A stretch of 64,000 nt of DNA, from positions 62,001-126,000 of IMG/VR virus record IMGVR_UViG_3300017788_000011. The stretch is one strand, 5' to 3'. The stretch comes from a virus. Position numbers and translations under genes: made by a program. Shown here one piece after another: positions 1 to 64,000 of this stretch (the first letter of the stretch is position 1; each line of letters starts with the position of its first letter). The notes under the pieces are model-generated. The model was not told where the DNA came from. It saw only the letters and a program-made list of their open reading frames with translations, and did not search any database.

Positions 1-1410
1 GAAATATCCCTGAGATCCTTCAATAATTGAAAATATATCAGTAGTCACTGTGTCAATTAAATCTACATTCTGCTTGGCCTGTCGACCAAAATTCAATAAC
101 TGTACGTTTGGTTTGAATTCTATAATAGGTCTAATAGCACGAGTAGTTAAATCGATATCTGCTGGCACTCCCAGTGCTTCATAGGCTTTGTTGATGGCAT
201 CAATGTGAAACCATCGATTGTGTCGACTCCAGGGATTTTTATCAATACTTTGTCGAGATACAGTGATATAATCTTGCTTGTCTGCTAAGGTCAGTGCCTC
301 TGAAAAAGGTAATTTGTCAAATGGTTCGTCATCGAACAACACAATTGATTCAGAACTAAATGTTCCGGTGATTTCAAGATCTGCTTCTGCAACAAGATTA
401 ATTTTATCCCCTACACCTTCAACATACCAAAAGCCTGTTGAATATTTTTCAGGTGTAACATTTCCAACAAATCTAACTTTCATACCGTTGGTTAGATCTA
501 CGCCGTCGGCTGTTCTATATGTTTTCTTTCCTAAAATATCTTGATCAAGATCGAGGAATGAATTCTCAACAATATCGCTGATTTTAAAAACGCCGCCAAC
601 GTCCACGTCCTTGGTGCTCATAAAATACAGTACGGATTCTGATCCTGCGTTGGGAGTAAATTCTATAACTCCTTGCTCGATTCCTTCAAACACTGTGTTA
701 GTTTGATCTCCATCATAACTGATGAATCCATCCTGATCTAATGTTCGAACAGATTTAATTATTATAGGTTCCCCTGGAGAATTTACTTCGAATCTGTAGG
801 TCTGGCCGCGATATAATCGTATTGTTGGATTTCTGGTTACTCCGTTTGGTGTTAGCACCACAGCCTTGTTGTCGCCATCGTCGACTAATGTCAATGTAAA
901 AGTCGAAACAATTTCACGTTGCTGTCCAGCCACAGTATACACCGGAGGTCCATAGGGCAGCCAATAATAATTTCTGTAGTTAACAAATTTGTCCCAGTCG
1001 ATCTTTGGATCCCACGAATAAAATTCTTGTGCGTTGACTTTATTTTGATCTTTTTCTGCTGATCCAAAGTATTTTAACTGGTTAAGATAATCAATATAAT
1101 CTTTAAAAAAGGTTACATTATCGAACTGATCTGTGACTACTGTAGAGGAATCAAACTGGTAAAATTCTCTGTCGCTGTTGATCGCAGGAACATAGGTATC
1201 GTTGACCTTATAACTTTTTCCTACTTTTCTTCCGACATACCCGTTGCGAGATTTTACACCGCCTTTGCTGATTAATTGGTCAAGTGTAGCGTCTAAAAAC
1301 TTTTTGTTTGGTAAGGTTCTATAAAATCGAGGCAATAAGTCGCTTGACTTATTTTTTTTGCTACCTTCTCCAGGTAGATTAATTTCGTTTTGTTCGTCGC
1401 TGTATGCCAT
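1..1410 (-). CDS. Large virion (baseplate wedge, gp7-position) protein, 3' end outside window
   Basis: A continuous open frame on the minus strand starts with ATG at 1410 (MAYSDEQNEINLPGEG) and is still open at base 1, giving at least 470 residues. It lies directly downstream of gp6, where T4 has the wedge protein gp7, so a baseplate wedge role is inferred from position. Residues about 160-275 look like a cupredoxin-type beta-sandwich (IRLYRGQTYRFEV, then VLYFMSTKDVDVGGVFKI) without visible copper ligands. Only 9 bases separate it from gp6, so the two are probably co-transcribed. I do not recognise direct sequence similarity to T4 gp7; the protein could instead be another of the large structural proteins known from marine T4-like phages. 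Confidence 0.7.
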   Translation of the reverse strand, partial: MAYSDEQNEINLPGEGSKKNKSSDLLPRFYRTLPNKKFLDATLDQLISKGGVKSRNGYVGRKVGKSYKVNDTYVPAINSDREFYQFDSSTVVTDQFDNVTFFKDYIDYLNQLKYFGSAEKDQNKVNAQEFYSWDPKIDWDKFVNYRNYYWLPYGPPVYTVAGQQREIVSTFTLTLVDDGDNKAVVLTPNGVTRNPTIRLYRGQTYRFEVNSPGEPIIIKSVRTLDQDGFISYDGDQTNTVFEGIEQGVIEFTPNAGSESVLYFMSTKDVDVGGVFKISDIVENSFLDLDQDILGKKTYRTADGVDLTNGMKVRFVGNVTPEKYSTGFWYVEGVGDKINLVAEADLEITGTFSSESIVLFDDEPFDKLPFSEALTLADKQDYITVSRQSIDKNPWSRHNRWFHIDAINKAYEALGVPADIDLTTRAIRPIIEFKPNVQLLNFGRQAKQNVDLIDTVTTDIFSIIEGSQGYF

Positions 1411-1419
1411 ATTTTAAAA

Positions 1420-4400
1420 TTATGATGTAAACGGTGCGCTGGTTATTACGCCTGAGGTAGAGGAAACGGTGTTAGCAACTTCAATGTTACTGAGGATTGT
1501 AGTTCCTGTTAAGTTATCAACTATCTCAATATCATCTACTGTGGCTGAACTTACAAATATTTCGTCAGGATTAGATAAAATTTCAAATAGTCCGCCAAAG
1601 GGCTGATTGGTTTGTTTTGGAACTATTACAAAGTTAACTATTCTGGGACTTAGTTGCTGTACAACATAAGAACTTAATTCAGAGAAATAAAATGTTTCTC
1701 CAAAGTCCCAATTGTCTATGGTAAAAAATTGATTAATTGCTTGAACAATTGCTGTTTTAATCTCATTGTCACTGATAACTAAATCTTTGTTTTTTACAAC
1801 CTTAAATGTAGCTCTTAATGCTGGATCTGCTTTGGCGCCAAACAAGGGTTTGTATTTTGCAGGATTGTAAACAATTTCATCGCTGATAGATTTAATGTTG
1901 TTTAATTTTTGTCCGAACTGAATGTACAACTCATCAACACCCGGTGGTAAAGGTTTAGTAGTAACGGCGTTGGCTAACCATCTGCGATATTCGAGATCAT
2001 AGGACTTGGTCAACATATAAACATCGATGATGTTAGACAGACTTGGATCTATTCTATTGGCATAGTCCGCGGCATGTTTGTATTGAAACTTTAGTGCCGA
2101 TCTGCCAACAACAACCTGATATTCAGTTGATACTGCTAACTGAGTAACTGAGATTAGTTTTTTAACAACGTCTGTATCTCTGATGTAAAAATATTGACCC
2201 ACTTGATAGTTGGTATACGAACCAATTGCATCTTCTGTATCTTTGATCAGCACTACGTCTAATCCAGAAGGATCATATCTGTATTCTTTGAGAGAACCCG
2301 TTAAATTATATCGTTTTAAAACTACATATTTTTCTGTAGGGTTAGTTCTTGGAGCAACAATTTTTTCAAATAAGTCTGGATCATCTACAACACCGTCTTC
2401 GTCACCGTCAAAAAAACCAACCTGTATTTTTTTAGTGTCCACATAGCCATCCACTGAACGATATTCATCGACAATTTCCCAGATCTTATCTGTTTCTAAT
2501 GGAAATGCGTTATCGGGCTTGTTGTTAGTTGAAAACACTGTGATAGAATCTTTGATTGTCTGACCAGTCTTTGAATCAAAAACTTTATCCCCAGAATCGT
2601 AATAAAATCGAGTACTGGAGTCGCTTTCAAAAATATAACGCAACCCTCTGGCTGTAATTGTGTAAGTTTCACCGTCTGTGTCAAATAACAATAACCAACT
2701 GGAGTCTAACTGCGAATTAGTTACATCGCCAGTTTTTCCGAGATTAAAATCATCAATGATATTTAAATTAGTATCAAAGATTATAGACCAAACTTTAGTA
2801 TCAATGTCAAATCGTAGACCAAATGTTTTGTTTGAAAAAATCAAATCAATCATTTGATTCTTCACAGCAGTTAATAATACTTTAGAAAACTTAGGAATAA
2901 TTTCTTCTAAGATTGCATCGTTAGGAATAATATTATTCAATACCACTGTACCAATATTATTAACTCGGCCATCTCCGCCACCAGTGCCATCACCGTTTAC
3001 AGATATAACTTTGGTCCATCTTTCTGTGGATCCGCCAGTTGGTAATACCCCAGATGTGGGAATGTCAAGAATTAAATTATTTTTGCTGAAAAATTTTCCT
3101 GTAGGCGCAACAAATTTGATCAAGGATCCCGGCTCAACAGATTTTAGATTACCTGAAGTGTAAATGCCTAATCGTCGAGGAGACGGGTCGGTGGTGCTTT
3201 TAACAAAGCCTGTACACTGATTTTGATCTACAGTTACTTGTCCCCAGGCAAAATTTTGTCCAGTTAAATTAACTCTTGTGTATTCAGAATAATAAAAATT
3301 CAGCAAACTATCTTTGGCCAACAAAGGCTCAACTACATTAGACATAACTGATTCGATGTCTGTACGAGAAATAAAAGTAAATACTGTTTGCTCTTCAAAA
3401 AACTGTCTATACAATACTCCGTCATCGCCAAAAATGTTTGTGTTAGAATATTTGCCAGTGGGATCTAATAGATCAAAATATCTACTAATTCCACTGCTGA
3501 TTCTATTGACTGCTTTTAATTTTAATATATCTTGATTAATAGCCAACGGTGCTACATTATAATCCTCAGCAGTGATCATTCTGTTCTGTGTATAATATGT
3601 TGAGGGAGCTCGTTGTTTTATTGATTCGTTTGTCTCTGATGTGGCTGCGTTGCCCACAGTGCTTTGAAGACTTAGTGTGATTGTCAATGTTTCAAGTTGA
3701 CCAATTGAAGAAACATAAGGAATCTCAATTGAAACGCCTTTCATGTTCTTGGGAGAAATTGAGTAGGCCAGGCCGTTGGAAGTTCTGTAGTAAACTCTGA
3801 AACTGCCTTTGGGCAAGTTCCCGAAGATGCCATCAGCAAATGCAACACTGATTCTATCACCCGATCGAGTTATTACATTGTAGATATTTCTAATATTTTT
3901 GTTTAGGCTGTTGTAGATAATGTTATTACCTTCAATTGCTTCTACCTTGGTCCACAGCTCAGAGTTATTTCCGTTAGCGTCGAGTTTGTACAACCAAACA
4001 TCGTCATTGTTGATGTTAGTAGCGTCAAGATCTACTATTTCATTTTCAGTTGGTTGATCTACTGTAAACGATCCTTGATTTAATGTACCTTGTCTAAAGT
4101 GTGCAAAAAATCCTGTGTTGGAACTGGCTGTTCCCTGTCCGTCATCTCTATATAAAAAGCCAAATGGATTTCCTACATTAGGTGGCTCTTCATAAATGTA
4201 TTCTTGATTTTTAAAAGTACAACTGGTTACTTCAAAGGTCATGTTTCGGCCATCGATGGCTTTTGAAAAACTAAACACCGGAATGTCATTTAACACAGAA
4301 TTTAAAGAATAACTTTCAGTGGCAATACCGTTGATAACATTAAAATCTCTTGGCTTGCCAAACGGCTGATTAGTTGGCATCGATGCGTTGACAATTTTTA

Positions 4401-4869
4401 TAAATTGTTCGTACCAATTAGGATTAGATGAGTCGTTCCATACCACTGTTTGTTGGCTGAGGTTTCTTCCGTTGCTGTCAAGTATTTCTTCTGTGGTGCT
4501 GACTGTTTGAAATTTTAGTAGGCCGCTGGCACAGACATTTCGTTTGACATTATAACTGAGCAGTCGAGCAATACGTAGTACACTTTCTCGGCGCTCGGCT
4601 AATTCAAGAAAGTTATCTCTGGCATTTAAATCAACTCGATAGGCTAAACCCTGTCCTACAAAGGCCACAAGATCAATTAATGCAAGATATTCCGACGATT
4701 CAATGTAATCGTTGAAATCTTCGGGATAGTTTTCTCTTATATAAGAAATCATTGTTCGACGTAGATTTTCAAAGTCGTAAGATTTGAAATCTGCGTTGCG
4801 AAACGTTTGATAAATTCGAGTCCAATCCTGGGCTACAAGTAAACTGTTTTGTCTGTCGGTACTCGACAT
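1420..4869 (-). CDS. gp6: Baseplate wedge subunit gp6
   Basis: A 1149-residue protein starting MSSTDRQNSLLVAQDWTRIY. The N-terminal 150 residues (SYIRENYPEDFNDYIESSEY, LALIDLVAFVGQGLAYRVDLNARDNFLELAERRESVLR) carry the conserved gp6 / baseplate J-type signature, and the C-terminal part (FFTIDNWDFGETFYFSELS) is also typical. gp6 forms the inner dodecameric ring of the baseplate and changes conformation on sheath contraction. The protein is much longer than T4 gp6 (660 residues); the extra length lies in the middle and is not assigned. A late promoter motif sits at 4888-4895, 19 bases before the start. It follows gp25 and precedes the gp7-position protein, as in T4 wedge gene order. Confidence 0.92.
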   Translation of the reverse strand: MSSTDRQNSLLVAQDWTRIYQTFRNADFKSYDFENLRRTMISYIRENYPEDFNDYIESSEYLALIDLVAFVGQGLAYRVDLNARDNFLELAERRESVLRIARLLSYNVKRNVCASGLLKFQTVSTTEEILDSNGRNLSQQTVVWNDSSNPNWYEQFIKIVNASMPTNQPFGKPRDFNVINGIATESYSLNSVLNDIPVFSFSKAIDGRNMTFEVTSCTFKNQEYIYEEPPNVGNPFGFLYRDDGQGTASSNTGFFAHFRQGTLNQGSFTVDQPTENEIVDLDATNINNDDVWLYKLDANGNNSELWTKVEAIEGNNIIYNSLNKNIRNIYNVITRSGDRISVAFADGIFGNLPKGSFRVYYRTSNGLAYSISPKNMKGVSIEIPYVSSIGQLETLTITLSLQSTVGNAATSETNESIKQRAPSTYYTQNRMITAEDYNVAPLAINQDILKLKAVNRISSGISRYFDLLDPTGKYSNTNIFGDDGVLYRQFFEEQTVFTFISRTDIESVMSNVVEPLLAKDSLLNFYYSEYTRVNLTGQNFAWGQVTVDQNQCTGFVKSTTDPSPRRLGIYTSGNLKSVEPGSLIKFVAPTGKFFSKNNLILDIPTSGVLPTGGSTERWTKVISVNGDGTGGGDGRVNNIGTVVLNNIIPNDAILEEIIPKFSKVLLTAVKNQMIDLIFSNKTFGLRFDIDTKVWSIIFDTNLNIIDDFNLGKTGDVTNSQLDSSWLLLFDTDGETYTITARGLRYIFESDSSTRFYYDSGDKVFDSKTGQTIKDSITVFSTNNKPDNAFPLETDKIWEIVDEYRSVDGYVDTKKIQVGFFDGDEDGVVDDPDLFEKIVAPRTNPTEKYVVLKRYNLTGSLKEYRYDPSGLDVVLIKDTEDAIGSYTNYQVGQYFYIRDTDVVKKLISVTQLAVSTEYQVVVGRSALKFQYKHAADYANRIDPSLSNIIDVYMLTKSYDLEYRRWLANAVTTKPLPPGVDELYIQFGQKLNNIKSISDEIVYNPAKYKPLFGAKADPALRATFKVVKNKDLVISDNEIKTAIVQAINQFFTIDNWDFGETFYFSELSSYVVQQLSPRIVNFVIVPKQTNQPFGGLFEILSNPDEIFVSSATVDDIEIVDNLTGTTILSNIEVANTVSSTSGVITSAPFTS

Positions 4870-4887
4870 AAATTATCCCTCTTTTGA

Positions 4888-4895
4888 ATATTTAT
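4888..4895 (-). promoter_or_regulatory. T4-type late promoter for gp6
   Basis: Read on the minus strand this is ATAAATAT within TTTCGATAAATATTC, matching the T4 late consensus TATAAATA except for the first base. It lies 19 bases upstream of the gp6 start codon, the same spacing seen ahead of other virion genes in this window. Confidence 0.6.
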
Positions 4896-4916
4896 CGAAA
4901 ATAATTAACTGCTAAC

Positions 4917-5357
4917 TTAATTCAGTAGACCGTTTTCTTGATCAAATCTAAAACGCAGACTTTCTGTAATGTTGTAGGGCAGATAAGTTAATTCGCATTC
5001 TATCTGTATGCCACTTTCATAGGTGCTAACTGCTACACGATCAACAGAAACTCGGGGGTCATAGTTAATAATGTCTGTGACATTTTTAGCAATTAGTTCT
5101 TTTAGTTGTTCAGTCAAGGGTTCATATAGTATGTCCCAAATAATAGTACCAAACTCTGGCTGTTCAAGCCGTTCTCCCTGACGAATATGAAAGTGGTTTA
5201 TGATGTCTTGTTTAATTAACGCAATATCGTATAGATTAAAGGACGTTGTTGCATTAACTGTGGAAAAGCCTTTGTAAGTTCTTGTTCCAGGTGAGTTGGC
5301 CGCAGTGCTGGGACCTTTTACCACTGTTCTAAATTGTGTGCTGTTATCAAGTGCCAT
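4917..5357 (-). CDS. gp25: Baseplate wedge subunit gp25
   Basis: A 146-residue protein, close to T4 gp25 (132 residues). The core HFHIRQGERLEQPEFGTIIW followed by DILYEPLTEQLKELIAKNV and INYDPRVSVDRVAV is the gp25 / T6SS TssE-type (GPW_gp25) fold signature, including the EPEFG-like motif involved in sheath initiation. The first 50 residues carry a short extension with TFNLYDIALIKQDI leading into the domain. The gene sits between gp5 and gp6 in the leftward baseplate block. The protein attaches the first sheath ring to the wedge. Confidence 0.93.
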   Translation of the reverse strand: MALDNSTQFRTVVKGPSTAANSPGTRTYKGFSTVNATTSFNLYDIALIKQDIINHFHIRQGERLEQPEFGTIIWDILYEPLTEQLKELIAKNVTDIINYDPRVSVDRVAVSTYESGIQIECELTYLPYNITESLRFRFDQENGLLN

Positions 5358-5378
5358 ATCAATATTTAACCCTTAAAT

Positions 5379-7052
5379 TTACTGCTTTCTAAAAGTATCT
5401 TGAGTTAAATCTTTATTCCATAACTCTGGAAGCTCAAGCAGTGTTTCTGTAAAACTGCTTTGATCACTGGTTTCTTCACTGTCGGTACTTTCAAATCTTT
5501 CTTCTTTGTCTCGATCAGTTTCTTCTGGTTTGTACTTTTTAGGATCAAGGTTTTCGTGATGGGGATAAGGCTCGTGCGTTGGAACTCTGCGCATTATTGT
5601 TTCTGTCCACTCTTCGCCGGTTTCGTCTGGAAGTTTGTGCAGTTTCAGCCTCTGCGGTAACTCTGCTTCAGCCGATGTGTCTGCTGTGGCTGCTTGAGGA
5701 CCGTTCATGTGAATCTGAGGAGCAGTTTCCGTGTGATTTCCGCCGGATAAAATATCTGTGGGGCCACCGGCAGTGAACCAATTATGTCCTCCAGTATTCA
5801 AATCAAAATTACCAAGATTAGTCTGTTTATAATTTTGATCGTAGAGTTTATCAACGTTTGCTTTTACATGATGTTGATAATTTTGTTCATAGGTTTTATC
5901 AACATTTTGTTTGACATGAATTTTCTGATTTCCGTCAACTACTAAAATAGAATCTTCTATGACATGTGTGTGCATTTGATTGTTGGCTTTGATATTGATG
6001 TTTCGGCCGGCTTCTATGTTGATATCTCTGTCAGCATAGAAATTTAAATCTTGTTTGGTGCGAACACTGACACTGTCCTCAGCAAATATATCGATTTTAC
6101 CATCACTGGTTAATTCTATCCAAGTTGTTCCTCGAGCATTGCCTATGTAAATTAAATCTTCTGTGTTATGAAATAAAATCTGGTGGCCGGTTCGAGTACG
6201 TATCCTAAAAAGTTCGTTGTGTAAGAGGTCTGCTTGGCCATCTGTTTCACCTGATTCAACATTGGCATATTCTGGCGGGGCCTCGTGCGCTGGCTTTTTA
6301 CGAAGAAGTTTATCGTCGCCGTCATCCATGACAAATGTTGTGCCGCCCAGTCTGCTGACAAACGCATTGTTTACTTTATGTTCAAACTTGCCTATTTTAC
6401 CTTTGGTTGCGCCTGCACGTTTATCAACCGGGCCTGGGGTAGAAATACCAAACACAGCACTGGGTACTTCTCGTCTTGCAGAAGTAGTTGTGGTTCCCCT
6501 GATTTCGTCTTTGAGCAATCCCTGAGTTTCAAGTCTTTCTACAAATATATGAACAGGTTTTTTAATTTTTGTGGGATCAGTAAATTCTGCAGGATTTGTA
6601 TCTTTGTTAAATTCTGCTACTGGTAATTTTTCTTTGCGACCCTTGTCCACATGAAATTCTGTGGCCGGGGCGCCGCCAGGAACCTGCATATTCATGTATT
6701 CGTCTTGAACACAGCCTATCCAGAATCCTTTTCTCGGATCTCCTTGTACAAAAATTACCATGACAACTGATCCAATGTCTGGTGGGATCATCCACATACC
6801 GTAACTTTTTTGTGTTTCGTTGTATGTTTCGTTTTTTCCATTAAAGGCCACAGAAGTAACACCATAGAATGGTGAAAGATACTGTACTTGGTGTAATTGG
6901 CCTTCTCTGCTGTCGTAGTTTCCTGCTGGTCTTAGTAGTTCAACCTCAAGACCTCCCATGTACTTAGGATCAAGGTGGCTGACAATTTTAGCGAGAAACG
7001 GGCCAGCATCGGGTGCTGACTGACTCGTTGATCTGGTCTCTCTGGTACTCAT
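5379..7052 (-). CDS. gp5: Baseplate hub / central spike protein gp5 (no lysozyme domain)
   Basis: A 557-residue protein. Residues about 15-130 form the gp5/VgrG OB-fold (FLAKIVSHLDPKYMGGLEVEL, IPPDIGSVVMVIFVQGDPRKGFWIGC). The C-terminal half is a repetitive beta-helix-like stretch (DINIEAGRNINIKAN, then HVKQNVDKTYEQNYQHHVKANVDKLYDQNYKQ), which would form the membrane-puncturing needle. T4 gp5 has a lysozyme domain between these parts; I see no lysozyme catalytic signature here. The last 100 residues are charged and rich in Glu, Asp and Thr. The ATG overlaps the stop of the upstream hub gene by 4 bases, suggesting translational coupling. Confidence 0.88.
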   Translation of the reverse strand: MSTRETRSTSQSAPDAGPFLAKIVSHLDPKYMGGLEVELLRPAGNYDSREGQLHQVQYLSPFYGVTSVAFNGKNETYNETQKSYGMWMIPPDIGSVVMVIFVQGDPRKGFWIGCVQDEYMNMQVPGGAPATEFHVDKGRKEKLPVAEFNKDTNPAEFTDPTKIKKPVHIFVERLETQGLLKDEIRGTTTTSARREVPSAVFGISTPGPVDKRAGATKGKIGKFEHKVNNAFVSRLGGTTFVMDDGDDKLLRKKPAHEAPPEYANVESGETDGQADLLHNELFRIRTRTGHQILFHNTEDLIYIGNARGTTWIELTSDGKIDIFAEDSVSVRTKQDLNFYADRDINIEAGRNINIKANNQMHTHVIEDSILVVDGNQKIHVKQNVDKTYEQNYQHHVKANVDKLYDQNYKQTNLGNFDLNTGGHNWFTAGGPTDILSGGNHTETAPQIHMNGPQAATADTSAEAELPQRLKLHKLPDETGEEWTETIMRRVPTHEPYPHHENLDPKKYKPEETDRDKEERFESTDSEETSDQSSFTETLLELPELWNKDLTQDTFRKQ

Positions 7053-9538
7053 TTTTTCCTTAATGCGTTAATTGCTGCCACTGCGGCCACTCCAGTGACT
7101 GCTACTTTGGCCACGTCTTTGATCAAAGACATGCTCGACGGTGATATCAAACTGTTCAACGAATTTCCAGCACCTAATGAGTTTCCAATGTTGGATAGGT
7201 TTTGGCTTGCTCTAACAGCATCCGAAATACCTGCGTTTAAACTACCAAACACAGAAGCAAATCCCGAAGGTAAAAATCCAGCGATAGCATTTACTATTCT
7301 ATCCGGAGTAGCATCGTCGATCATTCCTAAAACCAACGATCTTCCTTCGCCTTGTAATAACTTCTCTTGGTGTGGCAATCTGGCCATATTTAAAGACTGT
7401 ATAAACTTTCCCTTGGAAAATGAATTTTTAACAGTTATGACTTTGTAAAGACCGCTGAACGGTTCTACTAATTGTGTGTTTTCAGGAAATACATATCCGC
7501 CTGTAGCATCATTGATGTCGACAGGTGTTCTAAACTTTACCAAGACATGAACTTCTCTGTTTTGATGATTCATACTGCCATCTGCTTTTAAATTCACTAA
7601 TTGTGTATCCGGACTTGAGTAATTGCCCATACCGCTGTCGGCAATGTAATAAGGATCGCCAAGTATCTTCATATCGATCTGAAGCATGTCTCCAGCACCT
7701 TTAACTATGGCATCATTGAATAAACGTGCCACGCGAGTTTCGTCAGTGTCTGAACCACCACCGCCCATTAAGTCAGTGTCTGCTTTGAAAACAGGTAACT
7801 GTGTTTCTGGGCTCGACCCCACAGTAGATGCTCCTGTGGCTGTAGTTTTTGGTGCTGTTTTATCTCCGCCCGACGAGTTCATCTGCTGTTGATTTCTTGC
7901 ATCCATGTTATTTGCTCCGGCATCACTGAACGCGGCTCGAGCAAATGCTATGTCAAATCGTATGTCAAAATCTAAGACATCAACGTTTTTGCCTGTGTAG
8001 ATATAATTGTATTCCTTTACGCAGTTCTTTTTTAAATTTTCGTAGCCAGTAGGTGTTACATTAGGCGGTGTAAATTTGCTGGAATGCACTTTATAGGGTA
8101 TAACACGATAAACAACTAATTTTGGTCTATCTCCTGTGTTGGGATCCATACCGTCGGCTACGGGTAATAAAAACACCTGTGATTCTATTCTGAACCAATT
8201 CAGCATACCGTTTTCGTCAACGGCTCCGGGATTAATAACTTTTCTTCCGTATTCGCTGACGAGAATTACCTGAGTAATAGCATTCTGAATATCCGACCCC
8301 TGTGTAAATTTAAACTCTCTTCGCTTAGGGTCAATGGCTATTGTATTTCGTTTAAAAATACCTGCTTTTTCGTCGTATGTGGCTTCCTCTTTGCCAAAGG
8401 GAGATTGGCCGCCTTGGTACATGTCAAAGCCCATAGAAGACGCACCAATTAGATTTACATCGCTTTCTGACTGAACCAATGTTTCGTTGGTTTTACTTCT
8501 GCCTAATCCTAATGCAGATTCAACTGAGTTCGCTGCCGGTGCAGATGGATTAGAAGTTGCAGGACTGTCATCGCCGTAATCGTAATAGTCTGAATCATAG
8601 CCAGTGCCAGCACTGGCTACTTCTTTAGGAAAAATAATAGCAATTTCGTCGGCTACTTTTACACGCCCTTCTTTTCTTAATTCTACATTTCGAGAATTAA
8701 TCACACGTTGCAAACTTTTATCCCCAGACTGTAACATTTCTTGCACAGTGGCTCCTGTGATTGCTACATCTGTTTGTAAATTGTGGTATTTAGAACTGAA
8801 TCCTTGCTCGTTAAACGGTACTGCTGTACAGTCGTAGGTGCTGCCAGATTTTGCCACATTAAAACCAATGTCAACAAATTTCAAAGGAATATATTTTTTT
8901 CCTCCTGGAACAGGTACTGTAAGATTATCTTCTGTTATGCCGGCAAATTCTATTGCTAACAAAAACGGTGCTTGAAGATAATTTTTATATCCCTGTTGTT
9001 TGGCTGCTAACTGTAGGCTTTGTAAAAACAGTCCCATTGAATAGGGCTCTGTGATTTTAAATTTAATCTGCGAAGCGTTGGTGTTACGAGACTTCATGTT
9101 AGGGGAGATAAATGTATCTATTTCTACATCGTCCATGAAGAAATCAAATTTACCATAGGCTGTGTTGATTCGATTATTAGGATCTCCGTTACCACTTTTT
9201 AAAATTATGTTTGATATTTGTCCTGCTCTGTAATTTCTGTCTGGAAAGTTTATTTCGTCATCGTTTAAACATGACAAGGTAAAAATAGTATTGTAACTGG
9301 CAAAGATTCCCAGAGCATTAGGCAACGGCAGTCCTACAGAAGAACTCTGAGGATTTAGCATACCTCCTAATGCTGGGCCAAGATTACCCACTACAGATCC
9401 CACAGATGACAGTGCGTCTCCAGCAACGTTTCTTATTGCTTGAGCCGGATTGGCCACAGCACGATCAATAAAGTCTGCACCTCGCTGTGCTATGTCACCG
9501 ACAGTACCAGCAACATTGTCGTAGATAGGAAATGCCAT
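7049..9538 (-). CDS. Large baseplate hub structural protein (gp27-position candidate)
   Basis: An 829-residue protein encoded between gp53 and gp5. The segment around residues 80-240 (FASYNTIFTLSCLNDDEINF, KFDFFMDDVEIDTFISPN, ITEPYSMGLFLQSLQLA) is a pattern I recognise from large structural proteins of marine T4-like phages. Its position next to gp5 suggests the tail hub, where T4 uses gp27 (391 residues) to carry gp5, but direct gp27 similarity cannot be shown by eye. The N-terminal 60 residues are Ala/Gly-rich, and the C-terminus (VAKVAVTGVAAVAAINALRK) is a hydrophobic helix with a basic end. Its stop overlaps the gp5 start by 4 bases. Confidence 0.6.
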   Translation of the reverse strand: MAFPIYDNVAGTVGDIAQRGADFIDRAVANPAQAIRNVAGDALSSVGSVVGNLGPALGGMLNPQSSSVGLPLPNALGIFASYNTIFTLSCLNDDEINFPDRNYRAGQISNIILKSGNGDPNNRINTAYGKFDFFMDDVEIDTFISPNMKSRNTNASQIKFKITEPYSMGLFLQSLQLAAKQQGYKNYLQAPFLLAIEFAGITEDNLTVPVPGGKKYIPLKFVDIGFNVAKSGSTYDCTAVPFNEQGFSSKYHNLQTDVAITGATVQEMLQSGDKSLQRVINSRNVELRKEGRVKVADEIAIIFPKEVASAGTGYDSDYYDYGDDSPATSNPSAPAANSVESALGLGRSKTNETLVQSESDVNLIGASSMGFDMYQGGQSPFGKEEATYDEKAGIFKRNTIAIDPKRREFKFTQGSDIQNAITQVILVSEYGRKVINPGAVDENGMLNWFRIESQVFLLPVADGMDPNTGDRPKLVVYRVIPYKVHSSKFTPPNVTPTGYENLKKNCVKEYNYIYTGKNVDVLDFDIRFDIAFARAAFSDAGANNMDARNQQQMNSSGGDKTAPKTTATGASTVGSSPETQLPVFKADTDLMGGGGSDTDETRVARLFNDAIVKGAGDMLQIDMKILGDPYYIADSGMGNYSSPDTQLVNLKADGSMNHQNREVHVLVKFRTPVDINDATGGYVFPENTQLVEPFSGLYKVITVKNSFSKGKFIQSLNMARLPHQEKLLQGEGRSLVLGMIDDATPDRIVNAIAGFLPSGFASVFGSLNAGISDAVRASQNLSNIGNSLGAGNSLNSLISPSSMSLIKDVAKVAVTGVAAVAAINALRKK

Positions 9539-9539
9539 G

Positions 9540-9842
9540 TTATAATCCTAATATCTGAAACAGGGCAGATTTTTTTGGCAGATATATTGTTGTACCTGCT
9601 TTAAAATCCCAAATAGGATCTTGTAAAATATCCATGTTGCGTTGTGTAAATACCCACCAAAGTCTTGTAGTTTGATAGAGGTCATAAGACAGTAGGTCTG
9701 GTCTATAGGTATATTGTGGTTCAATGGTATAGGGAAAATCGTCTGGCTGAGCAGCCACAGGACGAATTCTAAAAATTCCTAATTTGTCATTTTCAATGGG
9801 AGTCTTAAACCACGGACTGGTAGAGTTATATTCGGCAGCCAT
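9540..9842 (-). CDS. gp53: Baseplate wedge subunit gp53 (LysM-like)
   Basis: A 100-residue protein. The core YTYRPDLLSYDLYQTTRLWW followed by VFTQRNMDILQDPIWDFKAGTTIYLP is the gp53-type LysM-like module that clamps neighbouring wedges together. It is shorter than T4 gp53 (196 residues), corresponding to the compact form seen in marine relatives. The last base of its frame is shared with the upstream tube-cap gene end at 9842, and only 1 base separates it from the next hub gene, so the three are an operon. Confidence 0.82.
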   Translation of the reverse strand: MAAEYNSTSPWFKTPIENDKLGIFRIRPVAAQPDDFPYTIEPQYTYRPDLLSYDLYQTTRLWWVFTQRNMDILQDPIWDFKAGTTIYLPKKSALFQILGL

Positions 9843-10789
9843 TATAGATAACCTTTACCTGATGAAAGATAAGAACCGTTGACGAACTGTTGTAAACTAA
9901 ATTGCTTAACTGATTCTCTGCTGTAGATAGGCTGAAGTGTGACACTGACAGTGCTTTTTACTGGGACCCATCCCTTGGCTGCACTGCCTCTGGACAAAGA
10001 GTTTACTATGCCTATTCCAGTATTCAACGAAGATGCTAAATTCCCTAATGTTCCGCCGGCCTGCGAAATTGCTCCCAGGGCTGACTGTGCAAGACTTGGA
10101 AATCCGGCGCCTGCCGCATTGGCATCTATGGCAATGTAATCAACATCGGCTGGTAAGTCTACTGTATAACTTTTCACTACCACAGGAACATTAGGAAATA
10201 CATGTTCACCGTAGCCACTTAATCTGCAGATAGGAGGAGGCGTACCTTGATTAGGCGTGTCTCCAGAAGCCATTTTAGTCACTGATCTTAAAAAATGCAC
10301 CACGGCTGCCCAATAGGCTGCCTGTCTTCCGTCTTCAACAAAAAACGATCCGGTGATCGCAATCTGATCAGGTTCTGTGGCTGTGTAACTGATAAAGGGA
10401 TAATTACTGTGCGTCAATGATTCTACAGAGTACGCCGCACTACCCGTAATATTAATCGTTGGAGTAAATGGAAAAACCAATCCGTTGGTTTCTAACAAAG
10501 GTTGTAGTATCGAACTGGAGCCAAAACTGCTGGGCATAGAAATTCTAACTCGCCAGTCGTTGCCGTTGGCATTGCCAAACACTGCGTTGGCAATGTTAGA
10601 AGTTTTCAGTGCTTCGGCACCCACTGGTATTGATGAGGATCGCAACTTCGATAATAATCCCACTGGATTTGATAGATCAGAAAGATTTACACCTGCTCTG
10701 CCTAATGAATTGTTGATTCCGGATAATCCGGATCCAAGGGTATTAGATACCGTCGATACTACGTTAGAAATGCTTTCAAACAGCGCCAT
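9842..10789 (-). CDS. Baseplate tail-tube cap/initiator protein (gp48/gp54-like)
   Basis: A 315-residue protein. A central tube-like domain (NDWRVRISMPSSF, LVFPFTPTINITGSAAYSVE, SYTATEPDQIAITGSFFVED) and a closing strand (STVSVTLQPIYSRESVKQFS) resemble T4 gp48 and gp54, which sit on the hub and start tube polymerisation. Its length is close to gp54 (320) and gp48 (364), and I cannot decide between them. The first 60 residues are Ser/Gly/Asn-rich. It is the first gene of the leftward baseplate operon, with a late promoter motif at 10811-10818. Confidence 0.65.
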   Translation of the reverse strand: MALFESISNVVSTVSNTLGSGLSGINNSLGRAGVNLSDLSNPVGLLSKLRSSSIPVGAEALKTSNIANAVFGNANGNDWRVRISMPSSFGSSSILQPLLETNGLVFPFTPTINITGSAAYSVESLTHSNYPFISYTATEPDQIAITGSFFVEDGRQAAYWAAVVHFLRSVTKMASGDTPNQGTPPPICRLSGYGEHVFPNVPVVVKSYTVDLPADVDYIAIDANAAGAGFPSLAQSALGAISQAGGTLGNLASSLNTGIGIVNSLSRGSAAKGWVPVKSTVSVTLQPIYSRESVKQFSLQQFVNGSYLSSGKGYL

Positions 10790-10810
10790 TTATTTCTCCA
10801 TTTGGTAACA

Positions 10811-10818
10811 ATATTTAT
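10811..10818 (-). promoter_or_regulatory. T4-type late promoter for the leftward baseplate operon
   Basis: Read on the minus strand this is ATAAATAT (context GTCAATAAATATTG), 22 bases before the start of the gene at 10789. It interlocks with the rightward sigma-70 promoter starting at 10818, so early rightward and late leftward transcription diverge from the same 30 bases. Confidence 0.6.
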
Positions 10819-10846
10819 TGACAATTTAATCTGCGTGTTTTATAAT
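10818..10846 (+). promoter_or_regulatory. Sigma-70 (early) promoter for the gp55-gp47-gp46 block
   Basis: TTGACA at 10818-10823 and TATAAT at 10841-10846 are perfect consensus hexamers separated by exactly 17 bases. The gp55 start is 22 bases beyond the -10 box, with GGGAG about 10 bases before the ATG as ribosome site. This is the best host-type promoter in the window and marks the downstream genes as early. Confidence 0.85.
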
Positions 10847-10867
10847 ATGCTTGGGAGATCATAATTA

Positions 10868-11716
10868 ATGTCTACAAAAGTAAACTATCTTAACAACAAA
10901 GATCTATTAGACGAAATACACAAATCAAAGAACAGTTACAGTTCGTACACAAAACCAGAATATCATCAGTACGATATTATTCTGCCCAGTTTGGAAAAAA
11001 TTAACATTCGTACTGTGGCAGAGGCCAAACGTAATCGTGCAAAAAGGCTTTCGCAACAGGCCTACGAAGCGAGAAAAGCCGCAGGGGAAAAAATCAAAGC
11101 CGCAGAATGCGAAATTGACTATAAAAAGATTATAAAAACAGATTTGGTTTTTAGAATCATGACTTTTGATCATATTCCAGGCAATATTGGTAGAAAAAAG
11201 AATCCAAAGAGTGTAGCAGACAAAAAGGAAAAGGTAAATTTTCCACCGTTTCAGCACTGGAAGTTTGATAACAAAGACGAATTAATCTGCGTGGGCAAAA
11301 GCCATTGGAAAGGTGATCTTAAAAAAGGTCAGTTTAGCAAAGACCACGGACAGATTAGTAACAATCTTGCACGGATGTTTATCAAACTCTGCGAACGATA
11401 TGCTACCAGGGGTAACGTTCGAGGCTATACCTACAACGACGAAATGCGTGGACAGGCTATCCTGCAATTAACACAGATAGGTTTACAATTTGACGAATCA
11501 AAATCAAATAATCCCTTTGCGTATTTTACCGCGGCAGTGACTAATTCGTTTGTGCGTGTGATCAATATCGAAAAGAAGATGCAGAATATTCGAGATGACA
11601 TGCTGGAAATCAACAACATGGCGCCAAGTTGGACACGTATTGCCAATGCCGAACATGAAAATGCCATGGCTCGAGAGGCAGCACGTCGAGACCAAACTGA
11701 TAGCGAAGAAGTTTAA
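10868..11716 (+). CDS. gp55: Late-transcription sigma factor gp55
   Basis: A 282-residue protein. The C-terminal half carries the T4 gp55 sigma-region signature (NPFAYFTAAVTNSFVRVINI followed by EKKMQNIRDDMLEIN). gp55 binds core RNA polymerase and directs it to TATAAATA late promoters. It is about 100 residues longer than T4 gp55 (185); the extra part is a Lys-rich N-terminal region with an AEAKRNRAKRLSQQAYEARK helix. It is the first gene after the strong sigma-70 promoter, as expected for a factor that must be made early. The many ATAAATA motifs elsewhere in the window are its predicted targets. Confidence 0.88.
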   Translation: MSTKVNYLNNKDLLDEIHKSKNSYSSYTKPEYHQYDIILPSLEKINIRTVAEAKRNRAKRLSQQAYEARKAAGEKIKAAECEIDYKKIIKTDLVFRIMTFDHIPGNIGRKKNPKSVADKKEKVNFPPFQHWKFDNKDELICVGKSHWKGDLKKGQFSKDHGQISNNLARMFIKLCERYATRGNVRGYTYNDEMRGQAILQLTQIGLQFDESKSNNPFAYFTAAVTNSFVRVINIEKKMQNIRDDMLEINNMAPSWTRIANAEHENAMAREAARRDQTDSEEV

Positions 11717-11736
11717 AAGAAAGTATAATCTAATTT

Positions 11737-12750
11737 ATGAGTCAACTTTTTAAAAAAGTAGCCTGTTTTACAGATATACATTACGGATTGAAATCTAACT
11801 CTGCTGTTCATAATCAAGACTGCGATGAGTTCGTAGATTGGTTCATTGCCAACGCCAAGCGTGAGGGTTGTGAAACTGGGATGTTTCTTGGTGATTGGCA
11901 CCACAATCGTAATTCATTGAATATCACAACCATGGACTATAGTCTTCGGGCTTTGGAAAAACTTGGCAAAGCCTTTGACCAATTCTTTTTCTTTCCGGGC
12001 AATCACGACCTATATTACAAAGACAAACGTGACATTCACAGCGTTGAGTTTGGCAAATATGTTCCAGGAATCGAAGTAGTTCGGGAAGTACTCACAGATG
12101 GAGAAGTTACCATGTGTCCCTGGTTAGTAGGGGATGAGTGGAAAAAGATGGAAAAATTAAACAGTCGGTATGTGTTTGGTCACTTTGAACTACCGCTGTT
12201 TATGATGAATGCCATGGTTCAAATGCCAGACCACGGTGAGTTACAGGCACATCATTTTAAAAATCCTGAATATGTATTTTCAGGACACTTCCATAAACGA
12301 CAGGCCAAAGAAAATATTGTGTACATTGGCAATGCCTTTCCGCACAATTATGCAGATACCTGGGACGATGATCGAGGAATGATGATTCTCGAATGGGGAG
12401 GTAAACCTAAATACCTCAATTGGGATCACTGTCCTAAATTTAAAACTGTTAAACTCAGTGAATTAATTGACAAGCAACAGGAACTGTGTTTACCTAAAAC
12501 ACATTTCAGAGTAAGTTTAGACATTGATGTCAGTTTTGAAGAAGCCAGTTATATCAAAGAAACTTTTATGAATCAGTATGAAATCAGAGAATTGACTCTG
12601 ATTCCAGAAAAGAAAGAAGTAGAAATCAACACAGACCTCAGTGTTGAACAGTTTGAAAGTGTGGATCAAATTGTGTCTTCACAGATTCTCAGCATCGAAT
12701 CCGACAATTATGATCCCAAAGTTTTGTTAAACATTTACAATAACCTATGA
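11737..12750 (+). CDS. gp47: Recombination endonuclease subunit gp47 (Mre11/SbcD-like)
   Basis: A 337-residue protein, matching T4 gp47 (339). Metallophosphoesterase motifs are visible in order: FTDIHYG (Asp13, His15), LGDWHHNR (Asp53), FPGNHD (Asn89, His90, Asp91), FGHFE and FSGHFHKRQ. With gp46 it forms the Mre11/Rad50-type nuclease that resects DNA ends for phage recombination-dependent replication. The start lies 20 bases after gp55 and the stop overlaps the gp46 start by 4 bases, so the pair is translationally coupled. Confidence 0.95.
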   Translation: MSQLFKKVACFTDIHYGLKSNSAVHNQDCDEFVDWFIANAKREGCETGMFLGDWHHNRNSLNITTMDYSLRALEKLGKAFDQFFFFPGNHDLYYKDKRDIHSVEFGKYVPGIEVVREVLTDGEVTMCPWLVGDEWKKMEKLNSRYVFGHFELPLFMMNAMVQMPDHGELQAHHFKNPEYVFSGHFHKRQAKENIVYIGNAFPHNYADTWDDDRGMMILEWGGKPKYLNWDHCPKFKTVKLSELIDKQQELCLPKTHFRVSLDIDVSFEEASYIKETFMNQYEIRELTLIPEKKEVEINTDLSVEQFESVDQIVSSQILSIESDNYDPKVLLNIYNNL

Positions 12751-14525
12751 TAAAAATAAAAGATCTTACAGTAAAGAATTTTATGAGCGTGGGTAATCAG
12801 ACCCAGGCTGTGGATTTTGGCAAAGAACAGTTGACCTTGGTGTTAGGTGAAAATCTCGATATGGGCGGTGATGACAACGGTTCGCGCAACGGCACAGGTA
12901 AAACAACTATTATCAATGCTCTGAGTTATGCACTTTACGGCAATGCCCTGACTAACATTAAAAAAGACAATCTTATCAACAAAATCAACGGTAAGAACAT
13001 GTTGGTAACACTACATTTCGAAACCAACGGCACTGACTATAGAATCGAGCGGGGTCGTAAACCCAACGTCTTTAAATTCTTTATCGACGGTCAGGAAAGT
13101 ATAGCAGAAGATCAAGACGAAAGCCAAGGCGACAGCCGAGAAACACAAAAAGACCTCGATACTCTGTTGGGCATGAGCCACGATATGTTTAAGCACATCA
13201 TTGCTCTTAACACCTACACTGAGCCTTTTCTATCTATGAAGGCCAACGAACAGCGGGACATCATTGAACAACTGCTGGGGATTACTCTGCTGTCAGAAAA
13301 ATCAGAGTTGTTGAAAGAACAGATTAGGCTGACCAAAGAACAGATTGCCAGCGAATCTGCAAAAATCGAAGCAATTAAAAATGCCAATGTTAAAATTCAA
13401 GAAACCATTGACAGTCTCGAAACCAAACAAAGTGCTTGGCGAACACAGCAAAAAGCCGACTGCGATAAGATCGATGCTGTGATCAAAGAACTACAAAACG
13501 TAGACATTGATCACGAATTAACGCAACATGAAAAATTAAAAGTCTATGACGAACAAGCGGCCAAAATTAAAAGTCTCAACAAAGAAAAGTCTACATTTGA
13601 AACTGCGCTGATACAGGCAGATAAAGCAGTTAAAAAATACGAAAAAGAAGTATTACAGTTATCAAACAATACCTGTCCGGCCTGCGAACAAAATTTACAA
13701 GATCACAGGCACACCGAAATGATCTCTGCGGCTAACAAAAATTTAGATGATGCAAAAAAATATGCTGAAACTATTCAAACAGAATTGTCAGCAGTGATCA
13801 AAGAGTTAGAAGATATTGGCGATATCAACGGTCGACCAGACACATTCTACGAAACTATCAACGAAGCATTGAAGCATCAAAATAATTTAAACACATTGAT
13901 AACACAACTTGATGAGAAATCCAAGGCCACAGATCCTTATCAAGAGCAGATCGACGAATTAAAAAACACTGCTCTACAAGAATTTGACTGGGAAGTTGTC
14001 AACACTCTGACAACCTTGAAAGAACATCAAGAGTTCTTGCTGAAGTTATTGACCAGTAAGGACAGTTTTATTCGTAAGAAAATCATCGATCAAAACTTGG
14101 CCTATCTCAACAATAGACTTACTTACTATCTTGACAAGGTAGGATTACCACACACAGTGGTATTTCAAAATGATTTAAATGTGGAAATTACACAGTTAGG
14201 GCAGGATCTTGATTTTGATAATCTCTCCAGAGGAGAACGCAATCGTTTGATTCTTGGCCTATCATGGGCATTCCGTGATGTATGGGAAAGCCTATATCAG
14301 AACATTAATTTGCTGTTCATTGACGAACTGATTGACAGCGGTATGGACGCCAGCGGTGTTGAAAACTGTCTGAGCATTCTTAAGAAAATGGGTAGAGAAC
14401 GTAAGAAAAACATTTATTTGATCAGTCACAAGGATGAATTGATTGGTCGTATGAACAATGTTTTGCGAGTAATTAAAGAAAACGGATTTACCAGTTATTC
14501 AACAGATCTTGAAATAAGTGAATAA
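12747..14525 (+). CDS. gp46: Recombination endonuclease subunit gp46 (Rad50/SbcC-like ATPase)
   Basis: A 592-residue protein (T4 gp46 is 560). The Walker A motif (SRNGTGKTT, Lys52) lies near the N-terminus; a long charged coiled coil runs from about residue 180 to 440, interrupted by a zinc hook CPAC at Cys310/Cys313. The ABC signature (LSRGERNRLIL, about 490) and Walker B (LLFIDELIDSGMD, about 525) follow. It is the ATPase partner of gp47. The start overlaps the gp47 stop, and its last 8 bases overlap the next gene. Confidence 0.95.
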   Translation: MIKIKDLTVKNFMSVGNQTQAVDFGKEQLTLVLGENLDMGGDDNGSRNGTGKTTIINALSYALYGNALTNIKKDNLINKINGKNMLVTLHFETNGTDYRIERGRKPNVFKFFIDGQESIAEDQDESQGDSRETQKDLDTLLGMSHDMFKHIIALNTYTEPFLSMKANEQRDIIEQLLGITLLSEKSELLKEQIRLTKEQIASESAKIEAIKNANVKIQETIDSLETKQSAWRTQQKADCDKIDAVIKELQNVDIDHELTQHEKLKVYDEQAAKIKSLNKEKSTFETALIQADKAVKKYEKEVLQLSNNTCPACEQNLQDHRHTEMISAANKNLDDAKKYAETIQTELSAVIKELEDIGDINGRPDTFYETINEALKHQNNLNTLITQLDEKSKATDPYQEQIDELKNTALQEFDWEVVNTLTTLKEHQEFLLKLLTSKDSFIRKKIIDQNLAYLNNRLTYYLDKVGLPHTVVFQNDLNVEITQLGQDLDFDNLSRGERNRLILGLSWAFRDVWESLYQNINLLFIDELIDSGMDASGVENCLSILKKMGRERKKNIYLISHKDELIGRMNNVLRVIKENGFTSYSTDLEISE

Positions 14526-14751
14526 TAGAGAAACAGAATTTGATGAGAAATTGATCAGGGCCTTTCAGGAATACCTAAGATACAGCGATAGGTGGATCCG
14601 CAGAGGCTCTGGAGGTGCGGCCATAAAAGCCAGAAATTATCTCCTTGAAATACACAAAATGACCAAACAAAGGCGCAAAGAAATTTACGATCAACGGGCA
14701 GAACTTAAAATTCAAAAACAACAGGCAAAACAAAATCCACAAGATACATAA
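14518..14751 (+). CDS. Small basic protein of unknown function
   Basis: A 77-residue protein starting with GTG at 14518, inside the last 8 bases of gp46. It is highly charged, with AIKARNYLLEIHKMTKQRRK and an AELKIQKQQAKQ helix at the end; no domain is recognised. The tight overlap with gp46 and the following nuclease gene argues that it is a real early gene of the same operon. Similar short proteins follow gp46 in other marine T4-like phages as far as I recall, but I cannot assign a function. Confidence 0.6.
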   Translation: MNNRETEFDEKLIRAFQEYLRYSDRWIRRGSGGAAIKARNYLLEIHKMTKQRRKEIYDQRAELKIQKQQAKQNPQDT

Positions 14752-14754
14752 TGC

Positions 14755-15189
14755 GTGTCGTGGCTTTATCAAAATCAAATAGTTGAAGAAATACCCGAAG
14801 GCTATATTGGCTTCGTTTATCTCGTCACCAATCTAAAAACCGGGCAAAAGTACATAGGCAAGAAACTTGCACAATTCAAACGTACTAAACCACCACTCAA
14901 AGGCAAAAAACTTAAACGTAGATCTGTAGTAGAAAGCGATTGGCGCGACTACTGGGGTTCTTCTGATAGGTTAAACGCAGACGTTCAACAATTAGGCCCG
15001 GAAAATTTTACCAGAGAAATACTGTATTACTGTACCAGCAAGGCAGAAATGAGTTATATAGAAGCTCGCGAACAGTTTGATCGTCGTGTACTGGAATCCG
15101 ATGAATACTACAACGGAATCATCAATTGTAGAATAGGCGGATCAGAAAAACTCAGAAAAGCCTTGGCAGAACATAGGCAAAAAACATAG
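14755..15189 (+). CDS. GIY-YIG endonuclease family protein
   Basis: A 144-residue protein, GTG start at 14755, 3 bases after the previous stop. The N-terminus has the GIY-YIG pattern in variant form: GFVYLVTN, then KYIGKK 10 residues later, a basic stretch (KGKKLKRRSVVESDWRDYWG) and a later acidic residue in YIEAREQF that fits the metal-binding Glu. Such single-domain proteins act in DNA cleavage (homing, Seg-type) or repair in T4-like phages; there is no recognisable DNA-binding tail, so the target is unknown. It is the last gene of the early block and directly borders the structured RNA region. Confidence 0.72.
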   Translation: MSWLYQNQIVEEIPEGYIGFVYLVTNLKTGQKYIGKKLAQFKRTKPPLKGKKLKRRSVVESDWRDYWGSSDRLNADVQQLGPENFTREILYYCTSKAEMSYIEAREQFDRRVLESDEYYNGIINCRIGGSEKLRKALAEHRQKT

Positions 15190-15460
15190 CAACGTGGTTT
15201 GGTCGGGGTAGCTCGACTCACCTTGAGGCAGCCGAGGTAAGGCTCGTAGCCGTCAGATACTGGTGTGTTGCACGGAAGAAGTTAACGTAAGGCTTCAAAA
15301 GATTGGGCTCTGTGAAAAAGATACAACCCATGGGTAAGTAGTTTCGCTTGATAGGGACTGTCTGCCTTCCGCGACTATTCGCGAATCTGGAGTAGGGGGT
15401 TTCAGGGTTGCCGCCTCCGCACGTAGCACATTTTATACAATATCGTTGAGTATTGTACAG
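15190..15460 (+). ncRNA. Candidate structured non-coding RNA of unknown family
   Basis: No gene fits here. By hand count 37 of 60 bases are G or C in both 15201-15260 and 15361-15420, clearly above the surroundings. Helices visible on the plus strand: GTCGGG/CTCGAC closing a GTAG loop (15202-15217), CGCGA/TCGCG with loop CTAT (15370-15383), and TACAATA/TATTGTA (15436-15457). Two possible long-range pairings are GAGGCAG (15225-15231) with CTGCCTT (15362-15368) and CAACCC (15324-15329) with GGGTTG (15405-15410). This nested arrangement suggests one folded RNA of about 230-270 nt. Strand is inferred from the flanking genes; ends are approximate. It matches no RNA family I know. Confidence 0.5.
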
Positions 15461-15518
15461 AATATGTTACATAATCTCCTTTATCAAGAGTGGCTGTTGT
15501 ACTCGGATAATGCCATTT

Positions 15519-15651
15519 ATTTGCCCGGAAACGGGCGAATTGTGACCATAATATCTGGATAATCTTAAAGTGCTTCGCACTAAAAATAAATCAAAGAAAA
15601 GAAAAAATGTGTTTGAGCGCAAGCGAAAACACAGACGAACGTAGTTCGTCT
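15519..15651 (+). other. String of four stem-loops, two with GNRA tetraloops
   Basis: Four hairpins stand in a row: 15519-15540 (9 bp, ATTTGCCCG/CGGGCGAAT with one G-U pair, GAAA loop); 15569-15581 (AGTGC/GCACT, loop TTC); 15609-15632 (GTGTTT/AAACAC, then facing GA and GA, then GC/GC closing a GCAA loop); and 15633-15651 (AGACGAAC/GTTCGTCT, loop GTA), which abuts the third. None is followed by a strong U-run, so these are not ordinary terminators. They end 5 bases before the late promoter at 15656, so they would be carried on the early transcript or on a separate RNA. Confidence 0.6.
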
Positions 15652-15655
15652 TCCG

Positions 15656-15663
15656 ATAAATAT
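15656..15663 (+). promoter_or_regulatory. T4-type late promoter for the internal head protein gene
   Basis: ATAAATAT in context CCGATAAATATCAT, 25 bases before the ATG at 15688. Its position inside the longer open frame beginning at 15607 is a reason to place the real start at 15688. Confidence 0.65.
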
Positions 15664-15687
15664 CATATCAACAAAAAGATTTCAACT

Positions 15688-16662
15688 ATGCTACTTAGAG
15701 AATTATTCGAAGCACCAGGCGTAATATTAGGTCCTGATGGAAAACCTTTTGACACAGATAATCAAAAGCCTATATCAAAGCCTACTTCTGATCCCAAAGA
15801 ATTAGAAAAGCAGGTGTTAGAAAAAAACAAAACATCTGGTTTTGCCAAGGCAAAATCAATAGGTGGCACCATGGGTGCTGGCATGTCATGGCTCAGCAGA
15901 GCAGGGCTGGCTGTGTTATTTTACGATTATTGGACCACAGTCAGTGCCGCAGAAGAATCTCTAAAAAATAATGAAATCACTCAACAAAACTTCGATGCCA
16001 TACGTCAGTGGAAAATTGGCGAGCTAATATTAGCATTCTCTTCAAAATATCTTGTAAAGATTCCCGCCAATTTGTTTTTTAACTTACCAATAAAAACCGC
16101 AGGATTAGCAGTCAAAGGCAGTGCTGCCGTAATAGCCACAGCACCCAGTTTAATATCTGCAACTGCCACAGGCACTGGCAAAGGTCTGGGACTAATTGGG
16201 AAAATATTTGGAAAAACTCGCGTAGGTCGAGGACTACAAGTTGTAGGCAAGGGAGCAGAAAAAACCGGCGAATGGTTGGGCATAGGTGGTAATAAAATTA
16301 AGTTAGCCGGGGATCGAGCATTTACCATAGCACAGAGCGGGGATGTTCTTGTTGATTTTGCCTCTGAAAGTTTTAGAGCTTGGCTTACTATTGTGATACA
16401 AACTGATGCAGGTAAAAAGTTCTTCTCTGAAACATTGCCTGAAGTAATACAGTATCCAGGTAGATGGTATGAAATATTTGAAACTATTGCTGTTAATCTT
16501 TTTGACATATATGTCAAAGACAGTGTAGAACAAGATAAAAAAGAATCTGCGGCAAAACCAGAAGCAGAACCAGGAAAGCCAGCATCGCCGCCAGCCAAAG
16601 ATTCTGGAGTTACAAACTTGCCAGGTGTTCCTGGAGATTTTACTGGAACAATTAAGTTTTAA
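15688..16662 (+). CDS. Predicted internal head protein with capsid-targeting-like N-terminus
   Basis: A 324-residue protein starting MLLRELFEAPG. The frame is open from 15607, but the upstream part covers RNA stem-loops and the late promoter, so 15688 is preferred. The first nine residues resemble the T4 capsid-targeting peptide, a short N-terminal segment that ends in a gp21 cleavage site of the form (L/I)xE followed by A: here L-F-E then A. The middle has several hydrophobic segments (LSRAGLAVLFYDYW, LAVKGSAAVIATAPSLISAT) that could insert in a membrane, and the C-terminus is Lys/Pro/Ala-rich. A role as a core protein packaged in the head, perhaps injected with DNA, is inferred; no family is recognised. 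Confidence 0.55.
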   Translation: MLLRELFEAPGVILGPDGKPFDTDNQKPISKPTSDPKELEKQVLEKNKTSGFAKAKSIGGTMGAGMSWLSRAGLAVLFYDYWTTVSAAEESLKNNEITQQNFDAIRQWKIGELILAFSSKYLVKIPANLFFNLPIKTAGLAVKGSAAVIATAPSLISATATGTGKGLGLIGKIFGKTRVGRGLQVVGKGAEKTGEWLGIGGNKIKLAGDRAFTIAQSGDVLVDFASESFRAWLTIVIQTDAGKKFFSETLPEVIQYPGRWYEIFETIAVNLFDIYVKDSVEQDKKESAAKPEAEPGKPASPPAKDSGVTNLPGVPGDFTGTIKF

Positions 16663-16883
16663 ATTACATTAAGACCTGTTTTTTGTGTGGTCTTGATGTT
16701 GTCTTCTACAATCTTGCTCATGATTTCTCTGTCTTCGGGACCAAGATTGTACAGCAGATCGCTGACTGAAACTCCGCCTCGCATGTACCAGCACAGTCTA
16801 TAAATGTCGTCTCGCAACCTTTTAGACTCGAGTTCAAGATCTTTTACATACTGTATGATCTCAGACTCGTCGAGTGTGATCAT
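16659..16883 (-). CDS. Small hub-associated protein of unknown function
   Basis: A 74-residue acidic protein (MITLDESEIIQYVKDLELES) with a helical, possibly coiled N-terminal half (KDLELESKRLRDDIYRLCWY). Its start overlaps the stop of the gp26-like gene by 4 bases, so the two are coupled. By position beside hub and tape-measure genes it could be a tail assembly chaperone or a hub assembly factor such as gp51, but no sequence signature supports either. It converges on the internal head protein gene, with the stop codons overlapping. Confidence 0.6.
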   Translation of the reverse strand: MITLDESEIIQYVKDLELESKRLRDDIYRLCWYMRGGVSVSDLLYNLGPEDREIMSKIVEDNIKTTQKTGLNVI

Positions 16884-17701
16884 GCGCTCACGAAAAAATC
16901 CGATTGGTCAAACGTGATGTTTAGTTTATACTCTTTGGCGCATTCACTACAACTGACCTGTTGTGCAGGTATTTTCCAAAGTTCATTTTGTTTTTCAATG
17001 TGAGATTTAATAGTCGAATAGACTAAGAGATCACTGTTTTTAATAAAATCAATAATGGCCTGTTTGTCTGATTCTGACTCGCCTTCACCTTCTACATAGT
17101 CAATTATGCTGACCACTGTTTTACTCTGTAAATTGGCTAATTTTTTAAACTGTTCTGTGATAAATTTGTCTTTGTCTTCTTCAGTCATACCTGTCAAGTC
17201 AGCAGCCAACTGTTTTCTATACACGTACTGTTCTTGATTAAATTTGGTAGATGTTTCGTAGTCTAAAGGTTTTAAGTGAAATGTTAACTCGTTGATTTTC
17301 ACAGTGTCTTGCCACTCAAGATTATTATAGTGTTCTAACATTTTTGTAAGACTACAACTGTGATCATTGTCTGTGCCGCAGTGTGGGCACTTAGAGCTCA
17401 TGGTAATTTCCTCACCGTAACTGGCTATTCGCATGGCAATTAAGCAAACGTCTATGTCAATGGTAGGCAGTTTTTTTGGATCTTTAATTGTAGGAATACA
17501 ACTTTTGATCACGTCTGCGGTGGCTGTGCCATTGAACAGTGCATCAGGAGTCTTTAAGGTTAACTCGTCAAAACCACTCATGGAAAACACAGGTATATCT
17601 GTAAAAGATCCCTGTAGATTATCCTGAGGCTGATACTTGCCCTGACTGGGCAGAGTAATATAGATTTTTGGTAATCGTTGATATTTTTGTAAAAAGCTCA
17701 T
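16880..17701 (-). CDS. gp26: Baseplate hub subunit gp26-like
   Basis: A 273-residue protein (T4 gp26 is 208). It starts MSFLQKYQRLPKIYITLPSQ and has the PVFSMSGFDELTLKTPDALF segment typical of this family in T4-like phages. Two Cys pairs, CPHC (105/108) and CSEC (251/254), could bind one zinc ion. gp26 takes part in assembly of the central hub. It is transcribed leftwards from the divergent promoter region at 17702-17763, with a perfect TATAAATA at 17732-17739 on its strand. Confidence 0.75.
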   Translation of the reverse strand: MSFLQKYQRLPKIYITLPSQGKYQPQDNLQGSFTDIPVFSMSGFDELTLKTPDALFNGTATADVIKSCIPTIKDPKKLPTIDIDVCLIAMRIASYGEEITMSSKCPHCGTDNDHSCSLTKMLEHYNNLEWQDTVKINELTFHLKPLDYETSTKFNQEQYVYRKQLAADLTGMTEEDKDKFITEQFKKLANLQSKTVVSIIDYVEGEGESESDKQAIIDFIKNSDLLVYSTIKSHIEKQNELWKIPAQQVSCSECAKEYKLNITFDQSDFFVSA

Positions 17702-17713
17702 AATTTTAATTTG

Positions 17714-17721
17714 GTAAATAT
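17714..17721 (+). promoter_or_regulatory. Variant late promoter for the tape-measure-like gene
   Basis: GTAAATAT, 43 bases before the TTG start at 17764. The same GTAAATAT variant stands ahead of gp19. It lies 11 bases from the minus-strand TATAAATA, forming a face-to-face pair. Confidence 0.4.
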
Positions 17722-17731
17722 ATTGTCAGTG

Positions 17732-17739
17732 TATTTATA
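17732..17739 (-). promoter_or_regulatory. Perfect T4 late promoter for gp26-like operon
   Basis: Read on the minus strand this is TATAAATA, an exact match to the T4 late consensus, 31 bases before the gp26-like start codon at 17701. Confidence 0.7.
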
Positions 17740-17763
17740 TACGCATTTTTCTGGGGAAAAACT

Positions 17764-19866
17764 TTGGGTACAGTATATGTAAGAGGCGGCAAAGATCTTG
17801 ACGGTGCAACATTTGTTGACGCTGCCTCGGATTCAACATTAAGAGAATTAATCGCCGCAGTCAAAGGTGTGGCTCCTAAAATTGACGAAGCCGTAGAAAC
17901 TAAGACTGACGGAATTGTTACTCCGGTTAAACAGGGCAGTGAGGCGTTGAAAAACGCAGCCAAAAAAGGTGCCAGTACAATCATGGACCTGGCTCGAGAT
18001 TTTTCTGCAGGCGGAGTAAAAACCAGCCAATTAACACAAGCACTGGGCGATTTAGTTGATCCCACAGGATTGGCTACTCGAGCAATTACCGGAATGTTTG
18101 AATACGGTGAAAAAAGTAATGAAGTGCTGAAAGACCTCAGCACAACAGGTATGTCATTTGGCGGCAGTATTGAAGAACTGCGACAACAGGCTGCAGGAAC
18201 AAGACTGAGCTTTCAAGAGTTTCAGCAGGTCATGCGTATTAATCAAGAACAGATAGCCATGATGGGAGCCACTGGTAAAGATGCTGCCAGAAACTTTACC
18301 TCCTTTAGCAAACAGTTCATGGATTCGCCGTTTGCCGGTGAACTGTTAAACATGGGCTACAACTTTGAAGAAATCAACGGTATGCTGGCCACCTACGGTG
18401 CAATGACGGCTACTTCAAATAGAGATCGTCTTGGTGCTGACAGTAATCAAGTACAGGCAGCCATGGCCCTGGCCAAAGAAATGGATACCATTTCAAAGCT
18501 CACTGGTAAGAACAGAGAAGAACTACAAAAAGAAATGGCCGGCCGGGCAAGAAATGGTCAAGTACAGGCGTTCTTAATGGGACAAAGTGCAGACGCAGCC
18601 ACAGCATTTAATACTTCTATGAGCAGTATGGGTGCTACATTAGGCAAAGATTTTGAAAAATTAGCGCAAGATATTATTATTCGTGGCTTCCCGGCCAAAG
18701 ACATGGCGGCTATGGCAGCATTATACGGCGATTCTGTGAACAAAATGCAGGAAGCCAAGCAGGCCTACGAACGTGGTGATATGGCCGGTTACACAAAGTT
18801 AATGAATGAAGCACAGGCAGAAGCACAGAAGTTTCAAAGATCCCAAGAAGGCCGACAGTTAGCCATGTTGGGAGATGCTTCTCAAGTAACTCAAATGGTA
18901 GTAAACAATGGTAGTGCCATGGCAGTGTCGTTGGCAAGAATGGAAGAAGCCGCAAAAAAATATCCAGAATTAGCCGGAGACGAAGTAAAATTAAGAGAAA
19001 AAGTTCTGGAAGAAATTAAAGCACAACAGGCACAAGAAGCCGCAGGAGGGGATAAGACCACAGCGGCTCTAAACAAATTAGATCAAGCCAGTAGAGATGC
19101 ATCTTTGGCTTTAACCAAAGAATTAATAGTACCACTGTCTCAGTCAGTGGGACCAGCACTGCTCAAAGCCGGTGAAGCATTTGGAGCGATGACATCCGAA
19201 AATGTTGCCAGAGCAAAAACCGAACTTGGAGCAGTTGACAAAATTGTCAATGACTATAAAAAGAAAGCAGAAGCACCTATGGCTCCGGCAAATAAACCCG
19301 CGACTGCGCCAACAACTGCTCCCACTGAGTCTACACCTAAACCCGCGACTGCGCCAGCAACTGCTCCAACAGAGTCTACACCTAAACCAAATACGCAACC
19401 TTTTGAATACATTCCTGGATCCAAACCGATCAACAGAGAATTTGGTTCATTAGGCATGACCGGTAAACTGTTTGAAGATTTTGGACAAGGCACATTAGCC
19501 ATGTTGCATGGCAAAGAATCTGTGATAACTCCTGGACAACTTTCAGGATTGATCAGTAAAGCCACAGCAAGACCTATGGCTGTGCCTGAGGGAATGGAAT
19601 CAATGGTGTCAGGTATGACATCCAAAATGCAGACCATGGCACAGACCATGGAAGCCAAAACACTGTCGATGATGGGCAACCAAACTGCTCCAGATGTAAC
19701 CAAGATGTTTGATCCCAAAGTCATGACTGACATGGTTAGTATGTTAGAACAATTAAATACAAATATGACACGGGTCGCTGAAAACACCGCAGAACAGGTG
19801 GGAGTATCAATGAAACAGATTAAAGCAACTCAAGGTCTCAGTGGCGATCTGTTTAAAGGTATATAA
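17764..19866 (+). CDS. Tail tape-measure-like protein (gp29-position candidate)
   Basis: A 700-residue protein from a TTG start at 17764, preceded by GGGGA; no ATG occurs in frame upstream. It is helical and Ala/Gln/Met-rich, with many amphipathic segments (GEAFGAMTSENVARAKTELG). Near the C-terminus, after a Pro/Thr/Ala linker, is GTLAMLHGKESVITPGQLSG, a short motif often found in tape-measure proteins. Tape-measure proteins set tail length and leave with DNA. T4 gp29 has 590 residues. The location beside gp26 and the portal fits, but identity with gp29 is not proven; an internal virion protein is the alternative. It ends 3 bases before gp20. Confidence 0.58.
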   Translation: MGTVYVRGGKDLDGATFVDAASDSTLRELIAAVKGVAPKIDEAVETKTDGIVTPVKQGSEALKNAAKKGASTIMDLARDFSAGGVKTSQLTQALGDLVDPTGLATRAITGMFEYGEKSNEVLKDLSTTGMSFGGSIEELRQQAAGTRLSFQEFQQVMRINQEQIAMMGATGKDAARNFTSFSKQFMDSPFAGELLNMGYNFEEINGMLATYGAMTATSNRDRLGADSNQVQAAMALAKEMDTISKLTGKNREELQKEMAGRARNGQVQAFLMGQSADAATAFNTSMSSMGATLGKDFEKLAQDIIIRGFPAKDMAAMAALYGDSVNKMQEAKQAYERGDMAGYTKLMNEAQAEAQKFQRSQEGRQLAMLGDASQVTQMVVNNGSAMAVSLARMEEAAKKYPELAGDEVKLREKVLEEIKAQQAQEAAGGDKTTAALNKLDQASRDASLALTKELIVPLSQSVGPALLKAGEAFGAMTSENVARAKTELGAVDKIVNDYKKKAEAPMAPANKPATAPTTAPTESTPKPATAPATAPTESTPKPNTQPFEYIPGSKPINREFGSLGMTGKLFEDFGQGTLAMLHGKESVITPGQLSGLISKATARPMAVPEGMESMVSGMTSKMQTMAQTMEAKTLSMMGNQTAPDVTKMFDPKVMTDMVSMLEQLNTNMTRVAENTAEQVGVSMKQIKATQGLSGDLFKGI
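19297..19386 (+). repeat. Two tandem 45-base repeats coding a Pro/Thr/Ala linker
   Basis: Units 19297-19341 and 19342-19386 differ at a few positions and encode PATAPTTAPTESTPK and PATAPATAPTESTPK. They form a flexible linker between the helical body and the C-terminal domain of the tape-measure-like protein. Confidence 0.85.
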
Positions 19867-19869
19867 TCT

Positions 19870-21588
19870 ATGAGTTGGAAAAAATACTTTACTCCTGTAA
19901 AAGTTTCCTCATCAGAGGGAAACCTAAGTCCAATTTCTGGTTCTGGATCGCCAGGACCTGCCAAACGAAATTACAGTTCATATCTGCCTGATGTCTACAC
20001 AGGTTCACCAAACCGTATTGAACGTTATATGCAGTATGATACCATGGACATGGATCCAGAAGTAAATGCTGCCTTGGATATCATTGCAGAGTTTTCCACA
20101 CAGAAAAACAAAGAAAACAGCACTCCATTTTCTTTAGAGTTTAAGTCTAAGGCCACTAACAGCGAAATTAAAATTCTCAGAGAATATCTACAGCAGTGGA
20201 GTAAACTACAGAATTTTGAAACACGTATTTTTAGAATAGCAAGAAATGTATTCAAATACGGTGATGCATTTTTTGTCAGAGATCCAGAAACACAAAAGTG
20301 GCATTATATTGACTGCGGCAAAGTTACAAAAATCATTGTCAACGAAAGTGAAGGCAAAGAACCTGAACAGTATGTGATCAGAGATTTAAGTCCAAACTTT
20401 CAAAATCTTGTGGTCACACAGATCAATCCCAACACACAGAATACACAGCCCGGTGGCGCTGCCTATGTGTCAGGAGGCGCAGGCGCAAGAGGCATGGTTG
20501 GAGCATTTCCACAGGTCACTGGCAGTAGATTCAGCACAGAACAAAACGAATTAGCCGTTGACGCCAGACACGTAGTTCATCTAAGTCTATCAGAAGGACT
20601 TGATAACAATTTTCCCTTTGGCAATTCACTGTTAGAATCGGTATTCAAAGTCTACAAGCAGAAAGAACTGCTGGAAGATGCTATTATCATTTACCGTGTA
20701 CAACGTGCTCCAGAGCGTAGAGTATTTTATATTGACGTTGGTAATCTACCCACACACTTGGCCATGAGCTTTGTTGAACGTGTCAAAACAGAAATACATC
20801 AAAGACGTATTCCATCAACCACAGGTGGCGGCACTAATGTAATTGACAGCGCATATAATCCGTTAAGCATTAACGAAGATTATTTCTTCCCACAGACTGC
20901 TGAAGGTCGTGGATCAAAAGTTGACACACTGCCAGGTGGTACTAACCTTGGCGAGATTGACGATTTGCTGTTCTTTACACAGAAACTAATGCGTGGTCTA
21001 CGTATTCCATCAAGTTATCTGCCCACAGGCGCAGAAGATGGTCAGACACAGATGAATGATGGCAGAGTAGGCACAGCATACATTCAAGAATTTAGATTTA
21101 ACAACTATTGTATTAGATTACAGAACTTGATAGCAACTAAGTTTGATCAAGAGTTTAAACTGTATCTGCACAGCAAAGGTGTTAACATTGACAGCACCTT
21201 GTTTGATTTAAAGTTTCAAACTCCTCAAAACTTTGCCGCATATCGTCAAGCAGAAGTTGACAACGCCAGAATTAATACATTTGGCACTATGGTGCAACAG
21301 CCATTTGTTTCTAAGAGATTTGCATTGAAACGTTTCTTAGGTTTAAGCGCAGAAGAAATTGCAGAGAACGAACGACTATGGGCAGAAGAAACAGGCAATA
21401 CACAGCCAACACCCAATGACGCCAGCGGCGAACTGCGTTCAGTTGGTCTAAGTTCTGCTACAATAGAATCAGAACTTGAAGGTGAAACAGCCACAGAAGC
21501 ACCACCAGAAGTAGCAGGCGAAGCAGAAGCAGGAGCCGCACCTCCAGGCGCAGAAACACCACCGCCAGCAACACCAGGCGCCGCATAA
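19870..21588 (+). CDS. gp20: Portal vertex protein gp20
   Basis: A 572-residue protein (T4 gp20 is 524). Conserved portal segments include RIERYMQYDTMDMDPEVNAA, LDIIAEFSTQ, RNVFKYGDAFFVRD, ILEDAIIIYRVQRAPERRVFY-type text (LEDAIIIYRVQRAPERRVFY) and KLMRGLRIPSSYLPTG. The dodecameric portal is the site of head assembly initiation, DNA packaging and neck attachment. The last 50 residues are a low-complexity Ala/Pro/Glu tail. It heads the head-assembly run gp20-core-gp21-gp22-gp23 in T4 order. Confidence 0.97.
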   Translation: MSWKKYFTPVKVSSSEGNLSPISGSGSPGPAKRNYSSYLPDVYTGSPNRIERYMQYDTMDMDPEVNAALDIIAEFSTQKNKENSTPFSLEFKSKATNSEIKILREYLQQWSKLQNFETRIFRIARNVFKYGDAFFVRDPETQKWHYIDCGKVTKIIVNESEGKEPEQYVIRDLSPNFQNLVVTQINPNTQNTQPGGAAYVSGGAGARGMVGAFPQVTGSRFSTEQNELAVDARHVVHLSLSEGLDNNFPFGNSLLESVFKVYKQKELLEDAIIIYRVQRAPERRVFYIDVGNLPTHLAMSFVERVKTEIHQRRIPSTTGGGTNVIDSAYNPLSINEDYFFPQTAEGRGSKVDTLPGGTNLGEIDDLLFFTQKLMRGLRIPSSYLPTGAEDGQTQMNDGRVGTAYIQEFRFNNYCIRLQNLIATKFDQEFKLYLHSKGVNIDSTLFDLKFQTPQNFAAYRQAEVDNARINTFGTMVQQPFVSKRFALKRFLGLSAEEIAENERLWAEETGNTQPTPNDASGELRSVGLSSATIESELEGETATEAPPEVAGEAEAGAAPPGAETPPPATPGAA

Positions 21589-21596
21589 ATATTTCT

Positions 21597-21836
21597 ATGA
21601 TCCTAAGAGAACTATTTTATTACGACCCTAACACTCGCACAGAAATGCACAATGCGAGATACTCTCCCGACCGCGATGTAAGTTCTCTTAAAAAAGGAGA
21701 CACACGCAAAGTTAGATTAACATTGGGTCAAATTAACGAACTGCGTAAAGCCTCCGATCTTCATATCATTGAACAGGAAAAAGAATTAGAGTTTATTAAA
21801 AAAATGTATGCTCCCCCTGTTCAACCTGCGGCCTAA
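21597..21836 (+). CDS. Small prohead-region protein (gp67 position)
   Basis: A 79-residue protein beginning MILRELFYYDPNTRTEMHNA, with a central RLTLGQINELRKASDLH segment and the C-terminus IKKMYAPPVQPAA. It occupies the place of T4 gp67 (80 residues, prohead core) between gp20 and the protease. The N-terminus M-I-L-R-E-L-F nearly repeats that of the predicted internal head protein at 15688, hinting at a shared head-targeting signal, but here no Glu-Ala cleavage site follows. Homologues exist in marine T4-like phages to my knowledge, without known function. Confidence 0.65.
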   Translation: MILRELFYYDPNTRTEMHNARYSPDRDVSSLKKGDTRKVRLTLGQINELRKASDLHIIEQEKELEFIKKMYAPPVQPAA

Positions 21837-21875
21837 TTAAAAAAATAAAAGATAAAATACTCAAAAGGAGTTGTT

Positions 21876-22463
21876 TTGTCACGAGCATTTGTATTAGGAA
21901 ACGGCCGTAGTAGACTGAGATTACACATACCAGATATACAGCCTCACGGAAAAATATACGGCTGTAATGCCTTATATAGAGAATATTCACCTGACTATTT
22001 GATAGCAGTAGATCCTAAAATGATCTATGAAATATGCAAAACAGACTATCAAAGAACACACGCAGTATGGACTAATCCCAACAGTAGATACAAAGAATTT
22101 GAAGGGTTAAATTATTTTCAGCCCAGCAAAGGGTGGAGTTCGGGACCCACAGCACTGCTGTTAGCATCAGAACACAAACACAATGAAATATACATCTTTG
22201 GATTTGATTACACAGGAGTAGATGGTAGAGTTAACAACGTTTATGCAGACACTGACAATTATAAAAAGAGTTCAGAACCAGCAACCTATTACGGAAACTG
22301 GATGCGTCAAACAGAGACCATTATAAAATCTAATCCTAAAACTAAATACTTTAGAATAGTTGACCAGAAGTACTTTGATACTGGCTGGGACAAATTATCT
22401 AATCTACATGTTGTAACCTATGAGGATTTCTTTACAAGAGTAAAAAATTGGGAGAAATCTTAA
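21876..22463 (+). CDS. Conserved phage protein of unknown function in the head cluster
   Basis: A 195-residue protein with a TTG start at 21876, supported by AAGGAG 8 bases upstream. It begins SRAFVLGNGRSRLRLHIPDI and has YGCNALYREYSPDYLIAVDP and YIFGFDYTGVDGRVNNVY. The early LGNGxSR loop and the D-x-V/I-AVDP motif resemble Rossmann-like proteins of the DUF115 / sugar-linked type, so an enzymatic or nucleotide-binding role is possible but unproven. Its place between two prohead genes is unusual; it has no counterpart in T4. Confidence 0.6.
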   Translation: MSRAFVLGNGRSRLRLHIPDIQPHGKIYGCNALYREYSPDYLIAVDPKMIYEICKTDYQRTHAVWTNPNSRYKEFEGLNYFQPSKGWSSGPTALLLASEHKHNEIYIFGFDYTGVDGRVNNVYADTDNYKKSSEPATYYGNWMRQTETIIKSNPKTKYFRIVDQKYFDTGWDKLSNLHVVTYEDFFTRVKNWEKS

Positions 22464-22467
22464 AAAG

Positions 22468-22483
22468 AGGCGATTTTTCGCCT
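22468..22483 (+). other. Stem-loop after the 195-residue protein gene
   Basis: AGGCGA and TCGCCT pair around a TTTT loop, 5 bases after the stop codon. No U-run follows directly, so it is a weak terminator or an RNA-processing/stability element. Confidence 0.4.
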
Positions 22484-22510
22484 ATATCTACATATATTTT
22501 TCCCGTAACA

Positions 22511-22518
22511 TTAAATAC
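22511..22518 (+). promoter_or_regulatory. Possible variant late promoter for the prohead core gene
   Basis: TTAAATAC, 34 bases before the ATG at 22553. It departs from the consensus at two positions, so it is only a candidate. Confidence 0.3.
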
Positions 22519-22552
22519 ATCGACAGCCTTGCCAATTGAAAAGGAGAAAAAC

Positions 22553-23368
22553 ATGACTGATCGCGCAAAATTCGAGCAGATGCTTGAATATCTAATTAAT
22601 GAAGAAAAAGAAAAAGCCCAAGAGCTTTTCCATGAAATCGTGGTAGAAAAATCACGTGAAATTTACGAAGGTTTACTTGAAGATGAACTTGAGGATCTTG
22701 AAGTAAGCGAAGGCTCCGACGAAGAAGTTGATGAGTCCACAGACGAAGAAATCGAAGAAGGTCAAGACGAAGAAGTTGATGAGAACTTTGGATTTGCCGA
22801 AGCCGATGACGAGATGGAAGCAGACCCCACAGACGACATGATGGGTGATGTAGAAGCCGGTGACGATATGGGTGACGAAGAAGGTGGCGAAGACGAGTTT
22901 GGTGGTGAAGAAGGCGGTGAAGAGCCTGTGACACAAGACGACTTAGAGTCTGCACTTGATGATTTAAGAGCTGAGTTTGAAGCCATGTTAGATGGTGAAG
23001 AAGGCGGCGAAGAAGAAGAAGGCGAAGAAAAAGAAGAAAGTTTTGTTCGCGAATATGTAGAAAAAGTAAGTGCTGGCCATGGCGCTGAGAAAAAAGGTTC
23101 TGGTGAATCAAATGTTAATTCAAAATCACCTGTAGCCGGTAAGAATGACATGGGCGGAACTACTGGAAACATCGCTAAAGGCGGTGAAGGTGGCGGTAAA
23201 GAGGCAGGTTTAAGCAGTAACCAGCCAAAAGACATGAACACTGGAAATGTTAACACACCAGGTTCTAAAAATGCTACTAAAATGAGCAGTGTTAGTAAGG
23301 GTCACGGGGCCGAGAAAAAAGGTGCCGGTGAACAGGCTGCTAATACCAAAAGCACTATTGGATCTTAA
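22553..23368 (+). CDS. Acidic prohead core protein
   Basis: A 271-residue protein. The open frame extends upstream to 22448, but AAGGAG at 22541 and the sequence MTDRAKFEQMLEYLINEEKE support the ATG at 22553. The N-terminal 40 residues are a charged helix, residues about 45-160 are almost all Glu, Asp and Gly, and the C-terminus contains two copies of GHGAEKKG(S/A)GE. Composition and position just ahead of the prohead protease fit a prohead core (gp67/gp68-type) protein that is degraded or trimmed by gp21. No direct similarity to T4 gp68 can be claimed. Confidence 0.65.
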   Translation: MTDRAKFEQMLEYLINEEKEKAQELFHEIVVEKSREIYEGLLEDELEDLEVSEGSDEEVDESTDEEIEEGQDEEVDENFGFAEADDEMEADPTDDMMGDVEAGDDMGDEEGGEDEFGGEEGGEEPVTQDDLESALDDLRAEFEAMLDGEEGGEEEEGEEKEESFVREYVEKVSAGHGAEKKGSGESNVNSKSPVAGKNDMGGTTGNIAKGGEGGGKEAGLSSNQPKDMNTGNVNTPGSKNATKMSSVSKGHGAEKKGAGEQAANTKSTIGS

Positions 23369-23372
23369 TTAG

Positions 23373-24005
23373 ATGAGCCTTTATCTTCGAGAGAATTTAA
23401 GTTTTGATCAGGCCCGAATAGTTTTAGAATCAGACGGACCTGATGGAAACAAAAATCTATACATGAAGGGTATTTGTATTCAAGGCGGTGTGCGCAACGC
23501 AAATCAGCGTGTGTATCCTGTTCAAGAAATAGCAAGGGCTGTCAAAACCTTAAACGAACAAATTCATGGCGGATATAGTGTTCTCGGAGAAGTAGACCAT
23601 CCAGATGATCTAAAAATTAACCTGGACCGTGTCAGCCACATGATCACTGAAATGTGGATGGAAGGTCCTAATGGTTACGGAAAGATGAAAATCCTTCCAA
23701 CGCCAATGGGCAAACTAATTGAAACAATGATAACCAGCGGAGTAAAATTAGGAGTGTCCAGTAGAGGATCGGGAAACGTCCAGGAGGACGGATCCGGTGA
23801 AGTTAGCGACTTTGAGATTATCACAATCGATGTAGTTGCACAACCCAGTGCTCCGGGAGCATATCCTACGCCTATCTATGAACATTTAATGAATACCAAG
23901 GGTGGATTTAGAAGTCTACAGATGGCACAAGAAGTAAGAAATGACCCTAAAGCACAGCAATATCTAAAAGAGAGTCTTTTAGGTATTATTAGCAGGCTCC
24001 AGTAA
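23373..24005 (+). CDS. gp21: Prohead maturation protease gp21
   Basis: A 210-residue protein, matching T4 gp21 (212). VLGEVDHPDDLKINLDRVSH contains the catalytic His (His76) and KLGVSSRGSG the catalytic Ser (129/130) of the herpesvirus-like phage protease fold. It processes scaffold, core and capsid proteins at (L/I)xE sites during head maturation. The start lies 4 bases after the core gene stop, and it is followed at 14 bases by the gp22 scaffold. Confidence 0.96.
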   Translation: MSLYLRENLSFDQARIVLESDGPDGNKNLYMKGICIQGGVRNANQRVYPVQEIARAVKTLNEQIHGGYSVLGEVDHPDDLKINLDRVSHMITEMWMEGPNGYGKMKILPTPMGKLIETMITSGVKLGVSSRGSGNVQEDGSGEVSDFEIITIDVVAQPSAPGAYPTPIYEHLMNTKGGFRSLQMAQEVRNDPKAQQYLKESLLGIISRLQ

Positions 24006-24019
24006 AGAGGAGAATCACA

Positions 24020-25105
24020 ATGTTGGACGCACTAAAAACGTTATTTGAAAACAATGTGATTTCTGAGGAGATCAAAGTTTCAATCCAGGAAGCATGGGAT
24101 CAAAAAATCGCAGAAAATCGCGATCAAGTAACTATGCAACTTAGAGAAGAGTTTGCTCAAAAATATGAGCATGACAAATCTGTAATGGTTGAAGCAATTG
24201 ATCGTATGCTCACCGATAGACTGCACAGTGAAATTGAAGAATTTAAAGAAGATCGTGAAAGTCTTGCAGAACAGAAGGCAAAATATGCAATTGCTGTTCG
24301 CGAGCATTCAGACAAACTAAAACAGTTTGTATTTGGTCAACTTAAAGAAGAAGTATCTCAATTACACGATGACCAGAAAGCCATGGCAAATAATTTTGCC
24401 AAGCTCGAAGAGTTTATCATTGAAGCACTTGCCAAAGAAATTTCAGAGTTCCAATACGATAAAAAAGATTTAGCAGAAACTAAAGTTCGTCTTATTCGTG
24501 AAGCCAAAGTTCAATTTAAAAACCTCAAGCAAAACTTCGTTAAGAAGAGTGCCGGTTTAGTTGAATCTGTTGTTGAAAGCACACTAAAAGGTGAAATCAA
24601 ACAACTCAAAGAAGATATCGAGGCAGCACGTAAAAACGACTTTGGACGCAAGTTATTCGAAGCATTTTCTTCCGAATATCAAAACAGTTATCTCAATGAA
24701 AAATCTGAAACTTCAAAACTTTTAAAAGTTATTGATTTAAAAGATGTAGTAATTGCTGAAACCAAGGCAGACCTAAACAAAGTAAAAGGACTTGTTGAAT
24801 CTAAAGAGCAAGAAATTGTTCGTATTAAAGAGACACAAGAACGTCAGGCAACCATGCATGAACTTCTTTCTCCTTTAGGCAAGGATCAACAGGAAATCAT
24901 GACAGAATTATTAGAAAGTGTACAGACCCATAAGTTAAGAATTGCTTATGACAAGTACCTGCCAGCAGTTATCGCAGGCAACGCTCCCAAGAAGAAGGCA
25001 CTTACAGAGGCAAAAGAAATTACAGGCAATAAACAATCCAACAGCGCGATCGGCACTGGCAAAGTAGCCGAAATCATTGACATACGCCGCTTAGCCGGTC
25101 TATAA
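24020..25105 (+). CDS. gp22: Prohead scaffold (core) protein gp22
   Basis: A 361-residue, almost wholly helical, Lys/Glu-rich protein (MLDALKTLFENNVISEEIKV at the start), longer than T4 gp22 (269). Long coiled coils (AEQKAKYAIAVREHSDKLKQ; IKQLKEDIEAARKNDFGRKL) fit the internal scaffold around which gp23 assembles. Late in the protein RQATMHELLSPLGKDQQEIM resembles the conserved gp22 end. Its position between gp21 and gp23 is as in T4. Confidence 0.9.
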   Translation: MLDALKTLFENNVISEEIKVSIQEAWDQKIAENRDQVTMQLREEFAQKYEHDKSVMVEAIDRMLTDRLHSEIEEFKEDRESLAEQKAKYAIAVREHSDKLKQFVFGQLKEEVSQLHDDQKAMANNFAKLEEFIIEALAKEISEFQYDKKDLAETKVRLIREAKVQFKNLKQNFVKKSAGLVESVVESTLKGEIKQLKEDIEAARKNDFGRKLFEAFSSEYQNSYLNEKSETSKLLKVIDLKDVVIAETKADLNKVKGLVESKEQEIVRIKETQERQATMHELLSPLGKDQQEIMTELLESVQTHKLRIAYDKYLPAVIAGNAPKKKALTEAKEITGNKQSNSAIGTGKVAEIIDIRRLAGL

Positions 25106-25117
25106 AAGGAGAAAGAA

Positions 25118-26287
25118 ATGTCAGAACTATTAGAATCACGCTGGCAGGAAACCAAAGAGGCACTTTTAGAAGGCCTACAAGGTACTAAAAAGTCAGTAAT
25201 GGCAGTTACACTCGAGAATACTCGCAAGCATCTCGTTGAAACCGCTACTGCTGGTGCTACTTCTGCCGGTAACGTTGCAACCCTAAATCGTGTGATCCTC
25301 CCAGTGATCAGACGTGTAATGCCAACAGTCATTGCTAATGAACTTGTTGGTGTACAACCAATGACTGGACCAGTTGGACAGATCCATACTCTACGTGTTA
25401 GATATGCTGACTCTGCTGACGGTGTAGCCGCAGGTGAAGAGGCTCTAAGCCCATTCAAAATTGCTGCCGCTTATTCAGGTAACAACACTGATGCTACTCC
25501 AAAGGCTTCTGCTACAGCAGCCTTAGAAGGTGCGGCAGGTAAGCGTTTAAGCATTCAGATTCTCAAACAAACAGTTGAAGCAAAGACACGTAAATTGTCT
25601 GCTCGCTGGACATTTGAGGCTGCTCAAGATGCACAAGCTCAACAAGGCATTGACATCGAAGCAGAAATCATGGCTGCTTTAGCACAAGAAATCACAGCAG
25701 AGATCGACCAAGAAGTTCTTGCTTCTTTACGTACTCTTGCTGGTACAGCATCTCAGACATATGATCAGGCTGCTGTTAGCGGTACAGCCACATTCGTTGG
25801 TGACGAACATGCCGCATTAGCAGTTCAAATCAACCGCGTTGCTAACTTAATTGCTCAGCGTACACGTCGTGGCGCTGGTAACTATGCAGTTGTTAGCCCA
25901 TTTGCATTAACAATTCTTCAAAGTGCTACAACTTCTGCTTTCGCAAGAACAACAGAAGGTACATTCGAAGCACCAACAAACACCAAGTTCGTTGGTACAT
26001 TGAACAGCGCAATGAAAGTATATGTTGATTCATATGCAAGTGATAGCACAGCCGTTCTTATCGGCTACAAAGGTTCAAGCGAGAGCGATGCTCCTGCATT
26101 CTACTGCCCATACATTCCATTGATGAGCAGTGGTGTTGTGCTTGATCCATCAACCTTCGAACCAGTCGTGAGCTTTATGACACGCTACGGTTACGTGGAA
26201 CTCAGCAACACAGCATCATCTCTTGGTAATGCTGCTGACTACCTTGGTAAGGTTGACATCACAAGCGGTAACGTTAAGTTTAGTTAA
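25118..26287 (+). CDS. gp23: Major capsid protein gp23
   Basis: A 389-residue protein, shorter than T4 gp23 (521) and without an obvious chitin-binding-like insertion domain. The segment NVATLNRVILPVIRRVMPTV, then ANELVGVQPMTGPVGQIHTL, is the conserved gp23 N-terminal arm and E-loop start; IDIEAEIMAALAQEITAEID and VSPFALTILQSA lie in the core. An LVE/T site at residue 41 is a plausible gp21 cleavage point for the N-terminal propeptide. AAAAGGAG precedes the ATG. A strong terminator follows. Confidence 0.96.
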   Translation: MSELLESRWQETKEALLEGLQGTKKSVMAVTLENTRKHLVETATAGATSAGNVATLNRVILPVIRRVMPTVIANELVGVQPMTGPVGQIHTLRVRYADSADGVAAGEEALSPFKIAAAYSGNNTDATPKASATAALEGAAGKRLSIQILKQTVEAKTRKLSARWTFEAAQDAQAQQGIDIEAEIMAALAQEITAEIDQEVLASLRTLAGTASQTYDQAAVSGTATFVGDEHAALAVQINRVANLIAQRTRRGAGNYAVVSPFALTILQSATTSAFARTTEGTFEAPTNTKFVGTLNSAMKVYVDSYASDSTAVLIGYKGSSESDAPAFYCPYIPLMSSGVVLDPSTFEPVVSFMTRYGYVELSNTASSLGNAADYLGKVDITSGNVKFS

Positions 26288-26310
26288 TCCACTGGATTTT
26301 CAAAACTTCA

Positions 26311-26342
26311 AAAGAGCGAGTATAAAACTCGCTCTTTTTTTT
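26311..26342 (+). terminator. Rho-independent terminator after gp23
   Basis: GAGCGAG and CTCGCTC form a perfect 7-bp stem around TATAAAA and are followed by nine T residues. It closes the head gene run. Confidence 0.93.
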
Positions 26343-26347
26343 TACGG

Positions 26348-26355
26348 GTAAATAT
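26348..26355 (+). promoter_or_regulatory. Variant late promoter close to a start codon
   Basis: GTAAATAT lies only 6 bases before the ATG at 26362. With normal T4 late spacing transcription would begin at or near the start codon, so a leaderless message or use for a different start is possible. Confidence 0.3.
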
Positions 26356-26361
26356 AACACT

Positions 26362-26865
26362 ATGTTAACAAAGTGGCAAACACCAAGAATAATCACACAA
26401 GATCAAACAGACACTGAAGCAGTACAGTGGAAAAGTCTAAACCTCGGAGTTGAAGATCAATATATCCACACTGTGAAAGAGTTGTATAGAATTTCTCTGG
26501 CTTCTGAAGATTACATCAGCAATTATACAGCCCTGTTGAATTTTACAGATTTTAATTTTAATGTATCTGGAGTAGTACAGGGTATTGAATTAGAATTTCA
26601 ATCTCAACGATTAAGTAGAATTTCTGATAAAGTTGTACAACTTGTTTACAACGGAGAATTAATTGGCACTAATCAAAAATTAGAAATATCTGAAAATAGA
26701 CAAATCTACGGATCATCCACAGCGTCATGGGGCGCAGAATTAAACCCAACTGTGGTTAACAGCAGTACATTTGGAGTTGCTATACAACTCGAAGCCAACA
26801 AGACCACCCCGTTCAGTGAACTTGCTTACATTGATTATGTAAGGCTGCGTGTTCATTATACCTAA
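26362..26865 (+). CDS. Virion-associated protein, beta-rich
   Basis: A 167-residue protein starting MLTKWQTPRIITQDQTDTEA. It is rich in beta-type segments (VSGVVQGIELEFQSQRLSRI; FSELAYIDYVRLRVHY), and its shape recalls jelly-roll structural proteins. It is the first gene after the capsid terminator and begins the collar/fibre array. I do not recognise a named family; a head decoration or fibre attachment role would be guesswork. Confidence 0.55.
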   Translation: MLTKWQTPRIITQDQTDTEAVQWKSLNLGVEDQYIHTVKELYRISLASEDYISNYTALLNFTDFNFNVSGVVQGIELEFQSQRLSRISDKVVQLVYNGELIGTNQKLEISENRQIYGSSTASWGAELNPTVVNSSTFGVAIQLEANKTTPFSELAYIDYVRLRVHYT

Positions 26866-26876
26866 TTGAGATATTG

Positions 26877-26884
26877 ATAAATAC
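26877..26884 (+). promoter_or_regulatory. T4-type late promoter ahead of the 128-residue protein gene
   Basis: ATAAATAC in context TTGATAAATACTTT, giving an untranslated leader of roughly 80 bases before the ATG at 26973. Confidence 0.55.
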
Positions 26885-26902
26885 TTTGTCTAATAATGAG
26901 CG

Positions 26903-26940
26903 CCGCAATGTCTGCGGACTTATGCAGTAACCCACTGCGT
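26903..26940 (+). promoter_or_regulatory. Two-hairpin 5' leader
   Basis: CCGCA/TGCGG (26903-26917, 5-base loop) and a 7-bp stem built on GCAGT/ACTGC with an AACCC loop (26922-26940) sit in the leader of the gene at 26973, ahead of its AAGGAG site. They may stabilise the message or regulate translation. Confidence 0.45.
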
Positions 26941-26972
26941 AGACCTAAAACGTCAACATAAGGAGAAAACAA

Positions 26973-27359
26973 ATGGGACGTCCATTGAGAAAAGATAGAT
27001 TAGGTACCGATGTCATCGGTACATTTGCCAGCAACACAGGTATTCGTGTAGAGTTTTATGATGCATCATTGAGAACAGACGGTGTTATTATCAAACAACG
27101 CGGTGCAAAAACATTTGTAGTTTGTCAAGTAGGCAACATTGGCACAACTACATCATATACTACCGCAGTATTAAAGAATGGTGCACCAAGTGCTGCCAAC
27201 GAAATGCGTTTGTTTGGGTACAATACTTCTAACTCAGGCGCAGTAGTTAATATTGCAAAAATTACCAAGCGTGTTGCTACAGATTTCAGCGGCAATCGTT
27301 ACACATGGAACTTAGAAAACGATTCATCTAACGACTACATTGTATTAACAGCAATCTAA
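26973..27359 (+). CDS. Small virion/collar protein of unknown function
   Basis: A 128-residue protein (MGRPLRKDRLGTDVIGTFAS) with alternating beta-type segments and the C-terminus YTWNLENDSSNDYIVLTAI. AAGGAG precedes the ATG. It has its own late promoter and a structured leader, suggesting high expression. It resembles small proteins that open fibre gene clusters of marine T4-like phages, but no function is known to me. Confidence 0.55.
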   Translation: MGRPLRKDRLGTDVIGTFASNTGIRVEFYDASLRTDGVIIKQRGAKTFVVCQVGNIGTTTSYTTAVLKNGAPSAANEMRLFGYNTSNSGAVVNIAKITKRVATDFSGNRYTWNLENDSSNDYIVLTAI

Positions 27360-27371
27360 TTTTAAAATAAT

Positions 27372-28274
27372 ATGTCAAGAGTACTTAGAGTAGATGGCGG
27401 TAACTATAAGGTTATCGTACAAAGCGGCGGAAGTATTACATTAGATACTGGCATAGAAACCGGTGAAGTAGTAGTCACTGGTGATCTGCGAGTATTAGGT
27501 AATACTACCACTGTTAATTCTGAAAATTTAAGTATTAGAGATAATTTAATTATTTTAAATCAAGGAGAAACTGGCGCTGGTGTTACCTTAGGTACAGCCG
27601 GTGTTCAAATTGATCGAGGAACAGCGTCTGCGGCGCAGATGCTGTTTGACGAAAGCAACGATCAATTTAGTTTTGGATTCGCCAGCGGCACATTGGCAAG
27701 AATAAGAGCGACCGGAGTATTAACTGGCGGTCAAAATTTACTGTTAATTGGCACAGGCAACGGAGTTATTTCTGTAGCAGGAACTAACGACTACGAAACA
27801 AAAGTCACAGACGATGATCATATACCTAACAGAAAGTTTGTTGTAGACACAGTTGCAGCCGCAACATTCTCTGCTGTTGGTGTTGATGATACCAGAATTA
27901 CCTTTACAGAAGAATTTGTCGGAGATCCGTTCAGTTCTATTGTAATGACTGTAGACGGAAGTTTAAAATTTAGATTAACTGACAACACATTAGATTTGTT
28001 AGGTATTGTAATTGACGACAATACCATTAGATCAAACCCCAGCAACGAGTCATTGATTCTTGAGTCAAACGGTACAGCACCTGTTACTATGAATAGTCCT
28101 TTGGAAATAACCAATGTTGGTTATAACCCAACTGCAAGAATTAATTCTAATATTTTATACTCAACTGCAACCATAGGAACAGGTGGAACAGGACTGTATG
28201 TTGTAAATAGTGCTAAGAGAGACGAGTTAGCAAGCAAAACTGGAGCATTATACTACAGTTTGGTATTTTATTAA
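27372..28274 (+). CDS. Tail/collar fibre protein
   Basis: A 300-residue protein. The N-terminal part has short beta repeats of fibre type (TGEVVVTGDLRVLGNTTTVN, then LSIRDNLIILNQGETGAGVT), which in phage fibres form trimeric beta-structures. Residues 140-165 (TKVTDDDHIPNRKFVVDTVA) carry a D-x-HIPN-KFVVD pattern that recurs in fibre proteins of marine T4-like phages. It ends ALYYSLVFY, similar in style to the C-termini of other fibres here. Located 13 bases after the previous gene. Confidence 0.65.
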   Translation: MSRVLRVDGGNYKVIVQSGGSITLDTGIETGEVVVTGDLRVLGNTTTVNSENLSIRDNLIILNQGETGAGVTLGTAGVQIDRGTASAAQMLFDESNDQFSFGFASGTLARIRATGVLTGGQNLLLIGTGNGVISVAGTNDYETKVTDDDHIPNRKFVVDTVAAATFSAVGVDDTRITFTEEFVGDPFSSIVMTVDGSLKFRLTDNTLDLLGIVIDDNTIRSNPSNESLILESNGTAPVTMNSPLEITNVGYNPTARINSNILYSTATIGTGGTGLYVVNSAKRDELASKTGALYYSLVFY

Positions 28275-28286
28275 GGACAACTTAGA

Positions 28287-28625
28287 ATGGCACTACAGAA
28301 TTCATTAATCACAAGTAGCGGTACTACAATATATCAGAATACAACCGGCGGTAATGTCGCTATCACCTGCATTATTTTTTGTAACAGAGAACCAGTTAAT
28401 CCAATTGACGACGAACATGGCTTAACTTTTTTAACCATGTATGCAATATCTACTGGAGGTTCTCCAGGTGTAAACAACATTGTAGTTAATGCGCTCCCAG
28501 TTCCTGCCAGCGAAACAGTGACTTTTGATCACGAAAGATTTATTCTTGCACCTGGTGATAAATTAATTGCCAGCTCATCAAGCCCTGAATTCTTATCTTG
28601 CACAGTGAGTTGGAGTGCAGTGTAA
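28287..28625 (+). CDS. Small beta-sandwich fibre-associated protein
   Basis: A 112-residue protein: MALQNSLITSSGTTIYQNTT, a middle NNIVVNALPVPASETVTFDH, and an ending LSCTVSWSAV. The layout (beta start, P-A-x-E/N turn, L-x-x-GD/GE-K-L-x-x-SS, IVSW-type end) matches the 109-residue protein at 31708, so the two are probably distant paralogues. Its stop overlaps the next start (TAATG). The function is unknown; it may be a small jelly-roll on the collar or fibre. Confidence 0.55.
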   Translation: MALQNSLITSSGTTIYQNTTGGNVAITCIIFCNREPVNPIDDEHGLTFLTMYAISTGGSPGVNNIVVNALPVPASETVTFDHERFILAPGDKLIASSSSPEFLSCTVSWSAV

Positions 28626-29134
28626 TGCGATTTCTAAGAAAAAATTCTCTGATTTTTAGAAACGCCAGATCAAATAAACTGGCTGTATCGGCATTTGGGG
28701 AAATCATCATGGATACTACACGATCCGTGAGAGTGCCCCGAGGTGAAACCAACGATCGGCCGACACGACCAGAAAACGGCCAAATTAGATATAACACTTC
28801 AACTAATCAACTTGAAGCCTATGCACAAAACTCTTGGAGAGTTATTAGATTCAAAGAATCTGGTACTATCACACAACAAACACTGGGCATAGGAGACGCC
28901 AGCGAAACAGTGTTTGGACCTTTGAATCCTGCACCCCCAAGTGTCAGTCAAAGTGGATCAGCATGGGGCGGCCAAAATCTCGTTGTCTTAGTAGAAAACG
29001 TATATCAACTTTTTAATACTAACTATCTCGTTATACAAAATCCACCAGGTAGAGATCCTGGTTATTATCTTGAATTTCTTGGACCAGTGCCCTACGGTAA
29101 ACCAGTCACAGTTTTACACGGCTTTGATCAATAA
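28625..29134 (+). CDS. Fibre-type structural protein
   Basis: A 169-residue protein; the open frame reaches back to 28598, but the ATG at 28625, overlapping the previous stop, is the likelier start (MRFLRKNSLIFRN). It contains RPTRPENGQIRYNTSTNQLE, a motif of the form G-x-x-RYNT-x-x-x-LE seen in two other fibres of this array, followed by a Trp-containing strand. The C-terminal half is of unknown fold. Confidence 0.55.
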   Translation: MRFLRKNSLIFRNARSNKLAVSAFGEIIMDTTRSVRVPRGETNDRPTRPENGQIRYNTSTNQLEAYAQNSWRVIRFKESGTITQQTLGIGDASETVFGPLNPAPPSVSQSGSAWGGQNLVVLVENVYQLFNTNYLVIQNPPGRDPGYYLEFLGPVPYGKPVTVLHGFDQ

Positions 29135-29138
29135 ATAT
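29131..29138 (+). promoter_or_regulatory. T4-type late promoter for the dockerin-like fibre
   Basis: ATAAATAT immediately after the preceding stop codon, 23 bases before the ATG at 29162, which also has AAGGAG. Confidence 0.6.
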
Positions 29139-29161
29139 TAGTATAGACTCAAGGAGCGTGT

Positions 29162-30529
29162 ATGCCTTTAGATCCAACAGATCGCATAGGTAAAATCAGC
29201 GGACCAATGCTTAAAGACAATCTCGTCAGAGACGGGATAGATCTTGCCTTTGAAAATGATTTGTTGTACATCGATGCATCTACACAGGGTATTGGAATAA
29301 ACACCGACACAGTTACTCGAGACCTTGTGGTCAATGGAGTCAGTAAATTTCCAGAAGTAATTTTAACCACAGGATATTTCAGTGCAGGAACTGTGGTTTT
29401 AAATACTAACGGCACTATCAGCAGTTTGTCAGGACCTGTAGAGATTGCACCGCAAGGACCCAGTCCTTATATTAATCATGCAAGAATAGTCACAGATGAC
29501 TATGAAATCAACGGCCATGCCTTTACTGGTATTTCAACTAACGCAGATATTAGACTTGAAGCCAACGGAACTGGCACAGTAGATTTTTATGCCAATACTA
29601 ACATAGACGGAAATCTATATGCTACTGGTGACGTATTGTTAACTGGAAATTTAAATATTGGCGGGACCATTGTTGTTGGTAACAGTCCTTTAGATACTGT
29701 GACAATAACACCTGAACTTGATCAACATATAAACCCAGGCGCCACGGGACTTTATAATTTAGGTCTTTCTGCTAAACTCTGGAGAAATGCCACTGTTGCC
29801 CAAATTGATTCAACTGGCGGCTTGACCACTGGTTTAGTCACTGTAGACGGAACACTGCGTATAGATTCTAATATTATCAGCACAGTAACTACAGATACAG
29901 ACGTAGCCATTGCACCCAACGGCACAGGCCGAGTACAGATGGGCAACTTTAGACTTTTTGTAGATGACATAACAAACAACGGCGTCAATGGCACCAAAGT
30001 TGATCTATTAGATTACGCCGAATTAGCCAATGCAGTAAATTTAGCCATAGCAGGAAATCCTACCTATAGTTTTTTTAACACAGTATTAATCGGTCTTCGT
30101 CCACTGGGAGATGTTGACGGAGACGGTATTGTAACAGCATCAGATGCCGCTCTCATAGCCAGTTTTGGTTCGGGAACACTGCCAGAAATCAGCGACGAAA
30201 CTGAGTGGATTCAAGAACAGATACGTCCCTATATACTGGCCAGAAAAGCATTGTATCCTACATTATTTGATCAAGTCAGCGCATTTACTATTCTACCAAC
30301 CGGACAGGGATACGTTAGATTCGCTGGAACTAACGGTGTTGTTGTTCCCACAGGATCAAACAGCCAACGGACCTATCCTGAAATAGGTGACACACGATGG
30401 AACACCGAACTACAGCGTCTTGAGTGTTTTGACGGAACAGTATACTCTCTATCAACCGGCGGTGGCGAGCTGATCACAGCCGAGGACATGGAAGATTTAG
30501 GCAATGTTTACGCCCTAATCTTTGGTTAA
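29162..30529 (+). CDS. Fibre protein with dockerin/EF-hand-type calcium loop
   Basis: A 455-residue protein. It starts MPLDPTDRIGKISGPMLKDN, and its first 300 residues parallel the 30649 gene product (ISGP-L-K-NL-R-G-DLAFE-DLLY, then repeated GNL-type beta segments). Residues 315-332, LGDVDGDGIVTASDAALI, match a dockerin/EF-hand loop with Asp317, Asp319, Asp321 and Asp328 placed to bind calcium; only one such loop is seen, whereas cellulosomal dockerins have two. After it follow GDTRWNTELQRLECFDGTVY and the C-terminus VYALIFG. The fibre role is inferred from repeats and location. Confidence 0.7.
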   Translation: MPLDPTDRIGKISGPMLKDNLVRDGIDLAFENDLLYIDASTQGIGINTDTVTRDLVVNGVSKFPEVILTTGYFSAGTVVLNTNGTISSLSGPVEIAPQGPSPYINHARIVTDDYEINGHAFTGISTNADIRLEANGTGTVDFYANTNIDGNLYATGDVLLTGNLNIGGTIVVGNSPLDTVTITPELDQHINPGATGLYNLGLSAKLWRNATVAQIDSTGGLTTGLVTVDGTLRIDSNIISTVTTDTDVAIAPNGTGRVQMGNFRLFVDDITNNGVNGTKVDLLDYAELANAVNLAIAGNPTYSFFNTVLIGLRPLGDVDGDGIVTASDAALIASFGSGTLPEISDETEWIQEQIRPYILARKALYPTLFDQVSAFTILPTGQGYVRFAGTNGVVVPTGSNSQRTYPEIGDTRWNTELQRLECFDGTVYSLSTGGGELITAEDMEDLGNVYALIFG

Positions 30530-30541
30530 TTCCAAAAAGTC

Positions 30542-30549
30542 ATAAATAG
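30542..30549 (+). promoter_or_regulatory. T4-type late promoter with long leader
   Basis: ATAAATAG in context GTCATAAATAGATA, about 100 bases before the ATG at 30649, leaving room for a structured leader. Confidence 0.5.
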
Positions 30550-30556
30550 ATATAAC

Positions 30557-30631
30557 GTAAAAATCAAAGTGATTTTTACCAAACATACTGTGGTAAACCC
30601 GCAACGCAAGGTGGTTATCCGTGAAACACGG
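30557..30631 (+). promoter_or_regulatory. Structured 5' leader with a 10-bp hairpin
   Basis: GTAAAAATCA (30557-30566) and TGATTTTTAC (30570-30579) form a perfect 10-bp stem with an AAG loop just inside the predicted transcript. A second stem, CCGTG/CACGG around AAA (30619-30631), stands next to the ribosome site CAGGAG. The first could protect the 5' end; the second could affect translation. Confidence 0.5.
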
Positions 30632-30648
30632 TGTCAGGAGAGAGCGTA

Positions 30649-31701
30649 ATGGCTGTAGGAAGAATTTCTGGTCCATTGCTCAAGGCTAATCTGCTACGCG
30701 AAGGTGTAGACTTAGCATTTGAGACAGACCTACTATACTTAGATGTTAATAATTTACGAATCGGCGTAAACACTGACTCTCCACAATACCCCCTCGATGT
30801 CAACGGAACTGTAAGAACTACTTCATTAGAAGTAGACACAGAAATTGACATTGGTAATTTTAATATCAGCGGCAATACAATCAGCAGTGACCAAAGCACT
30901 ATAAGTTTTGCTCCTTCAGGCGGTAATCCAACAATATATCACGCAAGATTACAAGTAGATGATCTTGATTTTCGTGACAATCAAATATCAACAACCACAC
31001 TAAACACTCCTTTAGAGTTACGGCCCAACGGCACTGGTTCTGTTGACATTTATTCTAATTCTAATGTTTACGGTGATTTAGATGTAACCGGAAACATCGA
31101 TGTTGACGGCAATGTAACTATTGGCGGAAATATTACCATAGGTGATTCTTCCACAGATACTATTTCTATCATAGCCGCAATAACCAGCGACATCAAACCT
31201 GAAACTTCTAACACGTACGATCTTGGCACACCAAGTTTACGTTGGAATACGCTGTATGCTAACAACCTTGTTTCTGATACAGTAACAGCCGGTGAATTGC
31301 AGATTGACAATATCAACATCAATGGCAACACTATTTCATCTACTACAGCAAACACTGATATACTCTTTATCCCCAACGGCACGGGTTCTTTGAGTATTGG
31401 AAATTTAAGATTTAGAAATAACACAATAACAAATGTCAGTAGCGGTGCAATCACAACATTTACCAGCACCGGAGACGGATATTTTAAGATAAACGGAACA
31501 AATGGTTTTGTTCCACCAGTAGGAACTATTTCACAGAGACCCGCTTATGCAGTCACCGGTATGACACGGTATAACACAGACAACTTAGTGCTCGAAGTCT
31601 GGGACGGCGCACAATGGGCCAGCCCAGCAGGTTCGACAGGTGCTGTCAGTGAAACCGGTGCTCTTGATATTGCTATCAGCAGTGCTCTTGTATTTGGATA
31701 A
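30649..31701 (+). CDS. Fibre protein (paralogue of the 29162 gene product)
   Basis: A 350-residue protein. A GTG at 30631 is possible, but ATG at 30649, with AGGAGAGAG before it and alignment of MAVGRISGPLLKANLLREGV to the paralogue, is preferred. The body is a series of beta repeats (GDLDVTGNIDVDGNVTIGGN). Near the end GMTRYNTDNLVLEVWDGAQW has the RYNT...LE.WDG..W motif, and the C-terminus is AISSALVFG. It lacks the calcium loop of its paralogue. Likely a trimeric collar or tail fibre. Confidence 0.65.
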   Translation: MAVGRISGPLLKANLLREGVDLAFETDLLYLDVNNLRIGVNTDSPQYPLDVNGTVRTTSLEVDTEIDIGNFNISGNTISSDQSTISFAPSGGNPTIYHARLQVDDLDFRDNQISTTTLNTPLELRPNGTGSVDIYSNSNVYGDLDVTGNIDVDGNVTIGGNITIGDSSTDTISIIAAITSDIKPETSNTYDLGTPSLRWNTLYANNLVSDTVTAGELQIDNININGNTISSTTANTDILFIPNGTGSLSIGNLRFRNNTITNVSSGAITTFTSTGDGYFKINGTNGFVPPVGTISQRPAYAVTGMTRYNTDNLVLEVWDGAQWASPAGSTGAVSETGALDIAISSALVFG

Positions 31702-31707
31702 TAAATT

Positions 31708-32037
31708 ATGGCAACCACGTTTAGAAATACAGTAGTCAAAGAAATTGGAATAACACCCACACAAGTCTGTCAAACCACAGAGATTTCAAAAGCCACTGTT
31801 ATTGGTTTAAGTTTAACAAATCTAACCAGCGGCAATGTTACTGTAAATGTTCTGTTAGAAGATGACACCAGTACACAGGGTTATTATGTTAAAGGTGTGA
31901 TTATTCCTGCTGGAAACAGTTTGAGGGTAGTAAATCAAGGTGAAAAATTAATTCTATCAAGTAACAATCAATTGATTATTTCAACAGACACAGCAAACAG
32001 TATTGATGCAATTGTTAGTTGGGTAGAGATTACATAA
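31708..32037 (+). CDS. Small beta-sandwich fibre-associated protein
   Basis: A 109-residue protein, MATTFRNTVVKEIGITPTQV, with GVIIPAGNSLRVVNQGEKLI and a C-terminal DAIVSWVEIT. Probably a paralogue of the 112-residue protein at 28287. It follows the fibre gene by 6 bases. A weak late-promoter-like AATAAATT lies just before the ATG. No function assigned. Confidence 0.55.
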   Translation: MATTFRNTVVKEIGITPTQVCQTTEISKATVIGLSLTNLTSGNVTVNVLLEDDTSTQGYYVKGVIIPAGNSLRVVNQGEKLILSSNNQLIISTDTANSIDAIVSWVEIT

Positions 32038-32047
32038 GGTTAAGATT

Positions 32048-32398
32048 ATGACATATTTTTTAGGAAATAATCCAGCAGATTTACTCAGCGGTCAACCCAG
32101 ATATTTTTATGCGTTGAGGAGATCAGACGACGGCGATCTTTATATCACACGTATTGATCAACTGTCTGGAGAAAACGTTGATATTAATAATCCAGGAGAT
32201 CCTGGAGACAACTATGAAAAGTTTGCAGTAGGAGTAGATTTTTTCAATGGTAGAGCAGTTAATCATGAGCTAACCTATGAAAATTTAAAGTTTGAACAGT
32301 ACAGATGGGATGACAGATTACTCAGTTATTACATCGACGAGGATGGAAATCTGTCAGCGATTGTGGGCAAAGATCGCAATTACCCAACTGACATTTAA
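32048..32398 (+). CDS. Conserved small phage protein of unknown function
   Basis: A 116-residue acidic protein, MTYFLGNNPADLLSGQPRYF, with YALRRSDDGDLYITRIDQLS and LTYENLKFEQYRWDDRLLSY. Rich in aromatic residues and Asp. The middle pattern (R-Y-F-Y-A-L-R-R-x-D-x-G-D-L-Y) looks like a compact beta protein. It fits between a fibre-associated gene and the first large adhesin; function unknown. Confidence 0.55.
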   Translation: MTYFLGNNPADLLSGQPRYFYALRRSDDGDLYITRIDQLSGENVDINNPGDPGDNYEKFAVGVDFFNGRAVNHELTYENLKFEQYRWDDRLLSYYIDEDGNLSAIVGKDRNYPTDI

Positions 32399-32399
32399 A

Positions 32400-32407
32400 A
32401 TAAATAT
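32400..32407 (+). promoter_or_regulatory. T4-type late promoter for the adhesin run
   Basis: ATAAATAT, 23 bases before the ATG at 32431. It probably drives the long run of adhesin genes up to about 46000, where the next motif occurs. Confidence 0.6.
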
Positions 32408-32430
32408 AGAATTAGTAGAGGATACTTAAA

Positions 32431-35400
32431 ATGGCTGAATTTAAAATTGGTAGATTAAGATTTGTATGGCGCGGTGTATGGACCACCGGCTATGATTATG
32501 TCAAAGACGACGTAATCAGAGTAGGCGGATCGTCTTATGTCTGTATCGAAGGGCATACTTCGGACTCAACATTTGCCGCAGATTCCGACAAATGGGAAAG
32601 AATGCAAGAAGGTATTCAGTTCAGAGGAAACTGGGCTGGAACCACAATCTATGAAAACAATGACATTGTTGTTTATGGCGGAATTGCCTATATTGTAACT
32701 ACAGCACACACATCAACATCCAGTTTTGATCCAACAAAGTTTTCTGCATTGGTCAAGGGTTTTGATTGGAAAGGCACATGGTCGGGCAGTTCTGTTGATT
32801 ATAAACTAAACGACTTGGTCAAATACGGACCCAATGTATACCTATGCTCTACAGCACACACCAGTTCAGCCTCGTTTGATGAATCTAAATGGACATTATT
32901 TGTTCCTGGTCTCGAATTTGAAGATTCTTGGAGTTCAGCAACTGTGTACCAAACAGGTGATATCGTAACCTACGGTGGATATGCCTACGTATCACAACAG
33001 AATCACACTAATCAAAATCCTTCTACTGCAACATCTTACTGGGAACTATTAACCACAGGTTATAGAAACGTCGGTACTTGGAGTGCTGTTACTGCATATA
33101 GGGTAGGTAACGTTGTTCAATATGGTGGTAATGCCTATGAAGCAATTGTAGATAGTACCAACCAATTACCAACAAACACCAGTTTCTGGAGATTGATCGT
33201 TCAGGGTCTAAACTTTATTGGAAACTGGGCATCGGGTCAGAGTTATAAACCAGGCGATGTTGTCAACTACGGCAGTTCCAGTTATCGTGTAAAACAAAAC
33301 CACACATCAGCCAACAGTGGCGCACTAAGACCAGATCTTGATACTGGCGGAGTAAACTATGGATTACTCAGCGAAGGCGACAGCAATTATGTAACACTCA
33401 ATCGTGGTGACATCATTGCTCGCGGTGCTACTTCAAATTATAACGTTGCTATTGGCACAGAAGGAAAAGTATTACGTTCAGATGGGACTGACCCAGTTTG
33501 GGAATATCTTGGCATTAGACAAGATGTTTATTATGTAGCACCAGATGGTGTTGATGCTGCCGGTCGAGGCGACAACATTGACAGACCGTGGGCCTCAGTT
33601 AAATATGCCTGTCAGAACATCACTGGTCCAGCGACAATTTTTGTCAAGAGTGGAACATACGCTGAGCAATTACCAATTGTTGTACCTGCTGGAGTTACTG
33701 TGTGGGGTGACGATTTAAGAACAGTTGTAATTACTCCAGCCTCCGGCTACGCCGCAGTAGACATGTTTAGAATGCGCAACGGTTCTAACTTGCGTAACTT
33801 AACAATGAGTGGTTTAACCAGCACATTAGGTGCACCACTACCGTCTGGTACAAGAAGAACTACCTGCTCATTTGTAAGTTTAGATCCCGGTACAGGTCCT
33901 TCAGATACTGCCGCATGGATCAGCACTAAATCACCATATGTACAAAACTGTTCAACATTTGGTACACAGGTCTGCGGTCTTAAAGTAGACGGAACCCTGC
34001 ACAACGGCGGAAACAAATCAATCGTTGCCAACGATTTTACACAGATCATTGATGATGGTATTGGTGTATGGTTAAATGGCGGCGCCAAAGCAGAACTTGT
34101 GTCTGTGTTTACCTATTACTGCTACATCGGTTATCTAACCACAAACGGTGGAACTATTCGTGGTGTTAACGGTAACAACTCTTACGGTACATATGGTGCT
34201 GTGTCTGAGGACGGAGATCCAACAGAAACACCACAGACAGGTACAGTAAACAATAGAAACAATGAAGCACTGATCGGAGGAATTCTCTGCGGCGGAAGCC
34301 AAATTGTTCAAATTGAAATAGAAAACGGTGGTGAAGCGTATACTTCTGCTTCGATTACCATTGCAGGTAACGGTGCAGGACATGTTATTACTCCTCTGTT
34401 TGCCAACGGCGCGATCAGCAGAGTTGATGTAACCAACAATGGTGCTGATCACAAGTTTGCACTGAACAATGCACAGACTGGTACAGCAACATCTATTACA
34501 CTGGGTCTAACTGATCAAACAGCAACCAACGCCTACAACGGAATGAGAATTACCATTGTAGACGGACAAGGATCTGGTCAGACTGCGATCATTTCTTCTT
34601 ACAACGGCGGTACAAAAGTGGCTACAGTTGTTCAAGAAGACGGTGTAACACCAGGCTGGGATCATTTGATCACAGGAACAGCCATTGAAACAGCATTAAA
34701 CGAAACTACACGTTACCGTATTGAGCCAAGAGTTAGATTAAGCGGCGGAACTGCTCCTTCAACCCCTGCAAAATTACGTGCAGTTGTTGAAGCCGGCGAA
34801 GTTACTGCAATTTATATCTTATCAGGTGGCTCGGGATACAATCCAGCCAGCGCACCTTCTGTGATCATCACTGATCCAAATGCTTCTGTGTTAGCAGTAG
34901 CCACAGTTTTAATTAAGAACGGTGCTATCACAGGATTTACCTATACCAATAGGGGAACTTCATATACCACAGCATCGGGAACAATCACTGGTGATGGATA
35001 TGCAGATATTTTACAAACTGGCGGATATTTGAATGTCAACGGCCTGTCACAGAATATCACTCCAGGTTCAAATATTGCTATTGCAGGTGATTCTGTAACT
35101 TATCGTTGTGTGGCATTTACAGATGCTTCAGGATCATCGCCAAACATCAGCGGCCGCATCAGAATCAGTCCTTATACCAGTAATGCACCTGCACAGGGAA
35201 CTGTGGTCACTATTACAGAACGTTATTCAAATGTTCGACTGACAGGTCACGATTTCTTGAATATTGGTACAGGCGGAGTAACCACAACTAACTATCCAAA
35301 TACTCCTACTACTCCTCCAAGTCAAGCCAATGAAGTTGTTGAATACGGTGGTGGTCGGGTGTTCTACACATCAACTGACCAAGACGGTAACTTCCGTGTT

Positions 35401-36027
35401 GGTGAACTGTTCCGAGTTGAACAGGCAACAGGTATTGCTACACTGAACGCCGATGCGTTTAACTTGAGCGGTTTGAATGAACTGCAACTTGGTTCTGTAG
35501 CATTAGGCGGATCAGGGGTTAGTGTCAGAGAGTTCTCAGCAGACCCGTTGTTAACAGCCAACAGTGATGCTGTTGTACCAACTCAGAGAGCAATTAAAAC
35601 ATTCGTTGAAAATATTATCGGTGCTGGTGGATCGAACCTTGTGGCTAACTCAATTACCTTAGGTGGTATGGAGTTAACCGGCAATCAGATTTCTGCCACA
35701 GGTGCTTTAGATCTTGTGTTAACAACCATAGATCCAACAACCTCAATAGTATTCAACAGAATACCAGAAACCAGTATTGCTCCAACCAGCGGTGATCATT
35801 TAACCAATAAAACTTATACAGATTACACTTATGCTCCAACTATACAAAATCTTTCATTTAATGTTGCATCTGGAAGATTGACCTATGTTGAAGAACATGC
35901 TGATTCTGCTCAAACAGTTACACAGGCAGATCCAGAATCAATAACACAACGTGATCAAGCATATATTGGACAGGTTAGATCGAGTTTTTCAATCAATGCC
36001 AGCGGGCATTTGATAATTACAATGTAA
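32431..36027 (+). CDS. Large adhesin with CBM5/12-like modules and beta-helix
   Basis: A 1198-residue protein. Residues about 10-290 contain six related modules of the form W-x-x-x-x-x-Y-x-x-x-D-x-V-x-x-G-x-x-Y-x-x-x-x-x-H (for example GTWSGSSVDYKLNDLVKYG and GNWASGQSYKPGDVVNYGSS), resembling carbohydrate-binding module 5/12. Residues about 365-560 (YYVAPDGVDAAGRGDNIDRP, TIFVKSGTYAEQLPIVVPAG) look like a right-handed beta-helix of pectate-lyase type. The C-terminal third is fibre-like (SGRLTYVEEHADSAQ near the end). A virion protein that binds surface polysaccharide is inferred. Confidence 0.7.
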   Translation: MAEFKIGRLRFVWRGVWTTGYDYVKDDVIRVGGSSYVCIEGHTSDSTFAADSDKWERMQEGIQFRGNWAGTTIYENNDIVVYGGIAYIVTTAHTSTSSFDPTKFSALVKGFDWKGTWSGSSVDYKLNDLVKYGPNVYLCSTAHTSSASFDESKWTLFVPGLEFEDSWSSATVYQTGDIVTYGGYAYVSQQNHTNQNPSTATSYWELLTTGYRNVGTWSAVTAYRVGNVVQYGGNAYEAIVDSTNQLPTNTSFWRLIVQGLNFIGNWASGQSYKPGDVVNYGSSSYRVKQNHTSANSGALRPDLDTGGVNYGLLSEGDSNYVTLNRGDIIARGATSNYNVAIGTEGKVLRSDGTDPVWEYLGIRQDVYYVAPDGVDAAGRGDNIDRPWASVKYACQNITGPATIFVKSGTYAEQLPIVVPAGVTVWGDDLRTVVITPASGYAAVDMFRMRNGSNLRNLTMSGLTSTLGAPLPSGTRRTTCSFVSLDPGTGPSDTAAWISTKSPYVQNCSTFGTQVCGLKVDGTLHNGGNKSIVANDFTQIIDDGIGVWLNGGAKAELVSVFTYYCYIGYLTTNGGTIRGVNGNNSYGTYGAVSEDGDPTETPQTGTVNNRNNEALIGGILCGGSQIVQIEIENGGEAYTSASITIAGNGAGHVITPLFANGAISRVDVTNNGADHKFALNNAQTGTATSITLGLTDQTATNAYNGMRITIVDGQGSGQTAIISSYNGGTKVATVVQEDGVTPGWDHLITGTAIETALNETTRYRIEPRVRLSGGTAPSTPAKLRAVVEAGEVTAIYILSGGSGYNPASAPSVIITDPNASVLAVATVLIKNGAITGFTYTNRGTSYTTASGTITGDGYADILQTGGYLNVNGLSQNITPGSNIAIAGDSVTYRCVAFTDASGSSPNISGRIRISPYTSNAPAQGTVVTITERYSNVRLTGHDFLNIGTGGVTTTNYPNTPTTPPSQANEVVEYGGGRVFYTSTDQDGNFRVGELFRVEQATGIATLNADAFNLSGLNELQLGSVALGGSGVSVREFSADPLLTANSDAVVPTQRAIKTFVENIIGAGGSNLVANSITLGGMELTGNQISATGALDLVLTTIDPTTSIVFNRIPETSIAPTSGDHLTNKTYTDYTYAPTIQNLSFNVASGRLTYVEEHADSAQTVTQADPESITQRDQAYIGQVRSSFSINASGHLIITM

Positions 36028-36047
36028 TGAATTAAGGGAAGATAGAC

Positions 36048-38156
36048 ATGCCAACAACAGCATTAGGATCAACAAGATTTGTCAAACAGGGAGTATGGGA
36101 CGTATCAACGGCCTACTCAATCGACGATGTAGTTTACTACAACGGAAGTTGGTATTTGTGTACAGCAAATGCCATAGCAGGGACACTGCCAACTAACACC
36201 AGTTTTTACACATCCTGGCAACAGGCGTTTAACTGGCGAGGCACACACGTTAACACGTCGGGCACTGCTTATGCTGTGGGAGATGTGGTAAAATACACAA
36301 CCTCCTACACCACAGGAGCACTGACAGCAGGAACATTTGAACGAACAGCCACTCAGGTCTATCGATGTACAACTGCACATACTGCCGACGGTACAAACAC
36401 TTATCTTCCGATTAACGTTACATATTGGACATTAGTCAGTTCCAGTTCTTACAACGACGGCACAGTGAGTCTTGTCACAGCAAAGATTACAGAAACACGC
36501 GGTGTTACAGGCAGCAGTCCAGATAAAGCAGTGAAATTTCAGAATCAAGGTTTAGTTGGCGACACAGATGTTCGTTATCTAAAAGGTACAAACAGAAGTC
36601 ATTCCGGTTCATACGATCGCGGAGGATTTATCACCCAAGACGGCCAATGGCGATCTTGGGGATTAAACAGCAATCAAGTTATGGGAAATAACCTCACCTA
36701 TGGCCCACATTCTGCAACCACAAGTTTCTTCTTTAACGATTGGTTCCGTTCAACATCAAACGGTGGTGCTGGTGTACACTCAACTCCGGATAACAAAATT
36801 CCTCGAGTAGTACAAGTCGACGGCGGTTGGGACTTTACATTGGTATTGTTTAACAACGGCGAAGTTTACCATCTTGGCCACGGAGGCAACGGTGAAAGTG
36901 GCGATCGTTCAAACAGCACCCGTTATATTGCTCGTGTAGGTGGTACGTATACAGAAACAGCCGTGGCACTAAACACTTCTACACACCTGTTTAGAGACAT
37001 TAGAATTAAGAGAATTACTACCAGCGGCAGCGAAAGAGGTTCGGCAGCGCACCACTGTGTAGCACTTGACGAAGACGGCCAAGTATGGACCTGGGGTTAT
37101 AATGCCTACGGCCAACTTGGTGATAACTCTGTAACTTCACGTAATATTCCAACACTGATCAACAAAGCGTTCTTTGGACTAACAGGTTCAGAAAAGGTAG
37201 TGGCTATTTGGGCAGGTGGTGGAGAATATGGTTATAACTTTGCCTTAACAGAAAAGAATACACTGTTCGCCTGGGGTTATAATAACTACGGACATCTTGG
37301 GTTAGGTACAACCAGCACCAACGTTCGTGTGCCTACAGAAGTTACCACTCAAACTTGGACCTCAGCAGCCGCAGGAACAATTACAAAAATTGTCACAGCA
37401 GACGGATATACTACAACACCTTACAGTTGTACAGCAATTTTAACTTCAAAAGGATCTGTATATGTAGCAGGTTATAATGCCGCAGGCCATATGATGTTAA
37501 ACAACACCAGCCAGCAAAACTCGTTTACAATTGTAACATCAGGACCAGGAGCCAGTCTTACTGCTAACGATGTTTGGATGACCAACGGCACTTATGCTTC
37601 TATGTGGGTCACAGACATAGCCAGTAAAAAACTCTGGGCCTGTGGTTCTAACAACAGCGGGCAGTTAGGTATTCTTGGAACTAACGCTACTTACAGCACA
37701 GCACAAGAGTGTGTCAAATCAATCAACAATGTGCAGACTGCATTGACAGGTGTAACAAAATTATCAGCATTAGGTGCTTCAACCAGCGGTGTTAATACCA
37801 CAGTTATTGTAGCAACCAGCGATGGCTGGAGTTACGGTGCCGGCTACAATGGCTACGGGCAATTAAGTCTTGGAACATCAAACACCTATCATTACCAACA
37901 CAGCGACAACAACGGCAAAGAATCCACAGGACAGCGAGGTTTCCATATGATTAAAATGCCACCTTCATTGGCTGGTAACGTTGCGGATGTTACTATCTAT
38001 GGCTACTCTGATAACGGTTCTATAGGATATCATGAGTGTACCTGGTTAAGCACAACTGGACAGGTATTCCAAGCCGGTTATAATTCTTCGTTTAGCGTTA
38101 CAGGATCAACCAACGGCGAACACTATAACATTATGCGACCAGTTATTACAAGTTAA
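36048..38156 (+). CDS. RCC1-propeller tail adhesin, copy 1
   Basis: A 702-residue protein. Two CBM5/12-like modules come first (GVWDVSTAYSIDDVVYYNGS; FNWRGTHVNTSGTAYAVGDV). From about residue 200 to the end there are about eight RCC1-type repeats, for example VWTWGYNAYGQLGDNSVTSR, LFAWGYNNYGHLGLGTTSTN and LWACGSNNSGQLGILG, expected to close into a seven-bladed or similar propeller. RCC1-type propellers bind proteins, membranes or other ligands in cellular proteins; here a host-receptor-binding role is inferred. It is one of three paralogues in this array. Confidence 0.75.
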   Translation: MPTTALGSTRFVKQGVWDVSTAYSIDDVVYYNGSWYLCTANAIAGTLPTNTSFYTSWQQAFNWRGTHVNTSGTAYAVGDVVKYTTSYTTGALTAGTFERTATQVYRCTTAHTADGTNTYLPINVTYWTLVSSSSYNDGTVSLVTAKITETRGVTGSSPDKAVKFQNQGLVGDTDVRYLKGTNRSHSGSYDRGGFITQDGQWRSWGLNSNQVMGNNLTYGPHSATTSFFFNDWFRSTSNGGAGVHSTPDNKIPRVVQVDGGWDFTLVLFNNGEVYHLGHGGNGESGDRSNSTRYIARVGGTYTETAVALNTSTHLFRDIRIKRITTSGSERGSAAHHCVALDEDGQVWTWGYNAYGQLGDNSVTSRNIPTLINKAFFGLTGSEKVVAIWAGGGEYGYNFALTEKNTLFAWGYNNYGHLGLGTTSTNVRVPTEVTTQTWTSAAAGTITKIVTADGYTTTPYSCTAILTSKGSVYVAGYNAAGHMMLNNTSQQNSFTIVTSGPGASLTANDVWMTNGTYASMWVTDIASKKLWACGSNNSGQLGILGTNATYSTAQECVKSINNVQTALTGVTKLSALGASTSGVNTTVIVATSDGWSYGAGYNGYGQLSLGTSNTYHYQHSDNNGKESTGQRGFHMIKMPPSLAGNVADVTIYGYSDNGSIGYHECTWLSTTGQVFQAGYNSSFSVTGSTNGEHYNIMRPVITS

Positions 38157-38168
38157 AAGGAAAAGAAA

Positions 38169-40556
38169 ATGGCAATATTAGATCTTGGTAAAGTAAAACT
38201 TTTATGGCGCGGTAACTGGGCTACAGGCACTGCCTACGAAAAAGATGACGTTGTCTACAGCAACGGATCTGTGTGGATCTGTACGCAGAGTCATGCGGCT
38301 TCTACATCGGGACAGGGACTTAATAGATTAGCACCAGGCAAACGTTTTAGACAAAGTGGTTATGGTGTTACCTATGACAACGAAAAACCAGTAGTAATTT
38401 ATGATGTTTCTAAACGAGGCGGAAAATTTTATCTCAACGGTAGACTAAATCCAAACATTACCATTGAAAAAGGTCACACATATCGTTTTTATGTTCACGA
38501 CTCAACTATGAGCGGTGTAAGTTTTAGATTTGCCACATCAACAGACGGATCTACTTATACATCGGGGGTAACAACCCGTGGTGCTGGTGCAGAAAACACT
38601 GCTTATGTGCAGATCACTGTGCCCACTGACGCACCTGCTACACTGTATTACAAACAAGACGGTGTTGCCGGTGTTGCAGACACTGCTACGATCACAGTAT
38701 CAGCAATATGGCAAGGCTGGCAGTACTGGGAGGAATTATCTTCCGGTCTTAAGTGGGCAGGAAACTGGAGCAACAGCACACAGTACTATACAAATGACGT
38801 TGTAGTCTATGATGGAAATATGTATTATGCACTCTGCGACAGTGTAGGAGAAATACCAGACATTACTTCTGCACACAGATCGCAGTATATTGAATGGTTG
38901 GGACAACAGACCACACAGAGAAATAACTACACATGGCATTTATTAGCAGGAAATCAACACAAGCGCAGACACGATCTTATCATGTGGATGCCTAATCAAG
39001 GACCTGTAAATTGGCCTTATCTACACAACGATGATGTAGAACCAGCGACATATAGAAAGTTTCAATATATTTCTTCAGATGGTAGAGTTATGGGGCTTGG
39101 AGCAGGAACATCAGGAAATAACTCAGGGATGAACAGCGCAGGCGGGGTTACCAGTTACATTCAAGAACATCCATTTTATTTCATGGAATGGTGGAAATCC
39201 AGAGAAGCAGTGTATTCAGACGGTAGCAAATTACCGAGGCTTGAAGAAGGCAGTATGCCGGGTACTGGTTATAACCGACTGATCAATCGCGGCGGAGAAG
39301 TTCCTAAGTGTATTCAAATTGAATTGAGTTACGATTCAACCTATTATCTGTTTGACAACGGCGAACTATGGTCGCTGGGCTATAACGCACAGGGAAACAA
39401 AGGCCTGGGAACTACCTCTAACAGAGACCGCCCAGTTCGAGTACAGAATTTTGCAGATAGAAAAATCATCAAAGTCTCATCCAGTAAACAGTATGAAAAT
39501 TCAACCCACCATGTCATGGCTCTTGACGACGAAGGCGATGTATGGACTTGGGGCTATAACGGTTATGGGCAACTTGGGCACGGCCACAGCAGAGATGTCT
39601 ACAGTCCAAGACGTATTCCCAGAGAGTGGTTTGATGGCGAAGAAATCATCGACATCTTAGCCGCAGGCAATGAGTACGGCACCAGTTACGTACGAACCAA
39701 GAGCAGTTTTTTATACTCTTGGGGATATAATGCTGTAGGACAACTGGGTGTAGGCGATACAACCAATAGATGGAAACCAACTAAGATTCTGTCTTTCAAT
39801 CCTGTGACCAACGGCGGCATACTAAAATTTGCCATGAGCGGATCAAGTTCTGGCTCGTTCCATTTATTAGACGGCAACGGTTACATGTGGCATGCTGGAT
39901 TTAACGGCTACGGCACAGCATTAAACGCTGGTACTACAAACAACAATACTTTAGCCAGATCAACTTTGGCGCCTACAGCAGGAGCCACTGTTAATTTTTG
40001 GGCCAGCTCGCCCAGCGGTTATAATATGATTGTTATGAGAACCAATAACGGTAACACATATTTTTCCGGATATAACGGTGCCTATTATCATTCAGGTATT
40101 GGCAATCAGACCACACCGCAGAGTTCTCCGACATTGGTTCCAACTATAACTAACGTTAAGAAAGTCTGTTTCAGAGGAACCCACTCTACTCCTATTAGAA
40201 GTTACTGGCTAACTGACAGCGGTAGATTATATAGTCAAGGTTACAGTAACTATAGCGCACACGGCAATGAATACGGATCAAACAGTCTTATTCAAAACGG
40301 TGTTAACTATTATGTAACTTCCATGGCCATCCCGTCGGGGACTAAGATTATTGATATGTGGGTTAGTTGTGCTGATGAAGGCACAAACTATGCAGGTTCA
40401 TCAAACTATTTCCTCTGCGACAACGGACAGGTATTTGGCAACGGATATTCTGGTCGAGGTAACAGCGTCAATAACTTAATGATGGGTAATCATAGCGGGG
40501 CATGGAACGCAGGTATACTGTATCCATATCAAATATCTAAAGGATATTGTAATTAA
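38169..40556 (+). CDS. RCC1-propeller tail adhesin, copy 2, with cupredoxin-like insert
   Basis: A 795-residue protein, 12 bases after copy 1 with AAAGGAAAAG as ribosome site. It begins with a CBM5/12-like module (KLLWRGNWATGTAYEKDDVV). Residues about 75-178 form a cupredoxin-like sandwich (NITIEKGHTYRFYVHDSTMS ... ATLYYKQDGVAGVADTATI) that lacks Cys/His/Met ligands, followed by a second CBM-like module (LKWAGNWSNSTQYYTNDVVV). About eight RCC1 repeats then follow (ELWSLGYNAQGNKGLGTTSN; VWTWGYNGYGQLGHGHS; LYSWGYNAVGQLGVGDTTNR). Receptor-binding role inferred. Confidence 0.75.
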   Translation: MAILDLGKVKLLWRGNWATGTAYEKDDVVYSNGSVWICTQSHAASTSGQGLNRLAPGKRFRQSGYGVTYDNEKPVVIYDVSKRGGKFYLNGRLNPNITIEKGHTYRFYVHDSTMSGVSFRFATSTDGSTYTSGVTTRGAGAENTAYVQITVPTDAPATLYYKQDGVAGVADTATITVSAIWQGWQYWEELSSGLKWAGNWSNSTQYYTNDVVVYDGNMYYALCDSVGEIPDITSAHRSQYIEWLGQQTTQRNNYTWHLLAGNQHKRRHDLIMWMPNQGPVNWPYLHNDDVEPATYRKFQYISSDGRVMGLGAGTSGNNSGMNSAGGVTSYIQEHPFYFMEWWKSREAVYSDGSKLPRLEEGSMPGTGYNRLINRGGEVPKCIQIELSYDSTYYLFDNGELWSLGYNAQGNKGLGTTSNRDRPVRVQNFADRKIIKVSSSKQYENSTHHVMALDDEGDVWTWGYNGYGQLGHGHSRDVYSPRRIPREWFDGEEIIDILAAGNEYGTSYVRTKSSFLYSWGYNAVGQLGVGDTTNRWKPTKILSFNPVTNGGILKFAMSGSSSGSFHLLDGNGYMWHAGFNGYGTALNAGTTNNNTLARSTLAPTAGATVNFWASSPSGYNMIVMRTNNGNTYFSGYNGAYYHSGIGNQTTPQSSPTLVPTITNVKKVCFRGTHSTPIRSYWLTDSGRLYSQGYSNYSAHGNEYGSNSLIQNGVNYYVTSMAIPSGTKIIDMWVSCADEGTNYAGSSNYFLCDNGQVFGNGYSGRGNSVNNLMMGNHSGAWNAGILYPYQISKGYCN

Positions 40557-40573
40557 TTTTAAAGGAGTCAAAA

Positions 40574-40999
40574 ATGACAATGAAAGTTTGCAGTTTTGTG
40601 GAAAAGTCAGGTGTTACTAACCCACAATTTAATAAAACAGATAACACCGTTACAGATGATGTTGTTCAACTGGGAAACGAAGGAACAAAATTCTTTTTTT
40701 CCTTTGACGATAGCAACGTTACAGTAGAGGCAGATTCTGCCTCTGAATTCAAAGTCTATGACTTTGCCAATGCTTCAGATGTAGCAGAAATCAAATCAAA
40801 TATTGTAGCCATGCGCTATATTATTCAGCAGTGTGCGTCATTTGAAGATAAATTTATGCTAAACAGAAATGTATACTCTGTAGTCAAAGCCATTAAAAAC
40901 AACGACACAGAATTTGCGGCTGCCCTGGATGCCTGCGAAGATGAAAAAGATGCTTTCTTACAAGGATTAGGTTTTCCAGGCGTTAGCATTCTCAGTTAA
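40574..40999 (+). CDS. Small protein between adhesins, possible fibre chaperone
   Basis: A 141-residue acidic protein, MTMKVCSFVEKSGVTNPQFN, preceded by AAAGGAG. It is mixed alpha/beta, with a helical C-terminal half (VAEIKSNIVAMRYIIQQCAS; AIKNNDTEFAAALDACEDEK). Unlike its neighbours it has no beta repeats or binding modules. Placement between RCC1 adhesin copies 2 and 3 suggests an accessory role such as folding or attachment of fibres; there is no motif to prove it. Confidence 0.55.
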   Translation: MTMKVCSFVEKSGVTNPQFNKTDNTVTDDVVQLGNEGTKFFFSFDDSNVTVEADSASEFKVYDFANASDVAEIKSNIVAMRYIIQQCASFEDKFMLNRNVYSVVKAIKNNDTEFAAALDACEDEKDAFLQGLGFPGVSILS

Positions 41000-41015
41000 T
41001 TAAGGACAGGACAAA

Positions 41016-43175
41016 ATGAATCCTATAGATATTTCAAAATTAAAAAACAGATGGTTGGGCAGTTGGAATCCCGGTGTACAATATAAAACTAATGATGTTG
41101 TGCAGTGGAGAGGATCGAGCTACGTCTGTATTCAAGATATTCCCTCAGACAAAATTGTGGTAGCAGATACCTCAGTTAGTACAAATATGTACATGTCAGT
41201 TCCGCCCAACGTTGTGTTAAAGTCTATAGACCCCACAGACTCGGCATATTGGATTGACATGTCTCCAGGAATGAAATACAAAAAAGCCTGGGCTCCGAGA
41301 TCTACATATACACAAGGTGACATTGTAGAACTTGGCGGTGATCTCTACATCTGTATTCAAGGGGAAGTGCGTAATACCTACGTTACTGATTCAACATATT
41401 GGACCAAGATTTTTGAAAACGCAGACAGAGATCAGCGTTATGTTTCTGCTGATTTTATCAATCAGCAGCCACTGGGCTGGACACGCAACAACGGAGACCA
41501 ATGGTGGGGCAGCGGAAACATGGGCTACCACTTTGGATTTATCGGCTGTGACGGCAGTGCCTATGTAGGTGGCGCAAGATATCGCGGCACCGGCATGGGA
41601 GCAAATGCTAACAACAACTTTGGTCAAAGCGGCTGGGCCACTCCGGGATTTACCTTTGTAGATTGGTTAAGTTCCACAGACAAAGGTGGTGCAGGACCAT
41701 TAACAACGCCCGACGGACAACCACCAAAATTGATTCAGTGGGCCTGCCAAGCAGGGGATACTACCGCAGTCAGCGGCGGCGTAAGTCTATGGTTGTTTAA
41801 CAACGGCGAAGTGTATTCTTCGGGGTATAATGCACACGGACAACTCGGTATCACTTCGGGCGACACCACAGAACGCTATTGGCCAATTCGTGTTACAGCC
41901 AATGAAACCACAGACTGGTGGGGCAACACTATTCCTAAAACATTCAATCAAACTAAGATTATCAAAGTCTGTCTTAGCGGAACACCTCATTGGAACGAAG
42001 GACCACAGAGCTGTTATGCCATAGGTGATGATGGTTCTGTATGGTCCTGGGGGTATAACGGTTACGGCCAACTGGGTCTTGGTCCAGAATCTACTACCAC
42101 TAACAGCATTGGTCAGGCAGAAACTAACCAAACTATACCTAAGCGAATTCCTCAACAGCATTTTGACAATAAAAAGATTGTTGATATCATGGCATTTGGT
42201 GGTAGATACGGTTATTGTTTTGCCTTAGACGAGGATGGATTCCTATGGTCTTGGGGTCTTGCTGTTCGCGGTGGTACAGGTCTTGCTGACAGACATGCAG
42301 ACACTGGCTATACAATCGGACGTCAGTTTACACCAGTGAGAATTTCTATAGATTGGAATCGTCACGGTGGCATGAAAAAATTAATGTCTATGAACTCTGT
42401 GGGCAACTATGAATTCACTTATATCCTTGACGGCGACGGATACATTTGGTATGCTGGACAATCTAACGTCATGGGACAGGCCAGTATTGCATCTGTGACC
42501 AATAGAAACGGTGACGAATCTACTCCCAAGTTTACTCGACTTGATAAAAACTGGTTCGGTGAACACAAAATTGAAAACTTTTGGATGGTAGGCAGTAACT
42601 ATGACTACAACGTCTATTTCAGAGAAAAGGGCACCGGCTTATTATATGTAATGGGAACAAACCAGGAAGGTCAAATGGGTACTCAAAATAACCATAGATA
42701 CAGTGACGCATCCTGGTCACCATTTCCCACAGTAATTCGCAATGTTAGATATCCCAAAGAAGTGGTTACGTTCTTCACAGGTAGTAATACCTACGCTAAC
42801 ACAGTCTGTGTAGTCTCAGACGACGGGGAATGCCACGGCTCGGGCCTTAACAGTTACGGCAGCCTTGGTTTTGGATTCGGTGGAGACAGTTACCCGGGTG
42901 TGGCAGAAGTCGAAGACCAGAGTTCTAATAACCTGTTTAGACGCATACCTATGCCACCAGGAACCACAATAACAAATATCAACTCTTGGGGCACACCCGG
43001 TTATGATGCCAGTATATGGCGTTCAGACAGCGGCGGGATACTGATTGCAGGCTTTGATGGTGAGAATGAAGGTAATCATATGTTACAAGGACATATCAAT
43101 ACCAGACGTTATCGTCAAACTGTCGGCAACCCAGGATCGTACCACGCATATCACATGCACAGTTATCCAGGTTAA
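41016..43175 (+). CDS. RCC1-propeller tail adhesin, copy 3
   Basis: A 719-residue protein. Two CBM5/12-like modules start it (RWLGSWNPGVQYKTNDVVQW; YKKAWAPRSTYTQGDIVELG). About eight RCC1-type repeats follow (VYSSGYNAHGQLGITSGDTT; VWSWGYNGYGQLGLGPES; LYVMGTNQEGQMGTQNNHRY; CHGSGLNSYGSLGFGFGGD). The blades have drifted from those of copies 1 and 2 while GYN-x-x-GQLG is kept, which fits duplication followed by diversification of receptor specificity. It ends with a His-rich tail (YHAYHMHSYPG). Confidence 0.75.
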   Translation: MNPIDISKLKNRWLGSWNPGVQYKTNDVVQWRGSSYVCIQDIPSDKIVVADTSVSTNMYMSVPPNVVLKSIDPTDSAYWIDMSPGMKYKKAWAPRSTYTQGDIVELGGDLYICIQGEVRNTYVTDSTYWTKIFENADRDQRYVSADFINQQPLGWTRNNGDQWWGSGNMGYHFGFIGCDGSAYVGGARYRGTGMGANANNNFGQSGWATPGFTFVDWLSSTDKGGAGPLTTPDGQPPKLIQWACQAGDTTAVSGGVSLWLFNNGEVYSSGYNAHGQLGITSGDTTERYWPIRVTANETTDWWGNTIPKTFNQTKIIKVCLSGTPHWNEGPQSCYAIGDDGSVWSWGYNGYGQLGLGPESTTTNSIGQAETNQTIPKRIPQQHFDNKKIVDIMAFGGRYGYCFALDEDGFLWSWGLAVRGGTGLADRHADTGYTIGRQFTPVRISIDWNRHGGMKKLMSMNSVGNYEFTYILDGDGYIWYAGQSNVMGQASIASVTNRNGDESTPKFTRLDKNWFGEHKIENFWMVGSNYDYNVYFREKGTGLLYVMGTNQEGQMGTQNNHRYSDASWSPFPTVIRNVRYPKEVVTFFTGSNTYANTVCVVSDDGECHGSGLNSYGSLGFGFGGDSYPGVAEVEDQSSNNLFRRIPMPPGTTITNINSWGTPGYDASIWRSDSGGILIAGFDGENEGNHMLQGHINTRRYRQTVGNPGSYHAYHMHSYPG

Positions 43176-43191
43176 TTTATAGTAGAGAGAA

Positions 43192-45978
43192 ATGGCAAAT
43201 AATCTATCATGGTTGCCTGGATTAATAAGTCAAGATGAAAGTGCCGTAAAATTTTTAAACGGCACTAATCTTGCATTTTCTGGGATTGAAACTACTCTTG
43301 TTGACGGTCCTTCATTAAATGTTTTACATGATTTCAATGTAGATTCATATGCTTCCGCACACTATATAATTCATGCAGAGTGCGGCTCTGATCAAAGAGA
43401 AACACTGAATGTCAGTGTTGTAGCCAAATTAGGCAAAGCCTCAATCACAGTCTATGGAAGAATTAACACTGGTGTAAATCTCATAGATGTCTCTGCAGAT
43501 ATCGCAGACAGTATTTTAACAGTCTATGCTACACCCGCAGTTTCGGGACTGCAAAATGTCAAAGTCACTGCGTTTGCGACTCTGGCAGAAACATTGATAG
43601 GATCAGATTCCAGAGCCACAGTTTATTATTTTGTTGAAGTAGCAAATTCAAAATTTCAACTGAATGTTGGACCTTATTCAACAAACACAGAAGCACCTGA
43701 ATTAGTATTTTACAAAGGTTTAACTTATAGATTTGATCAAAGCGACAGTTCTAATGCCATAGATATGTTTGTTGTTGGTACTACTGCCGATGACACAGAC
43801 GACATACAAGAGTTAGGTGTAACGTATTATCTCAACAATATAAAAGTATCTAAAACACAGTATCTCAACATGGAAGCCTATATGGCAGCCACCAGCAGAT
43901 ACGTTGAAGTAGTGGTCAGCGACACATATCCTGAATTACTATATTATTTCAGTGCAACAAACAATGATTTTGGTAACGATATCACAGTTACCACACTCAG
44001 TGAAAGCGGCAGCAGTGGTGGCTCGGGTTCGGGAGGATCGGGCAGTGGAGGCGGTGGTCCAACATCGGGAGCAGACACTGCACTGAGTAATCTTGAATCC
44101 ACAGCAATTAATGTTTCTTTATTGCCCGCAGTCACCGGCGGTATTGATCTTGGCAGCGCCAGCAAACGTTGGAGAGATCTGTACTTAACTGGTAACTCAA
44201 TCATTCTTGGTGATGCCACTATTTCATCCACTGGGCCTGTGGTTAATTTACCTACAGGTTCAACCATTGGAGGAACACCCATTGGCAGTGGTGGCGGAGG
44301 CGGTGGGGCATCGGCCTTAACTGACTTAACTGATGTTTCTATTTCTTCTCCTTCTGTGGGACAGGTTTTAAAATACAACGGCGCCGGATGGTCAAATGCC
44401 TCAGACGAAACAGGCAGCGGTGGAGGTGGTGGCGGTAATGCGTTTGCCACCATTGAAGTAGCAGGACAAAGCAGTGTCATTGCCGAAACAACCAACGATA
44501 CACTGACATTGGTTGCTGGACCAAACATTACATTAACAACCAATGCTGGGAGTGACAGCATCACAATCAGTGCTACCAGCGGCGGCAGCGGAGCCAGCGG
44601 AGTCAGTGCTGGCGTTGCTAACAGACTGGCTTATTATGCATCTTCCGGTTCTGTAGTACAAGACACCGGCAACGGATTACAATGGAACGGTAGTTTCCTA
44701 CAAGTATTGGGAACAACCTATGTAACCGGTCAAAAAAATTACATGAGATTTCACTGGGATACACTCAGTGATTTAACAATTGAGGCTCCTCCACTACAGT
44801 GGAGAGGTATGGTCGCGTATGCCGCAGACACGGGAAAATTATATTATTCACATGCCGGCCTTTGGAATCGCGTGGCCAATTACAATGAACTACCTACCAG
44901 TGCCAACGGCTTTGGTAGAATACAAGTAGACGGACAAGACACAGTTGAAGCAGATGCATCAGCAGACACTATTACTTTTGTTGCTGGTGCCGGCATGACA
45001 ATCACTACCAATGCTACTAACGATATTGTTACATTTACATCATCGGGCGGTGGAGGTGGAGGTGGTATTACCATTGAAGATGCGCAGGATGCCGCCGCAA
45101 GTTTATTCACAGGCGGTACACATACTGGTATTACCTTTACCTATAACGATGCCAGCAACACTATCAATGCCACAGTGTCAGCAACTGCTGGTATCTATAC
45201 CGATGAACAGGCCAGAGACGCCGCTGGAAGTATTTTTACCAACGGTAGTCACACTGGCATTACATTCACAGTAAACGATGCCGCAGACAGTATTAACGCT
45301 GTGGTAAACTTTCCAACAATGTATTCAAATGAAGATGCGCAGGATGCTGCCGCATCGATGATCACATCAGCAACTCATACAGGCATTAGTTTTGTTTATA
45401 ACGACGGTGGAAATCAACTGGCTGCCACAGTTTCAAACGAATACATTCAAGATCAAGCAGCCGCATTGTTCAGCAGTGGTTCACACAGCGGAATAAGTTT
45501 CAGTTACGACGATCTTAATAATAGAATCAATGCCACAGTTTCAGCAGTAGGTTCGACTACATTTAATTCATTGACTGATGTTACTTCTGCAGGACTAACT
45601 GTAGATGAAATAGCATACCAAGCAATTACCAGACTTGATGTCACCAACAGCGGTAGTTCAGCATATTTGTTTACACAATATACTGGCAACAATCCAACAT
45701 TATATGCACTGTCAGGAACAACTATTGCATTTAAATTGTTAGCATCCGGACATCCTTTTAAAATACAAACAGGAGCAGGTGTTGACTATAATGACGGATT
45801 AGTACATGTGGCCACAGACGGCACAGTGACCACAGGAGCGTTGGCCCAAGCAAAGAGTTCTGGTACATTATACTGGAGGATTCCAGCAGGAACTACAGGG
45901 TCCTACAAATATCAGTGTACAATACACGGAGGAATGCAAGGTACTATAACTGTCAAGGACATATCGGCGCTGGCATAA
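43192..45978 (+). CDS. Multi-domain fibre ending in an amicyanin-like copper domain
   Basis: A 928-residue protein. Residues about 152-267 form a ligand-free cupredoxin-like domain (VFYKGLTYRFDQSDSSNAID). Glycine-rich linkers (SGSGGSGSGGGG; GSGGGGGGNA) separate modules. Residues about 620-785 hold four repeats of the form QDAAASLFTGGTHTGITFTY then a beta strand. The last 90 residues are cupredoxin-like with all four type-1 copper ligands in place: His854 (ASGHPFKI), Cys909, His912 and Met915 (YQCTIHGGMQGTI), spaced C-x2-H-x2-M as in amicyanin. It is a virion fibre by context; copper binding is predicted, not shown. Confidence 0.72.
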   Translation: MANNLSWLPGLISQDESAVKFLNGTNLAFSGIETTLVDGPSLNVLHDFNVDSYASAHYIIHAECGSDQRETLNVSVVAKLGKASITVYGRINTGVNLIDVSADIADSILTVYATPAVSGLQNVKVTAFATLAETLIGSDSRATVYYFVEVANSKFQLNVGPYSTNTEAPELVFYKGLTYRFDQSDSSNAIDMFVVGTTADDTDDIQELGVTYYLNNIKVSKTQYLNMEAYMAATSRYVEVVVSDTYPELLYYFSATNNDFGNDITVTTLSESGSSGGSGSGGSGSGGGGPTSGADTALSNLESTAINVSLLPAVTGGIDLGSASKRWRDLYLTGNSIILGDATISSTGPVVNLPTGSTIGGTPIGSGGGGGGASALTDLTDVSISSPSVGQVLKYNGAGWSNASDETGSGGGGGGNAFATIEVAGQSSVIAETTNDTLTLVAGPNITLTTNAGSDSITISATSGGSGASGVSAGVANRLAYYASSGSVVQDTGNGLQWNGSFLQVLGTTYVTGQKNYMRFHWDTLSDLTIEAPPLQWRGMVAYAADTGKLYYSHAGLWNRVANYNELPTSANGFGRIQVDGQDTVEADASADTITFVAGAGMTITTNATNDIVTFTSSGGGGGGGITIEDAQDAAASLFTGGTHTGITFTYNDASNTINATVSATAGIYTDEQARDAAGSIFTNGSHTGITFTVNDAADSINAVVNFPTMYSNEDAQDAAASMITSATHTGISFVYNDGGNQLAATVSNEYIQDQAAALFSSGSHSGISFSYDDLNNRINATVSAVGSTTFNSLTDVTSAGLTVDEIAYQAITRLDVTNSGSSAYLFTQYTGNNPTLYALSGTTIAFKLLASGHPFKIQTGAGVDYNDGLVHVATDGTVTTGALAQAKSSGTLYWRIPAGTTGSYKYQCTIHGGMQGTITVKDISALA

Positions 45979-45994
45979 CCAATTTTTACAAAAA

Positions 45995-46002
45995 ATAAAT
46001 AT
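45995..46002 (+). promoter_or_regulatory. T4-type late promoter for the GNLTGNVT fibre and giant protein
   Basis: ATAAATAT, 20 bases before the ATG at 46023; A-rich just upstream. Confidence 0.6.
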
Positions 46003-46022
46003 ACTAACAAAGAAGAAAATTC

Positions 46023-46754
46023 ATGACAGCAGCCATAGTAAAACAGTTTAAAGCAGAAGGCGGTTTTGTAACAGGACCAGAAAGTAATTTTGGTGTTGTT
46101 ACTGCTACAAGACTTCAAGTAGATAACCTCAGACTTGATTTAAACACTATCACGGCTACAAATACCAACGGTAATATCAATCTTGTCACCACAGGTACTG
46201 GTGCAGTGGTTGTTGACCAATTAGCAGTTAACACTGTCAACGCTTTTGCAATCACTGGTAACTTAACTGGCAATGTCACTGGTAACTTAACTGGCAATGT
46301 CACTGGTAACTTAACTGGCAATGTCACTGGTAATATTATCAGCACAGGCATTTCAGCATTTAACAATGCCACAATTTCTGGCGGCTCGATCAATGGAGTG
46401 CCAATAGGCACTGGGTCAGCAAACACTGGACGATTCACTACATTAACAGCAACATCTGGAATAACTGGTGCAATAGGTAATTCTACAAAAAACACAGGAC
46501 AATTTACATTTTTAACTGCTGACAATAATGTAACTTTTTCTTCAGAAACGGAAAGTACTACTATTACATCGGGCGCATTAACCGTAGCCGGCGGCATCGG
46601 TGTTGTAAAGAATGTAAATATTGGTGGTGAGCTATCAGTAATAGGCACAGTTTCGGCAGCAGATCCTGTGGCCAGCAGTGATGTAACTACAAAAATTTAT
46701 GTTGATACTGCCAACGTTAAAAATTTAGCGTATGCAGTGGCATTTGGATTATAA
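46023..46754 (+). CDS. Short fibre protein with octapeptide repeats
   Basis: A 243-residue protein, MTAAIVKQFKAEGGFVTGPE. Residues about 79-102 are three exact copies of GNLTGNVT; the remainder is fibre-like (ATSGITGAIGNSTKNTGQFT; GALTVAGGIGVVKNVNIGGE). The ending SDVTTKIYVDTANVKNLAYA, VAFGL is similar to the ends of other fibres in the array. It lies 12 bases before the giant gene and probably forms part of the same fibre or collar assembly. Confidence 0.65.
   Translation: MTAAIVKQFKAEGGFVTGPESNFGVVTATRLQVDNLRLDLNTITATNTNGNINLVTTGTGAVVVDQLAVNTVNAFAITGNLTGNVTGNLTGNVTGNLTGNVTGNIISTGISAFNNATISGGSINGVPIGTGSANTGRFTTLTATSGITGAIGNSTKNTGQFTFLTADNNVTFSSETESTTITSGALTVAGGIGVVKNVNIGGELSVIGTVSAADPVASSDVTTKIYVDTANVKNLAYAVAFGL
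46257..46328 (+). repeat. Three exact 24-base tandem repeats
   Basis: Units begin at 46257, 46281 and 46305 with GGTAACTTAACTGGC and end AATGTCACT, identical at DNA level, encoding (GNLTGNVT)3. A partial unit precedes and another follows. Exact identity suggests recent expansion or slippage without frame change. Confidence 0.95.
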
Positions 46755-46766
46755 CGGAAAAATATA

Positions 46767-49700
46767 ATGGCAAAAAAACGAATTCGTAATTATACATTTA
46801 CTCCAGGTGTATCTGGATTAAGCAACGCATATCCTAATGCGTATTATTTGATAACCCAAAATGCTGAATTTATCAAAGACGAAGCATCTAAGTTTATCGA
46901 TCAACAGGTTGCCATTGACACTGCGATAAATTTATATCCACATGCAGGGGTATTATTAACTAATAATAAGAATTTTTTACGCTACGAAACCACAGAATGG
47001 ATCGGTAGACAAGTAAGTCAAGCAATTACATATACACCTACAGGTGCTTCTTATAATCCCGCGACTGGTGTAATGACACTGACCATCGGTGCGCATTCTT
47101 TGGCCATTGGTGATGTTATTAGTATTGCCGCAGGCAGTTTAGATTTTACCTGCGCATTAGACGGAAATGTATCTGTAAAATCATATCCCAGAGCATCTGG
47201 CGTACCAAATCCCTCAGGCACTGATCCGGTTTATGATAACCCAGTAATCATTACCGCAGTTGGCGCAACAACAATCACAGTAAATGTCGGAATTAGTTCA
47301 GATACATCTGCACATACATTTGTCAGTGCTGATCCTGCGGCCATCACTGTGGGCTTTTCTGGATTTACCTACGACATTGATAAGTGTCGCAGAGATGTGG
47401 GCTATGTTATAGACGCATATATCAACGATCTAAGATACGGTGGCAATGAAGAAACCAGAGAAGTAGCATCTTTATATTGGGTAGGAGAAACTCCTCAAGT
47501 AGACGGAGATAGATATCCAGAAATAGCCTCACACGAATTTCTAAGATTTTTAATCAACAATTATATTTTTACCAGAACAGTCTGGCCAGCTCTGCAAGGA
47601 ACCTACACACAAGATGTCACCGGTTCTAACGGAGAATCAGGATCGGATACCAGAATTACTGAGTTAGCCACTGTGATTAAAACTGTGATCAAAGGCGGTC
47701 TAAGTGCTATGCCGGCGATCAGTTACGGTGCTACTTTTGCTAATTATACATTTAATGATGCCAAATGCCAGCGTGATATTGGTTATGTGTTAGATGCATA
47801 TCTATGGGATATTAGATACGGCGGAAATAGAAATACTCGAGAAGTTGCTTCAAGATATTGGGTTGACGATACTCCCCAAGTTGACGGAGATCGAACCCCA
47901 GAAATTGCCACACACAATTTCATCAGAGATTTAATTAACAATTACATTTTAACAAACACTGCCTACGCTTCATTGCAATCACCGGTAGTTACTACTCAGA
48001 CCATTGATCTAACTAAACCGCTTGAAAGCGGAGTGCAGGCCAGAGTTACCACGCTGTCAGGAGTAGTAACTACTGTTATTGCTGGCGGTTTAGGATCATT
48101 ACCTGCCTTGGTCAATGGTGCAGGCACTGTCAGTATTGGCGGCAAGTGGACTCGAGATCAGTTATTGTTGATCACTAACGTACAGTCAAATGTGATTCTT
48201 TATAATTTTGCAGATCCAAATGCTGGTGCAATTTTAACAGAACGCGATCCTACTGATCCGGATATTGACACAGAAATTAACTATGGTTTTACTCGTATCA
48301 CACTAAACGTAGATACCAGTTCTATGAGTTCAACCGATTTCATTCAAATCTTTGTTGAAGACTATGAAGAACTTAGAACAAGACCCTATGATTTTGGCAC
48401 AGATGCTATCGAACGCCAGCGTGTGGCTAATTCACAGGCCATGCTTGACGCTGACTTTGAATACGGGTTACAACCCACTAAGTGGCAGGCACTGTCGTTG
48501 GCTCGTTCATATCCGGGATCCTATGAAGTACCAGGAACTGATACACCAGTGACAGTTATAACCACTGATGCTTCAACCGGCACTGGCGGTATTGGTCAGT
48601 CGTTAATCACCGTCACAACCAGCGGTGCTCATGGATTATCCCCAGGACTTCCTTTTACTATTAGAGCACTGAATGCCGCAGTTACCGGGTTCTCCAGAGC
48701 AGAAGGTGTGTTTACAGTTAATACCACACCAAGCTCTACACAGTTTACCTATTATGCCAAGGCTAAGGTAGGTACTATCGCCGGAACAGAATTACAAGAA
48801 ACTTATACATTAGTAAGACGCGGTGCTTTTTATACCGGTGCAGATATTGGAACTCCAACATTTACTGTTTTCAGTCAAGGTAGTTCAGGAACGTTTACAC
48901 CAGCACTGACAGTACCTTCAGGATCTACCGTGATTCCTTATGCAGGATCTATTCCGCCAGTTAATGCTCCTGTCACAGCATCTGGATTTATTACTTTAGG
49001 AACTACTATTTCAGCAGTCACTGGTACAGGATCATCGAACACTGTGTCATACACCGGACTCACAGGAACAAACGTCAGCGGAATCGGTGTAAATGCAGAG
49101 TTTGACGTTGACAGAACTTCGGGAGTATACACAGTAACCGTTACAGATGGCGGAACAGGATACGCAGTTAACGATCAAATTATTATATACGGAACATCAT
49201 TAGACGGAACCAGTCCCGGTAACGATATTTTAATTACTGTAGCGACAGTTGACGGCATCACAGGGGAAATTCTAACAATTACCTTTACTGGTTCAGGTAT
49301 TGCATCCGGTATTACAGTTACACAATCATTATCAGACACTGCCCCGTCCGGAACTTCTACATTGGTATTCACTGACAGCACAGGAATTATTCCAGGCCTG
49401 GCTTTTGATCGAGGCGACGGATCTGTAACAGTAGTAACCGATGTTACAGGAACAACAGTAACCGTTTCAAGACCGCTGACTTCGATATTTACTGGTGCTA
49501 CAGCAACATTCAGTTCTGTATCTGCAACAGGAATTATTGGAGACGGTGTTGGCGCAGTATTTGATGTTAGTAGAACTGGAACATTGTATACTCCGACTGT
49601 TGTTGCCGCAGGACTTGACTACGAAGTTGGCGATACACTGTTAATCACAGGAGATTCATTAGGTGGAAATTCACCAGCCAATGATCTTGTAATGACAGTG

Positions 49701-52700
49701 TCATCTATTGGAGTTTCTGGAGCACTCACAGGAGTAACATCTACAGGTATTGCTTTTGATTCGGTGACTTACAATGCTGTGACCACAACAAATGTCACAG
49801 GTCAAGGTACGTCGGCAGCATTTGATGTTGAAAGAACAGGCACAGCCTATTCTGACATAATTATTGCCACAGCAGGTACTGGATATGTAGCCGGAGATAA
49901 GTTTACAGTTGCTGGCACAGAAGTTGGCGGAGTAACACCAGCCAACGACATAACAATCACAGTTTCCACAGTCAACGGCCTTGGAGGAATCACTGCTGTT
50001 ACTTGGACCGGTACTGCGGCAATAGGAACCAACAGTTATGTTTCACCGGCAGTTGATTCAACTTCGGGCATAGGAACAGGAGCGGACTTTACTGTAGACA
50101 CGTCGGGCACTACCTATTCAGTGACAGTAACAGACACCGGAGATACAACCAGAACTCCAGCAGTGCCCGCGGCCACAGGAGTTACAAATTCTACAGCCAA
50201 TTTTAAATATGGTACTGCAAGTTTATTAGTATTAAACTCTATCAGTCCATCAACAGCAACAGATTATCTAACAATACCCAGCAGTGCCGATTATCAATTC
50301 GGTTCGGGAGATTTTACCGTTGAATTTTGGTTTAGAAGAACTGCCGGCGGGGCGAATCAAACTTTATTTGACATGCGCAACGCTTCTACAGATACAGCAG
50401 TGCTGTTAGGATTAAATGCTTCTAATCAACTATACTTCTTTGTCAACGGCAGCGCCGCAATAACTGGCACTACCGGCACTGTGTTAAACACTTGGAATCA
50501 TTTGGCACTGTCTCGAGTTAGTGGCAATACCTATCTGTTCTTAAACGGAGTTCAAGAAGGATCAACATACACTGATTCAACAGTATATGCATTACGCCCA
50601 ATTGTTATTGGCGCAGATTATACAGGCGGTGGTGACGGATTTGTAGGTTTCATTGACGATCTAAGGATTAGCAAAACATTAGGCAGATATTCTTCAACCT
50701 TTACACCGCCGACTGCGGCTTTAGTTCACGATTCTAACACAAACTTATTATTGCATTTTGATGGTTCTAACGGTACAGCCACATTTGAAGACGATGTTGG
50801 TGGCTATAAAACTGGGGATACTATTACAATTCTTGGAACAGAGCTTGGAGGAGCAACCCCAGCCAACGATTTAACCATAACAGTTACAGGGGCAACTGCT
50901 GGACAGATTGAAACGGTCAGTGCTGCCGGAACTGCCTTAGATGAAGACACATATTCTGCTGTAGCAACAACACTAATAACTGGTCAAGGAACTGGTTTCT
51001 TTGTAGATGTTATTACCAACGGAACAGCCTACGAAACAGTGTCATTAGATACATCCGGCAGTGGATATATTGTAGGCGATATAGTCAGAGTTTTAGGCAC
51101 AAATCTTGGCGGAGCAACACCAGCAAACGACCTTAGATTAGAAGTTACTGCTGTAGGCAGTGGCGGTGCAGTGGGCTCATTCAGCGTTCTTTCAGGTACA
51201 GCCGCAGTAAGTACCGATTCTTTTACCACACTATCACCTACTAATATTGAAACTCGAGGCAGCGGTGCTTTGTTTACTATTGGAAAAGCCGCTGCCGCTT
51301 ATACTTTAAATGCCATTGAAGGACCTGGCGGTGACGATTATGTTGTAGGAAATAAACTACAGATTTTAGGAAATCAATTAGGCGGAACCATAGGCCTACA
51401 TGATTTAACATTGACAGTTACCAGTGTAGATACCAGCGGTTCTATCGTTTCTGGAACAGTGTCAGGAACTGCCTCTGGCGGAACTCCAGTGAATTTTTAT
51501 TCTACTGTGACTATTTCTGATCCTACAATTGAACAGTTAACCATAGTTAACTCTATTGCATTTGCAGCCATTGCCATAGTAGAAGTTAATTTTACATCTA
51601 ATCACGGTTTAGTACCCGGCGCTGCCGTATTGATTAATATTTCATCTACTGGACTAAATCAAAACTTAGCATCAGGACCGTTCTTTGTCGAACAGGTGCC
51701 AACTTTGACCAGTTTTAGATACACTGCCAGAGCACAGGGAAACATCAATACCGTTGGTCTTGCTGGTACTGTTTACGCCAGGGTAGATACTTTCTTCCAA
51801 CACAGACCATTTGACGGTGGAGTTCAACTCGGCACTGGAGGTCCACAACACGGCGCCCAAGCCATACGTATGAGTAAAAACTACATTCGTTATCAGTCTG
51901 GTAAAGGTTTAATGTACACTACGGGTGCCTTGTTTGCACCAAGTTACGATATTTTAAATCTATCGTCTGCAGGAACAGCAGTAGGCAGTACTATAACAGC
52001 AGAAACAGACGATGTAGATCACGGTCTACAGATAGGTGCAGATGTTAGAATAATAGGCATTGAAACCACAGGTTATAATAACGATTATGTTGTTACATCG
52101 ATCATCGACGAAAGAACATTTACAGTAACAGCAGTACAACAACTTGGCTCTACCACTGCAACACTGACCAGTCAGGCACAGATTTCTCTCTATCGCTGGA
52201 GTGGTGCTACTGTACGTGCAGGCTGTTTTGATGATCAAAACGGAATGTTCTGGCAATACAACGGACAACGTTCGGCAGTTGGGGTTAGATCTGGAACATT
52301 CCAGTTAGCCGGCAGCGTTACTGCAACTCCCGGCTCAAACTTAATAACAGGCCTTAACACAAGATTTAGAGATCAACTCAAAGCCGGTGATAAAATTATT
52401 ATTCGAGGTATGACTCATACGGTCACTGCAATACCTAATCACACAACGTTGTATATGGCCCCGGATTATCGAGGCTCCAACACCAGTAATAAAGTCAAAC
52501 TTTGTAAAATCATTGATAGATTATTCTATCAAAAAGAATGGAATAGAGATTTTGCAGACGGGACCGGACCATCCGGATATAACATTGACATCACAAAGAT
52601 GCAGATGATCGGAATTCAATACACATGGTATGGTGCTGGTTTTATTGATTGGATGTTGCGTGGTAAAGAAGGTAACTTCCTATTTGTACACAGAGTTCGT

Positions 52701-53939
52701 AACAACAACGTGAACACAGAAGCATTTATGCGTTCTGCCAACTTACCAGTGCGCTATGAAGTTGTCAACGATGGTGCTCTGGGTCAATTGGCCACAGATG
52801 TGTCTGTGTCAGATACAACGTTAACATTAACATCCGCAGAAGATTTTCCAGACACCGGTACTGTATACATTGACAACGAATTAATTACCTATAGTTCTAA
52901 AAACGATACACAATTATTAGGTTTGGTCAGAGGCACAAATTTACAGAATTTTGCCGCAGGATCAACAAGAACTTATTCTGCAGGTGCAGCCGCAGCTCAC
53001 GATGATAAGACCGGTGTAATCTTGGTCAGCAATAGAACCAGCCCAGCAATTAGTCACTGGGGTAGTGCTTACTTAACAGACGGCGGTTTTGATACTGATC
53101 GAGGTTATTTGTTTAACTATCAGGCTACTTCGTTTATTGCGTCAACTACTCGTGCCACAGCGTTCTTAATTAGATTGGCTCCGTCAGTGTCAAATGCCAT
53201 TGTTGGAGATCTTGGAGAAAGAGAACTGATTAATAGAGCGCAGTTGTTACTGCAAGGTATTGAAGTTACTGCTGGTACTGGTAGTGCTTCTGGTATTGTT
53301 ATTGAAGGAATTCTTAACCCCAGTAACTATCCAACAGATCCCACACTGGTTGACTGGCGTACATTGGCTAACCCGTCGCTGGGAGGCCTGCCATCATTTG
53401 CACAGGTAGCACTGGGCACGTCTGTGACATGGAATAACGCATTCACAGTTACATTTGATGCTGTCACACAGCGGTATAATGCTAACAGATTATATTATGC
53501 TGATTTCGTGGCCACAGATGTAGCCAACGTTAGATTAGGTATGACTGTGGGATCACCTACAGCAGGTGTAGCCGCAGTTATTCCGGGTGGTACAACAGTG
53601 TCTGGTATTGGCGGTATCTTTAACGTCGGCGGAACAAACTTCAGAACTATCTTCTTTAGTCGTTCGTTTACTGGCAACGTTCCTCAGGGATCAACTATTT
53701 CGTTTAGCTCTATTGCGTCTTTTGCGGCTCCCGGTGAAACTATTTTCTCATTCGTGGGATTACCTTCGCAACAAACAGCATTGGATCTTACAGCACTGAA
53801 AGAAATTACCAATACAGCAATTGGTGGACGAGGAATGTATCCCAATGGTCCAGACGTGTTGGCTATCAACTGCTACTTAACTGGCGGTAGTAACCAAGAA
53901 GTTTCAATTGTGTTGCGTTGGTCAGAGGCGCAGGCCTAA
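46767..53939 (+). CDS. Giant virion protein with LamG-like domain and repeated beta modules
   Basis: A 2390-residue protein, the largest in the window. The N-terminus MAKKRIRNYTFTPGVSGLSN is a style known from large structural proteins of marine T4-like phages. Residues about 205-290 and 330-410 are a tandem duplication (C-R-D-x-GYVxDAYxxDxRYGGN ... VDGDR-PEIA). Residues about 780-1560 hold six modules of the form GY-x-x-GD-x-x-x-I-x-G-x-x-LGG-x-x-PANDL-x-x-TV, interrupted at about 1160-1335 by a LamG/concanavalin-like domain (SGDFTVEFWFRR; TWNHLALSRVSGNTYLFLNG). The C-terminal part is unassigned (YTWYGAGFIDWMLRGKEGNF). A long fibre or baseplate-peripheral adhesin is inferred. Confidence 0.7.
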   Translation: MAKKRIRNYTFTPGVSGLSNAYPNAYYLITQNAEFIKDEASKFIDQQVAIDTAINLYPHAGVLLTNNKNFLRYETTEWIGRQVSQAITYTPTGASYNPATGVMTLTIGAHSLAIGDVISIAAGSLDFTCALDGNVSVKSYPRASGVPNPSGTDPVYDNPVIITAVGATTITVNVGISSDTSAHTFVSADPAAITVGFSGFTYDIDKCRRDVGYVIDAYINDLRYGGNEETREVASLYWVGETPQVDGDRYPEIASHEFLRFLINNYIFTRTVWPALQGTYTQDVTGSNGESGSDTRITELATVIKTVIKGGLSAMPAISYGATFANYTFNDAKCQRDIGYVLDAYLWDIRYGGNRNTREVASRYWVDDTPQVDGDRTPEIATHNFIRDLINNYILTNTAYASLQSPVVTTQTIDLTKPLESGVQARVTTLSGVVTTVIAGGLGSLPALVNGAGTVSIGGKWTRDQLLLITNVQSNVILYNFADPNAGAILTERDPTDPDIDTEINYGFTRITLNVDTSSMSSTDFIQIFVEDYEELRTRPYDFGTDAIERQRVANSQAMLDADFEYGLQPTKWQALSLARSYPGSYEVPGTDTPVTVITTDASTGTGGIGQSLITVTTSGAHGLSPGLPFTIRALNAAVTGFSRAEGVFTVNTTPSSTQFTYYAKAKVGTIAGTELQETYTLVRRGAFYTGADIGTPTFTVFSQGSSGTFTPALTVPSGSTVIPYAGSIPPVNAPVTASGFITLGTTISAVTGTGSSNTVSYTGLTGTNVSGIGVNAEFDVDRTSGVYTVTVTDGGTGYAVNDQIIIYGTSLDGTSPGNDILITVATVDGITGEILTITFTGSGIASGITVTQSLSDTAPSGTSTLVFTDSTGIIPGLAFDRGDGSVTVVTDVTGTTVTVSRPLTSIFTGATATFSSVSATGIIGDGVGAVFDVSRTGTLYTPTVVAAGLDYEVGDTLLITGDSLGGNSPANDLVMTVSSIGVSGALTGVTSTGIAFDSVTYNAVTTTNVTGQGTSAAFDVERTGTAYSDIIIATAGTGYVAGDKFTVAGTEVGGVTPANDITITVSTVNGLGGITAVTWTGTAAIGTNSYVSPAVDSTSGIGTGADFTVDTSGTTYSVTVTDTGDTTRTPAVPAATGVTNSTANFKYGTASLLVLNSISPSTATDYLTIPSSADYQFGSGDFTVEFWFRRTAGGANQTLFDMRNASTDTAVLLGLNASNQLYFFVNGSAAITGTTGTVLNTWNHLALSRVSGNTYLFLNGVQEGSTYTDSTVYALRPIVIGADYTGGGDGFVGFIDDLRISKTLGRYSSTFTPPTAALVHDSNTNLLLHFDGSNGTATFEDDVGGYKTGDTITILGTELGGATPANDLTITVTGATAGQIETVSAAGTALDEDTYSAVATTLITGQGTGFFVDVITNGTAYETVSLDTSGSGYIVGDIVRVLGTNLGGATPANDLRLEVTAVGSGGAVGSFSVLSGTAAVSTDSFTTLSPTNIETRGSGALFTIGKAAAAYTLNAIEGPGGDDYVVGNKLQILGNQLGGTIGLHDLTLTVTSVDTSGSIVSGTVSGTASGGTPVNFYSTVTISDPTIEQLTIVNSIAFAAIAIVEVNFTSNHGLVPGAAVLINISSTGLNQNLASGPFFVEQVPTLTSFRYTARAQGNINTVGLAGTVYARVDTFFQHRPFDGGVQLGTGGPQHGAQAIRMSKNYIRYQSGKGLMYTTGALFAPSYDILNLSSAGTAVGSTITAETDDVDHGLQIGADVRIIGIETTGYNNDYVVTSIIDERTFTVTAVQQLGSTTATLTSQAQISLYRWSGATVRAGCFDDQNGMFWQYNGQRSAVGVRSGTFQLAGSVTATPGSNLITGLNTRFRDQLKAGDKIIIRGMTHTVTAIPNHTTLYMAPDYRGSNTSNKVKLCKIIDRLFYQKEWNRDFADGTGPSGYNIDITKMQMIGIQYTWYGAGFIDWMLRGKEGNFLFVHRVRNNNVNTEAFMRSANLPVRYEVVNDGALGQLATDVSVSDTTLTLTSAEDFPDTGTVYIDNELITYSSKNDTQLLGLVRGTNLQNFAAGSTRTYSAGAAAAHDDKTGVILVSNRTSPAISHWGSAYLTDGGFDTDRGYLFNYQATSFIASTTRATAFLIRLAPSVSNAIVGDLGERELINRAQLLLQGIEVTAGTGSASGIVIEGILNPSNYPTDPTLVDWRTLANPSLGGLPSFAQVALGTSVTWNNAFTVTFDAVTQRYNANRLYYADFVATDVANVRLGMTVGSPTAGVAAVIPGGTTVSGIGGIFNVGGTNFRTIFFSRSFTGNVPQGSTISFSSIASFAAPGETIFSFVGLPSQQTALDLTALKEITNTAIGGRGMYPNGPDVLAINCYLTGGSNQEVSIVLRWSEAQA

Positions 53940-54379
53940 AGTTGTTGATCAAGCAGGTCAATCATCTCAAACACAGTCTCAAGTTTGAGTCGATTGACTT
54001 TGTTGGCCAAGGTATTCTTAAGACCTGTGTGTAAGGGTTTAGGTGCAGAATCTATAGCAGTCCAGGCCCAACCTACGTGTTCTTTGCTTAATTTAGGAAC
54101 GAATTCTTCTTTGACTATACACAGATATGTGTAAAAATGAAATTGTTCGTCGTTTGAAACAAAAGTTTCTAACGGAATAGTTTTAGAGATGTTAGGCAGA
54201 GAGCCCACTTCTTCAATAATTTCTCTTTTAAGGCCTTCCCAGGCTGTTTCTTCCAAATGATTAGTCCCCCCGACAATACCCCAAACTCTGCTGTGTTTGC
54301 CATCAGCCTTTTGTAAAAATAAAAATCGTTTGGTATTCAAAGAATAAAACAGAGCACCACTGCATTTAATAACGTTCAT
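53936..54379 (-). CDS. Nudix hydrolase
   Basis: A 147-residue protein. The Nudix box is complete in GGTNHLEETAWEGLKREIIE then EVG: Gly38, Glu44, Arg52, Glu53, Glu56, Glu57 and Gly59; only the final hydrophobic position is Ser60. Nudix enzymes cleave nucleoside diphosphates linked to another group; T4 has NudE, which acts on ADP-ribose and Ap3A-type compounds, but the substrate here is not readable from sequence. It is the last gene of the leftward gp14-gp15 operon, directly abutting gp15, and converges with the giant gene, their stops overlapping. Confidence 0.88.
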   Translation of the reverse strand: MNVIKCSGALFYSLNTKRFLFLQKADGKHSRVWGIVGGTNHLEETAWEGLKREIIEEVGSLPNISKTIPLETFVSNDEQFHFYTYLCIVKEEFVPKLSKEHVGWAWTAIDSAPKPLHTGLKNTLANKVNRLKLETVFEMIDLLDQQL

Positions 54380-55951
54380 TTATAACTCTAATCTCCAACG
54401 CCCGGCTTCATATTCGCCTTCAAACGATTTGCTCCACTGTATGCCATCCCATTTATACTGAACACCGGTATATATGTTAGTTTGATAAATTAAATTTTCA
54501 GTGTTTTTTGAAGCATCAAACACTACATTCCATTGATCTCCGTCCCATTCTATGATATCATTTTCAACAGCATAGAGGTCTTCACCAGAGTTGCTTTTCC
54601 AAGCATCCGGACCGTCGGCATTGATTTTAAGTTTATAAGTGACCATTGACCCTTGAGGAGCAGGCTGTGCTAATCTTAATACCATTAGGCCTTCGCTGTT
54701 ATTGGGTCTGCGCAGTGCCGAGGCAGCAACAACCATTCCGTCAACTTTTACAGAGTAATCATAGACTTCGTCAAATTTAACGCCGGTTTCTACAAACATC
54801 ACAGAACCATCTGCGGCATAAACATCATCTTCTCCGGGATTGATTACATCGGTTAGCAGATAACGTCTTCCTACAATTTTATCAAACGGTCCTGTGGTAC
54901 GTTTGGGATCAATGATAGCATCAAACGTACCAGGACTGTTAGGCCTACTGACCGTGACAATATCTGTGTTAGTAGGATAAGTGTCCGGATCCCAAGTTAC
55001 TGTGAGTTCTGTGGTGTTTAAGGGATTAACAACAGTGGTTCCAGAGACTTCTGTACCATTAGGCTGTTTGAGATATAGTTTGCTGACACCTGCTCTGTAC
55101 AGTCCAGGATACTGATCTAATACTTTTTCCCAGGGGATCTCTGGACCAACTTTAACACCTGTATTTTGTACAACAAAAGAAACATCGCCACTTTTGCCAG
55201 TGATAACAGCGCGACCACCTTCTACATAAATGCCAAATCCGCCAATGTTTGTTAATTGACTGCCCAAGAATCTGCCATCAAGATCTTCTTGAAAGATGCT
55301 GTGAATAATGTCAGTGACAACACCGAGTTTTTTAACCTTAGTAGGCGGTGACAGATAAATTGGTGTAGTTAATGTTAAACCAGAAATATCAATCTGAGAA
55401 TCTGTGCCTACTGGTATAGAGCGAGAACTAAAGGTAATACGATCAATGTCAACAACACTCAGTGATGTCCAGTCAATGTAATTAGAAGTTGTTTGGATCT
55501 CAAGACTGGGATTAAACAAGACCAATACCTGTTCAAATATCTGTAACTTTTGATCAGTGTTAGTACTCCAAATACTGACCTCAACAGTTAATTTAAACGG
55601 AGTCGGCATTAATCTTTCCACAGTGTAGTTAGCACCCTGTGTGCTGAGATATTCATTGCCATTTTCATCCCAAGCACGTTCGCGAATGTTTAGTTTGTTA
55701 ACATAGGTAGCATCGCCTAATCTTGAACGATCAAGATCTAATCCAGATATGTGTACACTGATCTTTGGCGCGGTAACCACAGTGTTTTCGCTGTTTTGTC
55801 TTAGAATAGCCGCAACAGATCTGTCAGGATCGCCAAAGACCACTGGCACTTCGATTAGACTACCATCAGCAGTTTTTATTGTAAAGTTGCTTAACAGTCT
55901 AATGATCTGTGTAATGTATCGTCGTATTTGACCATCATAAAAGTGTTCCAT
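54380..55951 (-). CDS. gp15: Tail sheath stabiliser/completion protein gp15
   Basis: A 523-residue protein, about twice T4 gp15 (272). The N-terminal half aligns by eye with T4 gp15: an opening HFYDGQIRRYITQIIRLLSN, then PFKLTVEVSIWSTNTDQKLQ and IFEQVLVLFNPSLEIQTTSN. gp15 caps the tail after sheath assembly and joins it to the neck. The C-terminal 250 residues are an extra region with beta-type repeats and a final YKWDGIQWSKSFEGEYEAGRW. Its last coding position abuts the Nudix gene, and its start shares a base with the end of gp14. Confidence 0.83.
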   Translation of the reverse strand: MEHFYDGQIRRYITQIIRLLSNFTIKTADGSLIEVPVVFGDPDRSVAAILRQNSENTVVTAPKISVHISGLDLDRSRLGDATYVNKLNIRERAWDENGNEYLSTQGANYTVERLMPTPFKLTVEVSIWSTNTDQKLQIFEQVLVLFNPSLEIQTTSNYIDWTSLSVVDIDRITFSSRSIPVGTDSQIDISGLTLTTPIYLSPPTKVKKLGVVTDIIHSIFQEDLDGRFLGSQLTNIGGFGIYVEGGRAVITGKSGDVSFVVQNTGVKVGPEIPWEKVLDQYPGLYRAGVSKLYLKQPNGTEVSGTTVVNPLNTTELTVTWDPDTYPTNTDIVTVSRPNSPGTFDAIIDPKRTTGPFDKIVGRRYLLTDVINPGEDDVYAADGSVMFVETGVKFDEVYDYSVKVDGMVVAASALRRPNNSEGLMVLRLAQPAPQGSMVTYKLKINADGPDAWKSNSGEDLYAVENDIIEWDGDQWNVVFDASKNTENLIYQTNIYTGVQYKWDGIQWSKSFEGEYEAGRWRLEL

Positions 55952-57114
55952 CAGAAATCTGCCTCAGGTTTTTTCTTAAGAGCCTTGGATAGGCTTTGAC
56001 GTTCCTCAACTATTTCTCCGGCAATGGTTGCAGTGTTTGTATTGTTGATAAACGAAGTTTTTTGTGTGTTGCGAGTATTAGTATTAGACAGAGTATGACG
56101 CACAGAGTCTTCGTATCTAACCCAACGAGCACCGCTGTATCTGAACAGTCTATTTGGTTTAAAATCTAATCTCAAGTAAAAGTCGCCTTCGTCGGCGTTG
56201 TTGGGAAACGCAATACCAGAACCAAAATTTACACCATTGGGTGCTAAACCGTCGCCCAATAGGTAACCAGTGTATCCATCTTTTGTTGGACGTCCTGCTC
56301 TACGACTGACATCAAGATTTTTCTCGCTGGCATCTATATCGCTGTCGTCAACTGTGGCCAACACTGGCTTACCATCATCGCCTATAGCCAGTGTGTAATA
56401 ATGAGAAGTATCATAGCCGCTCTTGGGCGCATCTGCTTCTGCTTGATCAAGAATTGCTTGATTAACTTCAAGGTCTCGATTTTTTGTACTGATTAAATCT
56501 CTAATAGTTGTATCAGTGTCTTCCCCGGCCGGCTGATCCAGAATATCTTTGAATTCTTGTGTATCGGAAATTTTCTTTAGTTTTACTCGATACAAGTGCG
56601 GCCACCATGTTGCTGAAAATCCTTCTGCGGCTCTGTTAACATCTTCTACTACAAAAAATCTTTTCAAAGCATAAGATACGTCTTCGGCAGTAAGAGCATG
56701 TTGATCTACTAAGTGAGGTAATTCAAACACATCTCCAGGCATGATTTTTCGACCCAGAACCTTAACACTGTCGTTGATATGCAAGGTCATAAAAACTGTG
56801 TCGTTTTCAAGGAATAGACCAAACTGTGTTAGATTAAAGTCAATATCTTGAACATTGTAAACACCACGCATTCTGTAAATATCCGGATCGTAGACTCTGT
56901 CTCGATTTTCAAGAAACAGTAGATCTTGAATATTGGTTTCTTTTAGTACATCATACGCTGGTTGATCGGCGGTTCCTTCTACAGGAGTTTTTGGCCCAAG
57001 ATACTTGTGTACGTATACATCTGTTCCGCCGACTTGAAACATTTCGGCGATGTTTTTATCTAAAAATCTGTAGTCCGGGCCCTTTTCGGGTTTATAAAGC
57101 GATAAGCGTGGCAT
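55951..57114 (-). CDS. gp14: Neck protein gp14
   Basis: A 387-residue protein (T4 gp14 is 256). The start MPRLSLYKPEKGPDYRFLDK followed by NIAEMFQVGGTDVYVHKYLG is the characteristic N-terminus of gp14 in marine T4-like phages, and ENDTVFMTLHINDSVKVLGR-type text with MPGDVFELPHL follows. It joins gp13 at the head-tail connector. A middle insertion with YTLAIGDDGKPVLATVDDSD accounts for extra length. It is read divergently from gp13; an ATAAATAA on its strand at 57121-57128 is only 6 bases before the start. Confidence 0.85.
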   Translation of the reverse strand: MPRLSLYKPEKGPDYRFLDKNIAEMFQVGGTDVYVHKYLGPKTPVEGTADQPAYDVLKETNIQDLLFLENRDRVYDPDIYRMRGVYNVQDIDFNLTQFGLFLENDTVFMTLHINDSVKVLGRKIMPGDVFELPHLVDQHALTAEDVSYALKRFFVVEDVNRAAEGFSATWWPHLYRVKLKKISDTQEFKDILDQPAGEDTDTTIRDLISTKNRDLEVNQAILDQAEADAPKSGYDTSHYYTLAIGDDGKPVLATVDDSDIDASEKNLDVSRRAGRPTKDGYTGYLLGDGLAPNGVNFGSGIAFPNNADEGDFYLRLDFKPNRLFRYSGARWVRYEDSVRHTLSNTNTRNTQKTSFINNTNTATIAGEIVEERQSLSKALKKKPEADF

Positions 57115-57130
57115 AGTATATTATTTATTG

Positions 57131-57138
57131 ATAAATAT
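57131..57138 (+). promoter_or_regulatory. T4-type late promoter for gp13
   Basis: ATAAATAT in context TTGATAAATATTGG, 15 bases before the ATG at 57154, with TAGGAG between. On the other strand ATAAATAA (57121-57128) faces gp14, so two late promoters share the 39-base gap. Confidence 0.55.
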
Positions 57139-57153
57139 TGGTAGGAGATAACA

Positions 57154-57933
57154 ATGTCAGACCCAACGAATCAACTGCAAGCCGAACGCCAAAAAATCTA
57201 TGATTATGTCTATACTATGCTGGGTGGCGGCATGGTCGATGTTGAGCTCGATCCAGTACACTACGAAACAGCCCTTGATCGTGCATTGTCCCGTTTTCGT
57301 CAAAGATCGCAGGGTTCTGTAGAAGAAGCATATTACTTCCTTGAAGTGCAGACAAATGTCAATGATTACAAACTGCCCGACGAAATTATCGAAGTTAGAC
57401 AGATTTTTCGTAGAAGCATAGGCAGCAGAACTGGTGGCGGTGAAGGCGGCACACTGTTTGAACCGTTTAATCTTGCCTATACAAATACCTACTTATTGAG
57501 CTCATCTAACATGGGCGGCCTGGCCACGTATTTCTTATTTGCAGGCTACCAAGAAATGGTGGGTCGTATGTTTGGTTCGTTTATTGAATTTAAATGGAAT
57601 ACCAATACGCATACATTAACGCTGTTACAAAGACCCTTTGCCAGAGAAAAACTGATGCTAATGGGCTACAACTATGTGCCCGATCATTATCTAATGACCA
57701 ATGTCTACAGCAAACAATGGATCAGAGATTATACTTTGGCAACCTGTAAACTGATGTTAGCACAGGCTCGTGAAAAGTTCAGTCAAATTGCTGGTCCGCA
57801 GGGTGGTGGCAGTCTCAACGGTGCCGCACTAAAAGCAGAAGGCACTGCTGAATTGGAAGCACTTGAAAAAGAAGTAGCCACAGGTGTACCCAGCGGCGCC
57901 AATGCTGGCGGCTATAGTTTCTTAATTGGCTAA
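57154..57933 (+). CDS. gp13: Neck protein gp13
   Basis: A 259-residue protein (T4 gp13 is 309). YVYTMLGGGMVDVELDPVHY, then ETALDRALSRFRQRSQGSVE, is the conserved N-terminal gp13 segment, and AGYQEMVGRMFGSFIEFKWN with ERPFAREKLMLMGYNYVPDH-like text (LLQRPFAREKLMLMGYNYVP) follows. gp13 binds the portal after packaging and, with gp14, forms the neck that accepts the tail. It is plus strand whereas gp14 and gp15 are minus; in T4 all three are collinear. Confidence 0.9.
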   Translation: MSDPTNQLQAERQKIYDYVYTMLGGGMVDVELDPVHYETALDRALSRFRQRSQGSVEEAYYFLEVQTNVNDYKLPDEIIEVRQIFRRSIGSRTGGGEGGTLFEPFNLAYTNTYLLSSSNMGGLATYFLFAGYQEMVGRMFGSFIEFKWNTNTHTLTLLQRPFAREKLMLMGYNYVPDHYLMTNVYSKQWIRDYTLATCKLMLAQAREKFSQIAGPQGGGSLNGAALKAEGTAELEALEKEVATGVPSGANAGGYSFLIG

Positions 57934-57940
57934 AAAAATA

Positions 57941-57969
57941 TTGACCTTTTTATAAATTTGCTATAATAT
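57941..57969 (+). promoter_or_regulatory. Sigma-70-like early promoter for dNMP kinase
   Basis: TTGACC at 57941-57946 and TATAAT at 57962-57967 are separated by 15 bases; TAATAT at 57964-57969 would give 17. AGGGGA lies before the ATG at 57990. A host-type promoter inside a late region fits an early nucleotide-metabolism gene. Confidence 0.6.
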
Positions 57970-57989
57970 TATCCTAACAGGGGATTAAT

Positions 57990-58622
57990 ATGATTATAGG
58001 AATTTGTGGGTTTATTGGCGCAGGCAAGGACACTGTTGCGGATTATCTGGTTAATTTTCATGAGTTTAGACGAGAAAGTTTTGCCAACACACTCAAAGAC
58101 GCTGTATCTTCGGTATTCGGTTGGGATAGAACCCTTTTAGAAGGTCGCACAAAGCAGGCCAGAGAATGGCGCGAACAAGTAGATCCATGGTGGGCCGAGC
58201 GGCTCGATATGCCTACACTGACTCCTCGTTGGGTTCTGCAATATTGGGGTACTGAAGTTTGTCGCAAAGGTTTCCACGACGATATCTGGATTGCTTCATT
58301 GGAAAATAAACTGCGTAACAGCCAGGATAATGTGGTAATTTCTGACTGTAGATTCCCCAACGAAATAGCCGCAATTAAAAAAGCCGGCGGTCTAATCATT
58401 TGGGTCAAACGAGGCGAAATGCCAGAGTGGTATGAAACTGCTGTTGCCGCAAACCAAGGAAAAAATGTCGCTGTACAAGAATTAAAAATGAAAAAAATTC
58501 ACGCCAGCGAAACAGCATGGGTAGGCACAGAGTTTGATTATGAATTTGATAATAACGGTTCTATCAACGAGTTATTTGAGCAAGTTAAAAATCTGGTACA
58601 AGACCACCTTGTTTCCATGTAA
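57990..58622 (+). CDS. gp1: Deoxynucleoside monophosphate kinase (T4 gp1-like)
   Basis: A 210-residue protein (T4 gp1 is 241). The P-loop GFIGAGKDT (residues 7-15) is followed by FANTLKDAVSSVFGWDRTLL, EGRTKQAREWREQVDPWWAE, LQYWGTEVCRKGFHDDIWI and VVISDCRFPNEIAAIKKAGG, the phage dNMP kinase signature. It phosphorylates dNMPs to dNDPs for phage DNA synthesis. It has its own sigma-70-like promoter and is thus likely early. Its last 38 bases overlap the convergent HNH-like gene. Confidence 0.93.
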   Translation: MIIGICGFIGAGKDTVADYLVNFHEFRRESFANTLKDAVSSVFGWDRTLLEGRTKQAREWREQVDPWWAERLDMPTLTPRWVLQYWGTEVCRKGFHDDIWIASLENKLRNSQDNVVISDCRFPNEIAAIKKAGGLIIWVKRGEMPEWYETAVAANQGKNVAVQELKMKKIHASETAWVGTEFDYEFDNNGSINELFEQVKNLVQDHLVSM

Positions 58623-58926
58623 TGCCTTCTTTGGCTAATATGCGCTGACAGTTAGCACAGACTGTTTTTAAATTAGCAGGTTTACTGTTAGTTAAATTTC
58701 CGTCGATGTGAAAGACGTTAAACTGCTCTTTGCTTTTGCTTTTAAAGCCGCATTTCTCACAGAAATCTTTGGCACGATACCCATCTAAGTACCACTTAGG
58801 AAATCCTTCACCGACTGTGCCTGTGCGATTGCAAGGCTCGCACTTTTTTCTATAAAACGTTCTACCATCTTTCTTGTAGTTGATGGCAGCCGGTCTTAGA
58901 CCACAAATGCATAAAGGACGTGACAT
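58585..58926 (-). CDS. HNH-like zinc-finger protein, catalytic motif degenerate
   Basis: A 113-residue protein. It has Cys pairs CIC (6/8), CEPC, CEKC and CANC, and the segment FHIDGNLTNSKPANLKTVCA then NCQ, which is the HNH layout H-x-D-G-N...N-L-x-x-x-C-x-x-C. The final His expected after the last Cys pair is Gln, and the usual first His of the HH pair is Phe, so nuclease activity is doubtful. It is antisense to the 3' end of the dNMP kinase gene by 38 bases. HNH proteins of this size are often mobile in T4-like phages. Confidence 0.72.
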   Translation of the reverse strand: MSRPLCICGLRPAAINYKKDGRTFYRKKCEPCNRTGTVGEGFPKWYLDGYRAKDFCEKCGFKSKSKEQFNVFHIDGNLTNSKPANLKTVCANCQRILAKEGITWKQGGLVPDF

Positions 58927-58994
58927 ACTGTATTTACCACACCTTTTTGACCCCTTTTTCTTACGCTATAACCAGCAAAATATTGCCCAATGGG

Positions 58995-59002
58995 CTAAAT
59001 AA
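58995..59002 (+). promoter_or_regulatory. Weak late promoter candidate for gp18
   Basis: CTAAATAA, 27 bases before the sheath start, next to a small GCCC-AAT-GGGC hairpin (58985-58995). It differs from the consensus at two positions, but no better motif lies in the 103-base gap. TAGGAG precedes the ATG. Confidence 0.35.
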
Positions 59003-59029
59003 TTTAAACAATGCGTTAGGAGAAACCAA

Positions 59030-62000
59030 ATGGCATTATCATCACCAGGCGTACAAGTCACAGTCATTGACGAGTCGTTTTATACACCGGCGGCACCAGG
59101 GACTGTTCCGCTGATTATTGTTGCGTCAGCACAAGACAAACTAAATTCATCCGGAACAGGAATTGCTCCGGGAACTACCGCAGCCAATGCAGGTAAGGTC
59201 TTCTTAGTGACCAGTCAGCGAGATCTTGCTGAAACATTTGGCGACCCAACATTCTATACAGATTCTAATAACAATCCTATTCATGCTGGCGAACTCAACG
59301 AATACGGTTTACAAGCCGCTTATTCATTGTTAGGCGTCAGCAATAGAGCGTTTGTTGTTAGAGCAGGCGTAAACTTATCAGAGTTGCAGGCATCCGCCGA
59401 AGCACCCGCAAACACCCCTGATAACGGAACTTATTGGTTTGACACAGCCGCAACCACTTACGGTGTGTTTGAATGGAACAACAGTCCAGTTACATCGCCA
59501 GGCGGCCAAACTTTTGTAAATAAAACTCCTATCGTAATCACAGACGAATCTAAAGTAACTCCGCAGGGTTTCCCTAAGGGATCAGTTGGATCAGTTGGAT
59601 CTTATGCTGTGGTTGCTACAACAAATGCCAACAACTATTTTTACAAGAATCGCACAGGTCAGTGGGTATTAGTGGGATCAAACGAATGGTCCGGATCTTG
59701 GCCAACTGTAACTGGTACTGTTGCTAATGCTACATTGACACCTGGTTCTACTATGAGAATCAACGGTGCTTTAGTCACAGCATCTGGCAGCAGCCTAACT
59801 TCATTGGCAGCAACTATTACTGGTGCAGGCTTGCCAGGAGTAAGTGCCGCTGTGGTTAACAGTAAACTTGAAATTTATTCAGACGGTACATTAGATGCAG
59901 TAGGCGACGACAGCACCACAGTTAATGCTATTGTGATTGCTGAAGGCAGCGGACTTGCAGCCGCAGCCGGCGTAACCCCAGGTACTTACTATGTGCCAAG
60001 ACTTCAGATCAGCAAGCATACACAAGTGCCTGATTTCAAGAGAAACAGCACCACATTAATTGGCGGGAACGGCCGTGCCAGCGGATCCTTATGGGTCAAA
60101 ACCACACAGCCAAACAACGGAGCAAAATTCCGTGTAAAGAGATACAACAGTAACACAGGCTTGTTTGAGCAAATTGAAGCACCAATTTATGACAACAATC
60201 ACAGCGCAATTTATAACCTCGACCAAGGCGGCGGTAGTTTTAACATTGACGAAGGAACACTGTATATTCAAAGCAATTTCAACGAAGACTTTGGTCTTGA
60301 TGATAGTCCTAAGGTCGCTAACTTTAAGATTTTTAGAAAAAATGCAGCCGCAGAAACAGCCACAACTATTAGAACTTCAGCAATTACAGCAGCCAATTTT
60401 ACCAGCGGTGCTAAGACTTTCTACCTGGCAGAATCTGTTGCTGGTCAAGCAGGTTTAAGTGCAAAATATACTATTACATTCTTAGCCACCGGCTCAATCA
60501 ATGATGCAACACTAATGGCAGAAGCCGTCAATGCGGCTGGTATGACTCATGTAACCGCGGAAGTTGACAGTCAAAACCGTGTTATTATCAGTCATGCTCG
60601 AGGCGGAGAGATTCGTATTGATGACAGATCACAGGGCGTATTAAGTGCTGCCGGTATGTCGGCATACGTAGATGCTAACACAGGAACAGCAAATTTATAT
60701 GCTATTCCAAGCGGTGAAGTTAACAGATATTCATATGTTGCCACACTGTGGAAAGCACTATCATATGAAGCCAACGACAACACACCAACTGCACTGACCG
60801 CAGATGGACGTCTATGGTATAATTCTATCATTGACGAAATCGACATTATGGTTCACGACGGTGATAATTGGGTAGGATATCAATCTTCAACTTCACCTTA
60901 CTACAGTGCAGTTGACAACGACAAAACTGATCCTACAGGTCCTATAGTTAGTGCAACAAAGCCAGAAACACAGAGCGACGGCAGTGCATTGAAAACAGGC
61001 GACCTATGGATCGACACAGCAGATATTGAAAACTTCCCAGTAATCTACAGATATGAAAATGCAGGCACAACTGCGGCATACTGGAGATTAATTGACACAT
61101 CAGATCAATCAACAGAAGACGGTATCTTATTTGCAGATGCACGTTACAACACTGCTGGTTCTAACAGTGACGAGCCAGGCGACATTGTAGAAATGTTAAC
61201 CAGTGACTTCTTAGACTTTGACGCTCCGGATCCTGCATTATATCCACGTGGTATGATGTTGTGGAATCTACGTAGAAGCGGATTCAACGTTAAGAAATTC
61301 GTTCGCAACTACGTCGATATCAATGACGAAAACATCAGAGGCAGCGATCGCGGTGTCAGAATGGACACTTATTATCCACATCGTTGGGTAACAGAAAGTG
61401 GCAATCAACAGAACGGTGCTGGAACTTTCGGACGTAAAGCACAGCGTAAAGTGGTCATTCAATCATTACAAGCATTGGTTAATTCCAACGCAGATATCAG
61501 AGATGATGAAGCAAGAATTTTCAACTTACTTGCTTGCCCAGGTTACTCAGAATTAATTGGCGAGATGATCAGCCTAAACTACGACAGAGGCCTAACAGCA
61601 TTTGTTGTCGGTGACAGTCCATCAAGACTGCGCCCAGATGCAACATCGTTGCTTGAGTGGGGATCGAACTTTAATCTTGCAGTCGAAGATAACGACAGTG
61701 GTTTAGTGTCATTTGACGAATACCTTGGAGTATTTTACCCATGGGGCTTTACCAGCGACAACTTTGGTAACAACGTTGTTGTTCCACCAAGTCATATGAT
61801 TTTAAGAACTATTGCTCTAAGCGATCAAGTTTCTTATCCATGGTTCGCACCAGCAGGCACACGTCGTGGTGGTATTACTAACGCAACAGCAGTTGGTTAT
61901 ATCGACGACGAAGGCGAATTTGTAAGTATTGCTCTTAATGAAGGTCAACGCGATACAATGGCCGGCATCAAAGTAAATCCAATTACATTCATCACTGGCG

Positions 62001-62374
62001 CAGGCTTAGTAAACTACGGACAGTTTACCAGAGCAAGAAATGCATCTGCTTTAGACAGAATCAACGTTGCACGTCTTGTTATATACCTACGCAGACAGTT
62101 GAGTATTTTAGCAAAACCATACATCTTTGAACCAAACGATAAGATTACCCGAGATGAGATCAAAGGTGCTGTAGAAAGTCTACTACTTGAATTAGTAGGA
62201 CAGCGGGCACTGTATGACTACTTGGTAGTCTGTGATGAAAGCAACAACACACCATCACGCATCGACAGAAACGAGTTGTATGTTGACGTTGCGATTGAAC
62301 CAGTTAAAGCAGTTGAATTCATTTATATTCCACTACGCTTGAAAAATACCGGTGAAATTGCTGGTTTAGCATAA
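59030..62374 (+). CDS. gp18: Tail sheath protein gp18
   Basis: A 1114-residue protein. It opens MALSSPGVQVTVIDESFYTP and has QRDLAETFGDPTFYTDSNNN followed by ALQAAYSLLGVSNRAFVVRA-type text (LQAAYSLLGVSNRAFVVRAG), the conserved gp18 N-terminal part. The C-terminal domain, with WFAPAGTRRGGITNATAVGY and YGQFTRARNASALDRINVAR, LVIYLRRQL, ends in the strand used for sheath handshake contacts. T4 gp18 has 659 residues; here about 450 extra residues lie in the middle (about 130-700) as surface-exposed protrusion domains. It precedes gp19 as in T4. Confidence 0.95.
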   Translation: MALSSPGVQVTVIDESFYTPAAPGTVPLIIVASAQDKLNSSGTGIAPGTTAANAGKVFLVTSQRDLAETFGDPTFYTDSNNNPIHAGELNEYGLQAAYSLLGVSNRAFVVRAGVNLSELQASAEAPANTPDNGTYWFDTAATTYGVFEWNNSPVTSPGGQTFVNKTPIVITDESKVTPQGFPKGSVGSVGSYAVVATTNANNYFYKNRTGQWVLVGSNEWSGSWPTVTGTVANATLTPGSTMRINGALVTASGSSLTSLAATITGAGLPGVSAAVVNSKLEIYSDGTLDAVGDDSTTVNAIVIAEGSGLAAAAGVTPGTYYVPRLQISKHTQVPDFKRNSTTLIGGNGRASGSLWVKTTQPNNGAKFRVKRYNSNTGLFEQIEAPIYDNNHSAIYNLDQGGGSFNIDEGTLYIQSNFNEDFGLDDSPKVANFKIFRKNAAAETATTIRTSAITAANFTSGAKTFYLAESVAGQAGLSAKYTITFLATGSINDATLMAEAVNAAGMTHVTAEVDSQNRVIISHARGGEIRIDDRSQGVLSAAGMSAYVDANTGTANLYAIPSGEVNRYSYVATLWKALSYEANDNTPTALTADGRLWYNSIIDEIDIMVHDGDNWVGYQSSTSPYYSAVDNDKTDPTGPIVSATKPETQSDGSALKTGDLWIDTADIENFPVIYRYENAGTTAAYWRLIDTSDQSTEDGILFADARYNTAGSNSDEPGDIVEMLTSDFLDFDAPDPALYPRGMMLWNLRRSGFNVKKFVRNYVDINDENIRGSDRGVRMDTYYPHRWVTESGNQQNGAGTFGRKAQRKVVIQSLQALVNSNADIRDDEARIFNLLACPGYSELIGEMISLNYDRGLTAFVVGDSPSRLRPDATSLLEWGSNFNLAVEDNDSGLVSFDEYLGVFYPWGFTSDNFGNNVVVPPSHMILRTIALSDQVSYPWFAPAGTRRGGITNATAVGYIDDEGEFVSIALNEGQRDTMAGIKVNPITFITGAGLVNYGQFTRARNASALDRINVARLVIYLRRQLSILAKPYIFEPNDKITRDEIKGAVESLLLELVGQRALYDYLVVCDESNNTPSRIDRNELYVDVAIEPVKAVEFIYIPLRLKNTGEIAGLA

Positions 62375-62376
62375 TG

Positions 62377-62384
62377 GTAAATAT
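62377..62384 (+). promoter_or_regulatory. Variant late promoter for gp19
   Basis: GTAAATAT, 20 bases before the ATG at 62405, immediately after the gp18 stop. An extra promoter would fit the need for abundant tube protein. Confidence 0.5.
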
Positions 62385-62404
62385 ATAGGAACAGGGAGCA
62401 TACA

Positions 62405-63034
62405 ATGGCAATTTCAACTTTATCAAAATTAACAGTACCCTTAGCCAGCGACGGTAGCGCCAGCAATCAGGGTCTGTTAATGCCCAAGCTCAAGTATAGA
62501 TTTAGAGTTACTTTAGAGAACTTCGGTGTAAGTACACCAACTACAGAATTAACCAAGCAGGTAGTTGACGTAACAAGACCAAACGTAACATTTGACACAA
62601 TTGAACTTAACGTTTATAACTCAAAGGTTTATTTGGCTGGCAAGCACAAGTGGGAAGCAATTACTTTAAACTTAAGAGAAGATGTAAACAACAACGTACA
62701 AAAACTTGTGGGTGAGCAACTTCAGAAGCAGTTTGACTTCTTCGAGCAAAGTGGCGCCGCTTCAGGTATTGATTATAAGTTTTTAACCAAAATCGAAGTT
62801 CTCGATGGCGGTAACGGTGCTAACACACCAACAATACTTGAAACATTTGAACTCTATGGTTGCTTTGTAACAGCAGCAAACTACGGTGATTTAAACTACT
62901 CTACTGGTACAGATCCAGTACAGATTGCATTAACTATTCAGTATGATAATGCAATTCAAACACCTCAAGGTACAGGTATTGGTACGGTTGTTGGAAGAAC
63001 AATCAATACATTGGCTACAGGTGGTGGCGTGTAA
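62405..63034 (+). CDS. gp19: Tail tube protein gp19
   Basis: A 209-residue protein (T4 gp19 is 163). LMPKLKYRFRVTLENFGVST, then TKQVVDVTRPNVTFDTIELN, YLAGKHKWEAITLNLREDV and ETFELYGCFVTAANYGDLNY are the conserved tube segments. It polymerises into the inner tube within the gp18 sheath. It has its own late promoter motif and is followed by a terminator, suggesting a monocistronic high-level message in addition to read-through from gp18. Confidence 0.95.
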   Translation: MAISTLSKLTVPLASDGSASNQGLLMPKLKYRFRVTLENFGVSTPTTELTKQVVDVTRPNVTFDTIELNVYNSKVYLAGKHKWEAITLNLREDVNNNVQKLVGEQLQKQFDFFEQSGAASGIDYKFLTKIEVLDGGNGANTPTILETFELYGCFVTAANYGDLNYSTGTDPVQIALTIQYDNAIQTPQGTGIGTVVGRTINTLATGGGV

Positions 63035-63058
63035 TTGTAAATTACACAAATACAAAAA

Positions 63059-63080
63059 GGCTGCATTTGCAGCCTTTTTT
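63059..63080 (+). terminator. Rho-independent terminator after gp19
   Basis: GGCTGC and GCAGCC form a 6-bp stem around ATTT and are followed by six T; AAAAA precedes the stem, lengthening it by pairing with the T-run. Confidence 0.9.
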
Positions 63081-63105
63081 ATTATAGGGCCACGGTTTTT
63101 TAAAC

Positions 63106-63113
63106 TATAAATA
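63106..63113 (+). promoter_or_regulatory. Perfect T4 late promoter
   Basis: TATAAATA, exact consensus, after the gp19 terminator and only 5 bases before the ATG at 63119. Confidence 0.6.
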
Positions 63114-63118
63114 ATATT

Positions 63119-64000
63119 ATGGCAAACGGATTCAACGGCTTTCTTGACAATCTCGGATCAGGAACATTTAACCCCAAAGGTAACCTTGGGGACTTTCAAC
63201 ACGCGGCTCGACTCTACGTCGATGACTTTTTTCGATTAGCACCGAAGAGCAAGTTTTTATATCATGTATTTTTTGGTATAAATCCCAGCGCAGTAAAATC
63301 TCTAAATCTGTTACAGCGGCATAGAACTGAAATGGGAATGTTGGTCAAGAGTGTTGATCTTCCGAAATTTCAAGTTAAAACAGAAACTCAAATAAATCAA
63401 TACAACAGAAAAAAGAATGTAAAACTGGCCATTAATTACGAACCAGTTAATATTAAATTACATGACGACAATCTTGGTGTAACCAGTCAACTGTGGCAAA
63501 ACTATTATCAATACTATTTTGCTGATCACAATTTAAGTTCGAACACAGCAGCCTACTCAAAGAATCAGTATTCGGGCCCGGCAAGAAATCAATTTAGATA
63601 CGGTTTAGATAATAATATATCTGTACCGTTTTTTAACGACATAACAATATATCAATTATCCAGACAGACTTATGCCAGTTATACATTGATCAATCCCATC
63701 ATCAGTGCTTGGAATCATGATAACATGGATCAAACTCAGGATACCGGAGTTACAGAAAATTCAATGACACTGTTATACGAATCAGTGTATTATAACCAAG
63801 GTAGAATTGACGGAATAATACCTCCAGGCTTTGCTCAAGACCACTATGATAGAACACCCAGCCCCTTGGGAATAGGGGGTGGTGGGACTGTCACAATATT
63901 TGGTCCAGGCGGTGTTATCGCCGGAGCCACAGATATATTCGGTTCTGTGATCAGTGGAGAAGCGTTCAGCAGTCCAGGTAGTATTCTGCAGACAATTATC
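63119..64000 (+). CDS. Tube-like virion structural protein, 3' end outside window
   Basis: An open frame starting ATG at 63119 (MANGFNGFLDNLGSGTFNPK) and still open at the window end, at least 294 residues. RLAPKSKFLYHVFFGINPSA, then MLVKSVDLPKFQVKTETQIN and VKLAINYEPVNIKLHDDNLG, repeats the tail-tube fold seen in gp19 (a strand, then V-x-x-V-x-x-P). YESVYYNQGRIDGIIPPGFA follows, then a Gly-rich region. It may be a second tube-domain protein, for example at the tail terminus or baseplate (gp48/gp54-type). No terminator or stop is seen. Confidence 0.65.
   Translation, partial: MANGFNGFLDNLGSGTFNPKGNLGDFQHAARLYVDDFFRLAPKSKFLYHVFFGINPSAVKSLNLLQRHRTEMGMLVKSVDLPKFQVKTETQINQYNRKKNVKLAINYEPVNIKLHDDNLGVTSQLWQNYYQYYFADHNLSSNTAAYSKNQYSGPARNQFRYGLDNNISVPFFNDITIYQLSRQTYASYTLINPIISAWNHDNMDQTQDTGVTENSMTLLYESVYYNQGRIDGIIPPGFAQDHYDRTPSPLGIGGGGTVTIFGPGGVIAGATDIFGSVISGEAFSSPGSILQTII

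Follow-up and report, generated by a model that had tools for sequence, protein, structure and literature searches.

A predicted structured RNA of T4-like phages with paired direct repeats and a link to the Polynucleobacter-1 motif

Gene content of the locus

The window analyzed here is a stretch of 64,000 nucleotides that forms part of a 131,485-base IMG/VR virus record with T4-like genes, and the RNA described below lies on its + strand, as do the GIY-YIG gene and the late-promoter-like sequence on its two sides. Upstream of the region of interest are gp47- and gp46-like genes (Metallophos and AAA_23 by Pfam), a 77-amino-acid open reading frame and a GIY-YIG gene. The latter, at 14755-15189, encodes a SegE-type endonuclease (SegE_GIY-YIG, PF19835, 121.6 bits) and is context for the RNA that follows it, not a part of that RNA. 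The nearest named relatives of the GIY-YIG gene belong to the Methylophilales phages Melnitz (62%), which, among the relatives of this gene examined, lack the structured RNA. The 417 bases from 15190 to 15606 are free of open reading frames of 70 amino acids or more. An earlier note on this DNA had taken the region for the only long gene-free stretch, a description that has to be given up because 545-1419 qualifies too under the same criterion of no open reading frame of at least 70 amino acids. The note's count of two GC-rich 60-base blocks agrees with ours (60% at 15190-15249 and 62% at 15370-15429, versus 41.4% for the window). Likewise, the region does lie where it had been placed, between the gp47/gp46 operon with the GIY-YIG gene on one side and a gene with a late-promoter-like sequence on the other.

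That sequence, GATAAATA at 15655-15662, resembles a T4 late promoter by inspection and belongs to the context of the next gene; relatives carry TATAAATA-like motifs at the equivalent position. Two further hairpins, GUGUUUGAGCG...AAACAC and AGACGAAC...GUUCGUCU, occupy 15609-15651 just before the late promoter, a place that is conserved in relatives. The gene 3' of the RNA varies from phage to phage, and most versions begin with M[KR][IL]. We observed that the gene at 15688-16662 and its counterparts are strongly divergent even among close relatives while the short N-terminal motif M[KR][IL]... is kept. This suggests a hypervariable locus for an injected internal head protein, the M[KR][IL] start presumably resembling the N-terminal residues by which T4 internal proteins are targeted to the capsid. 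When the window was searched against Rfam with cmscan, the only match lay elsewhere and none fell on the RNA described here. The match is a freshwater-2 RNA (RF02980, 57.6 bits) at 26902-26975, which follows another late-promoter-like GATAAATA (about 26875) and lies in the 5' UTR of a probable late gene, with the start codon of a small open reading frame near 26973.

Extent and conserved fold of the RNA

The predicted folding energy of the region does not differ from that of dinucleotide shuffles (z = -0.04, with 90 of 200 shuffles as good), and no folding-energy signal relative to shuffles was observed on either strand. Thus, helices in this region are not to be trusted from the single sequence, and the fold given below was derived by comparison with relatives. 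A contig found by motif scan, L002, has an RNA identity to the window of 97.6% over 15253-15418 and 92.6% over 15472-15566; between the same two sequences, agreement is 94/144 third codon positions (65%) for the GIY-YIG gene, 68.3% for gp46 and 55.6% for the downstream gene. Further scans yielded about 160 more contigs, and each record that carries the RNA has one copy of it. Every close relative of the GIY-YIG gene for which the sequence suffices has a structured RNA directly 3', except in the Melnitz phages and a few displaced cases. BLASTN with three family members as queries found no match among 50,697 phage records, and a motif scan of genome contigs gave matches consistent with chance. 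Three contigs that were picked up by the short motif only (L003, L008 and L010) were rejected as relatives.

Identity to L002 and the homologues delimit a structured RNA that spans about 390 bases, from 15190 to 15581. We infer that its 5' end lies just after the stop codon of the GIY-YIG gene and its 3' end at the last hairpin, AGUGC-UUC-GCACU at 15569-15581, which is seen in the sequence, has an equivalent 3' of the second repeat (R2, below) in nearly all relatives and is likely to form the end of the RNA. The boundary at 15460 proposed earlier is too short: the conserved part continues to about 15581, and bases 15389-15392 pair with 15476-15479 in a helix that covaries. As the note had proposed, the region appears to hold a structured, functional RNA, a conclusion that the comparative evidence makes as good as shown, with homologues containing covarying pairs found in abundance. 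A coding frame does not account for the conservation, the spacing of conserved blocks shifting by non-multiples of three.

The relatives show three RNA architectures, termed type A (that of the window), type B and type C. For the covariation analysis, helices were named before double changes were counted, and shuffled and slid alignments served as controls. Among type A sequences (n=24), 98.7% of cells are paired, and 59 cells show double changes versus 15.9 +/- 3.4 in shuffled controls and at most 4 in slid controls. For types A and B together (n=43), 95.5% of cells are paired, 26 of 33 pairs are compensated, double-change cells number 282 versus 84.6 +/- 8.5 in shuffled controls, and the covariation score is 0.565 versus 0.193 shuffled and at most 0.11 slid; the combined alignment (A2) was fitted to a covariance model for the nested pairs, the pseudoknot lying outside that model.

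The 5' domain (15190-15332) has its type A form in the window, as judged from alignment and alifold with 32 relatives, and type B has Polynucleobacter-1 in its place. It contains local helices at 15233-15236/15243-15246 and 15278-15281/15293-15296, predicted from the same alignment, and a covarying UGGG/CCCA hairpin at 15304-15330 (stem 15304-15307/15327-15330) in which UA, GC, AU and CG pairs occur among 32 sequences. The stem-loop at 15333-15366 (15333-15336 and 15339-15345 with 15354-15360 and 15363-15366) is likewise defined by covariation, being 97.7% paired in type A and compensated at 10 of 11 pairs in types A and B. Local hairpins of the kind claimed earlier thus exist, and compensated changes back those at 15304-15330 and 15333-15366, but the helices differ from the ones that had been drawn. 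Neither of the two long-range helices proposed earlier stands. GAGGCAG has become GAAACAG in L002 while CTGCCTT is unchanged, and CTGCC pairs instead with GGTA at 15333. The partner of CAACCC is TGGG at 15304, and GGGTTG forms a pseudoknot with GCGAC at 15371.

This pseudoknot joins GCGAC at 15371-15375 to GUUGC at 15407-15411, the latter within the loop of a covarying core hairpin (GGGGG...CCUCC, 15395-15418, stem 15395-15399/15414-15418). The pseudoknot covaries, with 100% pairing and 4 of 5 pairs changed on both sides in type A, and is found in type B. Its first strand shares bases with an alternative hairpin at 15370-15383 (stem 15370-15373/15380-15383), which also covaries: 97.9% of cells are paired, double changes occur in 13 cells versus 5.0 in shuffled controls, and pairing in types A and B is 96.3%. 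One of its pairs is broken in the L212 group, and we therefore regard it as weaker than the pseudoknot. Since the two helices share one strand and both covary, it is possible that the core switches between a hairpin state and a pseudoknot state. The long-range helix noted above, GGAG/CUCC (15389-15392 with 15476-15479), has 4 of 4 pairs compensated and 100% pairing and closes off both the core and a variable AU-rich hairpin at 15423-15470. The latter is an inverted repeat, 80% complementary, that differs greatly in length among relatives or is reduced to a short stub.

Two direct repeats and the possible role of the RNA

Sequence comparison reveals two direct repeats in the 3' arm, R1 (ACUC-GGAUAAU, 15501-15511) and R2 (AUCU-GGAUAAU, 15553-15563), whose variable parts are the same. 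Between them lies a hairpin defined by covariation, UUUGCCCG-GAAA-CGGGCGAA at 15520-15539, which is 97.9% paired in type A and compensated at 5 of 8 pairs in types A and B. The consensus is A-CUC-XX-AURAU for R1 and A-UCU-XX-AURAU for R2. We observed that XXAURA is identical between R1 and R2 in 134 of 134 loci (chance for XX alone, 30%), as read by a parser that did not require identity but demanded one of a few endings in both repeats, leaving freedom mainly in XX and R. On the tree of the GIY-YIG gene, the XX dinucleotide has undergone at least 15 concerted changes, and in independent pairs on that tree the changes go the same way at the first base (6/6) and at R (9/9). Even divergent repeats still match each other, as with GUCGAA in L021 and GUGAA in L321. 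The difference between CUC in R1 and UCU in R2 is kept in nearly all relatives, indicating that the identity of the variable parts is not due to wholesale gene conversion.

There is no complementarity between R1 and R2, and the search of types A and B for a cis complement of their variable bases gave none that is consistent. An apparent complement at one offset in type A (86%) arises from a conserved U-rich strand and was set aside. A scan of the phage record for repeat sites returned only R1, R2 and one match at chance level. In L052, the first repeat unit 3' of the GIY-YIG gene is deleted and only R2 is left, which may be a natural deletion or one of assembly.

The neighbors of the RNA are less constant than the RNA itself. 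In L214 it follows a PDDEXK_15 nuclease (L214:335-853, - strand) that replaces the GIY-YIG gene, and in L250 (1030-1731), L308 and L317 the SegE-like gene is separated from the RNA by a second GIY-YIG gene, which precedes the RNA in several other contigs as well. This lack of dependence on one neighboring gene (L214, L250) favors an independent RNA, and the same two contigs weaken the idea that the RNA depends on the GIY-YIG nuclease as a guided nuclease. The neighboring nuclease and the downstream gene are both exchangeable while the RNA stays, which favors an RNA that acts by itself, and the differences in the next gene from phage to phage argue against control of one particular downstream gene.

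We favor, with moderate confidence, a stand-alone structured RNA that serves as a scaffold for two copies of one recognition site. Such an RNA would be transcribed together with the early recombination genes as the last part of their operon, would end at the 3' hairpin ahead of the next gene's late promoter, and would persist as a molecule of its own. The folded core would be the scaffold, and R1 and R2 would be two single-stranded copies of a site, both required to bind the same trans partner, presumably a host or phage RNA or RNA-binding protein. Competition between the hairpin and the pseudoknot could give the core two alternative states. Going further, we think it unlikely that a switchable pseudoknotted core with two sites that are forced to be identical while drifting between phages represents a new class of RNA machine. 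If it did, the mechanism would compare or use two equal sites, for example in guided processing or in the capture of two copies of a partner, and to our knowledge such a mechanism has been described for no RNA family.

Behind the stand-alone RNA we rank cis regulation first, then a ribozyme and then a DNA element. A promoter specific to the RNA was not recognized at the locus, so the RNA could be only a 3' UTR, and a cis-acting role also fits its unvarying location, with the early operon on one side and the late gene on the other. As a 3' UTR or intercistronic element, which we consider possible though somewhat improbable, it would protect the early recombination mRNA at its 3' end or determine whether transcription terminates or reads through from the early operon into the late region, with the core switch sensing a signal. 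Such a role would suit the place that the RNA keeps in nearly all relatives, after the early operon and ahead of a gene with a late promoter, the two covarying helices that compete for one strand, and the view of Weinberg et al. (2010, PMC2864571), who marked Polynucleobacter-1 as a candidate with a likely cis-regulatory role. It is harder to reconcile with the swapping of genes on both sides of the RNA, with the lack of a U-tract terminator on the + strand and with a fold far larger than the usual terminator, and it leaves the identity of R1 and R2 unexplained. That identity has a ready place in a self-processing ribozyme whose pseudoknotted core would cut or join at R1 and R2, kept identical for one guide. 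The core is indeed complex, pseudoknotted and strongly conserved, and two matched sites flank a hairpin and change in concert in every relative. Nevertheless, a ribozyme seems doubtful, as no guide complementary to the variable bases occurs at a constant place in type A or B, neither the window nor the relatives match an Rfam ribozyme or a group I or II intron, and no exon or interrupted gene is present.

We consider it very unlikely that the repeats act as DNA, recognized by a recombinase, a replication initiator or a homing endonuclease, with the RNA as a replication primer or by-product. Direct repeats in constant order, the adjoining SegE-like and PDDEXK nucleases and the loss of the first repeat unit in L052 would be in keeping with it; however, covariation maintains pairing at the RNA level, with G-U pairs among those kept on one strand, and a DNA-binding protein would not need the asymmetry between CUC in R1 and UCU in R2. 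Finally, GC islands do occur and the folding energy is not below that of shuffles, as might be expected of chance composition or a degenerate coding remnant, but we give this explanation almost no credence: the strong conservation, the covariation and the matches of one model across subtypes speak against it, and the covariation controls refute it. If the RNA is independent, these phages would have in it a major non-coding product. The always-identical repeats offer a testable handle on its function, as whatever reads one of them must read both.

Relation to known RNAs

At curated Rfam thresholds the window has no match to ribozymes, introns, RNase P or tmRNA, and ARAGORN reports no tRNA or tmRNA in it. 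RAGATH-12 (RF03149) has the string AUAGGnACUGUCUG in common with the window (16.7 bits, E 0.94), but this score is far from the cut-off of 75, and the string is not kept in other family members, so we take the likeness as chance. Like the T4 gene 60 translational bypass element, the RNA described here has short matched sites that flank a hairpin at a distance of about 50 nt from each other, with a variable triplet usually followed by UAA or UGA. It differs from the bypass element in having no conserved frame, in spacing changes that are not multiples of three and in the matched repeats of L021, which have no stop codon; frame and spacing rule out a coding or bypass reading. Cow-rumen-2 (RF02947) gives weak full-length matches to the core of two type B relatives (L033:3623-3722 and L317:3916-4010; 19.6 bits, E 0.37, and 14.7 bits, E 4.8). 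These matches are far below the cut-off of 66 bits and the window has none, so that a wider kinship is possible as a lead only.

The earlier statement that the RNA matches no known family holds insofar as the window is below every Rfam threshold, with no match to Polynucleobacter-1 (RF01718) in the window or the whole record at the threshold of 37 bits, but it fails in that the RNA is a divergent homologue of one that bears Polynucleobacter-1. Type B loci score 39.6-110.9 bits against RF01718 (cut-off 37), which makes up the 5' part of their RNA, downstream of the same GIY-YIG gene and ahead of the late gene, as in the window. L021 is intermediate, combining a Polynucleobacter-1 domain with a type A hairpin. 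A covariance model (R1) of the core and 3' arm, built from type A only (207 positions), matched 20 of 20 type B loci searched over its full length (1-207/207, E 2e-12 to 2e-19), indicating that types A and B are homologous and that RF01718 describes only the 5' part of one of them. The model also matches L308-L321, in which the RNA follows a different GIY-YIG gene. A search of 369 Gammaproteobacteria genomes with RF01718 gave no match, but the control gave no match either.

Type C RNAs (L020, L022, L030, L031, L047 and L072) lie 3' of a GIY-YIG gene, keep the paired repeats and have no Rfam match. The model gave no match to type C loci; homology of their core to that of types A and B is unproven, and type C may stand as an unregistered structured RNA of its own.

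Orphan phage RNAs are a kind already known. As far as we searched, the literature names Polynucleobacter-1 only in a 2010 list (PMC2864571), and the family link appears to be new. With it, an orphan motif of 141 nt becomes the 5' end of a longer phage RNA, one of about 390 nt. Many T4-like phage contigs carry this family at one fixed position, and it occurs in several architectures. Current annotation misses this family in the lineage of the window, and the databases know only one end of it in some relatives. Compared with the window, Polynucleobacter-1 covers only about 141 nt at the 5' side and includes neither the core nor the pseudoknot nor the arm with its two repeats, and the 5' domain of the window does not match it; what the two have in common is the genomic place in sister phages, followed by the core and the repeat arm. 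By sequence comparison, then, the RNA of the window is shown to be a divergent type A member of the family, in which the type B form has RF01718 as its 5' domain.
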